From NCBI GenBank assembly GCA_023705905.1, contig BPTK01000010.1, positions 1 through 36,904 of the forward strand: DNA of 36,904 nucleotides. The letters are read 5' to 3'. Below, piece after piece: positions 1 to 36,904 of the stretch (position 1 is the first letter of the stretch; each line of letters begins with the position of its first letter). Below the pieces are notes generated by a model. The model was not told the DNA's origin. It searched no databases and was given only the letters and a program-made list of their open reading frames with translations. Source of the stretch: Candidatus Heimdallarchaeota archaeon (GTDB lineage Archaea > Asgardarchaeota > Heimdallarchaeia > Heimdallarchaeales > Heimdallarchaeaceae). The position numbers and the translations under genes were made by a program.

Positions 1-812
1 AACATTGGGAACCCTATGAACAATTTGTAAATTTGGAAGATAACTGATAATAAAGCCAATAATGTAAACCAACCAGTACCTGCTAGAACAGGATAAGTAA
101 GTTGCATAATAATTGAAACTACGAGTGAAGGAGCAATAAAAATAAGAAAGTATATTCCCCATGTTTTGATCAGTCTTTTCCATTCAGTTTTTACTATTCT
201 AATAGATTCAATGAAACTATTCTTTAGACTCCCTTGAGCAGTTACACTTGGTAATGTGTTACCAAAGACTACAAGAATGATAAAGAAAATTAAGTATCTT
301 ATAATCTCGAAAGCAACCATTAAAGCATCAGACATCGCCCTTGGACTTGTTTCTGCTCTTGCTTGCATAACATTGGAAGGAATAAAGAAACTGAATCCTG
401 TTATGAATGTTAGTAAAATATATTTCCACCAATGCTCTTTGAAATAACTGAAGGATTTCTTAAACTCTGTAAACATATCTCCTGATGTGAAAATATCATA
501 TGCTAAACCAAATTGACAATATAGAAAACCAACCATGGCAAGATAAGCTAAAATGGGTACTATAACCCACACTCTCAATTTGATATCCGCGTGTCCTTCT
601 TCACTTGGTAACAAATCTATTAGTGATAATTCAGGAGAGAAATGAAAAATTAGTACAACTATACTTACCATTATACTAAATACAATGATGAATGCAAAGA
701 ATGCAAAAAGCTCTGTTGCAATAAAAGATTTGTAATTTGCTTTGAGATATTGCCAACTAATTTTGAAATCCGTTTTTGTTTCAGAGTTGTTGGTTGGTTT
801 CAAATCGTTCAT
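1..812 (-). CDS. Multi-pass membrane protein, third gene of ABC exporter operon (partial, C-terminus off left edge)
   Basis: An open frame runs from an ATG at 812 to the left edge without a stop, giving about 270 residues. After a hydrophilic start (MNDLKPTNNSET) there are about six hydrophobic segments, near residues 30-60, 85-110, 135-155, 180-210, 220-245 and 250-270. Two repeated features are visible: an amphipathic stretch with Trp-rich EHWWKY before the third segment and TEWKRLIKTW before the fifth. The frame closes upstream at a TAG (834-836), so the ATG at 812 is the only reasonable start. It lies 89 nt downstream of the ABC-2 permease on the same strand and probably belongs to that exporter operon. 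I do not recognise a family with confidence; DUF975-like six-TM proteins have a comparable layout. The function is unknown, and an accessory membrane subunit is an inference. Confidence 0.8.
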   Translation of the reverse strand, partial: MNDLKPTNNSETKTDFKISWQYLKANYKSFIATELFAFFAFIIVFSIMVSIVVLIFHFSPELSLIDLLPSEEGHADIKLRVWVIVPILAYLAMVGFLYCQFGLAYDIFTSGDMFTEFKKSFSYFKEHWWKYILLTFITGFSFFIPSNVMQARAETSPRAMSDALMVAFEIIRYLIFFIILVVFGNTLPSVTAQGSLKNSFIESIRIVKTEWKRLIKTWGIYFLIFIAPSLVVSIIMQLTYPVLAGTGWFTLLALLSVIFQIYKLFIGFPM

Positions 813-860
813 GTTTATCAAAGACCTTCTTTGCTATTTATTTCTTTCGAGTTAATAATG

Positions 861-893
861 AAAGGAAGAGGAAGAGGCCTTCTTCCTCCTTTT
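861..893. terminator. Intergenic hairpin between permease and membrane-protein gene
   Basis: A perfect 8-bp inverted repeat, GAGGAAGA (868-875) and TCTTCCTC (881-888), encloses a 5-nt loop; purine and pyrimidine flanks extend it loosely. It lies in the 89-nt gap between two genes of one operon, so it may be a partial terminator or an mRNA processing/stability element that lowers expression of the third gene. No experimental evidence. Confidence 0.35.
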
Positions 894-901
894 CGCGGTG
901 G

Positions 902-1801
902 TTATTTTTGTTGTCTTCTTCGAAATAGAAGATATGCAGCAACAATCAGTATTAATGAATAAACCAGCAAACCTATAGATGCTCCTGCTTCACTTGGTGT
1001 GGCCCAAGTAAATCCTGTTGGACCTTCTGCATGACTTCCAGGAGGTCCTTGCATAAGAGGACTTTCTATGAATCGTTCTGAAGGTATTCCGTGAATAACT
1101 TGTGAGATTATATTTGAGTAATAAGTTAATATGAACAATGGCTCAATATCCACACCAGCTACTGTTAAAATTACAGATGTCATTTGGAATACAATTAATA
1201 TCATCAATATACTCAACACAATTACTGTTGAAGATTTTTTCATGAAACTACTAAAGAACACAACTAACGAAAACACGGCTAGCATGTAAAAGATTGCCCA
1301 TCCTAATGAAAACCAAACATTTGTTGGATATTCACCAAACTTGATGTAAGTTGTGATTATGATTAAAGCATAATAGACTATAACTGAAAATACCGCCATA
1401 AAATATCTTGCAATAAACCTTCCTGAGAATAGCCTTCCTTTAGTAATTTTTGGGAAAAGTAGATTTCCAGTTTGTTTATCATAATCATAAGCTATGATAT
1501 TAGCTCCAAACATTACTGCAATAATCATTATGAAGAAACTCAAAGTAAAACTCAAGTATGATCCTTGTAGATAATCAGCTGCATTAGCATATGCTTCTAC
1601 ATCTCTGCCTTCTCGTATAAGATTTATTATCAATCCTAGTGCATAGAATGCAATAGTCACCACAAGAGAAATTATAATGTTTTTGAAATTTCTCTTTACC
1701 TCAAATTCTATTGTTGCTCCAACTTGAATTAATGTTTTCTTAGGACCAATTTCGTGCTTCTCGATATCATTGGTTAAAATTTCTTTCTGTGTCATTCCCA
1801 T
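902..1801 (-). CDS. ABC-2 type transporter permease
   Basis: A 299-residue integral membrane protein. A cytoplasmic N-terminus of about 40 residues is followed by six hydrophobic segments, with a long extracytoplasmic loop rich in Gly/Pro (about residues 235-270) before the last helix and a basic RRRQQK tail. The layout, including the amphipathic sequence after TM2 (YDYDKQTGNLLFPKITKGRLF, where ABC-2 permeases contact the ATPase), is that of ABC-2 exporter permeases. The ATG at 1801 is preceded by a clear Shine-Dalgarno sequence AGGAGTG (1809-1815) inside the end of the ATPase gene, and only one nucleotide separates the two genes, so they are cotranslated. It forms the transmembrane part of the exporter with the ATPase encoded upstream. 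The substrate is unknown; drug, lipid or peptide export are all possible. Confidence 0.88.
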   Translation of the reverse strand: MGMTQKEILTNDIEKHEIGPKKTLIQVGATIEFEVKRNFKNIIISLVVTIAFYALGLIINLIREGRDVEAYANAADYLQGSYLSFTLSFFIMIIAVMFGANIIAYDYDKQTGNLLFPKITKGRLFSGRFIARYFMAVFSVIVYYALIIITTYIKFGEYPTNVWFSLGWAIFYMLAVFSLVVFFSSFMKKSSTVIVLSILMILIVFQMTSVILTVAGVDIEPLFILTYYSNIISQVIHGIPSERFIESPLMQGPPGSHAEGPTGFTWATPSEAGASIGLLVYSLILIVAAYLLFRRRQQK

Positions 1802-1802
1802 C

Positions 1803-2843
1803 TTAATTCACTCCTGTACTAGCTTCTTTTAGTGGTTCAACCGCCACAACCTCTGTTACTAGCTTAATGTAAAGATCTTCTAACGTATTTGTTCTAGGAA
1901 CTGAGAAATCCATTACATCTATATCATTTCTAATAAGCTCTTTCAGAATATTCTTTTGAGTTTGAATTTTTCCATCAAATTTAACTTCAAATGTACTTGT
2001 GACTCTGTTAAATTCAACAATCTTATCACCCTTATTCAACCCAGTAAGTGGTCTGATAATAGTTTCAAGGTCAATAATGATTTGAGTTACATCTTCAGGG
2101 AGCTCAGCTAGTTGAATCTGTAACCGTAAATCTTTTGCTTGACCTTCCAAATTCTCCATTGTATCAAAAGCTACTAACTTCCCTCTATTAATAATCGCAA
2201 TACGATCTGATATTTCACTTACTTCATATAATAAATGACTGCTCAGAAAAATTGTTTTACCAGCATTCTTTAAATCAACTAAGATAGCTCGTATCTCTTT
2301 CCTTCCTTTTGGATCAAGACCTGTTTGTGGTTCGTCAAGAACTAGAAAATCTGGATCATGAATCATAGAAGATACAAGACCTAATCTCTGTTTCATACCT
2401 TTTGAAAATGTTCCAATTTTCTTATCTATCCAATCTGAAAGATCTACAAGTGCCATCAATTCTTCAATTCTCTTTGGTATCTTCTTTCTGGGATACCCTT
2501 TTAGTGTTGCAAAATAAGTTAGAATCTGTTTTGGTGTCATGTGATCATAAAATGTTGGATTTTCTATTAGAAAACCAATTCTATCCAACAATGCATCTTT
2601 ATTTCGGTTATTTAACAGACGCATATTTCCATTTTCTTTTATCCATACTTCACCCTCAGTTGGTTTCAGTAATCTCGCGATCATTTTCATAGTCGTCGTT
2701 TTTCCAGCTCCATTTGGACCTAGAAGACTAATGATCTCTCCTTTTTTGATGTCAAGAGACAAATTATCAACAGCTGTAAAATCACCGAAATTCTTCGTTA
2801 GATTTCTCAAGTTGATGATAGTCTCCTTGTTATTGTTTTTCAT
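1803..2843 (-). CDS. ABC transporter ATP-binding protein
   Basis: ABC ATPase that energises the adjacent permease. From the chosen start the Walker A GPNGAGKT is at about residues 42-49, followed by a Q-loop region, the signature FSKGMKQRL, Walker B FLVLDEP and the H-loop SSH. The C-terminal 80-100 residues form the extra domain common in ABC-2 exporter ATPases. The frame is open up to a GTG/ATG-like start at 2888, but that would add 15 residues including two cysteines, and the TATA box (2895-2903) predicts transcription start near 2872, downstream of 2888. The ATG at 2843 has GTGAG just upstream and begins MKNNNKETIINLRNLTK, typical for the family. First gene of the operon; regulation is probably through the inverted repeats around the promoter. 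Confidence 0.93.
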   Translation of the reverse strand: MKNNNKETIINLRNLTKNFGDFTAVDNLSLDIKKGEIISLLGPNGAGKTTTMKMIARLLKPTEGEVWIKENGNMRLLNNRNKDALLDRIGFLIENPTFYDHMTPKQILTYFATLKGYPRKKIPKRIEELMALVDLSDWIDKKIGTFSKGMKQRLGLVSSMIHDPDFLVLDEPQTGLDPKGRKEIRAILVDLKNAGKTIFLSSHLLYEVSEISDRIAIINRGKLVAFDTMENLEGQAKDLRLQIQLAELPEDVTQIIIDLETIIRPLTGLNKGDKIVEFNRVTSTFEVKFDGKIQTQKNILKELIRNDIDVMDFSVPRTNTLEDLYIKLVTEVVAVEPLKEASTGVN

Positions 2844-2856
2844 TAATCTCACGTCT

Positions 2857-2934
2857 TTGCATTCGTTGCAAACAATACCTTCTTTCACTCCCTGCTATAT
2901 AAGCCTTTGCAAATTACGCAAACGTTTGCAAATT
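2857..2934 (-). promoter_or_regulatory. ABC operon promoter with flanking inverted-repeat operators
   Basis: On the minus strand CTTATATAG (2895-2903) is a good archaeal TATA box with a purine-rich BRE-like AAAGG just upstream. Immediately upstream of it the 10-mer TTTGCAAATT occurs twice (2906-2915 and 2925-2934), 19 bp apart, and between them lies the perfect 12-bp palindrome GCAAACGTTTGC (2918-2929). Downstream of the TATA box, near the predicted transcription start, a further inverted repeat TTTGC-7nt-GCAAA spans 2857-2873. Sites on both sides of the TATA box are typical for a repressor that blocks TBP/TFB or polymerase. The regulator is not identified. Confidence 0.65.
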
Positions 2935-3087
2935 GAAACATTGTCTGCTCAAATTATGTTCCTCTTAAGTTTTCCATTGAAAAAGATTAGACGTTTAGTG
3001 TGTCTTACAAATAATTAAGAATCTTAATTTTGTAAAATACCCCGTAATTAAATCCCCTTTAGATTAAACATATTGTTTCTGATCTAT

Positions 3088-3465
3088 TTAAACTGTCTCC
3101 ATTACTTCATTGATGACATATCCCAGACTAGAAAATCTAAAGGGTTTTGTGACGTATTTAGATATTCCTTTTTCATATGCGTTAATCTCAGATTGACTTG
3201 TTGAAGAAATAAAAATTATTTTTGTTCTATTAATCCAATCCAAGTCGTATAAATCTTCAAGTAATTCTAAACCATTCTTCATAGGCATATGATAGTCTAA
3301 AATCAATATGTCTGGCTTTTTATCTTTAAAATTGAAGTATAAATCAATTAAAGCTTCTTCCCCATTGAAGGATTGTCCTACAATTCGGTGCCCCATTTTC
3401 GTTAAGTACATAATATATAATTCTTGAAGGTTTTCGTCATCTTCTACGATGTATATGTCTGCCAT
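3088..3465 (-). CDS. Stand-alone response regulator receiver protein (CheY-like)
   Basis: 125 residues, a single receiver domain and no output domain. The acidic pocket E8-D9-D10, the phosphoacceptor D57 in ILDYHMP, the Ser pair at 87-88 in FISSTS and K107 in VTKPF are all present, so phosphotransfer competence is expected. The start ATG overlaps the stop of the upstream HTH gene by one base (TAATG), which implies translational coupling. No histidine kinase is encoded in the window. Its tight linkage to a dual-HTH regulator suggests that phosphorylation of this protein modulates that regulator, but this is inference. The function as a two-component receiver is certain; the partner is not. Confidence 0.92.
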   Translation of the reverse strand: MADIYIVEDDENLQELYIMYLTKMGHRIVGQSFNGEEALIDLYFNFKDKKPDILILDYHMPMKNGLELLEDLYDLDWINRTKIIFISSTSQSEINAYEKGISKYVTKPFRFSSLGYVINEVMETV

Positions 3466-4703
3466 TATTTCCTTTCCTCTTTGATCCCTACTTTTCTAAA
3501 TTGCTTCTTAGCAATACTTTCTTGGACACTTTTGACAACCCCTTCAAACATCCATTCTGTGTCCTCCCTCCATTTCTGATTTTTAATATTGTAATTGTGA
3601 ACATAAAATCTATATTTCACTGCATTATACCCGAAACTATCCATCATGTAGAATGATAGATTCTCGTAATGATTTCTCATCCAATATGACATTCTTATCT
3701 GATAATATGGTGGTAATGATAATGTGATGAAAAGATCTTTACCTAAATCTTCCATGTAAATACTAAATGGTGGTCTAAACTCACTTAACACTCTAAATAA
3801 CCTTGATTTTTCTTCTTCTTTGATATCCCTGATGATATAGGAGAATCTTATGAACATCTCAAAGTATTTTCTATTTACTCCCCACCAATAATCTTCAATG
3901 AAATTATCTGTAATGAAATGGTATTTCTTCTTAAAATCCAAATATATTGCATTTTCTGTGCGATCTTCTGCATAAAATTCTTCTAAATACGGTCTGAAAC
4001 CTTCCGGAAGAACATTAAAATTTTCTTTTTCCTTTGGCAATGTTAGATACTTCTTATACTCTTGACAAAGCTCACTCATAGGAATTCTCATGTTGATTGT
4101 TATGTCTCGTAGTATAAGCAGATGAATTGGATGAAACGTATCCTCTGAAACTTCTGCTGATACATTAATTTCTGTCTTAGGTTTTCCAGTCAACTTTTTA
4201 GAAAAATATCCCTCTATATCAAATTCATCAAGATCTGTAATGTTGTTGTGAACTGGTTGAGTATAATAAGCTCGCTCCCCCGCTGATTTATAAATCTGAT
4301 ACTGTGAGCAGAACTCCCTCCCTACCATGAATTCTAGAAACGACTCCAAATGCCTCAGCGTTCCCTTTGGGATATCAAAAACTGTAAATAATCCATACAT
4401 ATGCCCAAAAAGTCTGTTTCTAGAGTTTGTATATGGATGAATGTCACACGAAAGTTCAAGAAATGAAATTTGTTCAACAGTTGTTGTTTTGAAGATCACA
4501 ACATATCTTTCTAATCCCATTTTCTCCGGATTGAGCGTAGAATGAACCTCTCTGATTCTATCTGCATCCTTGAGATATTCAACTTTTCTTATCATTGTTT
4601 GAGTTGATATCCCAAGTTTTCTAGCATGTCCACTAAAGGAATCTAATGGATAATTTTCGAGAATTCGAAGTATTTCAAGTATCTCTCTAGAGAAACCTTT
4701 CAT
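3465..4703 (-). CDS. Long dual-HTH (Lrp/AsnC-like N-terminus) transcriptional regulator, paralogue of 34455-35531
   Basis: About 412 residues. The first 60 form a winged helix (ILRILENYPL...ARKLGISTQTMIRKVEYL) followed by a wing and strand like those of Lrp/AsnC proteins (LNPEKMGLERYVVIF). A second HTH-like segment starts near residue 200 (LILRDITINMRIPMSELC). The C-terminal third contains a conserved aromatic block (SLPPYYQIRMSYWMRNHYENLSFY) also present in the right-hand paralogue. The shared blocks GLERYVVIF, SRNRLFG.MYGLF..F.IP and PPYY...W show homology along the whole length. The ATG at 4703 has AGGTGA at 4710-4716; a GTG at 4712 sits inside that ribosome site and is less likely. It lies downstream of a secreted FDPPG protein gene and is coupled to a response regulator. 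The target genes are unknown. Confidence 0.8.
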   Translation of the reverse strand: MKGFSREILEILRILENYPLDSFSGHARKLGISTQTMIRKVEYLKDADRIREVHSTLNPEKMGLERYVVIFKTTTVEQISFLELSCDIHPYTNSRNRLFGHMYGLFTVFDIPKGTLRHLESFLEFMVGREFCSQYQIYKSAGERAYYTQPVHNNITDLDEFDIEGYFSKKLTGKPKTEINVSAEVSEDTFHPIHLLILRDITINMRIPMSELCQEYKKYLTLPKEKENFNVLPEGFRPYLEEFYAEDRTENAIYLDFKKKYHFITDNFIEDYWWGVNRKYFEMFIRFSYIIRDIKEEEKSRLFRVLSEFRPPFSIYMEDLGKDLFITLSLPPYYQIRMSYWMRNHYENLSFYMMDSFGYNAVKYRFYVHNYNIKNQKWREDTEWMFEGVVKSVQESIAKKQFRKVGIKEERK

Positions 4704-4752
4704 GTTTTTCACCTAAATCAAATGTGATTTGTATAACTATCTAATACCTTTT

Positions 4753-5214
4753 TTATGGTCCTGGATCAACTCCTCCTCCCACAGGATAGTCTGGGTCTGC
4801 CCCTGGTGGGTCAAAAGTCAACATGTCATAGTAAAACCCATATTGGACTTCAGTATAAATGAAGAACCAAGCATATAAATCATACCAACCGCTTTCAAAT
4901 GCTACATTGATGAAATAGAATTTGTACAATATTTCAGTTTCTGTTCTGATATGATTATCTCTATATATAGAGTGAAGAATTTCTCCATCAAATTTCAAAG
5001 TAGCCTTAAAAATCAAATTCTTTGTGCCTTCAAACATGGTGACGAGAATTTCTGCATATACATCATCCTCTTTCCCGTCATCATCAAGATCACAATATTC
5101 CGCATGCTCAATATTTATCCCATAGGTACTGCTTGCCTCTACTCCCAGATTGGGAACAAGCAAAACACCCATCATCAAAATACCTAACAATATTAATACT
5201 CTTTTAGATTTCAT
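4753..5214 (-). CDS. Small secreted protein with FDPPG C-terminal motif (module copy 1)
   Basis: 153 residues from the ATG at 5214. Residues 1-28 are a signal peptide (MKSKRVLILLGILMMG... ending near VEASS). The mature part is predicted beta-rich. It has an acidic loop DLDDDGKEDD at residues 42-51 resembling dockerin/EF-hand type calcium loops, an ESGWYDLYA strand, and a terminal FDPPG motif (134-138) before a Gly/Pro/Asp tail. A longer frame to 5295 exists, but the TATA box at 5244-5253 predicts transcription start near 5221, so the upstream start would not be transcribed. Protein 35548-36003 has the same length, the same motif position and the same fold pattern. It sits upstream of a dual-HTH regulator in both copies. 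I do not recognise a named family; an extracellular ligand-binding or adhesion role is a guess. Confidence 0.75.
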   Translation of the reverse strand: MKSKRVLILLGILMMGVLLVPNLGVEASSTYGINIEHAEYCDLDDDGKEDDVYAEILVTMFEGTKNLIFKATLKFDGEILHSIYRDNHIRTETEILYKFYFINVAFESGWYDLYAWFFIYTEVQYGFYYDMLTFDPPGADPDYPVGGGVDPGP

Positions 5215-5242
5215 TAATATCAAGTAACTATATTTTCCAATG

Positions 5243-5253
5243 AATATATAAAT
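5243..5253 (-). promoter_or_regulatory. TATA box of secreted FDPPG gene
   Basis: On the minus strand ATTTATATATT lies about 30-40 nt ahead of the ATG at 5214 and predicts a leader of about 7 nt. It rules out the start at 5295. Confidence 0.55.
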
Positions 5254-5636
5254 ATGTGGAAAAGTTGGTCGTTTGTGCTGTTTTGTCCGATTCAATTCAA
5301 GTTACTCGATCTTGAGTGGAGTTTGTTGCTTTAAGAAAATGATATCCTACAAATACTCAAAATATTTTTTTCAAATCAGAAAATCAGTTGCTAACATGTC
5401 TAGGCAATGATTAACAATTCGTTATATTGTGAAATCTTATAGTTTCACTTAAAAATCATGAACAAAACCCGTTCAAATAAAATGTTAAAAGAAGTAATGC
5501 AACTCAATTTATTTAATACTAGAAGAGTGAGTTTAACAAAAGAATTCTCCATTTATGTGTGATTCAATATTTTTTGAGATAATTTGTATGGGAAACACAG
5601 ATAAACCTTAATTTATCAGAATCAAGTGAAATACTG
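5254..5636. other. Divergent intergenic region
   Basis: About 380 nt of very AT-rich DNA between the divergent secreted-protein and M20 peptidase genes. No ORF of merit, tRNA or repeat array is visible. CTTAATTTATC (5606-5616) is a plausible TATA element for the peptidase and would give an mRNA starting almost at the ATG (5637). The middle of the region (5340-5560) shows nothing recognisable. Confidence 0.5.
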
Positions 5637-7097
5637 ATGGTAAACGAAAAGAGAAAGAAACCAAAAATACCTATTACAAGCAAAGAGAAGAAATTGCTTG
5701 ACTTAGTTGATAGACATGAAGAAGCAATATCCCAACTTCTTCAGAAACTAGTTCAAATTGAATCACTTAATTTTTCAGAGTTCAAATATTGGGATAATAG
5801 GGAAATTTTCAAGTTTACAAAGAAGTTTTTTGATGATGAAGGATTTGGGACTGAGATGTTTGAAGTACCTTTCAAAGGTGGAAAGAAGGATGAAATTTAT
5901 TATAATCTCATAGGATCTATAAAGGGTTCATCTGCTGGAAAAACTCTACAATTCAATGGACATTTGGATATTGTACCATTTAATGAAGATAATTGGGACT
6001 CTGATACGCCACCATTAGGCGGAGTAATCAAAGATGGTAAACTATACGGCAGAGGTTCCGTTGATATGAAAGCAGGTATAGCGTGTCAAATAATGGCTAT
6101 GAAACTTCTGAAAGATTCAGGCATGAAGTTCAAAGGGAATTTGCAGATGTGGCTTGTTCCTGATGAAGAAACTCATGGGACTTATGGTTCAATATATATG
6201 ACCAAAAACCATTTTGATAAAGTGAATGTTGATGCAACTATCATTTCTGAGCCAAGCATAAGTCATCCTCTGACTAGTCCTAACATAGGGATTGGAGAGA
6301 AAGGACCACATTGGTTGAAATTCACCTTTCATGGAGTTGCGGGACATGGATCATGGCCTAAAGAGAAAAGTAATGCTATAAATAAAGCAACCAAATTCAT
6401 GGTTAATGCAAAGAAGAAGTTGAAGATTCCAAAACAAAAAGCACCTGTTACAAAATGGCAAACAATCAAACAATTAATCAAAAGAGTTGGAATTGCAGGT
6501 TTTCGAGAAATGCGTGCATTCACTCCAGAAAAACTACCTTTGGATAAGGATAAGAGAGATTCAGGAATCCCTTACAGAACAACTTTTAGTTTTAATGATA
6601 TCAAAGCAGGTGTAAAAACAAACGTTGTACCTGATCGCTGTGAGTTGGAAGTTGATTTCAGAGCTATGCCTGGACTAAAAACACAAGAATTATTTGATTC
6701 TATAGTTAAGTATTGTTCAAAATTAAAGTATAGAATAGAATTACCAGATGGATATACCAATCTTCAACATACTGATCCTAAATTTAAAGATGAACCAGTA
6801 GATGTATACATGTCGATTCTAACCATAGGTGAAGGGTCAGCAACAGATCCTCACTCAGAGTTCGGTAAGGTTATTCAAAATGCATTCTCAGCAGTTTATG
6901 AAGCCTCTCCAATTTTCTCCTACAATACAGGTTTTTCTGATGGAGGGAATATGAGGGAAGCAGGAATGAAGGACATTTTTGTTTTTGGTCCTGGTGGAAG
7001 AAATGCACACAATGCTAACGAATACGCTGATTTGAGCACGTTAAAAGATGTTACAAAACTATACTTACTAATAGCTTATCGTTATCTTAATAGTTAA
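5637..7097 (+). CDS. M20 family metallopeptidase (ArgE/DapE/carboxypeptidase type)
   Basis: A 486-residue cytoplasmic zinc peptidase or deacylase. The first metal-ligand motif is GHLDIVP (H109, D111). It is followed by the bridging Asp region GRGSVDMKAG, the catalytic/metal PDEETHGTYG, a dimerisation domain with the HGVAGHGSWP His, and the last ligand in FGPGGRNAHNANEY. All metal positions of M20 dinuclear enzymes are therefore present. The length is somewhat above the 380-430 typical for ArgE/DapE, with extra residues in the lid domain (about 255-300, Lys-rich). Substrates in this subfamily are N-acyl amino acids, succinyl-diaminopimelate or dipeptides; sequence alone does not decide. It is followed after 21 nt by a GNAT gene on the same strand, so the two are probably cotranscribed. 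One of three M20 enzymes in the window. Confidence 0.93.
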   Translation: MVNEKRKKPKIPITSKEKKLLDLVDRHEEAISQLLQKLVQIESLNFSEFKYWDNREIFKFTKKFFDDEGFGTEMFEVPFKGGKKDEIYYNLIGSIKGSSAGKTLQFNGHLDIVPFNEDNWDSDTPPLGGVIKDGKLYGRGSVDMKAGIACQIMAMKLLKDSGMKFKGNLQMWLVPDEETHGTYGSIYMTKNHFDKVNVDATIISEPSISHPLTSPNIGIGEKGPHWLKFTFHGVAGHGSWPKEKSNAINKATKFMVNAKKKLKIPKQKAPVTKWQTIKQLIKRVGIAGFREMRAFTPEKLPLDKDKRDSGIPYRTTFSFNDIKAGVKTNVVPDRCELEVDFRAMPGLKTQELFDSIVKYCSKLKYRIELPDGYTNLQHTDPKFKDEPVDVYMSILTIGEGSATDPHSEFGKVIQNAFSAVYEASPIFSYNTGFSDGGNMREAGMKDIFVFGPGGRNAHNANEYADLSTLKDVTKLYLLIAYRYLNS

Positions 7098-7118
7098 TTA
7101 AAATTGAAAGGTGATTTG

Positions 7119-7637
7119 ATGGTTGAATTTATTACTCTAAATATTGCAAAACATTTAGCAACACTCTTAGAGCTGAATATAGAATATATAGAATGGATAG
7201 CTGAACAAGCAAAAAAACATCATAAAATAGATCTTGAATCAATCCTTGGATCATCACACAGTTATGCTGCAAGAATACTTGATGAATTGGAAATATTTCA
7301 ACCTCCAGGCGGTGTATTCTATCTTCTTCAAGAAGGAGGAAATATCATTGGAATGGGTGCGCTTCGAAAATTATCATCCGGTGTTGGAGAAGTGAAAAGA
7401 ATGTATATAAAACCAGATTATCAAGGAAAAGGTTACGGAAAATCGCTTTTGAATCAGCTGCTAAAAAAAGGTAAAGATTTTGGCTATTCTTCGGTAAGAT
7501 TAGATTCAGGACCGTTTATGAAAGCAGCTCAAAATCTATATCAGTCACTAGGTTTTGTTGAAATAGAAAGGTATCCTGAAGCAGAATCTCCAGATATAGA
7601 AGGAATGTCTTGGACATTTATGGAAAAGAAGTTGTGA
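7119..7637 (+). CDS. GNAT family N-acetyltransferase
   Basis: 172 residues from the ATG at 7119, chosen because AAAGGTGAT (7107-7115) is an excellent Shine-Dalgarno sequence directly ahead of it; a TTG at 7104 would place the ribosome site inside the gene. Acetyl-CoA motif A is clear: VKRMYIKPDYQGKGYGKSLL (the Q-x-x-G-x-G loop), followed by a helix and the strand YSSVRLDSG and by AQNLYQSLGFVEIERY, the C-terminal GNAT signature. The substrate is unknown; small-molecule or amino-acid acetylation is usual for this class. It is linked to an M20 deacylase/peptidase, which raises the possibility of related acyl-amino-acid chemistry. Confidence 0.9.
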   Translation: MVEFITLNIAKHLATLLELNIEYIEWIAEQAKKHHKIDLESILGSSHSYAARILDELEIFQPPGGVFYLLQEGGNIIGMGALRKLSSGVGEVKRMYIKPDYQGKGYGKSLLNQLLKKGKDFGYSSVRLDSGPFMKAAQNLYQSLGFVEIERYPEAESPDIEGMSWTFMEKKL

Positions 7638-7642
7638 GAAAT

Positions 7643-8818
7643 TTATCTCTTTTTTGTCCTTTCAAACTCCTCTTTCATTTCTTTCACTAACTCAGGTTTA
7701 GTGAAAACATCTATAGCTGTCATAGCCAAAGCTTTTGTTATCTTCAACATCTGTTCATTACCATACTCACTATTTGCTGCTTCAGCAAAATCAGTAGAAT
7801 GACCATTGATTTCAACTTTGCTTATCCCCATATAGGGATGAATTGTAGGAGTGACATGACTCACATTACCTATATCACTTGAGCCTAAACCTTTTCCAAG
7901 TTCAACAACATGCGTTTCCTCTCCTATTGCATTCATGTTCTTTGAGAAAGCTTCCCCTAAAACCCTATTTACATTTCTAGACATATAGGCATTACCTACT
8001 TTGCTAAATTCCAATCTAGCTCCTGTACTTAATGCAGCTCCTTTAGCACAGTTTTCAACCTTGTTTAAAAGCTCTTCAAGGTAATTATCATCTTGTGCTC
8101 TAACATAGAATTCAGCTGCTGCATAATCTGGAACAATATTTGGTTTAATCCCACCATCTGTAATAACTCCGTGAATTCTAGCGTCGCTAGTTATATGTTG
8201 CCTTAAAGCACTTATCCCATTGAAAGTTTGAATAATTGCATCCAAAGCATTAATTCCTTTTTCAGGTTCAGAAGAGGCATGAGCAGTCTTGCCAAAGAAT
8301 TCTATCTTGATTTCTTGAAGAGCTAATCCTCCTCTCCCAACATAATTCTTAGTTGCTGAAGGGTGAAACATTATTGCTGCATCAACTTCATCAAACAATC
8401 CAGCATTTATCATTAATATTTTTCCTCCTCCTCCTTCTTCAGCTGGAGTGCCCATGAAAACTAATTTACCAGGGAGATCCTTTTTTATTGATCCTAAAGC
8501 TAGACTTGCACCCAATCCAGCTGTTGCTATTAAATTATGACCACACGCATGTCCTATTTCAGGTAAAGCATCATATTCTGCTAGAATTGCTACAACTGGA
8601 CCATCTCTAATATCTGGATGTACTGCATAAATTGCAGTTTCTAGACCCGCAACACCAAGTTTTGTCTCAAAGCCTGTTTCTTGAATCTTTTCTGATAAAA
8701 GTTTAGAAGCTTTAAATTCTTCAAAGCCTATCTCTGGATTTTCCCAAATTTCTCTACTTACACTGAAGAGTGTTTCTTTGTTTTCATCTATAAATTTGCA
8801 AACCTTATCTTTAAGCAT
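7643..8818 (-). CDS. M20D amidohydrolase/dipeptidase (AbgB/PM20D2-like)
   Basis: 391 residues. The AbgB/PM20D2 subgroup signature EYDALPEIGHACGHN is present, with metal-binding Cys/His in CGHN, the glutamates in TPAEEGGGG, MFHPSAT, and a dimerisation-domain His in GKTAHASSEPEKG. Enzymes of this subgroup cleave p-aminobenzoyl-glutamate, beta-alanyl-lysine-type dipeptides or other N-acyl amino acids. The GSSDIGNVSHVTPTIHPY block near the end supplies the last ligand region. The ATG at 8818 is preferred over the in-frame TTG at 8827: the TATA-like AATTTTTAAAG (about 8848-8858, minus strand) predicts transcription starting near 8826. It converges with the GNAT gene and diverges from the frlB-frlD operon. 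The exact substrate cannot be read from the sequence; a lysine-containing dipeptide would fit the neighbours. Confidence 0.92.
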   Translation of the reverse strand: MLKDKVCKFIDENKETLFSVSREIWENPEIGFEEFKASKLLSEKIQETGFETKLGVAGLETAIYAVHPDIRDGPVVAILAEYDALPEIGHACGHNLIATAGLGASLALGSIKKDLPGKLVFMGTPAEEGGGGKILMINAGLFDEVDAAIMFHPSATKNYVGRGGLALQEIKIEFFGKTAHASSEPEKGINALDAIIQTFNGISALRQHITSDARIHGVITDGGIKPNIVPDYAAAEFYVRAQDDNYLEELLNKVENCAKGAALSTGARLEFSKVGNAYMSRNVNRVLGEAFSKNMNAIGEETHVVELGKGLGSSDIGNVSHVTPTIHPYMGISKVEINGHSTDFAEAANSEYGNEQMLKITKALAMTAIDVFTKPELVKEMKEEFERTKKR

Positions 8819-8892
8819 GACAACCAATTACCTGTCAATTATCAACTTTAAAAATTTATTCTTTTTATTTCTAATTTCATAGGATTTGCAAT

Positions 8893-8903
8893 AAAATTAT
8901 AAG
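8893..8903 (+). promoter_or_regulatory. TATA box of frlB-frlD operon
   Basis: AAAATTATAAG is centred 37 nt before the ATG at 8935 and predicts transcription start near 8924. This excludes the in-frame TTG at 8905, which would be upstream of the transcript. Confidence 0.5.
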
Positions 8904-8934
8904 TTTGAACAGTTTAGATTCAAACAGATATCAA

Positions 8935-9954
8935 ATGGAAGTATTGAATAAAGATCAATTTATATCCTATCTTAATAATGCTATAAATCTTATAGATGAA
9001 GCTGTAACATTAGGTAAGGAATTAGCTGAAAAAAATTTTAATAAACTCGTTTTTGTTGGTTGTGGAGCTCCTTATCGCATAATGTCATCTATTATTTATT
9101 GGATCGAAAAGAAGTGCATTCAAACTCGTGTTTTTTCTTATTATCCCGCAGAGTTAATAAATCAAGATCCTAGTTTCATAGATGATCAGACTGTTGTAAT
9201 CTTAGGGTCATATTCTGGAACAACTCAAGAAATTGTTGAAGCTGCCAAATTTTGCAGTAAGAAAACATGCTATACTATAGGAATTACTAGACTAGCTGAT
9301 TCCCCATTAAGTTTGAATGTTCAAGGAACATTACTTTTTGGAGACACAAAACTTGGTGATTATTCCCGATTTATTGTCACAAGTGCTTTAGTGAGTGGAT
9401 TTCTAGTAGTTTTTGAACCTGAAAACTGGGATATTCATGAAAAACTACTCTCTTCTCTTAAGAATTTGCCAGAAGCTCTGTTTTCAGTAATAGAACAATC
9501 TGAACAACAGATTATCAAAGTTACAAAACAGATTGCTTCAAAGAAATCAATGTTCATCGTTGGAGCGGGACCAATGTTTCATTCTGCATATATACTAGCT
9601 TTTAACTCCTTCATGGAAATGCAATGGATTCATGTCACACCTATACACGCTGCAGAATTTTTTCACGGACCATTTGAACTTGTAGATGATTCTTTTCCTG
9701 TTATCAATCTTATTGATGAAACAGATCATAGAAAAGAAGCAGAAAGAGTGGAGAGATTTGGAGAAAATTACTTTGAGGGATTCATCAATTTTGACTCTAA
9801 AGATTATGAATTGAAAGGTATAGATACTGAAATTAGACCTTATGTCTCAGTTATAGTTCTAGATGCAGCAACTAGAAACCTAATGGACTACTTCTCAGAA
9901 GCTACAGGTCATGATAAATCCATTAGAAGATATATGGGAAAAGTTGAGTATTGA
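8935..9954 (+). CDS. frlB: Fructoselysine-6-phosphate deglycase-like SIS domain protein
   Basis: 339 residues with two SIS domains. The first has FVGCGAPYR and the GSYSGTTQEIVEAA sugar-phosphate loop, then TRLADSPLS. The second has FIVGAGPMF and the EFFHGPFELVD motif, matching the EFRHGPLEIVE motif of bacterial FrlB, where the Glu and His take part in catalysis. The C-terminus IRRYMGKVEY matches the ERRYYGGLVEY end of E. coli FrlB. FrlB converts fructoselysine 6-phosphate into lysine and glucose 6-phosphate in the cytoplasm. Its stop overlaps the start of an FrlD-type kinase (TGATG), so both enzymes of the pathway are cotranslated. No FrlA-like transporter or FrlC epimerase is nearby. The alternative substrate glucoselysine or another Amadori amino acid cannot be excluded. 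Confidence 0.87.
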   Translation: MEVLNKDQFISYLNNAINLIDEAVTLGKELAEKNFNKLVFVGCGAPYRIMSSIIYWIEKKCIQTRVFSYYPAELINQDPSFIDDQTVVILGSYSGTTQEIVEAAKFCSKKTCYTIGITRLADSPLSLNVQGTLLFGDTKLGDYSRFIVTSALVSGFLVVFEPENWDIHEKLLSSLKNLPEALFSVIEQSEQQIIKVTKQIASKKSMFIVGAGPMFHSAYILAFNSFMEMQWIHVTPIHAAEFFHGPFELVDDSFPVINLIDETDHRKEAERVERFGENYFEGFINFDSKDYELKGIDTEIRPYVSVIVLDAATRNLMDYFSEATGHDKSIRRYMGKVEY

Positions 9955-10763
9955 TGTTAAAAATAGCAGGACTAGGAAATAATACTGTGGATAAGTATGT
10001 AAATCAAGGGATGATGTATCCAGGAGGAAATGCAGTAAATGTCGCTGTTCTTGCGAGAAGATACAGATTAGAAACTAGTTATGTTGGATGGCTTGGCAAT
10101 GATGTTTATGGTCAGTTGATTCTTAATTCTTTAGAGGAAGAAGGTGTTGATACGACTTATACACATGTCAAAGAAGATGTTAATAATTATACTGTAATTT
10201 ATCATAGTGATGGGGATAGAAAATTTGGTAATTCAAGACAAGGAGCTAGTTCAAAGTTTAAGCCAAATAGTTCTGACATGGAATTCTTATCAAAGCACAA
10301 TCTTATTCATACAAGTTATTATAGCCGAATGGAACCTTATTTAGATAAGCTTTCAAAACTCGGTTCCATCATTTCCTTTGATTTTACTGATGAATATACT
10401 GCAGAGTATATAGACAAAAACATTCAATATGTTGACATCGGGACTTTTTCAATTTCAGATAAGAAAATCGACGATATAAAATCATTTATGGAGAAACTTT
10501 ACTCTAAGGGCCCTAAAATTGTGATATGCACTGAAGGTATTTCCGGATCATATTTGTATGATGGTCGATTTTACTTTCAACCTATAGTTGAAGCAGAGAT
10601 AATTGATACTTTAGGAGCTGGTGATGGTTTCATTGCTAGATTTTTAGTAGAATATCTTAAGAAAACAACTATTAAAGATGCCTTAAAACGAGCGGCAATA
10701 TCAGCTGCTGAAGTATGTCAATATCATGGAGCATTTAATCGAGGAACTCCAATTCCCTCATAA
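9954..10763 (+). CDS. frlD: Fructoselysine 6-kinase-like PfkB family sugar kinase
   Basis: 269 residues, PfkB/ribokinase fold. The N-terminal NTVDKYV and GGNAVNVAV blocks match E. coli FrlD (NCVDIYP, GGNAVNVAV). The catalytic ATP/anion-hole motif is DTLGAGDGFIARFL (the base Asp is in GAGDG), and the C-terminus CQYHGAF corresponds to IQYHGAW of FrlD. The enzyme phosphorylates fructoselysine at C6, feeding the deglycase encoded just upstream. The ATG at 9954 shares bases with the frlB stop (TGATG), a classic coupling arrangement; an in-frame TTG at 9951 is less likely. Together the pair turns Amadori products of lysine into lysine and glucose 6-phosphate. The identification rests on both sequence blocks and gene pairing. 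Confidence 0.88.
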   Translation: MLKIAGLGNNTVDKYVNQGMMYPGGNAVNVAVLARRYRLETSYVGWLGNDVYGQLILNSLEEEGVDTTYTHVKEDVNNYTVIYHSDGDRKFGNSRQGASSKFKPNSSDMEFLSKHNLIHTSYYSRMEPYLDKLSKLGSIISFDFTDEYTAEYIDKNIQYVDIGTFSISDKKIDDIKSFMEKLYSKGPKIVICTEGISGSYLYDGRFYFQPIVEAEIIDTLGAGDGFIARFLVEYLKKTTIKDALKRAAISAAEVCQYHGAFNRGTPIPS

Positions 10764-10792
10764 GGACAAAGAGAAAGATAGAATCAGAACGT

Positions 10793-11611
10793 TTATCGAT
10801 TATTTTCCATCCAGTTTATTGCAAAGTCTATTAGTTCTTTTATTTCTATTAGTTTAGAGTCTGCTTGACCAATTTTACCTTGAGAAATTTTATGTGCTTT
10901 TTCGAAATCTGTTCCTATCTGTGGAAAATCTTCATCATCGTAATCAAGATCTTCAAAACTCTTCCATACTCTTTTTCCATCTTCAAATAATGCAGCACCT
11001 TGTTTTTGCATTGGTTTGTTTGTAAAATTAGCTTTACATTCAGCATAATGAAGAGATGTGTTGTTTTGATGATCTACACCTAATAGAAGGATTTTACCAT
11101 CTAGATTATAGAGATGTTCAATCGGGGAATTTTCTCCAAAACAGGGAGTTAATAGGTGTTCTCCACAGATTTCTTGCTTGTGTTTACCCCATGCTGCAAA
11201 AGAACTTTGAGGATGACTTGATCGTAACACACCGGGGTAATTTCGAAATGTTTCCGCTACTCTCCCCATTCCTCGTGAAGTAGAATATTTTGGATTATAA
11301 GCTGGCATATTTTCTCGGATAGTCTGCTTCCATTCATCCGGAACTGGTGGGTTTTTCCAGTTTTCTGGATCTGTGTTATCGGAGGTCATTGTTGGCATCA
11401 CAAGCGTTCCTTCAAGTGTTAAAACTTCCATAAGCGCATTAACAACAGCAACAGAGGTCCCAGCAATCCAACCTATCTTGCTCATTGAACTATGAACAAT
11501 TACTATATCACCTGCAACCAAACCTAATTTTTCAAAGTCTTTAACTAAACTGCTTTGAGTTATTGGGGTTTTTGTCCTTTTGACAACTTCATCCTCTTTT
11601 TTGGCAAACAT
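10793..11611 (-). CDS. AAC(3) family aminoglycoside N-acetyltransferase-like protein
   Basis: 272 residues from the ATG at 11611. Family blocks are visible: GDIVIVHSSMSKIGWI, EGTLVMPTMTSDNTDPENW, the RGMGRVAETFR and SSHPQSSFAAWG region, and NNTSLHYAE, which corresponds to the catalytic-His motif NTSLHLAE of the AAC(3)/YokD family. These enzymes transfer acetyl from acetyl-CoA to an amine; environmental members rarely have aminoglycosides as natural substrates. An ATG at 11662 is also in frame, but it would add 17 atypical residues. A TATA-like ATTTATTC (about 11635-11643, minus strand) predicts leaderless initiation at 11611, whereas a second TATA-like CTTATTTAAAC near 11694-11704 would serve the longer form. 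It converges with frlD; whether it acts on deglycation products is open. Confidence 0.88.
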   Translation of the reverse strand: MFAKKEDEVVKRTKTPITQSSLVKDFEKLGLVAGDIVIVHSSMSKIGWIAGTSVAVVNALMEVLTLEGTLVMPTMTSDNTDPENWKNPPVPDEWKQTIRENMPAYNPKYSTSRGMGRVAETFRNYPGVLRSSHPQSSFAAWGKHKQEICGEHLLTPCFGENSPIEHLYNLDGKILLLGVDHQNNTSLHYAECKANFTNKPMQKQGAALFEDGKRVWKSFEDLDYDDEDFPQIGTDFEKAHKISQGKIGQADSKLIEIKELIDFAINWMENNR

Positions 11612-11725
11612 GAGCAAAAATCTTATGATGTTATGATGAATAAATCTTCCGCATGGTTCCATAAATGTAGAGAGTAGGTTAGAGAGTTTGTAGGTTTAAA
11701 TAAGGAAGTCTAGAATAGAATAGTG

Positions 11726-12925
11726 ATGCTTGTCAAACGGACTGAACGGATAAAAGTGAAGCAGAGTTTCACGCTTATGCAGTTAGCGAGACAGAGCAAA
11801 AATTTGTATAATTATGGAAATTATATAATCAAGAGACAACTCAACAATAGTAAATACATAACCTCAGAATACGAATTAGTGAATATAGTACGGTACCATC
11901 CGTGCTATACAGAATTTATCGCCCACTCAGCACAACAGACGATAAAATTTCTTGTAAAGAACTGGAAAGCATATTTTCGAGCAAAGAAAGAGTACAAGAA
12001 GAACCCACAAAACTTCCGCGCTCAACCCAATGAACCAAAATATAAGAAGAAACGAGGATTCCACACCATCTACTTTACCGCTAACCAAGTAAAGATCAAA
12101 GAAGGGGGATGGCTACATTTTCCGAATAAAGTAGGATTGAAAGTGAAAACAAGGTTAGAGAAAGGATTGAAAATCAACCACGTCCGCTTACTACTTAAGG
12201 GGACATGTTTCATCGTGGAGATTATTTATGAGAAAGAGCTGGATTCATCGATCCATCATCTTCAAGCAAAAAATATCTTAGCCATAGATTTAGGGGTGAA
12301 TAACCTCTTGGCCTGTGTGAGTAACATCTTTTTTCCTTTCCTCATCAAAGGAAGGAAACTGAAGGCTATCAATCAATGGTACAATAAAGAACGTTCCTGT
12401 CTCCAATCTATCTACGATTTACAGGGAGTTGAAGAGTATGGACCGCGGATGAAAAAACTGCTCGATAAGCGCTATCAACGAGTGGAAGATTATCTGCATA
12501 AGGCTTCAAGAATCGTCATCGACCAATGTGTGAAACACAACATTGGTACCATCGTCATCGGGTACAACAAAAACTGGAAACAGCAGAGCAAGATGGGGAA
12601 GCGAAATAATCAGACCTTTGTCACCATCCCCTTCTTAACCTTGGTACGCAAAGTCCAGTATAAAGCCGAAGAAGTAGGGATAAAGGTTATCTTGACAGAA
12701 GAAGAGTATACTTCCAAATGTTCATTTTTGGATAATGAGCCAATCAAAAAACATACCACGTATCTGGGGAGAAGGGTGAAAAGAGGTCTGTTCAAAAGTA
12801 AACAAGGTCTCTTATTTAATGCTGATTGTAATTCAGCAGGTAATATTGGTAGAAAAATATTCCCGGTGGTGTTCACCTACGGGACAGTGGATGCCGTGAG
12901 TCATCCTCACTGTTGGACTGTGTAG
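11726..12925 (+). CDS. tnpB: TnpB RNA-guided nuclease (RuvC-type), variant active site
   Basis: 399 residues from the ATG at 11726 (a GTG at 11723 is also possible). The N-terminal region matches TnpB/OrfB (SKNLYNYGNYIIKRQL; SAQQTIKFLVKNWKAYF). RuvC-I AIDLGVNN carries D188, and the third RuvC motif NADCNSAGNIGRKIF carries D367. At RuvC-II the usual glutamate (as in IVIEDL) is absent: the sequence is IVIGYNKNWKQ with Gly279. A run of three glutamates at 325-327 (TEEEYTSKCSF) precedes the place where the zinc finger should be; only one Cys remains there and no CxxC pair. The IGYNKNWKQ type forms a recognisable TnpB subgroup, so the gene need not be dead. TnpB proteins use an omega-RNA made from the element's right end to cut target DNA and help retain the element. 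Confidence 0.9.
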   Translation: MLVKRTERIKVKQSFTLMQLARQSKNLYNYGNYIIKRQLNNSKYITSEYELVNIVRYHPCYTEFIAHSAQQTIKFLVKNWKAYFRAKKEYKKNPQNFRAQPNEPKYKKKRGFHTIYFTANQVKIKEGGWLHFPNKVGLKVKTRLEKGLKINHVRLLLKGTCFIVEIIYEKELDSSIHHLQAKNILAIDLGVNNLLACVSNIFFPFLIKGRKLKAINQWYNKERSCLQSIYDLQGVEEYGPRMKKLLDKRYQRVEDYLHKASRIVIDQCVKHNIGTIVIGYNKNWKQQSKMGKRNNQTFVTIPFLTLVRKVQYKAEEVGIKVILTEEEYTSKCSFLDNEPIKKHTTYLGRRVKRGLFKSKQGLLFNADCNSAGNIGRKIFPVVFTYGTVDAVSHPHCWTV

Positions 12926-12995
12926 AGCAATCAATACAGAGATGCTAACAGTGGCAATACCTTGTCATTCGGAAACGGGTGGAAAGGTCACTCAT
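12840..12995 (+). ncRNA. Candidate omega-RNA / right-end region of the tnpB element
   Basis: In this IS group the guide RNA covers the tnpB 3' end and the element's right end. Here a hairpin with CCCG/CGGG and GGT/ACC stems (12862-12883) and a second one, GTGAG-TCATC-CTCAC (12896-12910), lie within the last codons, followed by about 90 nt of G+C-richer non-coding sequence. The position and structure suit an omega-RNA; the boundaries and guide are not determinable from one copy. Confidence 0.3.
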
Positions 12996-13053
12996 AAGTT
13001 TTTCGAAAAGAAAGAAGAGAAAAATTATAATCGATCCTCCTATTTTGCATAAG

Positions 13054-13416
13054 TTACAATTCAGCTAGTTTGTCCGCTTCACCAAAAGAGATAATGATTT
13101 TTTCCCAGTCTTTTTTCATCTCTGCAAGCAGCTCAATTCCCTTAACTGATAAGATAAAATAACGTCTTAATCTACCATCAAAAATTTCACTTCTTTCAGT
13201 AACTAATTCTCTCTTCTTCAGTCTAGTTAGAATATTATAGATTGTACCATCAGCTAGTGGAGGTTCAGTAACAGGTAAAAATGATCTCACAAGTTGAAGT
13301 ATATCCCAACCATGTCTACTCTTCTGAAGAAGAGTGAGAACAAGATATTCAAGAACTCCTTTGGATAGCTGCGTTCTCCATTTTTTCATTAGGAAATCAT
13401 TTTTTTCTTCTTTCAT
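13054..13416 (-). CDS. PadR family transcriptional regulator
   Basis: 120 residues. The PadR winged helix is obvious: LSKGVLEYLVLTLLQKSRHGWDILQLV, then PPLADGTIYNILTRLKKRELVTERSE and the wing GRLRRYFILSVKGIELL, followed by a short dimerisation helix. It starts 4 nt downstream of the stop of the 578-residue HAAS-type membrane protein, so the two are cotranscribed. PadR/HAAS pairs are common in bacteria and archaea, and the PadR partner usually represses its own operon. The ligand is unknown. The order is unusual in that the membrane protein gene comes first. Confidence 0.92.
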   Translation of the reverse strand: MKEEKNDFLMKKWRTQLSKGVLEYLVLTLLQKSRHGWDILQLVRSFLPVTEPPLADGTIYNILTRLKKRELVTERSEIFDGRLRRYFILSVKGIELLAEMKKDWEKIIISFGEADKLAEL

Positions 13417-13420
13417 GTTA

Positions 13421-15157
13421 TCACTTTTCTCTTATGTGTTCGATCTCCTTTCTTTTACCTATTTGTAAAGATTCGAATCTAACAAAAACTGATAATAAAG
13501 TTATAATTAGTATTCCTGATTCTATTGGTGTAGGAAACCAAGGCACAGCAGATTCCCAATGTATAGAATGCACTGGAACGTATGGATGATACGGACGATG
13601 ATTATATTCAAATCTCAACATCATTGATCCGGAGCCATTAATTTGTAACTTCAGATATGTAACTCCTAATTGATATGTATCGAAGTAGTACATATGTGAA
13701 CTCGCATCATTTAAACTTCCATTTAAATTTAGTTCATAGGATGGAAATGACGTGCTTACAACGCGTATGGACCAATTTCCTTCTTGGACATATACAAATC
13801 CGGGTGGGTAATCTTCAAATATTTCTAAATATGTGTAAAGTGAGATATAAACAGTTCCTTTTACAGGAGGGATGTGATATCTATACTCGGCCACCATTTG
13901 TTCTTGTGTAACCATTTCCACCTCTCCTTGCCCTTCTAACACTAAGTATTGCGGTTTTGTTCCTAATGTTGCTACTACAATAATGATAAGGAGCAAAATT
14001 GGAACAATGTCAAGCTTCTTCTTGGGTACTTTCAATTTAGGAAAGCTTCTTTTTCTTTTTCTGTCAAGTTTATAATAACAAGCTACACTCCATACAATAA
14101 TTACACAAATAATTATGATTGCTATAAATAAAAAGGCATTACCTGAATTATTTATGATGTTCAATTTTATTCCAAATATTATGGTATCTTCAACATAACC
14201 CCCTGCCTTTGCTTCAAGCATAAAGAGCATTGTAACTAGTTGTGCTAAAATTGACACACTCCCCATCAACCAGGTTACTGTAGTTATTTTTGAATAAAAC
14301 AATATGGAAATACCTATCAAGACAACAAAAACACCTATTCCGGGGTAAGGAAATACAAAAACAGAAATAACAAAATAAATCCAGATGGATTTCAGCTTAT
14401 CAAAAATAAAACTATCTTTCTTATGCGATTCAGATGTATTCTTGGTTTTTACATACTTAAAAGTAAACAAAGCAGCTGTTGTTCCTAAAAATACTCCAAT
14501 TGAAAACCATCTTATCGCCCCTTCGATTATTAAATTCGAATATCCATAGTTTAATGTAACATCAATTATCTCATATGTGGATGTGTAATAACTTACAACC
14601 ATTACTATCCACAGAACAAATATGAACCAATACAATATTAATAAAACCAATTTGATGCGTTCTCGAATATCCCATCTTGAATATCTATCTTTGATGTATT
14701 GATAAATAATCCAAGTAGTCATGTTCAATCCAAAAAGTGATCCGACAATCCCATTTTCTACTACAAGGTCTTGAGTCAAAAGATGAATATATTCTTGATT
14801 TGAGAAGATTCGATTAAATGGATAGATTATAAGCAAACCTAATCCCAAAATAATAATGCCTGTCAGCAATGTGATGATTAGACCTAGGCTTATATATTGA
14901 CCAATTGCTGCTTCCCTGTTTCTATTTAATGAATTATTCTCACAAAATTGATCAACAGACCCAAAATTTTCTTCTAATTGGTCTAAAGTTTCAATATTCG
15001 ATTCTTCCATGAATTCTGATAGACTAATTGTTACTTCATCCAAAATTTCTTTGGTTTTCTCTTCAGCAATTCCTCTTTTGATTAACTCTAATGATAATAT
15101 GGTCAGATAATTCTTTTTGATATCTTCTATACTTAAGTCGTCTTCTGAACTCAACAT
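13421..15157 (-). CDS. HAAS-type (DUF1700-like) multi-pass membrane protein with extracytoplasmic domain
   Basis: 578 residues. The N-terminal 75 residues form an all-alpha signalling module like those of PadR-associated HAAS proteins (SIEDIKKNYLTILSLELIKRG..., then LDQLEENFGSVDQF). About ten hydrophobic segments follow, and after residue 405 a predicted beta-rich extracytoplasmic domain of about 130 residues with many Tyr/Pro (RFEYNHRPYHPYVP), then a last transmembrane helix and a basic tail. The ATG at 15157 has AAAGGTGAGA directly upstream; a GTG at 15163 lies inside that ribosome site. It probably senses or changes something at the membrane together with the PadR protein that follows; no enzymatic motif is visible. 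Confidence 0.78.
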   Translation of the reverse strand: MLSSEDDLSIEDIKKNYLTILSLELIKRGIAEEKTKEILDEVTISLSEFMEESNIETLDQLEENFGSVDQFCENNSLNRNREAAIGQYISLGLIITLLTGIIILGLGLLIIYPFNRIFSNQEYIHLLTQDLVVENGIVGSLFGLNMTTWIIYQYIKDRYSRWDIRERIKLVLLILYWFIFVLWIVMVVSYYTSTYEIIDVTLNYGYSNLIIEGAIRWFSIGVFLGTTAALFTFKYVKTKNTSESHKKDSFIFDKLKSIWIYFVISVFVFPYPGIGVFVVLIGISILFYSKITTVTWLMGSVSILAQLVTMLFMLEAKAGGYVEDTIIFGIKLNIINNSGNAFLFIAIIIICVIIVWSVACYYKLDRKRKRSFPKLKVPKKKLDIVPILLLIIIVVATLGTKPQYLVLEGQGEVEMVTQEQMVAEYRYHIPPVKGTVYISLYTYLEIFEDYPPGFVYVQEGNWSIRVVSTSFPSYELNLNGSLNDASSHMYYFDTYQLGVTYLKLQINGSGSMMLRFEYNHRPYHPYVPVHSIHWESAVPWFPTPIESGILIITLLSVFVRFESLQIGKRKEIEHIREK

Positions 15158-15198
15158 TCTCACCTTTTTATATGCTCTTACTATGCCTTTATATGAAA

Positions 15199-15210
15199 GG
15201 TATATATAAC
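15199..15210 (-). promoter_or_regulatory. TATA box of HAAS-padR operon
   Basis: GTTATATATACC on the minus strand, centred about 48 nt ahead of the ATG at 15157, predicts a leader of about 22 nt that contains the Shine-Dalgarno sequence. Confidence 0.55.
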
Positions 15211-15263
15211 TATTTCTAATTAATTAGGTGATTGGATGACTAGAATCAAAAAATGGTGATACT

Positions 15264-15860
15264 CTACTTTTTAGCTATTATCCAATACATTAATTCATTT
15301 CCTCGATCAAGAATCTCATGAAATACTACTTCAAATCCTGCCTCCTTTACAAGTTCAAGAGATACTATAGGTTCATGACAACTCCAATACATCTTTGTTC
15401 CTAAGAAATCATCCACTCCTTCATTTTCACGTGGATTGAAAACCAACATCAAATAACCTTCTTTTTTTAGCATTCTATGAAAGTTTTTTATGATCGTCCC
15501 ATGTTTTTGCTTGGGAACATGAAACATAGCATAGATGGATACTAAACCATCAAAACAATTCTCAGGAAAATCTAAATCAATCATATTATATTGAAAGAAC
15601 TGAGCTTCTGGAATGTTTATTCTTGCTTTTTTTAACATCCCTTCTGAAATATCTACACCAGTCACCTCAAAACCGTTTTCAACGAAAAAGCTTGCAACTG
15701 GTATACCTACTCCACATCCCACATCAAGCACGTTTCCGTTCTTTGGAAAGTATTCAGAAAATTTCTTTAGTTCTTGAGAATTATCAAATTGATGTCTGAA
15801 ACTACGAAAGTTCTCTGAAATTTTGTCATAGCCTTCCTTGACTAGCTGTTCTTTGTCCAT
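15264..15860 (-). CDS. Class I SAM-dependent methyltransferase
   Basis: 198 residues. Motif I NVLDVGCGVGIPVASFF binds SAM. GVDISEGMLKKARI gives the acidic ribose-binding Asp, then YNMIDLDFPENCFDGLVSIYAMFHVP (motifs II/III) and HRMLKKEGYLMLVF (motif IV region). The length and order are those of Methyltransf_11/25 small-molecule methyltransferases. The C-terminal substrate part is short, so the substrate is likely small. It is a single gene between the HAAS operon (upstream on the same strand, opposite end) and the acyltransferase-like gene; no clear operon partner. The substrate is unknown. Confidence 0.88.
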   Translation of the reverse strand: MDKEQLVKEGYDKISENFRSFRHQFDNSQELKKFSEYFPKNGNVLDVGCGVGIPVASFFVENGFEVTGVDISEGMLKKARINIPEAQFFQYNMIDLDFPENCFDGLVSIYAMFHVPKQKHGTIIKNFHRMLKKEGYLMLVFNPRENEGVDDFLGTKMYWSCHEPIVSLELVKEAGFEVVFHEILDRGNELMYWIIAKK

Positions 15861-15910
15861 GGATGTCTGAAGAGTGAAGGAAACATTACTTTTGTGTTAG
15901 CAATGAAGCT

Positions 15911-17344
15911 TTAAATATCCGTCTGATTCTTCTCTTTTTTCTTTCTACTCTTCTTTTTCTCTGGTAGAGCTTCAAGTTCTTCTTTGCTCGGTATATACAA
16001 CTGAAGGCGTTTCGTCTTCACTTTACGCAAAGGTCTCGTTGACACAATTATTAGATGTTCTAAACCAAATTTATATCCTGTTTTAGACCATAGAAAAACA
16101 CCTAAGCCCCAGAAAGTGAAGATAACAAATTCATACAAGAATATCGCTCCAATATTTGTCATAAATAGATCTGGTGTTCCAAATCCTTGGACTGGTCCTC
16201 CAAATAGTCTATGGAAAACAAAAGCAAAAATGTTATTGAAGAATGGTTCAAAGAAGTAGATAGTTAAAGTCGCTACTCCAAACCTTCTGATATAAGCTGT
16301 TTTTTTAGCTAAGCGAGTTTTTTTGTCACTACTAGTGTACTCGAATTTCTTAACTAGAAAAACGAAGATGAACATCATACACCCTATACTGAGGAAAAAA
16401 AGTTCTCTTGGATAAATCTCATAATCTAAAATACCAAAAAGTCCTGCTTCTATACCTGTTGCTTGAGCAAGAGTAATAGCAGTTGTAATAACGAAACCTC
16501 CTAAAAAAAGACTACCAAATCCATAACCAAAACGTTTGATCCATTTTATATCCTGTTTTTGTGCAATAAGATAACCTCCAACCATACCAAAAATAGCGTA
16601 GATACCCATTGGAAAGAATGAGAGTTGTGCACCAAAAAAAAGGCGTAAAATATATGCAAAGAAGGTGAATATTCCTCCTTTAAGAAATAGAATACCAATA
16701 TAATCGTAAGTCCATTCACAGATAAAATTATTCATTCCTGCCCAAACCAGTCCAATACTGAGCAAGATAATGACGTTGCGTTTTGTTTTCTCTCTTCCTC
16801 CGTTTCTGAAGAGTAACCACAGGAGAAAAACAACCATAAAACCACTTAACCCTATTGCTGGTAAGGATCCTATTTGGAATATTTTTTCAGCTGTAGGAAG
16901 CCTGAAAGTTCCGTACTCTAATAGATGAGAAAGCACTGAAAAATTGTATTGTCCATAACTAGTTGTATCTGTTGGAAAAGTATTAGTCCACGTTCTACCA
17001 AAAAGAAAACCCTTGAGTGGGTCTAGAAGTAGTAGGATAGTACTGTTGATTATAATGGGAATAACAGCTTTTCTGTATTTAATTCCTCGTTCAAGCCTGT
17101 TAAAAACGTTGTAAGTGTTGACTAAAGAACTGATAAGAGGGAAACCTCCACCCCACGTGCCCATAAGGATAATGGGAATAAAACCAATTACAACCCAAAA
17201 ACTAACAGTTTCTAAAGCTATTGCTTCAGTCTGCCAAATTCCATAGATTGTTGGGTGAATGAAAAGAACACCCATAATAGCTATTCCTTTGACTACATCA
17301 ACAGAAAGTAATCTCCTATCATATCGTCCTTCTACTTCTGTCAT
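15911..17344 (-). CDS. Multi-pass membrane acyltransferase-like protein (DUF1624/HGSNAT-like)
   Basis: About 477 residues with roughly ten to twelve transmembrane segments. The N-terminal RRLLSVDVVKGIAIMGVLFIH is the signature start of the membrane acyltransferase superfamily (DUF1624/DUF418/HGSNAT type), in which the Asp and a His in TM1 take part in acyl transfer. The C-terminal 40 residues are strongly basic and cytoplasmic (KKKSRKKKEKN). Family members move acetyl or other acyl groups to sugars on the outside of the membrane. The start at 17344 is preferred over 17368 because the minus-strand CTTTTTATTG (about 17366-17376) lies at TATA distance and gives a near-leaderless message. It is divergently arranged with the Arf-like GTPase. 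The acceptor is unknown. Confidence 0.75.
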   Translation of the reverse strand: MTEVEGRYDRRLLSVDVVKGIAIMGVLFIHPTIYGIWQTEAIALETVSFWVVIGFIPIILMGTWGGGFPLISSLVNTYNVFNRLERGIKYRKAVIPIIINSTILLLLDPLKGFLFGRTWTNTFPTDTTSYGQYNFSVLSHLLEYGTFRLPTAEKIFQIGSLPAIGLSGFMVVFLLWLLFRNGGREKTKRNVIILLSIGLVWAGMNNFICEWTYDYIGILFLKGGIFTFFAYILRLFFGAQLSFFPMGIYAIFGMVGGYLIAQKQDIKWIKRFGYGFGSLFLGGFVITTAITLAQATGIEAGLFGILDYEIYPRELFFLSIGCMMFIFVFLVKKFEYTSSDKKTRLAKKTAYIRRFGVATLTIYFFEPFFNNIFAFVFHRLFGGPVQGFGTPDLFMTNIGAIFLYEFVIFTFWGLGVFLWSKTGYKFGLEHLIIVSTRPLRKVKTKRLQLYIPSKEELEALPEKKKSRKKKEKNQTDI

Positions 17345-17438
17345 AAGAATGAGGTAGCGAGGTAACAATAAAAAGTTTGTTGGAAAAAAGTCTAATGAGG
17401 AAAAGAATTTGAAAAATCAATTGCTTAAACAAATTAAG

Positions 17439-17448
17439 TTTTATATAC
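17439..17448 (+). promoter_or_regulatory. TATA box of Arf-like GTPase gene
   Basis: TTTTATATAC predicts transcription start near 17470 and a leader of about 58 nt, longer than for most genes here. Confidence 0.5.
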
Positions 17449-17527
17449 CCATTCCCTATCCAAGAATATATTAGATGAGATTATTTAGAAAATAAAACCA
17501 AATCTATTAATTAACAGAAGTGTCAGG

Positions 17528-18109
17528 ATGAGTGCTTTTAATTCATTTTCCCAGTGGTTAAAAAGAAAACTAAAAACTGAGAAAAGAGCTAAAATTCTCA
17601 TTGTTGGCCTTGATTCAGCAGGAAAAACCACCCTGACAAAGTACATGAATACAGGGGAATATCAAGCTGATACTTCTCCGACAATTGGTCAGAATATTGA
17701 TTCAATAAACTTCGAAGGATGGGATATAACCACAATTGATGTAGCTGGTCAACAACAGTTTAGATTCCTGTGGGAGGTCCATTATCCCGGTTGTGCTGCA
17801 GCTGTTTTTGTAATTGATGCTGCCGATATCGAAAGATTACCCGAAGCTCGCGATATTTTAAGAACTCATGTTTTTAATAATCCTCATTTAGAAGAAGTTC
17901 CCACTCTGATTTTAGCAAACAAGCAAGATTTACCTGATGCTATTCAAGCACCCTTATTGATCCAATTATTAAATCTCCATTTAGAGTTGAAAGATAGAAC
18001 TTTTTCAGTGTTCGATTGTAGTGCACTTAATGGTAAAGGTGTCCATGAAGCTTTTACATGGTTAGTTAACCAATTAGAAATGAGTAAAAATGGTGGAACT
18101 TCATTCTAG
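17528..18109 (+). CDS. Arf/Sar-like small GTPase
   Basis: 193 residues with all G motifs: G1 GLDSAGKT (27-34), G2 Thr52 in SPTIG, G3 DVAGQ (71-75), G4 NKQD (131-134) and G5 CSAL (164-167). The GLDSAGKT and SPTIG forms and the G3 context place it with the Arf/Sar/Arl branch rather than Ras/Rab. The N-terminal 20 residues are basic/amphipathic (FNSFSQWLKRKLKTEKR), as in Arf proteins, but the second residue is Ser, so no myristoylation site. Expanded sets of such GTPases are a hallmark of Asgard archaea; in eukaryotes the family controls vesicle coat recruitment. The G3 Gln75 needed for GTP hydrolysis is present. No GEF, GAP or roadblock/longin protein is seen nearby; the partner and role are unknown. 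Confidence 0.93.
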   Translation: MSAFNSFSQWLKRKLKTEKRAKILIVGLDSAGKTTLTKYMNTGEYQADTSPTIGQNIDSINFEGWDITTIDVAGQQQFRFLWEVHYPGCAAAVFVIDAADIERLPEARDILRTHVFNNPHLEEVPTLILANKQDLPDAIQAPLLIQLLNLHLELKDRTFSVFDCSALNGKGVHEAFTWLVNQLEMSKNGGTSF

Positions 18110-19438
18110 TTTTATACAGTCAAATATTATAAAGAATGGAAATCTACTTGAGCTGAACGCTAATGTTCTTGGATTTTCTTTGATAAGTTCTAAATCTGGT
18201 TTAGGCTCTATTATCTCTCTTATTGCAAATCCAGCTTCTTTCAGCGCGTGACTATATTCTGATAATGTTCTGTGAAATTGCCATAAGGGTTTGAAATTTC
18301 CCCATGATATTAATGTTCCACCGCTATCAAAATACCTGTCTACTAAATAGAATGGTCTATCATCATTTCTTGCTGTATCTAAAGGTAATCTGTATAACAT
18401 CGCTCCTAATCTTCCAAAAACTGGATGTAAATTTGACCATACAAACCTTCCATTTTTTTTCAGAATGCGGTTCAATTCAAAGAAAGCTTTCTGATAATCT
18501 TGCACATCAACCATTACTATATTCGAAATTATGAGATCGAAAGATTCATTTTCAAAGAAGGTTAAATCAGTCAAAGAGGCTTGTAAGTATTTACAACCTA
18601 GTTGTTTTTTTTCTTCTCGTTTTGTACAATATTCAATGAACTTATGTGAGAAGTCAACACCATGTACTTTTGCTCCTTTCTTTGCTAGCTTTCTTGTAAA
18701 ATAGCCGTTGCCACAACCTGCGTCTAAAACTTTCTTTCCTTTAACATTGTCAAGTGTTTTCCAAAATACAGGATCTATGATTAATTGTCTACTAAGATCT
18801 CCTTCATCTAAATCTCCTGTTTTCTCATAATTTTCTATCCAGTTGATACTATCTTCTTCCCATTTTTTCTGTGTCTCTTGAAACTCTATTTCATTCTCTG
18901 GAGTGAGTTTTGAATGGAAATTCAAATCATTGAATTTTCTTCTTATTGCTTCAACACTATTTTCTTTGAGTAATGATTCTTCTATAGAAATTTCTTCACC
19001 TTCTCTGACCTTGGATGGTTTCCATAAAGGTTCCCAACATTCCTCCAAAGAAACAATAGGTTCTATTAGAAAATCCTCTGTTTGCCAAGGATGAAGTCCT
19101 TGAAATTCTGTATACAACAAATCAAAGTGATTTTCTCCACACTCTTCACAGAAGAACTCATATGCAAAAGTCCTATCCCAGAATTTTAGTGGCTTTAAAG
19201 AGGGTTTATTACAAGAACCACAAATCAGTTCATGTGACTTAGGACACCAATATAACCAACTGAAATGATGGAACTTTCCACATTTAGAACATTGGAATTG
19301 AGCATGCCAAGAACAACGGAAAATCATGTGCTCAACAGTATACAATCCCTCTCGAATTGGATAATCTGTTTCTTCTACATCTTCAATTTTGACACAGTAA
19401 TGACATGGTTGAGGATCAGCTGGTTGGTAGAAATGCAT
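18101..19438 (-). CDS. SAM-dependent methyltransferase with N-terminal cysteine-rich (zinc-ribbon-like) domain
   Basis: 445 residues. The N-terminal 130 contain CxxC-type pairs (PCHYC; CSKCGKFHHF; CGSCNKP; CEECGENHF), suggesting two or three zinc-binding ribbons. A helical linker follows, then a class I methyltransferase with motif I KVLDAGCGNGYFTRKLA, GVDFSHKFIEYC and NRILKKNGRFVWSNLHP. The ATG at 19438 (MHFYQPADPQPCHYC) is chosen: a further start at 19519 adds 27 residues of unrelated sequence and would overlap the end of pepT. Its 3' end overlaps the GTPase gene by 9 nt in convergent orientation. A zinc-ribbon plus methyltransferase could act on nucleic acid or protein, but I cannot name a substrate. 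Confidence 0.82.
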   Translation of the reverse strand: MHFYQPADPQPCHYCVKIEDVEETDYPIREGLYTVEHMIFRCSWHAQFQCSKCGKFHHFSWLYWCPKSHELICGSCNKPSLKPLKFWDRTFAYEFFCEECGENHFDLLYTEFQGLHPWQTEDFLIEPIVSLEECWEPLWKPSKVREGEEISIEESLLKENSVEAIRRKFNDLNFHSKLTPENEIEFQETQKKWEEDSINWIENYEKTGDLDEGDLSRQLIIDPVFWKTLDNVKGKKVLDAGCGNGYFTRKLAKKGAKVHGVDFSHKFIEYCTKREEKKQLGCKYLQASLTDLTFFENESFDLIISNIVMVDVQDYQKAFFELNRILKKNGRFVWSNLHPVFGRLGAMLYRLPLDTARNDDRPFYLVDRYFDSGGTLISWGNFKPLWQFHRTLSEYSHALKEAGFAIREIIEPKPDLELIKENPRTLAFSSSRFPFFIIFDCIKLE

Positions 19439-19506
19439 GAGTATGAAACAGTAACGTATGTTAAAACATTTTCTTTGAAAATGGAGAAAAAAGAAATTGG
19501 ATGTTA

Positions 19507-20769
19507 TTATTTGGTCCAATTTTCTGCAATAAGTATAATTACTTCTGTAGCTTTTTGTAAGGCTATAGTTGGTATATACTCCTTTCTAGAATGGAAGAGC
19601 ATTCCTCCTGCAAACAGATTCGGTGTTGGAAGTCCTTTTGCCGATAACCTGGCTCCATCTGTTCCTCCTCGAATAGCAGTTCTTTTAACTTCTAAACCAG
19701 CTGCTAGTATAGCCTCTTCTGCTTTGCTTACTATTTCAGGATAAGAACCCAGAAACTTGAGCATATTATCATAACTATGAGTAAATTTCATTTTAATTTC
19801 CAATCCCTTGTAGCGACTTTCAAAGGTAGTTTTCAATGTTTCTAGATATTCCATCCTTAGCTTGTTGTTAGCTTCTTCAAAATCTCTAAGTATCATTGTT
19901 CCACTTGCTCTTTCAGCTCCACCTTTAAAATCATAGAGATGATAAAATCCTTCTCTGTTTTCTGTATGTTCTGGTGTTTCATATTCAGGTATTTGTGAAA
20001 AGAATCGACATGCAACATCCAATGCGTTAATCATTTTATCTTTAGCATATCCTGGATGAACACTCAATCCATGAAATTCAAATTCAGCTTTCCATGCATC
20101 GAAACATTCAGTTTCTAATTCTCCTATCTCTCCACCATCTAGTGTGTAACCACATTTTAGTTGCTTCAATCGATCCATATCTATCTTCAGAGTACCCTCA
20201 CCAATCTCTTCATCTGGAGTAAAACAAATCAATATATGACCATGTTTAAGTTCAGGATATCTTATCCATGCAGCTACAGCTGCCATAATCTCTGCAATTC
20301 CTGCTTTATCATCTGCTCCTAGCAGAGTATCTCCTGATGCTGTTATTATATCTAGACCAATCATCTCCTTTAATTCAGGTGAATCTTCTAAAGATATTGT
20401 AAGTTTATCATCTTTAGGAAAAGTGATAACAGAACCATCATAATTTTCGTGTATCTGATACTTAACCTCTTTTCCACTAGCTGCTGGAGAAGTGTCCATA
20501 TGTGCTACAAACCCAATAACCGGTGCTTTCTCATAACCTTGACTAGCAGGAAGATCAGCATAGACATAACCAAATTCATCGTGTGTTACATTTTCAAGAC
20601 CTAGTTCAATTAATTCTTCCTTTAGCAATTTACCTAATACAAGTTGCTCTGGTGTTGAAGGATGAGTTCCAGTTTCTTCCGATGAAGTTGTGTCAATAGC
20701 TATATATCTAAGAAATCTTTCTTTTGCTTCACTTAGTAATAAATTAAGGATATCAGTTGATAGTTGCAT
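19507..20769 (-). CDS. pepT: Peptidase T (tripeptide aminopeptidase, M20B)
   Basis: 420 residues, the normal PepT length. Metal ligands: VAHMDTSP (His and Asp), TLLGADDKAGIAEI (bridging Asp), TPDEEIGEG (catalytic Glu and ligand), the DAWKAEFEFHGLSVHPG dimerisation/His region, and NLFAGGMLFHSRKEY at the end (last His ligand). RGGTDGARL is the PepT-type substrate-binding block. The enzyme removes the N-terminal residue from tripeptides in the cytoplasm, a late step in peptide utilisation. It is a separate transcription unit, 57 nt from the neighbouring nadX stop on the same strand. Together with two other M20 enzymes and TldD/TldE it points to growth on peptides. Confidence 0.95.
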   Translation of the reverse strand: MQLSTDILNLLLSEAKERFLRYIAIDTTSSEETGTHPSTPEQLVLGKLLKEELIELGLENVTHDEFGYVYADLPASQGYEKAPVIGFVAHMDTSPAASGKEVKYQIHENYDGSVITFPKDDKLTISLEDSPELKEMIGLDIITASGDTLLGADDKAGIAEIMAAVAAWIRYPELKHGHILICFTPDEEIGEGTLKIDMDRLKQLKCGYTLDGGEIGELETECFDAWKAEFEFHGLSVHPGYAKDKMINALDVACRFFSQIPEYETPEHTENREGFYHLYDFKGGAERASGTMILRDFEEANNKLRMEYLETLKTTFESRYKGLEIKMKFTHSYDNMLKFLGSYPEIVSKAEEAILAAGLEVKRTAIRGGTDGARLSAKGLPTPNLFAGGMLFHSRKEYIPTIALQKATEVIILIAENWTK

Positions 20770-20826
20770 AATCTTTCGTGATTAGGAAGAATATGTTATA
20801 TTATAAATTTTCTTAAACAAGAATAT

Positions 20827-21627
20827 TTAATCGACACAAATCCGATTTTCAAAAGTGTCAAAGATTGATAATGCAGCAAGCCAGCTAGTTTTTGGATTTG
20901 TTGGGGATGGATTGTTTTGGAAAGAAAATTTATACACACCAACCTCCGACTGGATTTCGATTTCATGTATGTTTTTATTTATAGTTGGATCAGAATAGAC
21001 TTCCACACCAGTTTTTTCAGGTCCTAGCGTTGCAAGTGCGAGTCTTGCACCCACATTTATACTCTTTGGAAATGCTTTGGCTGCTTCTTTTGCACTACCG
21101 CCGAAAACCTTTGTTCTCTCACTCTCAGAGAGGACGATTTTATTTTCTTTAATAAATCGCTGATCTTTAAACACTATGGGAGGTTTAGTAGTAGTTAGTT
21201 TAGCTGAAATTATTCCTATTTGTTTGATAGAATTTATAGCATCAAATCCTCCAATTGCTCCTGAAGGAAATTTGATCAATTGCTGTTGCGATTTCTCTAA
21301 AGCTATGTAATTTGAGTAGATTTCATCATCTGTGATAAATGCTCCAATACTCATAGGAATAAAAATTTTCTTTGACTCTACAATTTTATCAAATATGTTG
21401 ATTACAACTTGCTGGACAGCTGCTTCAATTACAACATCACAGTCATCAAAATCAGTTATGGATGTCATGAGTCTAACAGAGGGATATTCTTTTGCCAACT
21501 CTTCCATCTTTTGCTTGTCAATATCAAATACTGCTGATAATTCTATCTTATCAATAAATTGATCTAAATTATTAATAATCTCAGAACCAATATATCCAAG
21601 ACCTATAATGCCTAATTTATGAGCCAT
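20827..21627 (-). CDS. nadX: L-aspartate dehydrogenase
   Basis: 266 residues from the ATG at 21627. The N-terminal Rossmann fold has GIIGLGYIGSEI followed by the acidic VFDIDKQ, so NAD(P) binding is expected. Then VVIEAAVQQV, FPSGAIGGFDAI and the TTTKPP block, which are characteristic of the NadX family, and a C-terminal region SEVGVYKFSFQNNPSPTNPKTS with the NP.TS motif seen in these enzymes. The reaction converts aspartate to iminoaspartate, the first step of NAD biosynthesis, or serves aspartate catabolism. The open frame extends upstream to 21816, but that region overlaps the divergent membrane-protein gene; GAGATGA ahead of the ATG and the TATA box at 21681-21693 support the shorter form. 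No nadA or nadC is in the window. Confidence 0.9.
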   Translation of the reverse strand: MAHKLGIIGLGYIGSEIINNLDQFIDKIELSAVFDIDKQKMEELAKEYPSVRLMTSITDFDDCDVVIEAAVQQVVINIFDKIVESKKIFIPMSIGAFITDDEIYSNYIALEKSQQQLIKFPSGAIGGFDAINSIKQIGIISAKLTTTKPPIVFKDQRFIKENKIVLSESERTKVFGGSAKEAAKAFPKSINVGARLALATLGPEKTGVEVYSDPTINKNIHEIEIQSEVGVYKFSFQNNPSPTNPKTSWLAALSIFDTFENRICVD

Positions 21628-21680
21628 TCTTATTTCATCTCTAGTAGTGCTACCGCTCAAAAAGAAGTAGCTTGAGTAGT

Positions 21681-21693
21681 GATATAAATATTT
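21681..21693 (-). promoter_or_regulatory. TATA box of nadX
   Basis: AAATATTTATATC on the minus strand predicts transcription start near 21661, which makes the 5'-extended open frame of nadX untranscribed. Confidence 0.5.
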
Positions 21694-21769
21694 GTACTGT
21701 AATTTGAGTTTCAAATGATTTGAACTTGTAAAATCAAAATCAAATTGAAAAATTTTGATATGAGTAAAA

Positions 21770-21779
21770 CTATTTATAC
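21770..21779 (+). promoter_or_regulatory. TATA box of membrane-protein gene 21808-22554
   Basis: CTATTTATAC lies 33 nt (centre) before the ATG at 21808 and predicts a leader of about 7 nt. It lies back to back with the nadX promoter. Confidence 0.5.
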
Positions 21780-21807
21780 AAGTTGAAATGATTGTGGGTT
21801 GATAAAA

Positions 21808-22554
21808 ATGAGTCAAAATAATACAATGAATGCGTTCGAGGACGCGAAGAATAAGATTTCAGATACCTCTAGAAAGCTATATCTCTACTTAGTCTGGGCT
21901 ACAATTAGTGCAATCATTTTTGCAGTTATTCTGTTAATCCTAATACTTGTGTTCCTATCTACATTAGGTATTTCTTTAGCTGATATAGATTTGGACAATA
22001 TCTATGAAACTGGTGCAATACTTATCTCAGATGAACTATTGGCAGTAGCTTTAGTAGCAGTGATCTTCTTAGGAATATCTCTCTTAGCAATGATTGTTTT
22101 TAATATATTAACTTATATCCAATATTATCGATTAGGTACTGGTTTTAGCAGATTACACAGTTCTGATCCAAGAGCAGAAACAAATAGGTACATTAGTTTT
22201 GCTATTTATGGATATGTAATTGCAGTAGTTGCAGGTATATTTATTCCAGGAACTTTCGGAACAGTTGTAACTTTACTAGGTAACGTATCACTTGCAATAG
22301 GGATATTTTTGATATATCAGCTGTTTCAAGGGTATGCTGAACAAGGACGTTTCAAAGGAAAGCATTCAATAATACTCTTCATTGGAATTGCTCTGAATGT
22401 TGTATCTTCAATAACGACTCTCTTCAATGATTATGGAATTGCTGGCAGTTTAGTTGGCTTCATCTTGATGCTAATTGGTTTCAGAAATTTAAGTAGAGAC
22501 ATTCTGCTTGTTGTACCTCCATCAGGAGTAGAAATTCCAGCGAAAACCGCATAA
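21808..22554 (+). CDS. Archaeal multi-pass membrane protein (DUF973/DUF996-like)
   Basis: 248 residues. A hydrophilic start MSQNNTMNAFEDAKNKI is followed by about six hydrophobic segments, with the motif YYRLGTGFSRLHSSDPR in a cytoplasmic loop after the second pair and RFKGKHSI after the fourth. The arrangement resembles archaeal DUF973/DUF996 proteins, whose function is not known. The start ATG at 21808 agrees with the TATA box; an in-frame TTG at 21799 would be at or before the transcription start. It ends in a hydrophilic PPSGVEIPAKTA tail. No catalytic motif is visible. Confidence 0.72.
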   Translation: MSQNNTMNAFEDAKNKISDTSRKLYLYLVWATISAIIFAVILLILILVFLSTLGISLADIDLDNIYETGAILISDELLAVALVAVIFLGISLLAMIVFNILTYIQYYRLGTGFSRLHSSDPRAETNRYISFAIYGYVIAVVAGIFIPGTFGTVVTLLGNVSLAIGIFLIYQLFQGYAEQGRFKGKHSIILFIGIALNVVSSITTLFNDYGIAGSLVGFILMLIGFRNLSRDILLVVPPSGVEIPAKTA

Positions 22555-22560
22555 GTTGAA

Positions 22561-22586
22561 GGACCTTCTTCTTTTCTTTTTTTCCT
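22561..22586 (+). terminator. T-rich terminator after membrane-protein gene
   Basis: A short self-complementary GAAGG/CCTTC element is followed by oligo-T tracts (TTCTTCTTTTCTTTTTTTCC), the usual form of archaeal intrinsic termination. Confidence 0.45.
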
Positions 22587-22706
22587 TAATTAAATGAACC
22601 TGTAGTGTGTGTTCACTTGATGTTTTCAATTCTCAGAGTGAAAAACGAATAAAAATTTCAGAGCCTCTGGAATTTGTCAGTCAGTTGCTCGTTCATAATG
22701 TATCTT

Positions 22707-23288
22707 CTAATCAACCAATACAATGTGTATGATATGAATGACTACTACAACGAGCAACACGATGAGGCTTCTATGATATTTGTTTAGAACTTTTTTAGCT
22801 GTTTTGTTTGACCATACAAGTTTAACTCGAAACCATATGATAAGTCCAGTAAGAGCGTATGATATATACACACTTGCAGTTAACCAGCCAATAATGATTC
22901 CAATATCATCACTTTTTGTCAAACTAATTCCATGTATAAGAAATAGAACAAAACCTATTCCTTCTGATCCATAATGAATATATTTCAGAGGTTTTCTGAT
23001 TTTTTGGTAAATTGAAGAAATCTTCTTCTTTGTTTGACCAGCTTTACCTTCATCCCCTAATAATTTCCTTGAACCTTTGAAAATATACAATGCTAAAATA
23101 TTAAGTGTTCCAAAAGCAAAAAATCCTATTGCAATAGGTCCTAAATCTTTACCAAAACCATCATCATCACCCTCTGGATCATCATCAGCATATACTTGAG
23201 TTAAAAATAAGCTAGAAGATATTATGATGGTAAATATAGAAACAAAAAGTAACAATTTTTTATTGTGAATTCGTTTGGACTCTAACAT
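22707..23288 (-). CDS. Membrane protein with signal peptide and four-helix histidine-containing bundle
   Basis: 193 residues. An N-terminal signal sequence (KKLLLFVSIFTIIISSSLFL) precedes an acidic extracytoplasmic stretch DDDPEGDDDGFG. Four transmembrane helices follow. Histidines are placed in the helices or at their ends (KYIHYGSEGIGFVLFLIHGIS and, at the C-terminus, KYHRSLIVLLVVVVIHIIHIVLVD). The spacing is reminiscent of haem-binding four-helix cytochromes (b561 or ferric-reductase-like), but no definitive motif is present, so this is a suggestion. The ATG at 23288 has AGAAGGATTTC upstream; a TATA-like GTTTTTAAAATAG lies near 23324-23336. Confidence 0.7.
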   Translation of the reverse strand: MLESKRIHNKKLLLFVSIFTIIISSSLFLTQVYADDDPEGDDDGFGKDLGPIAIGFFAFGTLNILALYIFKGSRKLLGDEGKAGQTKKKISSIYQKIRKPLKYIHYGSEGIGFVLFLIHGISLTKSDDIGIIIGWLTASVYISYALTGLIIWFRVKLVWSNKTAKKVLNKYHRSLIVLLVVVVIHIIHIVLVD

Positions 23289-23535
23289 TGAAATCCTTCT
23301 ACCTTCTTTTTTGAATTGTAGCTACTATTTTAAAAACCTCTTATTTACCAAATTGAAGTTGAAATTTACCTATTGCAACTATTCCTACTTTTTCTATTTT
23401 GGTATGAAAGCTAAAGCCGTAGTTCCTACAACTAGTAGCATAAATATCTGTCTCTTACTATAAAATCGACTATAATATAGTACAGGTTCTTCTAATAGAA
23501 ATAACATCAATTTTTACTAATAATACTACAATAGT

Positions 23536-23549
23536 TTTTTATATTTTAA
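23536..23549 (+). promoter_or_regulatory. TATA box of degV
   Basis: TTTTATATTTTAAT is centred about 26 nt before the ATG at 23568, predicting a leaderless transcript. It supports the upstream ATG as the real start of the interrupted gene. Confidence 0.5.
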
Positions 23550-23567
23550 TAAGTAACAAATTAATGA

Positions 23568-24433
23568 ATGAAAATCAAAATAATGACAGATCCAACATCT
23601 TGTATACCTCTCAAATTTGCTGAAAAAGAGAATATTGTTTTCTTTGAAACTCTCTTTAAATAGATGGTGAATGGTATAAAGAACTTTCAGATATCAACAA
23701 AGAAGAATTTGTTGAAAGTTTGAGTTATATCGATCCTTACCCAAAATCTAGTATAGCAAGTCCCCCTGATGCTTTAGAAATTTATGAACAGGCAATAAAG
23801 GAAGGTTATGATGAGATTTTTTATATTGCAGTTAGTCCTAATGTTACTAACATGATTGCATCTGCTAAAATGGCAGCTAAGAAAGTACAAAAAAAGATTA
23901 AAGTTACAATCTATCCCACAGGTTTAATGGGACCAAGTCAGGGAGCGATGATATATTCTGCTATTAATCTGTTTAAGAAAGGTAAGACTGTCGAAGAAGT
24001 CATTCAATATTTAGATTCTATGAAAGAGCTTGTACATTCTGCAGGCCTCTCTGCTGATTTTAATACATTATTTCGCACAGGTCGAGTAAAAAAGGGAATT
24101 AAAATCTCCGTAATCGCTTCTGTGATGAAGCTAAAACCTCTATTTGAAATCAATTTAGATAAAGGTGTAGTTGGAATTGGTGGTGGGCTAGGTTATAAAG
24201 GCGCTATTAAGAAAGTCATCAAGAATCTTCAAGGGAAAACCCAAGAAGGTTTGACTTATGACCTTTTCTTACTTGATTCTATGGCACCTAAATTAAGTAA
24301 GAAACTTAAAAAGGAGATACCAAAAGTTATTCCGATAAAAGACATACATTACTGGGATTTGCCGTCAATGATAATATGGGCAATAGGAAAAGGAGCTGCA
24401 ATTGCAACTATTTCACCAATATTAACTGACTAG
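23568..24433 (+). pseudogene. degV: DegV family protein, interrupted by one frameshift near 23660
   Basis: The first part, from the ATG at 23568, reads MKIKIMTDPTSCIPLKFAEK and ENIVFFETLFK and stops at a TAG at 23661. Continuing in another frame from 23660 the sequence reads IDGEWYKELSDINKEEFVES, then YIDPYPKSSIASPPDALEIYEQA and on to the end at 24433. Joined, this is a normal DegV of about 288 residues: N-terminal TDSTSDLP-like motif, G-x-YKEL...F...L, the PKSS (usually PKTSQPS) block, and C-terminal FRTGRVKKG...LKPLFEI. DegV proteins bind a fatty acid and present it to fatty-acid kinase. One extra A at the TTTAAA junction would restore the frame, so it is either a sequencing/assembly error or a recent mutation. 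The 237-codon downstream frame alone lacks the first domain. Confidence 0.85.
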
Positions 24434-24598
24434 CAAAAATAATATGGCTCAAAGGGAATTGTGAGATGTAATTGCAATATTAAAACATCTGTTTCACTAA
24501 AATAAATTAGAAATTTCATAGGAACTGAACTGAATTGAATCCTTTTCTGATAGAACTATTGTAAAATTTAAATGCATAATAGAATCTTTATTGATATA

Positions 24599-24823
24599 AT
24601 GAGTTACCTACAGGATGAAATAAAAGATAGATATGAGGGGAGAGTTGATCCACAAGCTAATAAGTGGACAGCATTTCGAACCTTACAAAATAATCTAGAA
24701 GAATTCGGGTTTGATGCAAAAGAAATACAATTATTGGGAGCAATTATCTCTGATGTGATTAATAAACACGGTGGATCAAAAGAGGAAGTTTTTAGGGCTC
24801 TGTACAAAGGTTACAAAATGTAA
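24599..24823 (+). CDS. Small helical protein of unknown function upstream of tldD
   Basis: 74 residues from the ATG at 24599 (MSYLQDEIKDRYEGRVDPQA). It is mostly helical and mixed in charge, with no cysteine and no membrane segment; it ends KEEVFRALYKGYKM. An ATG at 24572 is in frame but lies inside or next to the TATA-like AAAATTTAAATGC (24563-24575); transcription would begin near 24595, so 24599 fits a leaderless start. It lies 36 nt ahead of tldD on the same strand, but tldD has its own TATA element. I do not recognise a family. Confidence 0.65.
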   Translation: MSYLQDEIKDRYEGRVDPQANKWTAFRTLQNNLEEFGFDAKEIQLLGAIISDVINKHGGSKEEVFRALYKGYKM

Positions 24824-24827
24824 TATA

Positions 24828-24838
24828 CATTTATTAAT
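24828..24838 (+). promoter_or_regulatory. TATA box of tldD-tldE operon
   Basis: CATTTATTAAT is centred 27 nt before the ATG at 24860, which predicts leaderless initiation exactly at the gene start. Confidence 0.5.
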
Positions 24839-24859
24839 GTCCATATTTCCATAATCATT

Positions 24860-26278
24860 ATGTCGCAGTCAGAATTTATTCTTGATTTGCTAAATAGTTC
24901 AGTGGATCAAGGAGAGAAACTAGGTGTAGACTTCATAGAAGCAAGATATGATGATCTACAATTAACAACTGTAGCTTTAATAAATGACATAGTAAAACAA
25001 TCTTCTGCTTTCCAAAGAAAAGGAATAGGTGTTATGGCTTACTTCAACGGTACTCCTGGCTATTCTTACACTCCAGAACTGAATTCGGAAGGTGTGAAAG
25101 GAGCAACAAAAAGAGCTATAAATCTTGCTAAATCAACTGATGAAAGAAATGTCATGAAACTCGATTTTGATTCTATACCCGCAATAAAGGACAAAATTGT
25201 TGTTGATGTGAAAAAACATCCGAAGGATATTGAATTCTCAGAGAAACTTGACATGTTAAAACGTGGTGTAAGTTCCATAAAAGAGGTGTTAGAGCCTACA
25301 AGTACCACTGGATTATATGGAGAGATGTTTGGAGAAAAATATCTTGTTAACTCTGAAGGTACAGAAATATATTGGGCACCCGTTATGGTTGATATCAGAA
25401 TGGGAAGCGTCTTTATGAGTGAAGGAAAACAAGCACAATCTTTCACAGGAACTGGAGCTTCCAAAGGACTAGAGTTCTTCGAAGAAAAAGAAACAACACC
25501 TGAACAAACTGGTTTAGATGCTGGAAAATATTGTAAAGAACAAATAGATGCAGTAGCTGCCCCTGTTGGAAAACAAACAACATTAGTATCTCCATTAATG
25601 GGTGGTGTAGTGGTTCATGAATCATTTGGTCATCTCAGCGAAGCAGATTTTGTAGTAACAGGGCAATCACCTATAGCTGACAGAGTTGGAGAACAACTTG
25701 GAAGTGAGCATGTAACAATAATAGATGAAGGTGTTTCACCATATGGTGGTTTATATCTACCTTATGATGATCAAGGAGTAAAAACCGGAAGAACAGTTTT
25801 ACTTGAAAAAGGCATATTGAAAGGATATCTCCATAATAGAGGTACTGCTCAAAAAATGAATGCTGAACTATCAGGTAATAGTCGAGCTATAAATTTCATG
25901 TTCAATCCTATTGTCAGGATGAAAAACACTTACTTTGAAAAAGGTAATTTATCCTTTGAAGAAGCAGTAGAACATGTAGGAAGTGGTGTTTATGCTGTAG
26001 ATATGTCTGGAGGACAAGTAGGTTTAGATGGTAATTTCATGTTCAACTGTAATCGAGGATATCTTATCGAAAATGGTGAAATCAGCAAACCCTTGAAGAA
26101 TCATGCTTTATCTGGAAATATTCTAGAACTGCTTAAACATGTTCAAGGAGCTACAAAGGATATAACTATCCGAACGGGATACTTTGGCGGATGCGGTAAA
26201 AATGGTCAATTTGGCCTTGCCGTTGGTTTTGGTGGTCCTAATGTCATTATGGATCAAGTTCTTGTTGGAGGTGCCTAA
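24860..26278 (+). CDS. tldD: TldD family metalloprotease, catalytic subunit
   Basis: 472 residues. The zinc motif HESFGH lies within GGVVVHESFGHLSEAD, and the C-terminal third ligand is in YFGGCGKNGQF; both are specific for TldD rather than its inactive partner. Other family blocks are RKGIGVMAYFNG near residue 55, IIDEGVSPYGGLYLPYDDQGV and SGNSRAINFMFNPIVRMKNTY. TldD forms a heterodimer with TldE and degrades unfolded small peptides inside a closed chamber; in bacteria it matures microcin B17 and cleaves CcdA. tldE starts 3 nt after its stop, so a complex is expected. The mRNA is probably leaderless. Confidence 0.95.
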   Translation: MSQSEFILDLLNSSVDQGEKLGVDFIEARYDDLQLTTVALINDIVKQSSAFQRKGIGVMAYFNGTPGYSYTPELNSEGVKGATKRAINLAKSTDERNVMKLDFDSIPAIKDKIVVDVKKHPKDIEFSEKLDMLKRGVSSIKEVLEPTSTTGLYGEMFGEKYLVNSEGTEIYWAPVMVDIRMGSVFMSEGKQAQSFTGTGASKGLEFFEEKETTPEQTGLDAGKYCKEQIDAVAAPVGKQTTLVSPLMGGVVVHESFGHLSEADFVVTGQSPIADRVGEQLGSEHVTIIDEGVSPYGGLYLPYDDQGVKTGRTVLLEKGILKGYLHNRGTAQKMNAELSGNSRAINFMFNPIVRMKNTYFEKGNLSFEEAVEHVGSGVYAVDMSGGQVGLDGNFMFNCNRGYLIENGEISKPLKNHALSGNILELLKHVQGATKDITIRTGYFGGCGKNGQFGLAVGFGGPNVIMDQVLVGGA

Positions 26279-26280
26279 TC

Positions 26281-27657
26281 ATGTCTTTAGATCAAGTTCG
26301 TGAAAAAATATTAGGTATCACCGATCAAACACTCAAATATGCAAAAGATCTCAATATACCTTCTACAGAAGTTTTTGTTTATAGTTTATCAAGCACTAAT
26401 CTTACTGATAATAAAGGTAAAGTTGACAGTAGGGATGGTCTCTCTTTAGGTGTTGGAATAAGAGCAGCAATTGGGAAGAAAATTGGTTTTGCTAGTACAA
26501 CTGGTTTTGATGAAGAATCACTTAAAGCAACTCTTGCTCTTGCTCACAGCATAGCAAAAACTAGTCCTGAAAATCCTATGTTCAACGGATTTGTCACAGA
26601 AACTAAGACATCTAAAGAAGGAATATTAGACCCAGAAATACCTGATCTAGATGCCAAAGATATGATTGAACATTGTAACATAATGGGGCAAGGTTTTGAT
26701 AGCAGTGATACCCGACTCATCTCTGTAACATATGCAGTCAACATCACTTGGGGTGGATATGCCTTAGGAACATCTGAAGGCTGTCTAGCATCTTCTTTGA
26801 TAACAACCTATGGAGCTAATAGCATGGTTGTGGTTACAGAAGCTGGTGATCGTAAAACAGCTGCTGATTTTGTTCAAGGTAGAGAAATAAAACCTGTTGA
26901 AGGTTTAACTGCTAATGCCATGAAACATGGCTTAGACTCTTTAGGTTCCGAAGCTTTTGGAGGTTCGGAGATTCTTCCAACAGTATGGAAATCTCGTGAA
27001 GCAGCTCCTTTTATAGCATTTCCTTTATTTAGCGGTTTATCTGGATCTGGGTATGTTGAAAAGAGAAATCCGTGGAAAGACAAACTAGGTGAAAAAATTT
27101 GTGTGGATGATTTCACATTAATTGATGAAGGTCAAAATCCAGAATTTGAATCTTGTAGATCAATTGATGCAGAAGGAACTCCAAAACAAACTACAACAGC
27201 AATTGAAAATGGGGTCTTGAAGACCTTTGTCTTCGACAAAATGCATGGGGAAGCAGCTAATCTGAAATCTACTGGAAACGGTCTAAGAGGGGGCACGTGG
27301 GGTGGTATACCCTTTGAGAACCCTCCTGGCGTTGGACCAAATCAAATTTTGGTTAAAAACGTAGGTAAAAATTTGGACGAACAGATTGCAGAAACTGATA
27401 AAGGAATACTAATTACTGGAACACCCATCGGGTTGTTTACAGCTAACCCAGTAACTGGAGACTTCAGTATAACCACCAATGATGCTTTTCTAATAGAGAA
27501 AGGTGAAATAGTTAATCCTCTAAAGTCTATAAGCATAGCCGGAAATTACAATGAGACATTCCAAAATATAGTGACTATTGGATCTGACAGGGAATCTTCT
27601 GAATGGCCTATCAATGCTCCTTCTATGACTTTTAAGGGACATACGATTTCTGACTAA
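26281..27657 (+). CDS. tldE: TldE/PmbA family protein, partner of TldD
   Basis: 458 residues. It has the same fold as TldD, with DNKGKVDSRDGLSLGVGIRAAIGKKIGFAS at the N-terminus, VDDFTLIDEGQNPEFESCRSIDAEGTPKQTT in the middle and PVTGDFSITTNDAFLIEKGEIVNPLKSISIAGN near the end, all typical for PmbA/TldE. The HExxxH motif of TldD is replaced by non-ligand sequence (around KSREAAPF), so this is the non-catalytic subunit. It starts 3 nt after the tldD stop in the same operon. The pair acts as one cytoplasmic protease, in line with the many peptidases of the window. Confidence 0.95.
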   Translation: MSLDQVREKILGITDQTLKYAKDLNIPSTEVFVYSLSSTNLTDNKGKVDSRDGLSLGVGIRAAIGKKIGFASTTGFDEESLKATLALAHSIAKTSPENPMFNGFVTETKTSKEGILDPEIPDLDAKDMIEHCNIMGQGFDSSDTRLISVTYAVNITWGGYALGTSEGCLASSLITTYGANSMVVVTEAGDRKTAADFVQGREIKPVEGLTANAMKHGLDSLGSEAFGGSEILPTVWKSREAAPFIAFPLFSGLSGSGYVEKRNPWKDKLGEKICVDDFTLIDEGQNPEFESCRSIDAEGTPKQTTTAIENGVLKTFVFDKMHGEAANLKSTGNGLRGGTWGGIPFENPPGVGPNQILVKNVGKNLDEQIAETDKGILITGTPIGLFTANPVTGDFSITTNDAFLIEKGEIVNPLKSISIAGNYNETFQNIVTIGSDRESSEWPINAPSMTFKGHTISD

Positions 27658-27663
27658 TTTACC

Positions 27664-27688
27664 TTTTTTTTGTTTTCTTTTTTTCTTG
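27664..27688 (+). terminator. Oligo-T terminator after tldD-tldE
   Basis: Three T tracts (TTTTTTTT, TTTT, TTTTTTT) directly follow the tldE stop; a typical archaeal terminator of the operon. The next TATA box follows at about 27709. Confidence 0.5.
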
Positions 27689-27708
27689 TTGTTGATATTA
27701 ATCAGCAA

Positions 27709-27719
27709 ATATTATATAC
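27709..27719 (+). promoter_or_regulatory. TATA box and ribosome site of interrupted gene 27759-28557
   Basis: ATATTATATAC (27709-27719) predicts transcription near 27740, and GAGG (27747-27750) lies ahead of the ATG at 27759. These signals belong to the upstream half of a split gene, which shows that the start at 27949 is not the natural one. Confidence 0.5.
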
Positions 27720-27758
27720 TCCGAAAACAATAATAGGTCAATCTTTGAGGAAATTAAA

Positions 27759-28557
27759 ATGTCTTCTATAACACAAATATACGATAAATCTTCTACTGAT
27801 ATGGTAAAATATAGCGCTCTGCTATTCATTCTAGCCAAAGCAGTAAGTTTTGGTTTGAGTTTTATAGTGTCTGACTACATAACTTGTTGGAGATGTAATT
27901 TATGCAATAGGACTCTTTCTGCTTGGTAATTCAATATATAAAATTGGAATGTCTTTTCCAAATGCTAGAATTGAAGCAGCAGCTGCAAGGCAGTGGCTCT
28001 TTATTTTAGGAGGTTCTCTGATTGTAACTTATATTCCCTTTATTGGATTTTTGGCCGCTCTTCTTGCACTCGTTTCAGGAATTGTATCTTTCTTGAAATT
28101 AAACACTCTATTTACGAGGATAACACAAGCAGCTCCTGAACAAGGTCCTTTGAATTCATGGGTATTTCCAGTGTACGCGTTTTATGGACTTGCTGCAGGT
28201 GTAGCAATATTCATAGCAGCACTAGCTACCGTTTTTACTCTAGGATTATTGCTTGGATTTCTGTTTGTTTTTGCTATAATAATTGGTATTGGTGGAATAT
28301 TGATTTCACTAGGTGTAGCATATGTCTTATATCAAAATTCTGGCAAACTAGAAAGACTTCGACAAACTAGGGACTTTTCACAGCAAGTTCCAGCTCCTGC
28401 TTCCAGTGTGTATGCACCCATTGAGCCTGCTCAACCAGCATCAGAAGTTCAAGCTGAGAAATTCTGTGAAAATTGTGGAGCTAAAGCTCTTACTTCTGAT
28501 AAATTCTGCCAAACATGTGGAGCTTCATTTTCAGGTTCTTCAAAATCGATTAGATGA
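27759..28557 (+). pseudogene. Membrane protein with C-terminal zinc ribbon (DUF996-like), interrupted by one frameshift
   Basis: From the ATG at 27759 a frame encodes MSSITQIYDKSSTDMVKYSA and a hydrophobic helix, stopping at 27927. In the +1 frame, from 27883, LVGDVIYAIGLFLLGNSIYK leads without a stop into MSFPNARIEAAAARQWLFIL (27949) and on to 28557. Joined, it is about 265 residues: four to five transmembrane segments, a Pro/Ala-rich linker (PAPASSVYAPIEPAQPASE) and a terminal zinc ribbon with CENCG and CQTCG pairs. Promoter and ribosome site lie before 27759, so the long form is the ancestral gene. The switch must occur between 27880 and 27927. A sequencing error, mutation or real frameshifting are all open; I see no slippery heptamer. 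Related archaeal proteins couple a zinc ribbon to membrane domains without a known function. Confidence 0.75.
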
Positions 28558-28562
28558 ACAAA

Positions 28563-29582
28563 TCATTTTCTTTTTTCTTTCTTCTTTTCTTTAATTTTAT
28601 TTACGCACAAAATGCTTAACTCTATAACAATAAAAATTACAAAGTAGTAAGAAAAGAATACAACTAATCCAACCCCTGAACCTGTGAAATAATCACTTAT
28701 ACTGCCTCCAATATCATAGAAGGGTCTTAATACGACATTCCAAGGATTTGTTTGTGATACACCCACTTCTGCAACACCTAATGGATCATAAATGATAGTG
28801 GTATTGTGACTAAGTAATTCAGCCATTATGCCTTCTTTAGTGAAATTTTCCGCATTTATGCCCGTCCAACTGTAAACATTAGCAGGAACGTGCATATCAG
28901 TTCCTGTAATCATTCCAATGGAATCATTATTTTCTAAACAGAAGTCGTAAGATACTGTATCATAATTGTCCCTATTGACAATTTCTATGAAATCTACTCC
29001 CCATAGAATTAATTGTTCACGAGAAGGAAAATCGTCTCTATCTTTACTTTCTGTTCTAATATAATGATTTACAGAAACAACTCCACCTTGTTGATGCACT
29101 TCCTCGATTGCTTCTTGTATCTCTTGATCGTTAGGAACTATTGGGACTCTCAGTTCCCAGCTAGAAATTCCAATGAAATTCATGTGAATTCGTGATGTTG
29201 TATACTCCATCCCTTGGATAACTACAATGTCACTTTGATACTTCAAAGATATCTCAGCTATATCTTCTGAATTTTTGAGTGTATTATGGTCCGTTATCAC
29301 ACATGCGTTAAATCCCATTGTTATGTGCCATAAAATATTCTGCTCTACTGTGAGAATTCCATCACTATATTTTGTATGAGAGTGTTGATCGAAAATTACA
29401 TTGAAAGTTAGATTAGTTGTTGGTGTATAAGGCGCAACTTCATTCCAACTATCATCAGAGTAAACCAAAGGTTGAGGACCTAATTCGTGAATAAGAACAC
29501 TTGTTGCGATAATTAAGAATGTTACAAGAAAATATAATCCGAAATGGATACTGTACCTCTTTAGTTTATGAAGAAAACTCAT
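28563..29582 (-). CDS. Membrane-anchored PHP-domain phosphoesterase
   Basis: 339 residues. TM1 is at residues 14-34. An extracytoplasmic PHP domain follows, with HxH at 67/69 (DQHSHTKYSDG), ITDHNT, EYTTS, NHYIR and TGTDMHVP supplying the remaining metal ligands. A second hydrophobic helix lies near residue 300-325, and the tail is strongly basic (KEKKKEKRK). PHP domains hydrolyse phosphate esters with two or three metal ions; those outside the membrane may act on nucleotides, sugar phosphates or teichoic-like polymers. The two anchors place the active site outside the cell or on the pseudoperiplasmic side. The minus-strand TATA element TTTTTATACAT (about 29602-29612) gives leaderless initiation at the ATG 29582. 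The substrate is unknown. Confidence 0.85.
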   Translation of the reverse strand: MSFLHKLKRYSIHFGLYFLVTFLIIATSVLIHELGPQPLVYSDDSWNEVAPYTPTTNLTFNVIFDQHSHTKYSDGILTVEQNILWHITMGFNACVITDHNTLKNSEDIAEISLKYQSDIVVIQGMEYTTSRIHMNFIGISSWELRVPIVPNDQEIQEAIEEVHQQGGVVSVNHYIRTESKDRDDFPSREQLILWGVDFIEIVNRDNYDTVSYDFCLENNDSIGMITGTDMHVPANVYSWTGINAENFTKEGIMAELLSHNTTIIYDPLGVAEVGVSQTNPWNVVLRPFYDIGGSISDYFTGSGVGLVVFFSYYFVIFIVIELSILCVNKIKEKKKEKRK

Positions 29583-29601
29583 CAAATAATTGATATAAGG
29601 T

Positions 29602-29612
29602 ATGTATAAAAA
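29602..29612 (-). promoter_or_regulatory. TATA box of PHP phosphoesterase gene
   Basis: TTTTTATACAT on the minus strand, centred 25 nt before the ATG at 29582, implies leaderless transcription. Confidence 0.5.
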
Positions 29613-29738
29613 TTCATTTCTGGTACAACAAGTTTCTTACACACTTGTTTTTGGTCTTATTTGTCAAATACATTTGAACATGACGAGCAAAACATTATAT
29701 GCCTCAAATTTCTTGTTTTATTAATTTAGGTAGACGAG

Positions 29739-30164
29739 ATGAACAATAAAGATAATCTTACGAAAACTTCAGCACCGAATTCTAAAAGGGATACTGCAAG
29801 TAATAAAACTTTTTTTATTGGTTTAGCTGCTTGGTCAATAATTTTTGTTCTTATACCAATTGTTATTTTTGCTTTTCAAGGAGATTGGATTGTAACCCTA
29901 TCTATAAACAGTAAAATAGGCATTGTTTTTGCGTGTTTAGGCTGTATCCTTCTAAGTGCAAAAGGAACTTTCAAGGTAGTAAGTCGTGGGGGAGTGGTTG
30001 CTCCAGTTGACTATGAAGATGAAGATGATGACGAGGCTGTTATACTTGAAGAAAAATATACAATAAATTATTGGGAGATACTTCTTATGGGTAGAGTATG
30101 GATGCTTTTATGGGGGTTGATATATCTGTTACCTTTGGCATTTGGAGTCCCTTTCATTGTATAA
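29739..30164 (+). CDS. Small membrane protein of unknown function
   Basis: 141 residues. A polar N-terminus of 23 residues is followed by two hydrophobic segments (about 25-47 and 57-75), an acidic loop DYEDEDDDEAVILEEKY at 91-107 and a third hydrophobic segment at the C-terminus. The TATA box CATTATATGC (29693-29702) and AGGTAGACGAG just before the ATG support the start. I do not recognise a family. The acidic loop might bind a cation or a basic partner, which is a guess. Confidence 0.7.
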   Translation: MNNKDNLTKTSAPNSKRDTASNKTFFIGLAAWSIIFVLIPIVIFAFQGDWIVTLSINSKIGIVFACLGCILLSAKGTFKVVSRGGVVAPVDYEDEDDDEAVILEEKYTINYWEILLMGRVWMLLWGLIYLLPLAFGVPFIV

Positions 30165-30182
30165 TCTTCAAGAACATTATGA

Positions 30183-30203
30183 ATAAAAAAAAGAGGAAAA
30201 AAA
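30183..30203 (-). terminator. Oligo-T terminator for minus-strand small ORF
   Basis: On the minus strand CCCTTTTTTTTCCTCTTTTTTTT follows the stop of the 75-codon ORF by about 15 nt, as expected for archaeal termination. This supports that the small ORF is transcribed. Confidence 0.45.
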
Positions 30204-30217
30204 AGGGAAAACTAAAT

Positions 30218-30445
30218 TTAATAACTGCCAAACATTAGTGATGTGTTCCTGAGAACACGAGTACGATGATCTTCAACTTGTTTTTCTAAAGAAACTAATA
30301 ACAGAGATTGTTTCTTAACTATAGCGTCTTTTGAATCTATGTGGAATTTGTTTATGATACATTGGAGACGGTCGTAAATTGATTCTTCATTGCTTTGAAC
30401 TACCTGGTCAATCAGTGCTGTTTTTTGAGATATTGCTGCTACCAT
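30218..30445 (-). CDS. Hypothetical small helical protein (75 aa)
   Basis: 75 residues, MVAAISQKTALIDQVVQSNE followed by predicted helix with the coiled-coil-like KKQSLLLVSLEKQVEDHRTRV. A TATA-like CATATTTAATGC (about 30492-30503, minus strand) predicts a 27-nt leader, and a T-rich terminator follows the stop. No known family. It lies head to head with the first of three paralogous winged-helix genes, and another tiny ORF (30469-30573) precedes it on the same strand. Confidence 0.5.
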   Translation of the reverse strand: MVAAISQKTALIDQVVQSNEESIYDRLQCIINKFHIDSKDAIVKKQSLLLVSLEKQVEDHRTRVLRNTSLMFGSY

Positions 30446-30468
30446 TTTTTGTACACATCATAACAAGA

Positions 30469-30573
30469 TTAGAAGAAAGCACCTTTTAGCATTAAATATG
30501 TTTTAAGAATCTTAATACTAAGATCAGCTTGCTTGGCCTTTTCCTTTTGATTGAAAGTTTTTTTTGCGTTCAT
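30469..30573 (-). CDS. Very small basic ORF (34 aa)
   Basis: A 34-codon ORF, beginning MNAKKTFNQKEKAKQADLSI, lysine-rich in the first half and hydrophobic at the end (KGAFF). The bases before its ATG (GGTGTAAAAAATG) resemble those before the ATG of the following ORF (GTGTACAAAAAATG). A TATA-like CTTATATCG near 30636-30644 would fit. Too short to classify; it could be a small regulatory peptide or chance. Confidence 0.3.
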   Translation of the reverse strand: MNAKKTFNQKEKAKQADLSIKILKTYLMLKGAFF

Positions 30574-30712
30574 TTTTTACACCATTCTCATTCTGTCTGA
30601 GACTAACATTTCATTCAATGTTATTAAAGGTTTCGATATAAGAAATTCAGGCCGGTAAGAAGTGAAATAATGTCTGACATTGGTTGTAACTAAAGATTTA
30701 ATGTCATGAAAA

Positions 30713-30727
30713 CCTTTATATATTTTT
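30713..30727 (+). promoter_or_regulatory. TATA box of wHTH gene 1
   Basis: CCTTTATATATTTTT predicts transcription start near 30744; the in-frame ATG at 30728 is therefore upstream of the message, and the ATG at 30767 is used. Confidence 0.55.
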
Positions 30728-30766
30728 ATGCTGCTAAGTATATTAGGAAATGAAATAGGTACTCAC

Positions 30767-31450
30767 ATGACCGCTCAAAACTTCATTGATTATGAACCAG
30801 ATGTAATAAAAATAGTACGCGATGACGAAGTATACCAAGTACTATTTGATCCCGTTTATGAACCAATATTTGTGATTCTAAGAGACGGCCCCATGACAAT
30901 TGATGAAATAACAGTTCGTTATAATGACTATGTAGAGTTACAAGGACGCGAGAAAAATTTAGATCCCGAGGTGATAGAAAAAAGTAAAAAATCTGAGATG
31001 ACTATCTACCGTTACGTGAAGGATCTAGAAAAAGACAATATTCAATTAGTAGCACAAGCCGGACGAAGGATTGAAAAAGGAAAAACAACAACAAAAGCTC
31101 TCTATTCTCGAACTGCGAAACTTTTCTATCCAGTTCTGAAAACTGCAGATTATTGGACTGAAAAAACCGCAGACAAGTTTGTGGATATACAAGCCTCCTT
31201 GTTACAATTACATCTAAAAAATACTAAAGTTTCAAAACCTTTGCTTAAAGAACTTCTCAAAAAGCTAGAAACTGAAGCAAGTGAAATAGGAGCTAAAGTG
31301 TTTGAAGAAAACAATGAAATAGCAACCGAATTGATAAAGGATTTAACCTTTAAAGAGGTCGATAAACATCTTAGTCAATTGAGTTTACTAATAATGCTCT
31401 TTGAGTCAGAAAAATACATTGAAGATTTCGATAAAGTGTTGCGAAACTAA
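30767..31450 (+). CDS. Winged-helix transcriptional regulator, paralogue 1 of 3
   Basis: 227 residues from the ATG at 30767. The winged helix lies in residues 25-105: PIFVILRDGPMTIDEITVRY, a longer insertion than in its relatives (VELQGREKNLDPEVIEKSKK), then TIYRYVKDLEKDN as recognition helix and AGRRIEKGKTTTKALYSRTAK as wing. The C-terminal half is helical (two long helices LLKELLKKLETEASEIGAKVF and ELIKDLTFKEVDKHLSQLSLL), probably for dimerisation. The blocks ILRDGP.T..E, TIY.YV.DLE, AG.RI..G and SRTAKLFYPV recur in the genes at 32054 and 32707. It lies head to head with two tiny ORFs. The target is unknown. Confidence 0.8.
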   Translation: MTAQNFIDYEPDVIKIVRDDEVYQVLFDPVYEPIFVILRDGPMTIDEITVRYNDYVELQGREKNLDPEVIEKSKKSEMTIYRYVKDLEKDNIQLVAQAGRRIEKGKTTTKALYSRTAKLFYPVLKTADYWTEKTADKFVDIQASLLQLHLKNTKVSKPLLKELLKKLETEASEIGAKVFEENNEIATELIKDLTFKEVDKHLSQLSLLIMLFESEKYIEDFDKVLRN

Positions 31451-31463
31451 ATAAGCGTTTTGA

Positions 31464-31515
31464 GAAGAAAAAAAGGAAAAGAGTTTTTGAAAAAAAACAG
31501 TATTTTTTTACTCTT
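31464..31515. terminator. Bidirectional A/T-tract hairpin between convergent genes
   Basis: AAGAGT (31479-31484) pairs with ACTCTT (31510-31515), and inside them A8 (31490-31497) can pair with T7 (31503-31509). Oligo-T occurs in both directions, so this hairpin can terminate the wHTH gene and the convergent small gene. Confidence 0.45.
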
Positions 31516-31543
31516 GGTGATATCTTTTCCTGTAATCATAATT

Positions 31544-31801
31544 TTACATGATGAGAGAAAAAACAGTTCCTTTTACGCGACACTTGTCACAAGGAACGTT
31601 TATTTCTCCCGGGGGTAATTTTCTCTTCACTTGTCTTTTGCTTTGAGTAGATGTCGCAGAATGAGACTGTTCTTTAACGCGAAGAGACCGTCCATTATTT
31701 CTTGAGGAAAAATAAGCGTCAGATTCAGCCAGATAAAATACGTTGGTAACGTTATCTATCAAACTTGATTTCTGGTTTTTCCGCGATCTACTCATTGTCA
31801 T
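31544..31801 (-). CDS. Small basic protein with single CxxC motif
   Basis: 85 residues from the ATG at 31801, which has AGGTGG 6 nt upstream. Basic and Ser-rich (MSRSRKNQKSS; STQSKRQVKRKLPPGE). Near the C-terminus VPCDKCRVKG gives one CxxC pair, so a zinc site would need a dimer or partner. It sits between the first and second winged-helix paralogues on the opposite strand. It could be a nucleic-acid-binding accessory protein; no family recognised. Confidence 0.5.
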   Translation of the reverse strand: MTMSRSRKNQKSSLIDNVTNVFYLAESDAYFSSRNNGRSLRVKEQSHSATSTQSKRQVKRKLPPGEINVPCDKCRVKGTVFSLIM

Positions 31802-31985
31802 ATTTTCCACCTATAACTCAAACATACTGAAGAGTTAGCAAACACATTTGCTTCCACTGTGTAAGCTTCCCGTGAGATATTCTCATAGGTTAAGAACACT
31901 ATTTATTTTAAAATATATAAAGTTTTTGTAAAAAATATGCTAAATTTCGAAAATTTGTAGTGTTGATTTCATAAAAAAACAATAA

Positions 31986-31998
31986 CTTTTTTAAATGC
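31986..31998 (+). promoter_or_regulatory. TATA box of wHTH genes 2 and 3
   Basis: CTTTTTTAAATGC predicts transcription start near 32018 and a leader of about 36 nt with AAAGG before the ATG at 32054. It serves both overlapping genes. Confidence 0.45.
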
Positions 31999-32053
31999 AT
32001 GAGAAAGATTAAAGATATTAAGACAAAATAAGTAATTATACAAAGGTTTTATC

Positions 32054-32710
32054 ATGGAAACTCGAGATTTGATAAGCTTCACTCCAAAAAATGTTATGGT
32101 AATCGATCAAAAGAAGCAGTTCGATTTACTATTTCTACCAAAAAATGTACAGAAGTTTACTCCAATTCTTCGCATTTTACGTGATGGACCTTTAACTCTT
32201 AAGGAACTTGAGTATAAGTATAATGCAATTGCTGATGAACCTAAAAAGAAGAATACTATTTACAGTTATGTTCAAGATTTGGAAGAAGCTGGTTATGTCA
32301 CCAAAGCTGGTCAGCGTATCTCTCCTGGACATACTTTCTGTGAATGGTTGTATGATCGCACCGCTAAGCTCTTTTATCCTGTGATTGTTTCTGATGAATA
32401 CTTCAAATCAAAGGAAGCGTCAGCTGCTTTAGAAAAAACTCGTGAATTACTATCTCTTTATTTAGAACAACCTGCACCAGATTTCAACAAACTAAAGGAT
32501 GTCGTTTTTAGAACTAACCAGCAAGCTCAAAGAGTTGTTGGTGATGTGTTCTCAAAACATAGTGATGAAATTGCTGAGATCACAAAGGATCTCTCTTTTC
32601 GACAGTTAGACAAAATATGTAATGTTCTAGAAATGCTTATGGTTGTTCTTCATTTTCAAGATAAATCTGGTGATTTGTTAGGGGAACTTGGAATTGGAGT
32701 TAAGACATGA
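32054..32710 (+). CDS. Winged-helix transcriptional regulator, paralogue 2 of 3
   Basis: 218 residues. The winged helix at 35-105 has TPILRILRDGPLTLKELEYKY, TIYSYVQDLEEAGYV and AGQRISPGHTFCEWLYDRTAK; the helical C-terminal half resembles that of paralogue 1 (EIAEITKDLSFRQLDKICNV against EIATELIKDLTFKEVDKHLS). It shares an ATGA stop/start overlap with the third paralogue, so the pair is cotranslated and a heterodimer is plausible. AAAGG precedes the ATG. Targets unknown. Confidence 0.82.
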   Translation: METRDLISFTPKNVMVIDQKKQFDLLFLPKNVQKFTPILRILRDGPLTLKELEYKYNAIADEPKKKNTIYSYVQDLEEAGYVTKAGQRISPGHTFCEWLYDRTAKLFYPVIVSDEYFKSKEASAALEKTRELLSLYLEQPAPDFNKLKDVVFRTNQQAQRVVGDVFSKHSDEIAEITKDLSFRQLDKICNVLEMLMVVLHFQDKSGDLLGELGIGVKT

Positions 32711-33342
32711 ATACTAAAGAATTTTTGGATGAGAAGTATACCGTTAAACCTTTACAAATCCTTGATGATGAATCTCTAATAACATTATTGGATGACCCTA
32801 AGTATGCTCCTATCATGAGAATATTGAGGGAAAAACCATTTACTATTAAGGAAATTCGTGCAAGATACAATGCCAAACGAAAAAAACCAAAAGAAGAAGT
32901 TACAATAAGACAGCACATAAAAATACTTGAAGATTCAGGTTTGATTGTTAAAGCAGGCCAAAGTATAACTGAAGGCAAAATAGCTGCTGAGAATCTTTAT
33001 GGTAGATCTGCTAGATTTTACTTTCCAGTAATTTTATCGGAGTCTTTTTGGGAATCAGATGAGAACCAGTTTATTACTGAAAAAGTACTTCAAATACTTA
33101 ACTTTGTAGAGACAAAGAACAAACCTACAATTGAATCCCTCAGAAAACTGCTTCATTCTATCTATTCAAAAACAGAGTTAGAGATTGCCCAAGTTTTTGA
33201 AAAGTTTGAGGAAGAAATTTCTGAAAGTCTCTCTGATAGCCCGTTTAACGAAATTCGGCACATAGCTAATTTCATGATGTTGCTTGTTTTATTAACTAAT
33301 TCCAGTATCTATAAAACAGATTTAGAAGATAACTTTTATTAA
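32707..33342 (+). CDS. Winged-helix transcriptional regulator, paralogue 3 of 3
   Basis: 211 residues. The winged helix has APIMRILREKPFTIKEIRARY, TIRQHIKILEDSGLIVKAGQ and the wing SITEGKIAAENLYGRSARFYFPV; the C-terminal region ELEIAQVFEKFEEEISESLS parallels the other two. Its ATG lies within the ATGA overlap with paralogue 2. The sequence has diverged most from the family blocks (REKPF in place of RDGP), suggesting a distinct target or ligand. Confidence 0.82.
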   Translation: MNTKEFLDEKYTVKPLQILDDESLITLLDDPKYAPIMRILREKPFTIKEIRARYNAKRKKPKEEVTIRQHIKILEDSGLIVKAGQSITEGKIAAENLYGRSARFYFPVILSESFWESDENQFITEKVLQILNFVETKNKPTIESLRKLLHSIYSKTELEIAQVFEKFEEEISESLSDSPFNEIRHIANFMMLLVLLTNSSIYKTDLEDNFY

Positions 33343-33406
33343 AGCTGTGAGAATTCTTATTCAACTCGTTCTTGAGTAACGATAAATCATGTAGGATTGC
33401 TAGTTT

Positions 33407-34447
33407 ATGAATATTAAATCGTTTGAAGCAAGAAAAGTACAAGAACCTCAACTTCAAGAACTCTATGATCTGGAGTGCTCTGTTCGAGAAGAAATCTTTC
33501 CTGACGATGAACACCCAACTTTCAAACTTTGGAAAAATATCATGCTCAGTCTAAATGCTCTTTATACAGTCCACAGGTGGCTAGCTGTTTCTGATAGAAA
33601 AGAGAAAATACTTGGCTATGGTCGTTTGAGTTATCCTAACGAGAATTCGCCTATGTTTGAAGGCATGAAAAACACCTCGAATTTTAATATTATAGTAAAA
33701 GCAGACGAACGAAGAAAAGGCATCGGCAATTCTTTGCTTTCTCAAATTGTTGCTAAATCTGAGAGTTTGAATCGACCAATTCTACAAAATGTGGTAAATC
33801 ATAAATCTGGAAAAGCATTTTGTGATCACTTTGAATGTACTGTTGCATCAGAACGTTCTGTTAACCGTCTTTATCTTGAAGATGTTAATTGGAAGAGAAT
33901 GAGAGAATGGGTTGAGTTAGGGAAAATTAAAGCTCATAATGTCAAAATAGAAACATTTGAAGACGTTCCAAAAGCAGATCTTGACGAGTTTTGCAATGTT
34001 TATACACTCACTGAGAATCAAGCTCCTGATTATGAAACGGGTGATTATCAAGCATTAATGATCACACCTGAGAGTAGAAGACATAACGAAAAGATGTATA
34101 GAGATAAAGGATATATCTGGACTACAAAAATAGTTAAAGAAGAAAATGGTTCCATCAGTGGATTAACTGAGATATTTTACAATCCTGATATCCCAAATAT
34201 GGTTGAACAGGAATTAACTGGAGTTTTGCCAGAATATAGAGAACGAGGATTAGGAAAATGGCTTAAAGCCGCAATGATCTTTTACGTTAAAACTCAATAT
34301 CCTTCCATAACCTTCGTACAGACTGGAAATGCGAAAAACAATGAAGTGATGAATGTGATTAATGAACGGATGGGTTTTAGACCTGTATGTGAGCAATTCC
34401 TTGTAAAGCTAGATATTAACAAAATAAAAGGCAAATTGGAAGACTAG
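33407..34447 (+). CDS. Tandem GNAT acetyltransferase (mycothiol-synthase-like architecture)
   Basis: 346 residues forming two GNAT domains. Domain 1 has the acetyl-CoA loop VKADERRKGIGNSLLSQI (about 97-115). Domain 2 has TGVLPEYRERGLGKWLKAAM (about 281-300), followed by TGNAKNNEVMNVINERMGFRPV, the classic C-terminal GNAT signature. Both R-x-x-G-x-G loops are intact. In tandem GNATs often only one domain is active. AGGATTGC before the ATG supports the start. The substrate is unknown. It lies between the winged-helix cluster and the second FDPPG module, in convergent orientation to the latter. Confidence 0.88.
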   Translation: MNIKSFEARKVQEPQLQELYDLECSVREEIFPDDEHPTFKLWKNIMLSLNALYTVHRWLAVSDRKEKILGYGRLSYPNENSPMFEGMKNTSNFNIIVKADERRKGIGNSLLSQIVAKSESLNRPILQNVVNHKSGKAFCDHFECTVASERSVNRLYLEDVNWKRMREWVELGKIKAHNVKIETFEDVPKADLDEFCNVYTLTENQAPDYETGDYQALMITPESRRHNEKMYRDKGYIWTTKIVKEENGSISGLTEIFYNPDIPNMVEQELTGVLPEYRERGLGKWLKAAMIFYVKTQYPSITFVQTGNAKNNEVMNVINERMGFRPVCEQFLVKLDINKIKGKLED

Positions 34448-34454
34448 ATGAATT

Positions 34455-35531
34455 TTACAATCGTTTCTTAATCCATTCTAAAGGTAGTTCTAGAACTTCA
34501 GTTTTGGATGCTTTCCATTCCTTCTTTTCCGTATTATATGAATCACCATAAAAATAGTATAATTTGCTCTTGTAATGATCTAGTCTATAAAAATCGAGTT
34601 TTTCTGAGATGGACCACAAAAAATTGCTGAATTGTGATGTATAGGTTGGAGGTATGTTCATTCTCCAAATAAAACCATCCGAGAGTAAATTGAATCCTGT
34701 ATCGAATGGAATAGGTGATGTTTTCAAAATGTTAAATAGTTTTGTTCTGTTGATTTCTGAGCATTTTCCTCTAAATAGAACCAGATCGACTGGTTGAACT
34801 TTTGCTCTTCTATAAAGCAGAACATAGTCCGTTACGCTTTCATTTAGAAAAGCCATTCTTCTTGAAATCCTTACAGGTGTAACTTGAAATTTTTCTGCAA
34901 GATCATTGTGCGCTTGCTTAGCATTAATAGTCATCTCTCTTAATAATTTCAAGTCTAGATTTTGAATTCTATTAAGGACACTTATCTCCTGTTCTAACCT
35001 AGTATCAATTGTGTCAGAAGCTTCTTCATAATTTTCTTTCCATGGTTGGATATCCCAAACCCATTCACCTTTCTTATTATCATAAAACTCGAATTCAGGC
35101 GTAGTACTCGTTTTGAATTCCTCTGCTTGAATTTTTTCAAACTCTTCTATTATGTTTAAATCTTTCAATTTTATGAATAAAGCTTCTAGATAGCGAATTG
35201 AGTTATTCGGAATGTTAAATTGTAGAAATAACCCCTGATACGTACCCAAAATTCTATTTCGATAACTCGTGAAATCATGGAAATCTGCAAGTTTTTCCAA
35301 TAATTCTATTTTTGCAAGATCTGCAACTTTGACTAAAAACGATACTGTTTCAAGACCAAGTGTTTCTGGTTTAAATTTGGCTCTAATCCCCTCAATATAT
35401 TCATTCTCAACAAGATACTGATAGCGTGATTTTGCTGTTTTATCAGTAATTTCCAAAGCTACAGCTATTTGTGAGAAATTAGCTTTTGGATGTTTTTGTA
35501 AGAATTGAAAAAGTGCATAATAGGGAATCAT
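34455..35531 (-). CDS. Long dual-HTH regulator, paralogue of 3465-4703
   Basis: 358 residues. The N-terminal winged helix is YALFQFLQKHPKANFSQIAVA, then EITDKTAKSRYQYLVENEYI, followed by the Lrp-like strand FKPETLGLETVSFLVKV. A second HTH lies near residue 200 (LKLLREMTINAKQAHNDLAE, then FQVTPVRISRRMAFL). The C-terminal NIPPTYTSQFSNFLWSISEK and LDFYRLDHYKSKLYYFYGD block matches the SLPPYYQIRMSYWMRNHYEN region of the left-hand paralogue. GTG at 35546 is in frame; ATG at 35531 has GGTTGAG just upstream. It starts within 20 nt of the secreted FDPPG gene's stop, so they are one operon. Unlike the left copy there is no receiver gene after it. Confidence 0.8.
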   Translation of the reverse strand: MIPYYALFQFLQKHPKANFSQIAVALEITDKTAKSRYQYLVENEYIEGIRAKFKPETLGLETVSFLVKVADLAKIELLEKLADFHDFTSYRNRILGTYQGLFLQFNIPNNSIRYLEALFIKLKDLNIIEEFEKIQAEEFKTSTTPEFEFYDNKKGEWVWDIQPWKENYEEASDTIDTRLEQEISVLNRIQNLDLKLLREMTINAKQAHNDLAEKFQVTPVRISRRMAFLNESVTDYVLLYRRAKVQPVDLVLFRGKCSEINRTKLFNILKTSPIPFDTGFNLLSDGFIWRMNIPPTYTSQFSNFLWSISEKLDFYRLDHYKSKLYYFYGDSYNTEKKEWKASKTEVLELPLEWIKKRL

Positions 35532-35547
35532 AAATCTCAACCGCACT

Positions 35548-36003
35548 TTATGTTATTCTTATTCCTATGTATGGGTCTCCTTCACTTCCACCTGGTGGGT
35601 CAAATACTAATACATCAGTAACAGCAAACCAGCCATTATTATTAGAAACAAGTGTTGCTTCAACTGTGTAGTCTCCTGACTCAGTTGCATAGTTATAGAA
35701 TGTAAACTCAAGAGTAAGGGTCTCTAAAGATGTTATTATGTGAAGAATAACAATTTCTTCCTCACCATTTGGATTAATCAAGGTAACTTTGAGATAATAA
35801 TTTTCAGTGTTTGAATCAGTTTGTACGGTAACAGTTATGGTTGTAAAAATATCAAAACCAATGTAGTAGGCATCGTTAATTATGACATTGTGGATCTCGG
35901 TATCCATGCTTCTAAGTCCTTGAGTGGATACTGCACCTAATGAAATGCAGAATGTTGATAAGAGAAGAAAAATTAGCGATAATGTACGAATCTTTTTCAT
36001 CAT
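35548..36003 (-). CDS. Small secreted protein with FDPPG motif (module copy 2)
   Basis: 151 residues. Signal peptide at 1-28 (MMKKIRTLSLIFLLLSTFCI...). The mature part is beta-rich with Asn/Thr-rich strands, a FYNYATESGDYTVEA block that corresponds to FINVAFESGWYDLYA of copy 1, and FDPPGG at 134-139. It lacks the DLDDDGKEDD loop of copy 1. The length and motif position are the same within two residues. It lies 79 nt downstream of the caspase-like protease gene; AGGGAAAATTTCT before the ATG and a possible TATA element (ACTTAAATAAT near 36020) suggest it can also have its own promoter. It may be a ligand-binding or protease-associated secreted protein; no named family. Confidence 0.75.
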   Translation of the reverse strand: MMKKIRTLSLIFLLLSTFCISLGAVSTQGLRSMDTEIHNVIINDAYYIGFDIFTTITVTVQTDSNTENYYLKVTLINPNGEEEIVILHIITSLETLTLEFTFYNYATESGDYTVEATLVSNNNGWFAVTDVLVFDPPGGSEGDPYIGIRIT

Positions 36004-36082
36004 AGAAATTTTCCCTAATTATTATTTAAGTTTATCCGAAAAATTTCAAAAAAAAGAAGTAGAGAAAACTCTACCTAGGTGA

Positions 36083-36883
36083 TTAAAGAAAGAAGTCAAT
36101 AGCAGTATTACCATCGAACTCTAGAGGTGTATCCCCACCATCGAATGGATAAACTGATGATGCGTAATCAAAAGTTGCTTCCAAGGATGCTGTTCCACCG
36201 AATTGTCCAATGAGTGTATCTTCTAGGAAATAATACGTCCATGCACCATTCTCATATGCTGTCATATCATATCCGTATCCATCGTCTGTACAAGTAGTTG
36301 TTAGGTATACTTTAGCTGCGTTTGCATTTAGCATTACTTCATTCATTCCTCCTGCATAGCAGTGATCTAGAAAGATGAATGTATTACTGATTGAGGGAGC
36401 CATCATACTTTGTAGTTCTGAATCATAGATTAATCCGTCTTCTCCAAGTTCTCCTCCAGAAGTGTCCCACATACACAATACTTGAACATAGATTCTGTCT
36501 CTTCTACGTTGAGCGCCGATGTTTATATGAGATCCATGTCCTGAACTTATGAATGCAACAATATCATTTTCATCTGCTTGTGCTATGATTGTTGCCCAAG
36601 CGTTTTTCACGTTGTATTCAGTTGCTAATCCATCATGTTGAGGATAGTTTGCAGGATTTGAATCTCCTAAAAGTGTAATGTCATATTCTAGTGGACTCAA
36701 ATAGTTATACCAATCAGTGGCATCTTCATCACAGAAAGAAAGATCGCTAATAACTTTATAATCACTAATTCCTATAATCAGTGCGTATTTATCTACTGGA
36801 TCTTCCAGACCTTGAACAGCTGAAATTGTTGTGACCAATATAACCAAAGTAATGATTCCGAATAAAAATGCTTTTTTCTTCAT
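36083..36883 (-). CDS. Secreted caspase-like (clan CD) cysteine protease
   Basis: 266 residues from the ATG at 36883 (a GTG at 36892 lies in the ribosome-site sequence). Residues 1-24 are a signal peptide (KKKAFLFGIITLVILVTTIS). The caspase fold starts at KYALIIGISDY, followed by DEDATDWYNYL. The catalytic His116 is in FISSGHGS and Cys175 in FLDHCYAGG, both with the typical beta-strand before them. The arrangement fits family C14 (metacaspase-like) or the related C13 group, and the length indicates the catalytic domain alone. In an archaeon this is a protease acting outside the cell or on the outer membrane face. It is first in a probable operon with the FDPPG protein and the dual-HTH regulator. 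No inhibitor or pro-domain is visible. Confidence 0.88.
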   Translation of the reverse strand: MKKKAFLFGIITLVILVTTISAVQGLEDPVDKYALIIGISDYKVISDLSFCDEDATDWYNYLSPLEYDITLLGDSNPANYPQHDGLATEYNVKNAWATIIAQADENDIVAFISSGHGSHINIGAQRRRDRIYVQVLCMWDTSGGELGEDGLIYDSELQSMMAPSISNTFIFLDHCYAGGMNEVMLNANAAKVYLTTTCTDDGYGYDMTAYENGAWTYYFLEDTLIGQFGGTASLEATFDYASSVYPFDGGDTPLEFDGNTAIDFFL

Positions 36884-36904
36884 TTTACTCACTTTTGTCG
36901 GGTA

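Follow-up and report, generated by a model that had tools for sequence, protein, structure and literature searches.

A recurrent gene pair of Heimdall-type archaea encoding an exported FDPPG-tailed protein and a fused tandem Lrp/AsnC-type regulator: a candidate peptide-signalling module

Genomes of Heimdall and Hod archaea throughout, of some Loki and Thor archaea and, rarely, of Bathyarchaeia encode a two-gene module in which a small exported protein with a C-terminal FDPPG tail (hereafter FD) is followed on the same strand by a cytoplasmic regulator made of two fused Lrp/AsnC-type units. We propose tentatively, and with rather less than even confidence, that this module may be a self-contained extracellular peptide-signalling circuit, an archaeal analogue of the RRNPPA systems that would be built from unrelated parts. 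Population-density signalling in archaea comprises only three cases in the list given by a 2025 paper, none of which uses a peptide signal (PMC12240190). In Heimdall-type archaea, a many-copy pair that links an exported tail to a cytoplasmic regulator is a candidate, open to test, for cell-to-cell or self sensing; should the signal interpretation fail, there remain an undescribed, near-obligate association between a Pfam-less exported family and a fused Lrp subfamily, and a link between secreted caspase-like proteases and particular regulators.

The window, that is, the whole stretch of DNA analyzed here, is one entire contig of 36,904 bp (G000:C10) from a 3.74-Mb Heimdallarchaeaceae-type MAG, so that the location of the module "at both ends of the window", as a preliminary description of this DNA put it, has no meaning beyond contig ends. 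The two FD-regulator pairs reported in that description were recovered on the minus strand (table 1), with FDPPG at residues 134–138 of both FD copies (153 and 151 aa) and the Ca-type loop DLDDDGKEDD in copy 1 only. The two FD proteins match each other in pairwise BLASTP (E = 4e-6) and each matches the FD family profile at about 1e-41 to 1e-45, which makes their homology unambiguous; the two regulators are likewise homologous (E = 2e-23). By their sequences, the window copies are diverged paralogues from separate clades of a large family and not the products of a recent duplication. Overlooked in the preliminary description were the caspase gene upstream of FD copy 2, the response-regulator gene downstream of regulator copy 1, the duplication within the regulator and its identity as a fused tandem Lrp/AsnC protein, and the secreted proteases that recur beside the pair.

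Table 1. Features of the two module copies and of adjoining genes in the window
Feature	Position	Strand	Basis
FD copy 2, exported, 151 aa: signal peptide ~1–28, eight-strand beta-sandwich, C-terminal FDPPGGSEGDPYIGIRIT	35548..36003	-	Family profile; AlphaFold pLDDT 90
FD copy 2, conserved C-terminal tail, residues 134–151	35551..35604	-	Orthologue identity, tail versus body
Regulator copy 2, tandem Lrp/AsnC-type; alternative GTG start 35546	34455..35531	-	Pfam HTH_AsnC and HTH_24; AlphaFold pLDDT 94.7
Regulator copy 2, first winged HTH	35373..35519	-	HTH_24, residues 9–47; AlphaFold model
Regulator copy 2, first RAM-like domain with conserved H-(PY)T-xYR-R motif	35127..35351	-	Alignments; model
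Regulator copy 2, second winged HTH	34812..34961	-	HTH_AsnC, residues 192–227; model
Regulator copy 2, second RAM-like domain	34581..34787	-	Model; hhalign of halves
Promoter dyad GAAATTTTTC-N23-GGAAAATTTC flanking TATA-like box before FD copy 2; candidate operator	36005..36047	-	Inferred from close-orthologue conservation
Secreted caspase-like peptidase C14 (HG and DHC motifs), gene before FD copy 2	36083..36892	-	Pfam PF00656, E = 1.2e-8
FD copy 1, exported, 153 aa: DxDxDGxxDD loop, tail FDPPGADPDYPVGGGVDPGP	4753..5214	-	Family profile
FD copy 1, Ca-binding-type loop DLDDDGKEDD (family consensus; lost in copy 2)	5062..5091	-	Alignment
FD copy 1, conserved C-terminal tail	4756..4815	-	Orthologue identity, tail versus body
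Regulator copy 1, tandem Lrp/AsnC-type; alternative GTG start 4712	3465..4703	-	BLASTP; tree
Promoter dyad TTCCA-N17-TGGAA flanking TATA box of FD copy 1	5235..5261	-	Conserved in six orthologues
Response-regulator receiver protein downstream of copy 1, kept in orthologues	3088..3465	-	Pfam PF00072

FD is a small protein that combines a predicted Sec signal peptide (called by eye and from hydrophobicity), an eight-strand beta-sandwich, and the C-terminal FDPPG tail. In the AlphaFold model of copy 2 (pTM 0.73), strands 7 and 8 are separated by FDPPGGSEGDP, and the last strand of the tail is predicted to be folded. According to the alignment, the DxDxDGxxDD loop is present in most members of the family. 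No Pfam family fits FD across 51 members, NCBIfam contains no FD family, and Foldseek searches with FD returned only weak FnIII-like matches. A BsuPI proteinase inhibitor assignment was rejected, as the initial match is below threshold (E = 0.051, 14 bits against a Pfam gathering cut-off of 22.9) and a single member of the 51 matches it, weakly, and so was an LPXTG-like sorting anchor, because no transmembrane segment follows the FDPPG motif and sorting tags in tandem are implausible. The earlier suggestion of a toxin-regulator-like unit was not upheld either: nothing toxin-like was found, neither by PADLOC, which gave no match to the FD proteins, nor among toxin families, and only FD, not the regulator, is exported.

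Conservation in FD is higher in the tail than in the folded body. Among orthologues of copy 2, mean pairwise identity reaches 78% after FDPP versus 58% in the body, and among those of copy 1, 77% versus 63%; FDPP itself is invariant. Bathyarchaeial tails are minimal (FDPPGGxxGPxx-end), indicating that what all members share is the DPPG tail and not the last beta-strand. Tails also differ between paralogues of one genome; GGSEGDPYIGIRIT and DPPGGDPDYPIGGG are examples of FD tail peptides. These features bear on a different reading, somewhat doubtful in our opinion, in which FD would be an extracellular matrix or adhesion protein, a Ca-stabilized beta-sandwich whose synthesis the regulator would control through a small ligand, and in which the other partners described below (repeat-type and uvrC-clade) would be further surface proteins. 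The FnIII-like fold, the conserved folded domain, and the Ca-type loop agree with such a role, as do the surface-anchored partner of the uvrC-linked clade and a weak Foldseek and profile similarity to the biofilm scaffold RbmA of Vibrio cholerae, which is likewise a secreted FnIII-like beta-sandwich. However, the RbmA match is not significant (profile E = 0.37; Foldseek E = 6e-3, TM 0.46), RbmA has two FnIII domains and neither an FDPPG tail nor a paired regulator, and a matrix or adhesion role leaves unexplained the higher conservation of the tail, the switch to short tail-like repeats, and the one-to-one pairing of FD and regulator over many paralogous copies.

By using a one-sequence query, we identified the regulator in 66 of 97 Asgard genomes, often in several copies. 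ORFs were called in sixty regulator regions, and upstream of most regulators they included a signal-peptide protein ending in FDPP and a short tail, all of which belong to one family as judged by profile and alignment. Searches with the FD profile alone detected 112 places in the 97 genomes, which are nearly all MAGs with contig breaks; at 99 of these a script found that the following gene on the same strand is the regulator, and re-reading of the 13 exceptions raised the number of adjacent FD genes to 103 (the four added being in G090, G047:C273, G030:C414, and G026:C1), the others corresponding to four contig ends, three convergent or divergent neighbours, one decayed gene, and one weak match. 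The median gap between the two genes is 39 nt, and a genome may hold up to about ten copies of the module. An independent GTDB scan retrieved it from Heimdallarchaeota, Hodarchaeota, Lokiarchaeota, and Thorarchaeota and from four Bathyarchaeota loci, with FD upstream in nearly all cases. In the class Bathyarchaeia, an FD-only search detected FD in 7 of 151 genomes, and a regulator adjoins it at 9/9 loci. The more distant Lrp-like proteins (~370–550 aa) of other Asgard classes have no FD neighbour. Viral contigs and plasmids yielded no relatives of the module, and a mobile-element origin is thus unsupported. The idea put forward from the window alone, of a secreted factor and its cytoplasmic regulator forming a unit, is therefore borne out by adjacency across Asgard genomes, neither the comparison of the copies with each other nor that of their neighbours elsewhere having contradicted it, and database and open-licence literature searches found, as presumed, no described system with this pairing.

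At three loci, FD is decayed (L067, G042:C26), interrupted by an in-frame stop (L061, G018:C274), or not detected (L176, G038:C72), next to a regulator that is wholly or almost intact; these are possible listener-only copies or assembly errors.

On its AlphaFold model (copy 2; pTM 0.89), the regulator is an Lrp pseudo-dimer fused into one chain, in the order wHTH-RAM, linker, wHTH-RAM. Its two halves are homologous (hhalign E = 9e-13), and HTH_AsnC, above cut-off in copy 2, matches 49 of 53 family members at E ≤ 0.1. The RAM-like domains (beta-alpha-beta-beta-alpha-beta) were recognized from the AlphaFold secondary structure and from Foldseek matches to Lrp/AsnC monomers; Pfam gave no RAM match by sequence. 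Alignments revealed a nearly universal HPYTxYRxR motif in the first of these domains, which becomes HxYIRxYNR-like in the regulator clade with a repeat partner. The only PADLOC result for regulator 1, a weak CasR HTH match, was set aside. Lrp/AsnC (feast/famine) regulators, such as PH0140, PH1519, and LrpA, share the winged HTH and RAM-like domain seen in each half, but they are single HTH-RAM chains of ~150 aa, whereas here two units are fused into about 360–490 aa, with extra aromatic segments, the HPYTxYRxR motif, and an obligate neighbour encoding an exported protein.

The best whole-chain Foldseek match, ahead of Lrp/AsnC monomers, is the siroheme decarboxylase NirDL (4ch7; E = 7.6e-10, TM 0.53/0.60), which is the same kind of tandem-fused Lrp-fold pseudo-dimer, and NirdL-like_HTH matches 11 of the 53 members. 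It could be argued on this ground that the regulator is a NirDL-related tandem Lrp-fold enzyme or sensor, and not a transcription factor, with FD as an unrelated passenger. We regard this as very improbable, given an identity of about 10%, scores of 12.6–16 bits against siroheme-decarboxylase equivalog cut-offs of 125–140, halves that match Lrp/AsnC regulators including their HTHs, and recurrent neighbours that offer no haem-biosynthesis context; an enzyme would also leave unexplained why an exported protein is encoded beside it almost without exception.

A regulator clade linked to uvrB-uvrC (L050 [G000:C81], L048, L049, L051, L055, L056, and L172) has another type of partner, an exported protein of 289–303 aa that is membrane-anchored at its C-terminus and lacks the FDPPG tail; its gene adjoins a large one for an ABC-transporter permease-like protein (about 970 aa).

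In the genus of the window genome, a clade of longer regulators (446–491 aa) has no FD. Its place is taken, ~230–380 bp upstream on the same strand, by a protein of 62–142 aa made of a signal peptide and 2–7 tandem repeats of 14–19 aa; the units include GPVEDEPIGAMLPGGA, present seven times in G008, GPDGGYPDEPIGGNFASGG, four times in G003, and DPTGGFPDEPIGGLFKE and GPVDGQTDTPIQGVSDK, three times each in G004 and G002, respectively, besides others. These repeats resemble the FD tails of the clade and not the FD body (compare the repeat unit DPTGGFPDEPIGG with the tail DPPGGDPDYPIGG): in the best case 10 of 13 positions are identical, a value reached by none of 500 shuffles, and nine of ten units give p < 0.07, the one from G001 being the exception. 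In a quickly built regulator tree with SH-aLRT support only, the repeat clade (support 99) is sister (97) to the G021 regulator L187, which is paired with an ordinary FD carrying the tail FDPPGEEEPDTPISVSVSP, and both are nested in a clade (support 100) that includes window copy 1. Because the repeat clade is nested among FD-bearing regulators on this tree, FD is most simply interpreted as the older partner and the repeats as its replacement. As the tail is common to both partner types and is more conserved than the fold, it looks like the active part, that is, a ligand or signal. The self or cell-surface sensing suggested in the preliminary description thus receives support in direction only, through repeat-type partners that point to the tail as the informative part of FD.

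In the window genome, the repeat-clade regulator lies at a contig edge (G000:C47), and its precursor is consequently not seen. There and in G002, a gene for an SBP_bac_5 oligopeptide-binding protein is convergent with the repeat-clade regulator, G002 having a second one on the other side; the window genome encodes seven such proteins. At L096, L153, L156, L158, and L162, a gene for a secreted beta-lactamase-family serine hydrolase is found upstream of the repeat-type precursor, and PF00144 was confirmed in both of the hydrolases tested (L096 and L156).

Of 77 non-redundant modules, 27 have, no more than two genes away, a secreted peptidase of the S8 (18) or C14 (10) family, verified by catalytic motifs with Pfam confirmation of examples; in 24 it flanks the module directly. 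This count replaces an initial 36/77, obtained with home-made profiles, that included Ig-like (Big_7) partners. Given a mean of 9.4 S8 genes per genome, ~1.7% of modules would be expected to have one within 3 kb by chance; secreted subtilisins and caspases are strongly over-represented beside modules, and roughly two modules in three are without a neighbouring protease. The caspase-like gene is directly upstream of FD on the same strand in copy 2 and in the orthologous loci L039–L041 and L045. FD might accordingly be secreted to serve the neighbouring caspase- or subtilisin-like peptidase as an inhibitor, chaperone, or specificity partner, with the regulator controlling the set, an interpretation that would suit the single strand shared by caspase, FD, and regulator in copy 2 and its orthologues and, faintly, the subthreshold BsuPI match. 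We nevertheless consider it unlikely, because most modules lack such a neighbour, the peptidases come from two unrelated families, the folded domain is absent from repeat-type partners, and BsuPI is unsupported across the FD family.

Among six orthologues of copy 1, the promoter dyad is conserved and the remainder of the region is not. The dyad patterns of both copies were picked after being seen, and inverted repeats are not enriched at 78 module promoters (20 versus 16 ± 3 by shuffling), so that the case for the two window dyads is their conservation in orthologues only. These dyads, which surround TATA boxes, suggest autoregulation.

In the signalling circuit that we propose, FD would be exported via its predicted Sec signal peptide, an extracellular protease would free a peptide after FDPP, an oligopeptide transporter would take this peptide up, and its binding to the RAM-like domains, with their conserved HPYTxYRxR motif, would lead the regulator to alter transcription of its own operon and of nearby genes via the dyads around TATA boxes; the modules of one genome would be parallel channels, each with a different tail. 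This reading draws on the regulator directly following FD in both Asgard archaea and Bathyarchaeia, on the two ligand-type RAM-like domains of the predicted cytoplasmic regulator, on a tail that outconserves the body, differs between paralogues, and has its like in the repeats that replace FD, and on the S8/C14 peptidases adjoining modules and the SBP_bac_5 gene beside the repeat-clade regulator. Its most explicit form, which we offer with slightly greater reserve, would be an archaeal quorum-sensing-like ribosomal-peptide circuit with FDPPG-tail or tail-repeat precursors, processing by secreted proteases, re-import, and autoregulating fused Lrp-type receptors, amounting to up to ~ten channels per Asgard genome and convergent with RRNPPA.

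The RRNPPA systems of Bacillota (Rap-Phr, PlcR-PapR, NprR-NprX, and AimR-AimP) similarly have adjacent genes for an exported protein, there a propeptide, and a cytoplasmic regulator, and several pairs per genome; their C-terminal or tandem informative segment, the subtilisin-type proteases implicated in them, and their orphan receptors may have counterparts in the FD tail or repeats, the secreted peptidases beside modules, and the regulators without an intact FD (PMC9765709, PMC11343458, PMC10075063). An RRNPPA precursor may contain up to six tandem copies of the peptide, whose maturation involves extracellular proteases and whose uptake is through the oligopeptide permease (PMC9765709, PMC11343458); bacterial pheromone precursors, too, contain tandem copies that extracellular proteases mature (PMC11343458). 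Orphan regulators beside a decayed FD, as in L067, recall RRNPPA "eavesdroppers" (PMC9765709). However, the RRNPPA receptor is a TPR protein, whereas the proposed receptor of the archaeal module consists of two wHTH-RAM units, and the usual precursor would be a folded beta-sandwich of 110 aa that contains a Ca-type loop. As its regulator has no TPR, the module is not a member of RRNPPA. The Qsp1 peptide of Cryptococcus, which after secretion is imported and works intracellularly via transcription factors (PMC7537855), is eukaryotic and involves proteins unrelated to those of the module, and is thus a functional analogue only.

Several observations count against the signalling reading. The whole FD fold is conserved, which would be needless in a mere precursor, and in copy 2 the last strand of the tail is predicted to be folded. 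The known ligands of RAM domains are amino-acid-sized, and the invariance of FDPPGG limits the specificity of channels. In a Mantel test, regulator distances correlated better with FD-body than with tail distances, the co-divergence of FD and regulator being weak. Furthermore, a peptide-binding protein gene is adjacent in two genomes only, the majority of modules are without a protease neighbour, the partner of the uvrC-linked clade is membrane-anchored and tailless, and module promoters show no excess of inverted repeats.

Other genes were observed around the modules. The stand-alone receiver gene downstream of copy 1 overlaps the end of the regulator gene and is kept after the orthologues L089, L090, L092, and L093, which suggests a link to two-component signalling. 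Directly beside modules L039, L040, L046, L052, L059, and L077 is a gene for a 96–107 aa CxxC (zinc-ribbon-like) protein (IVPVDSKEEE..MYCKNCK). Three paralogous genes (211–240 aa, HTH-regulator-like by eye) are clustered near copy 2, at positions 30728–33342 of the window, and members of this family also cluster near modules L038, L039, L059, and L077. The window further contains a gene for a TnpB-like transposon nuclease (11723–12925) and one for an Arf-like small GTPase (17528–18109), typical of Asgard genomes.
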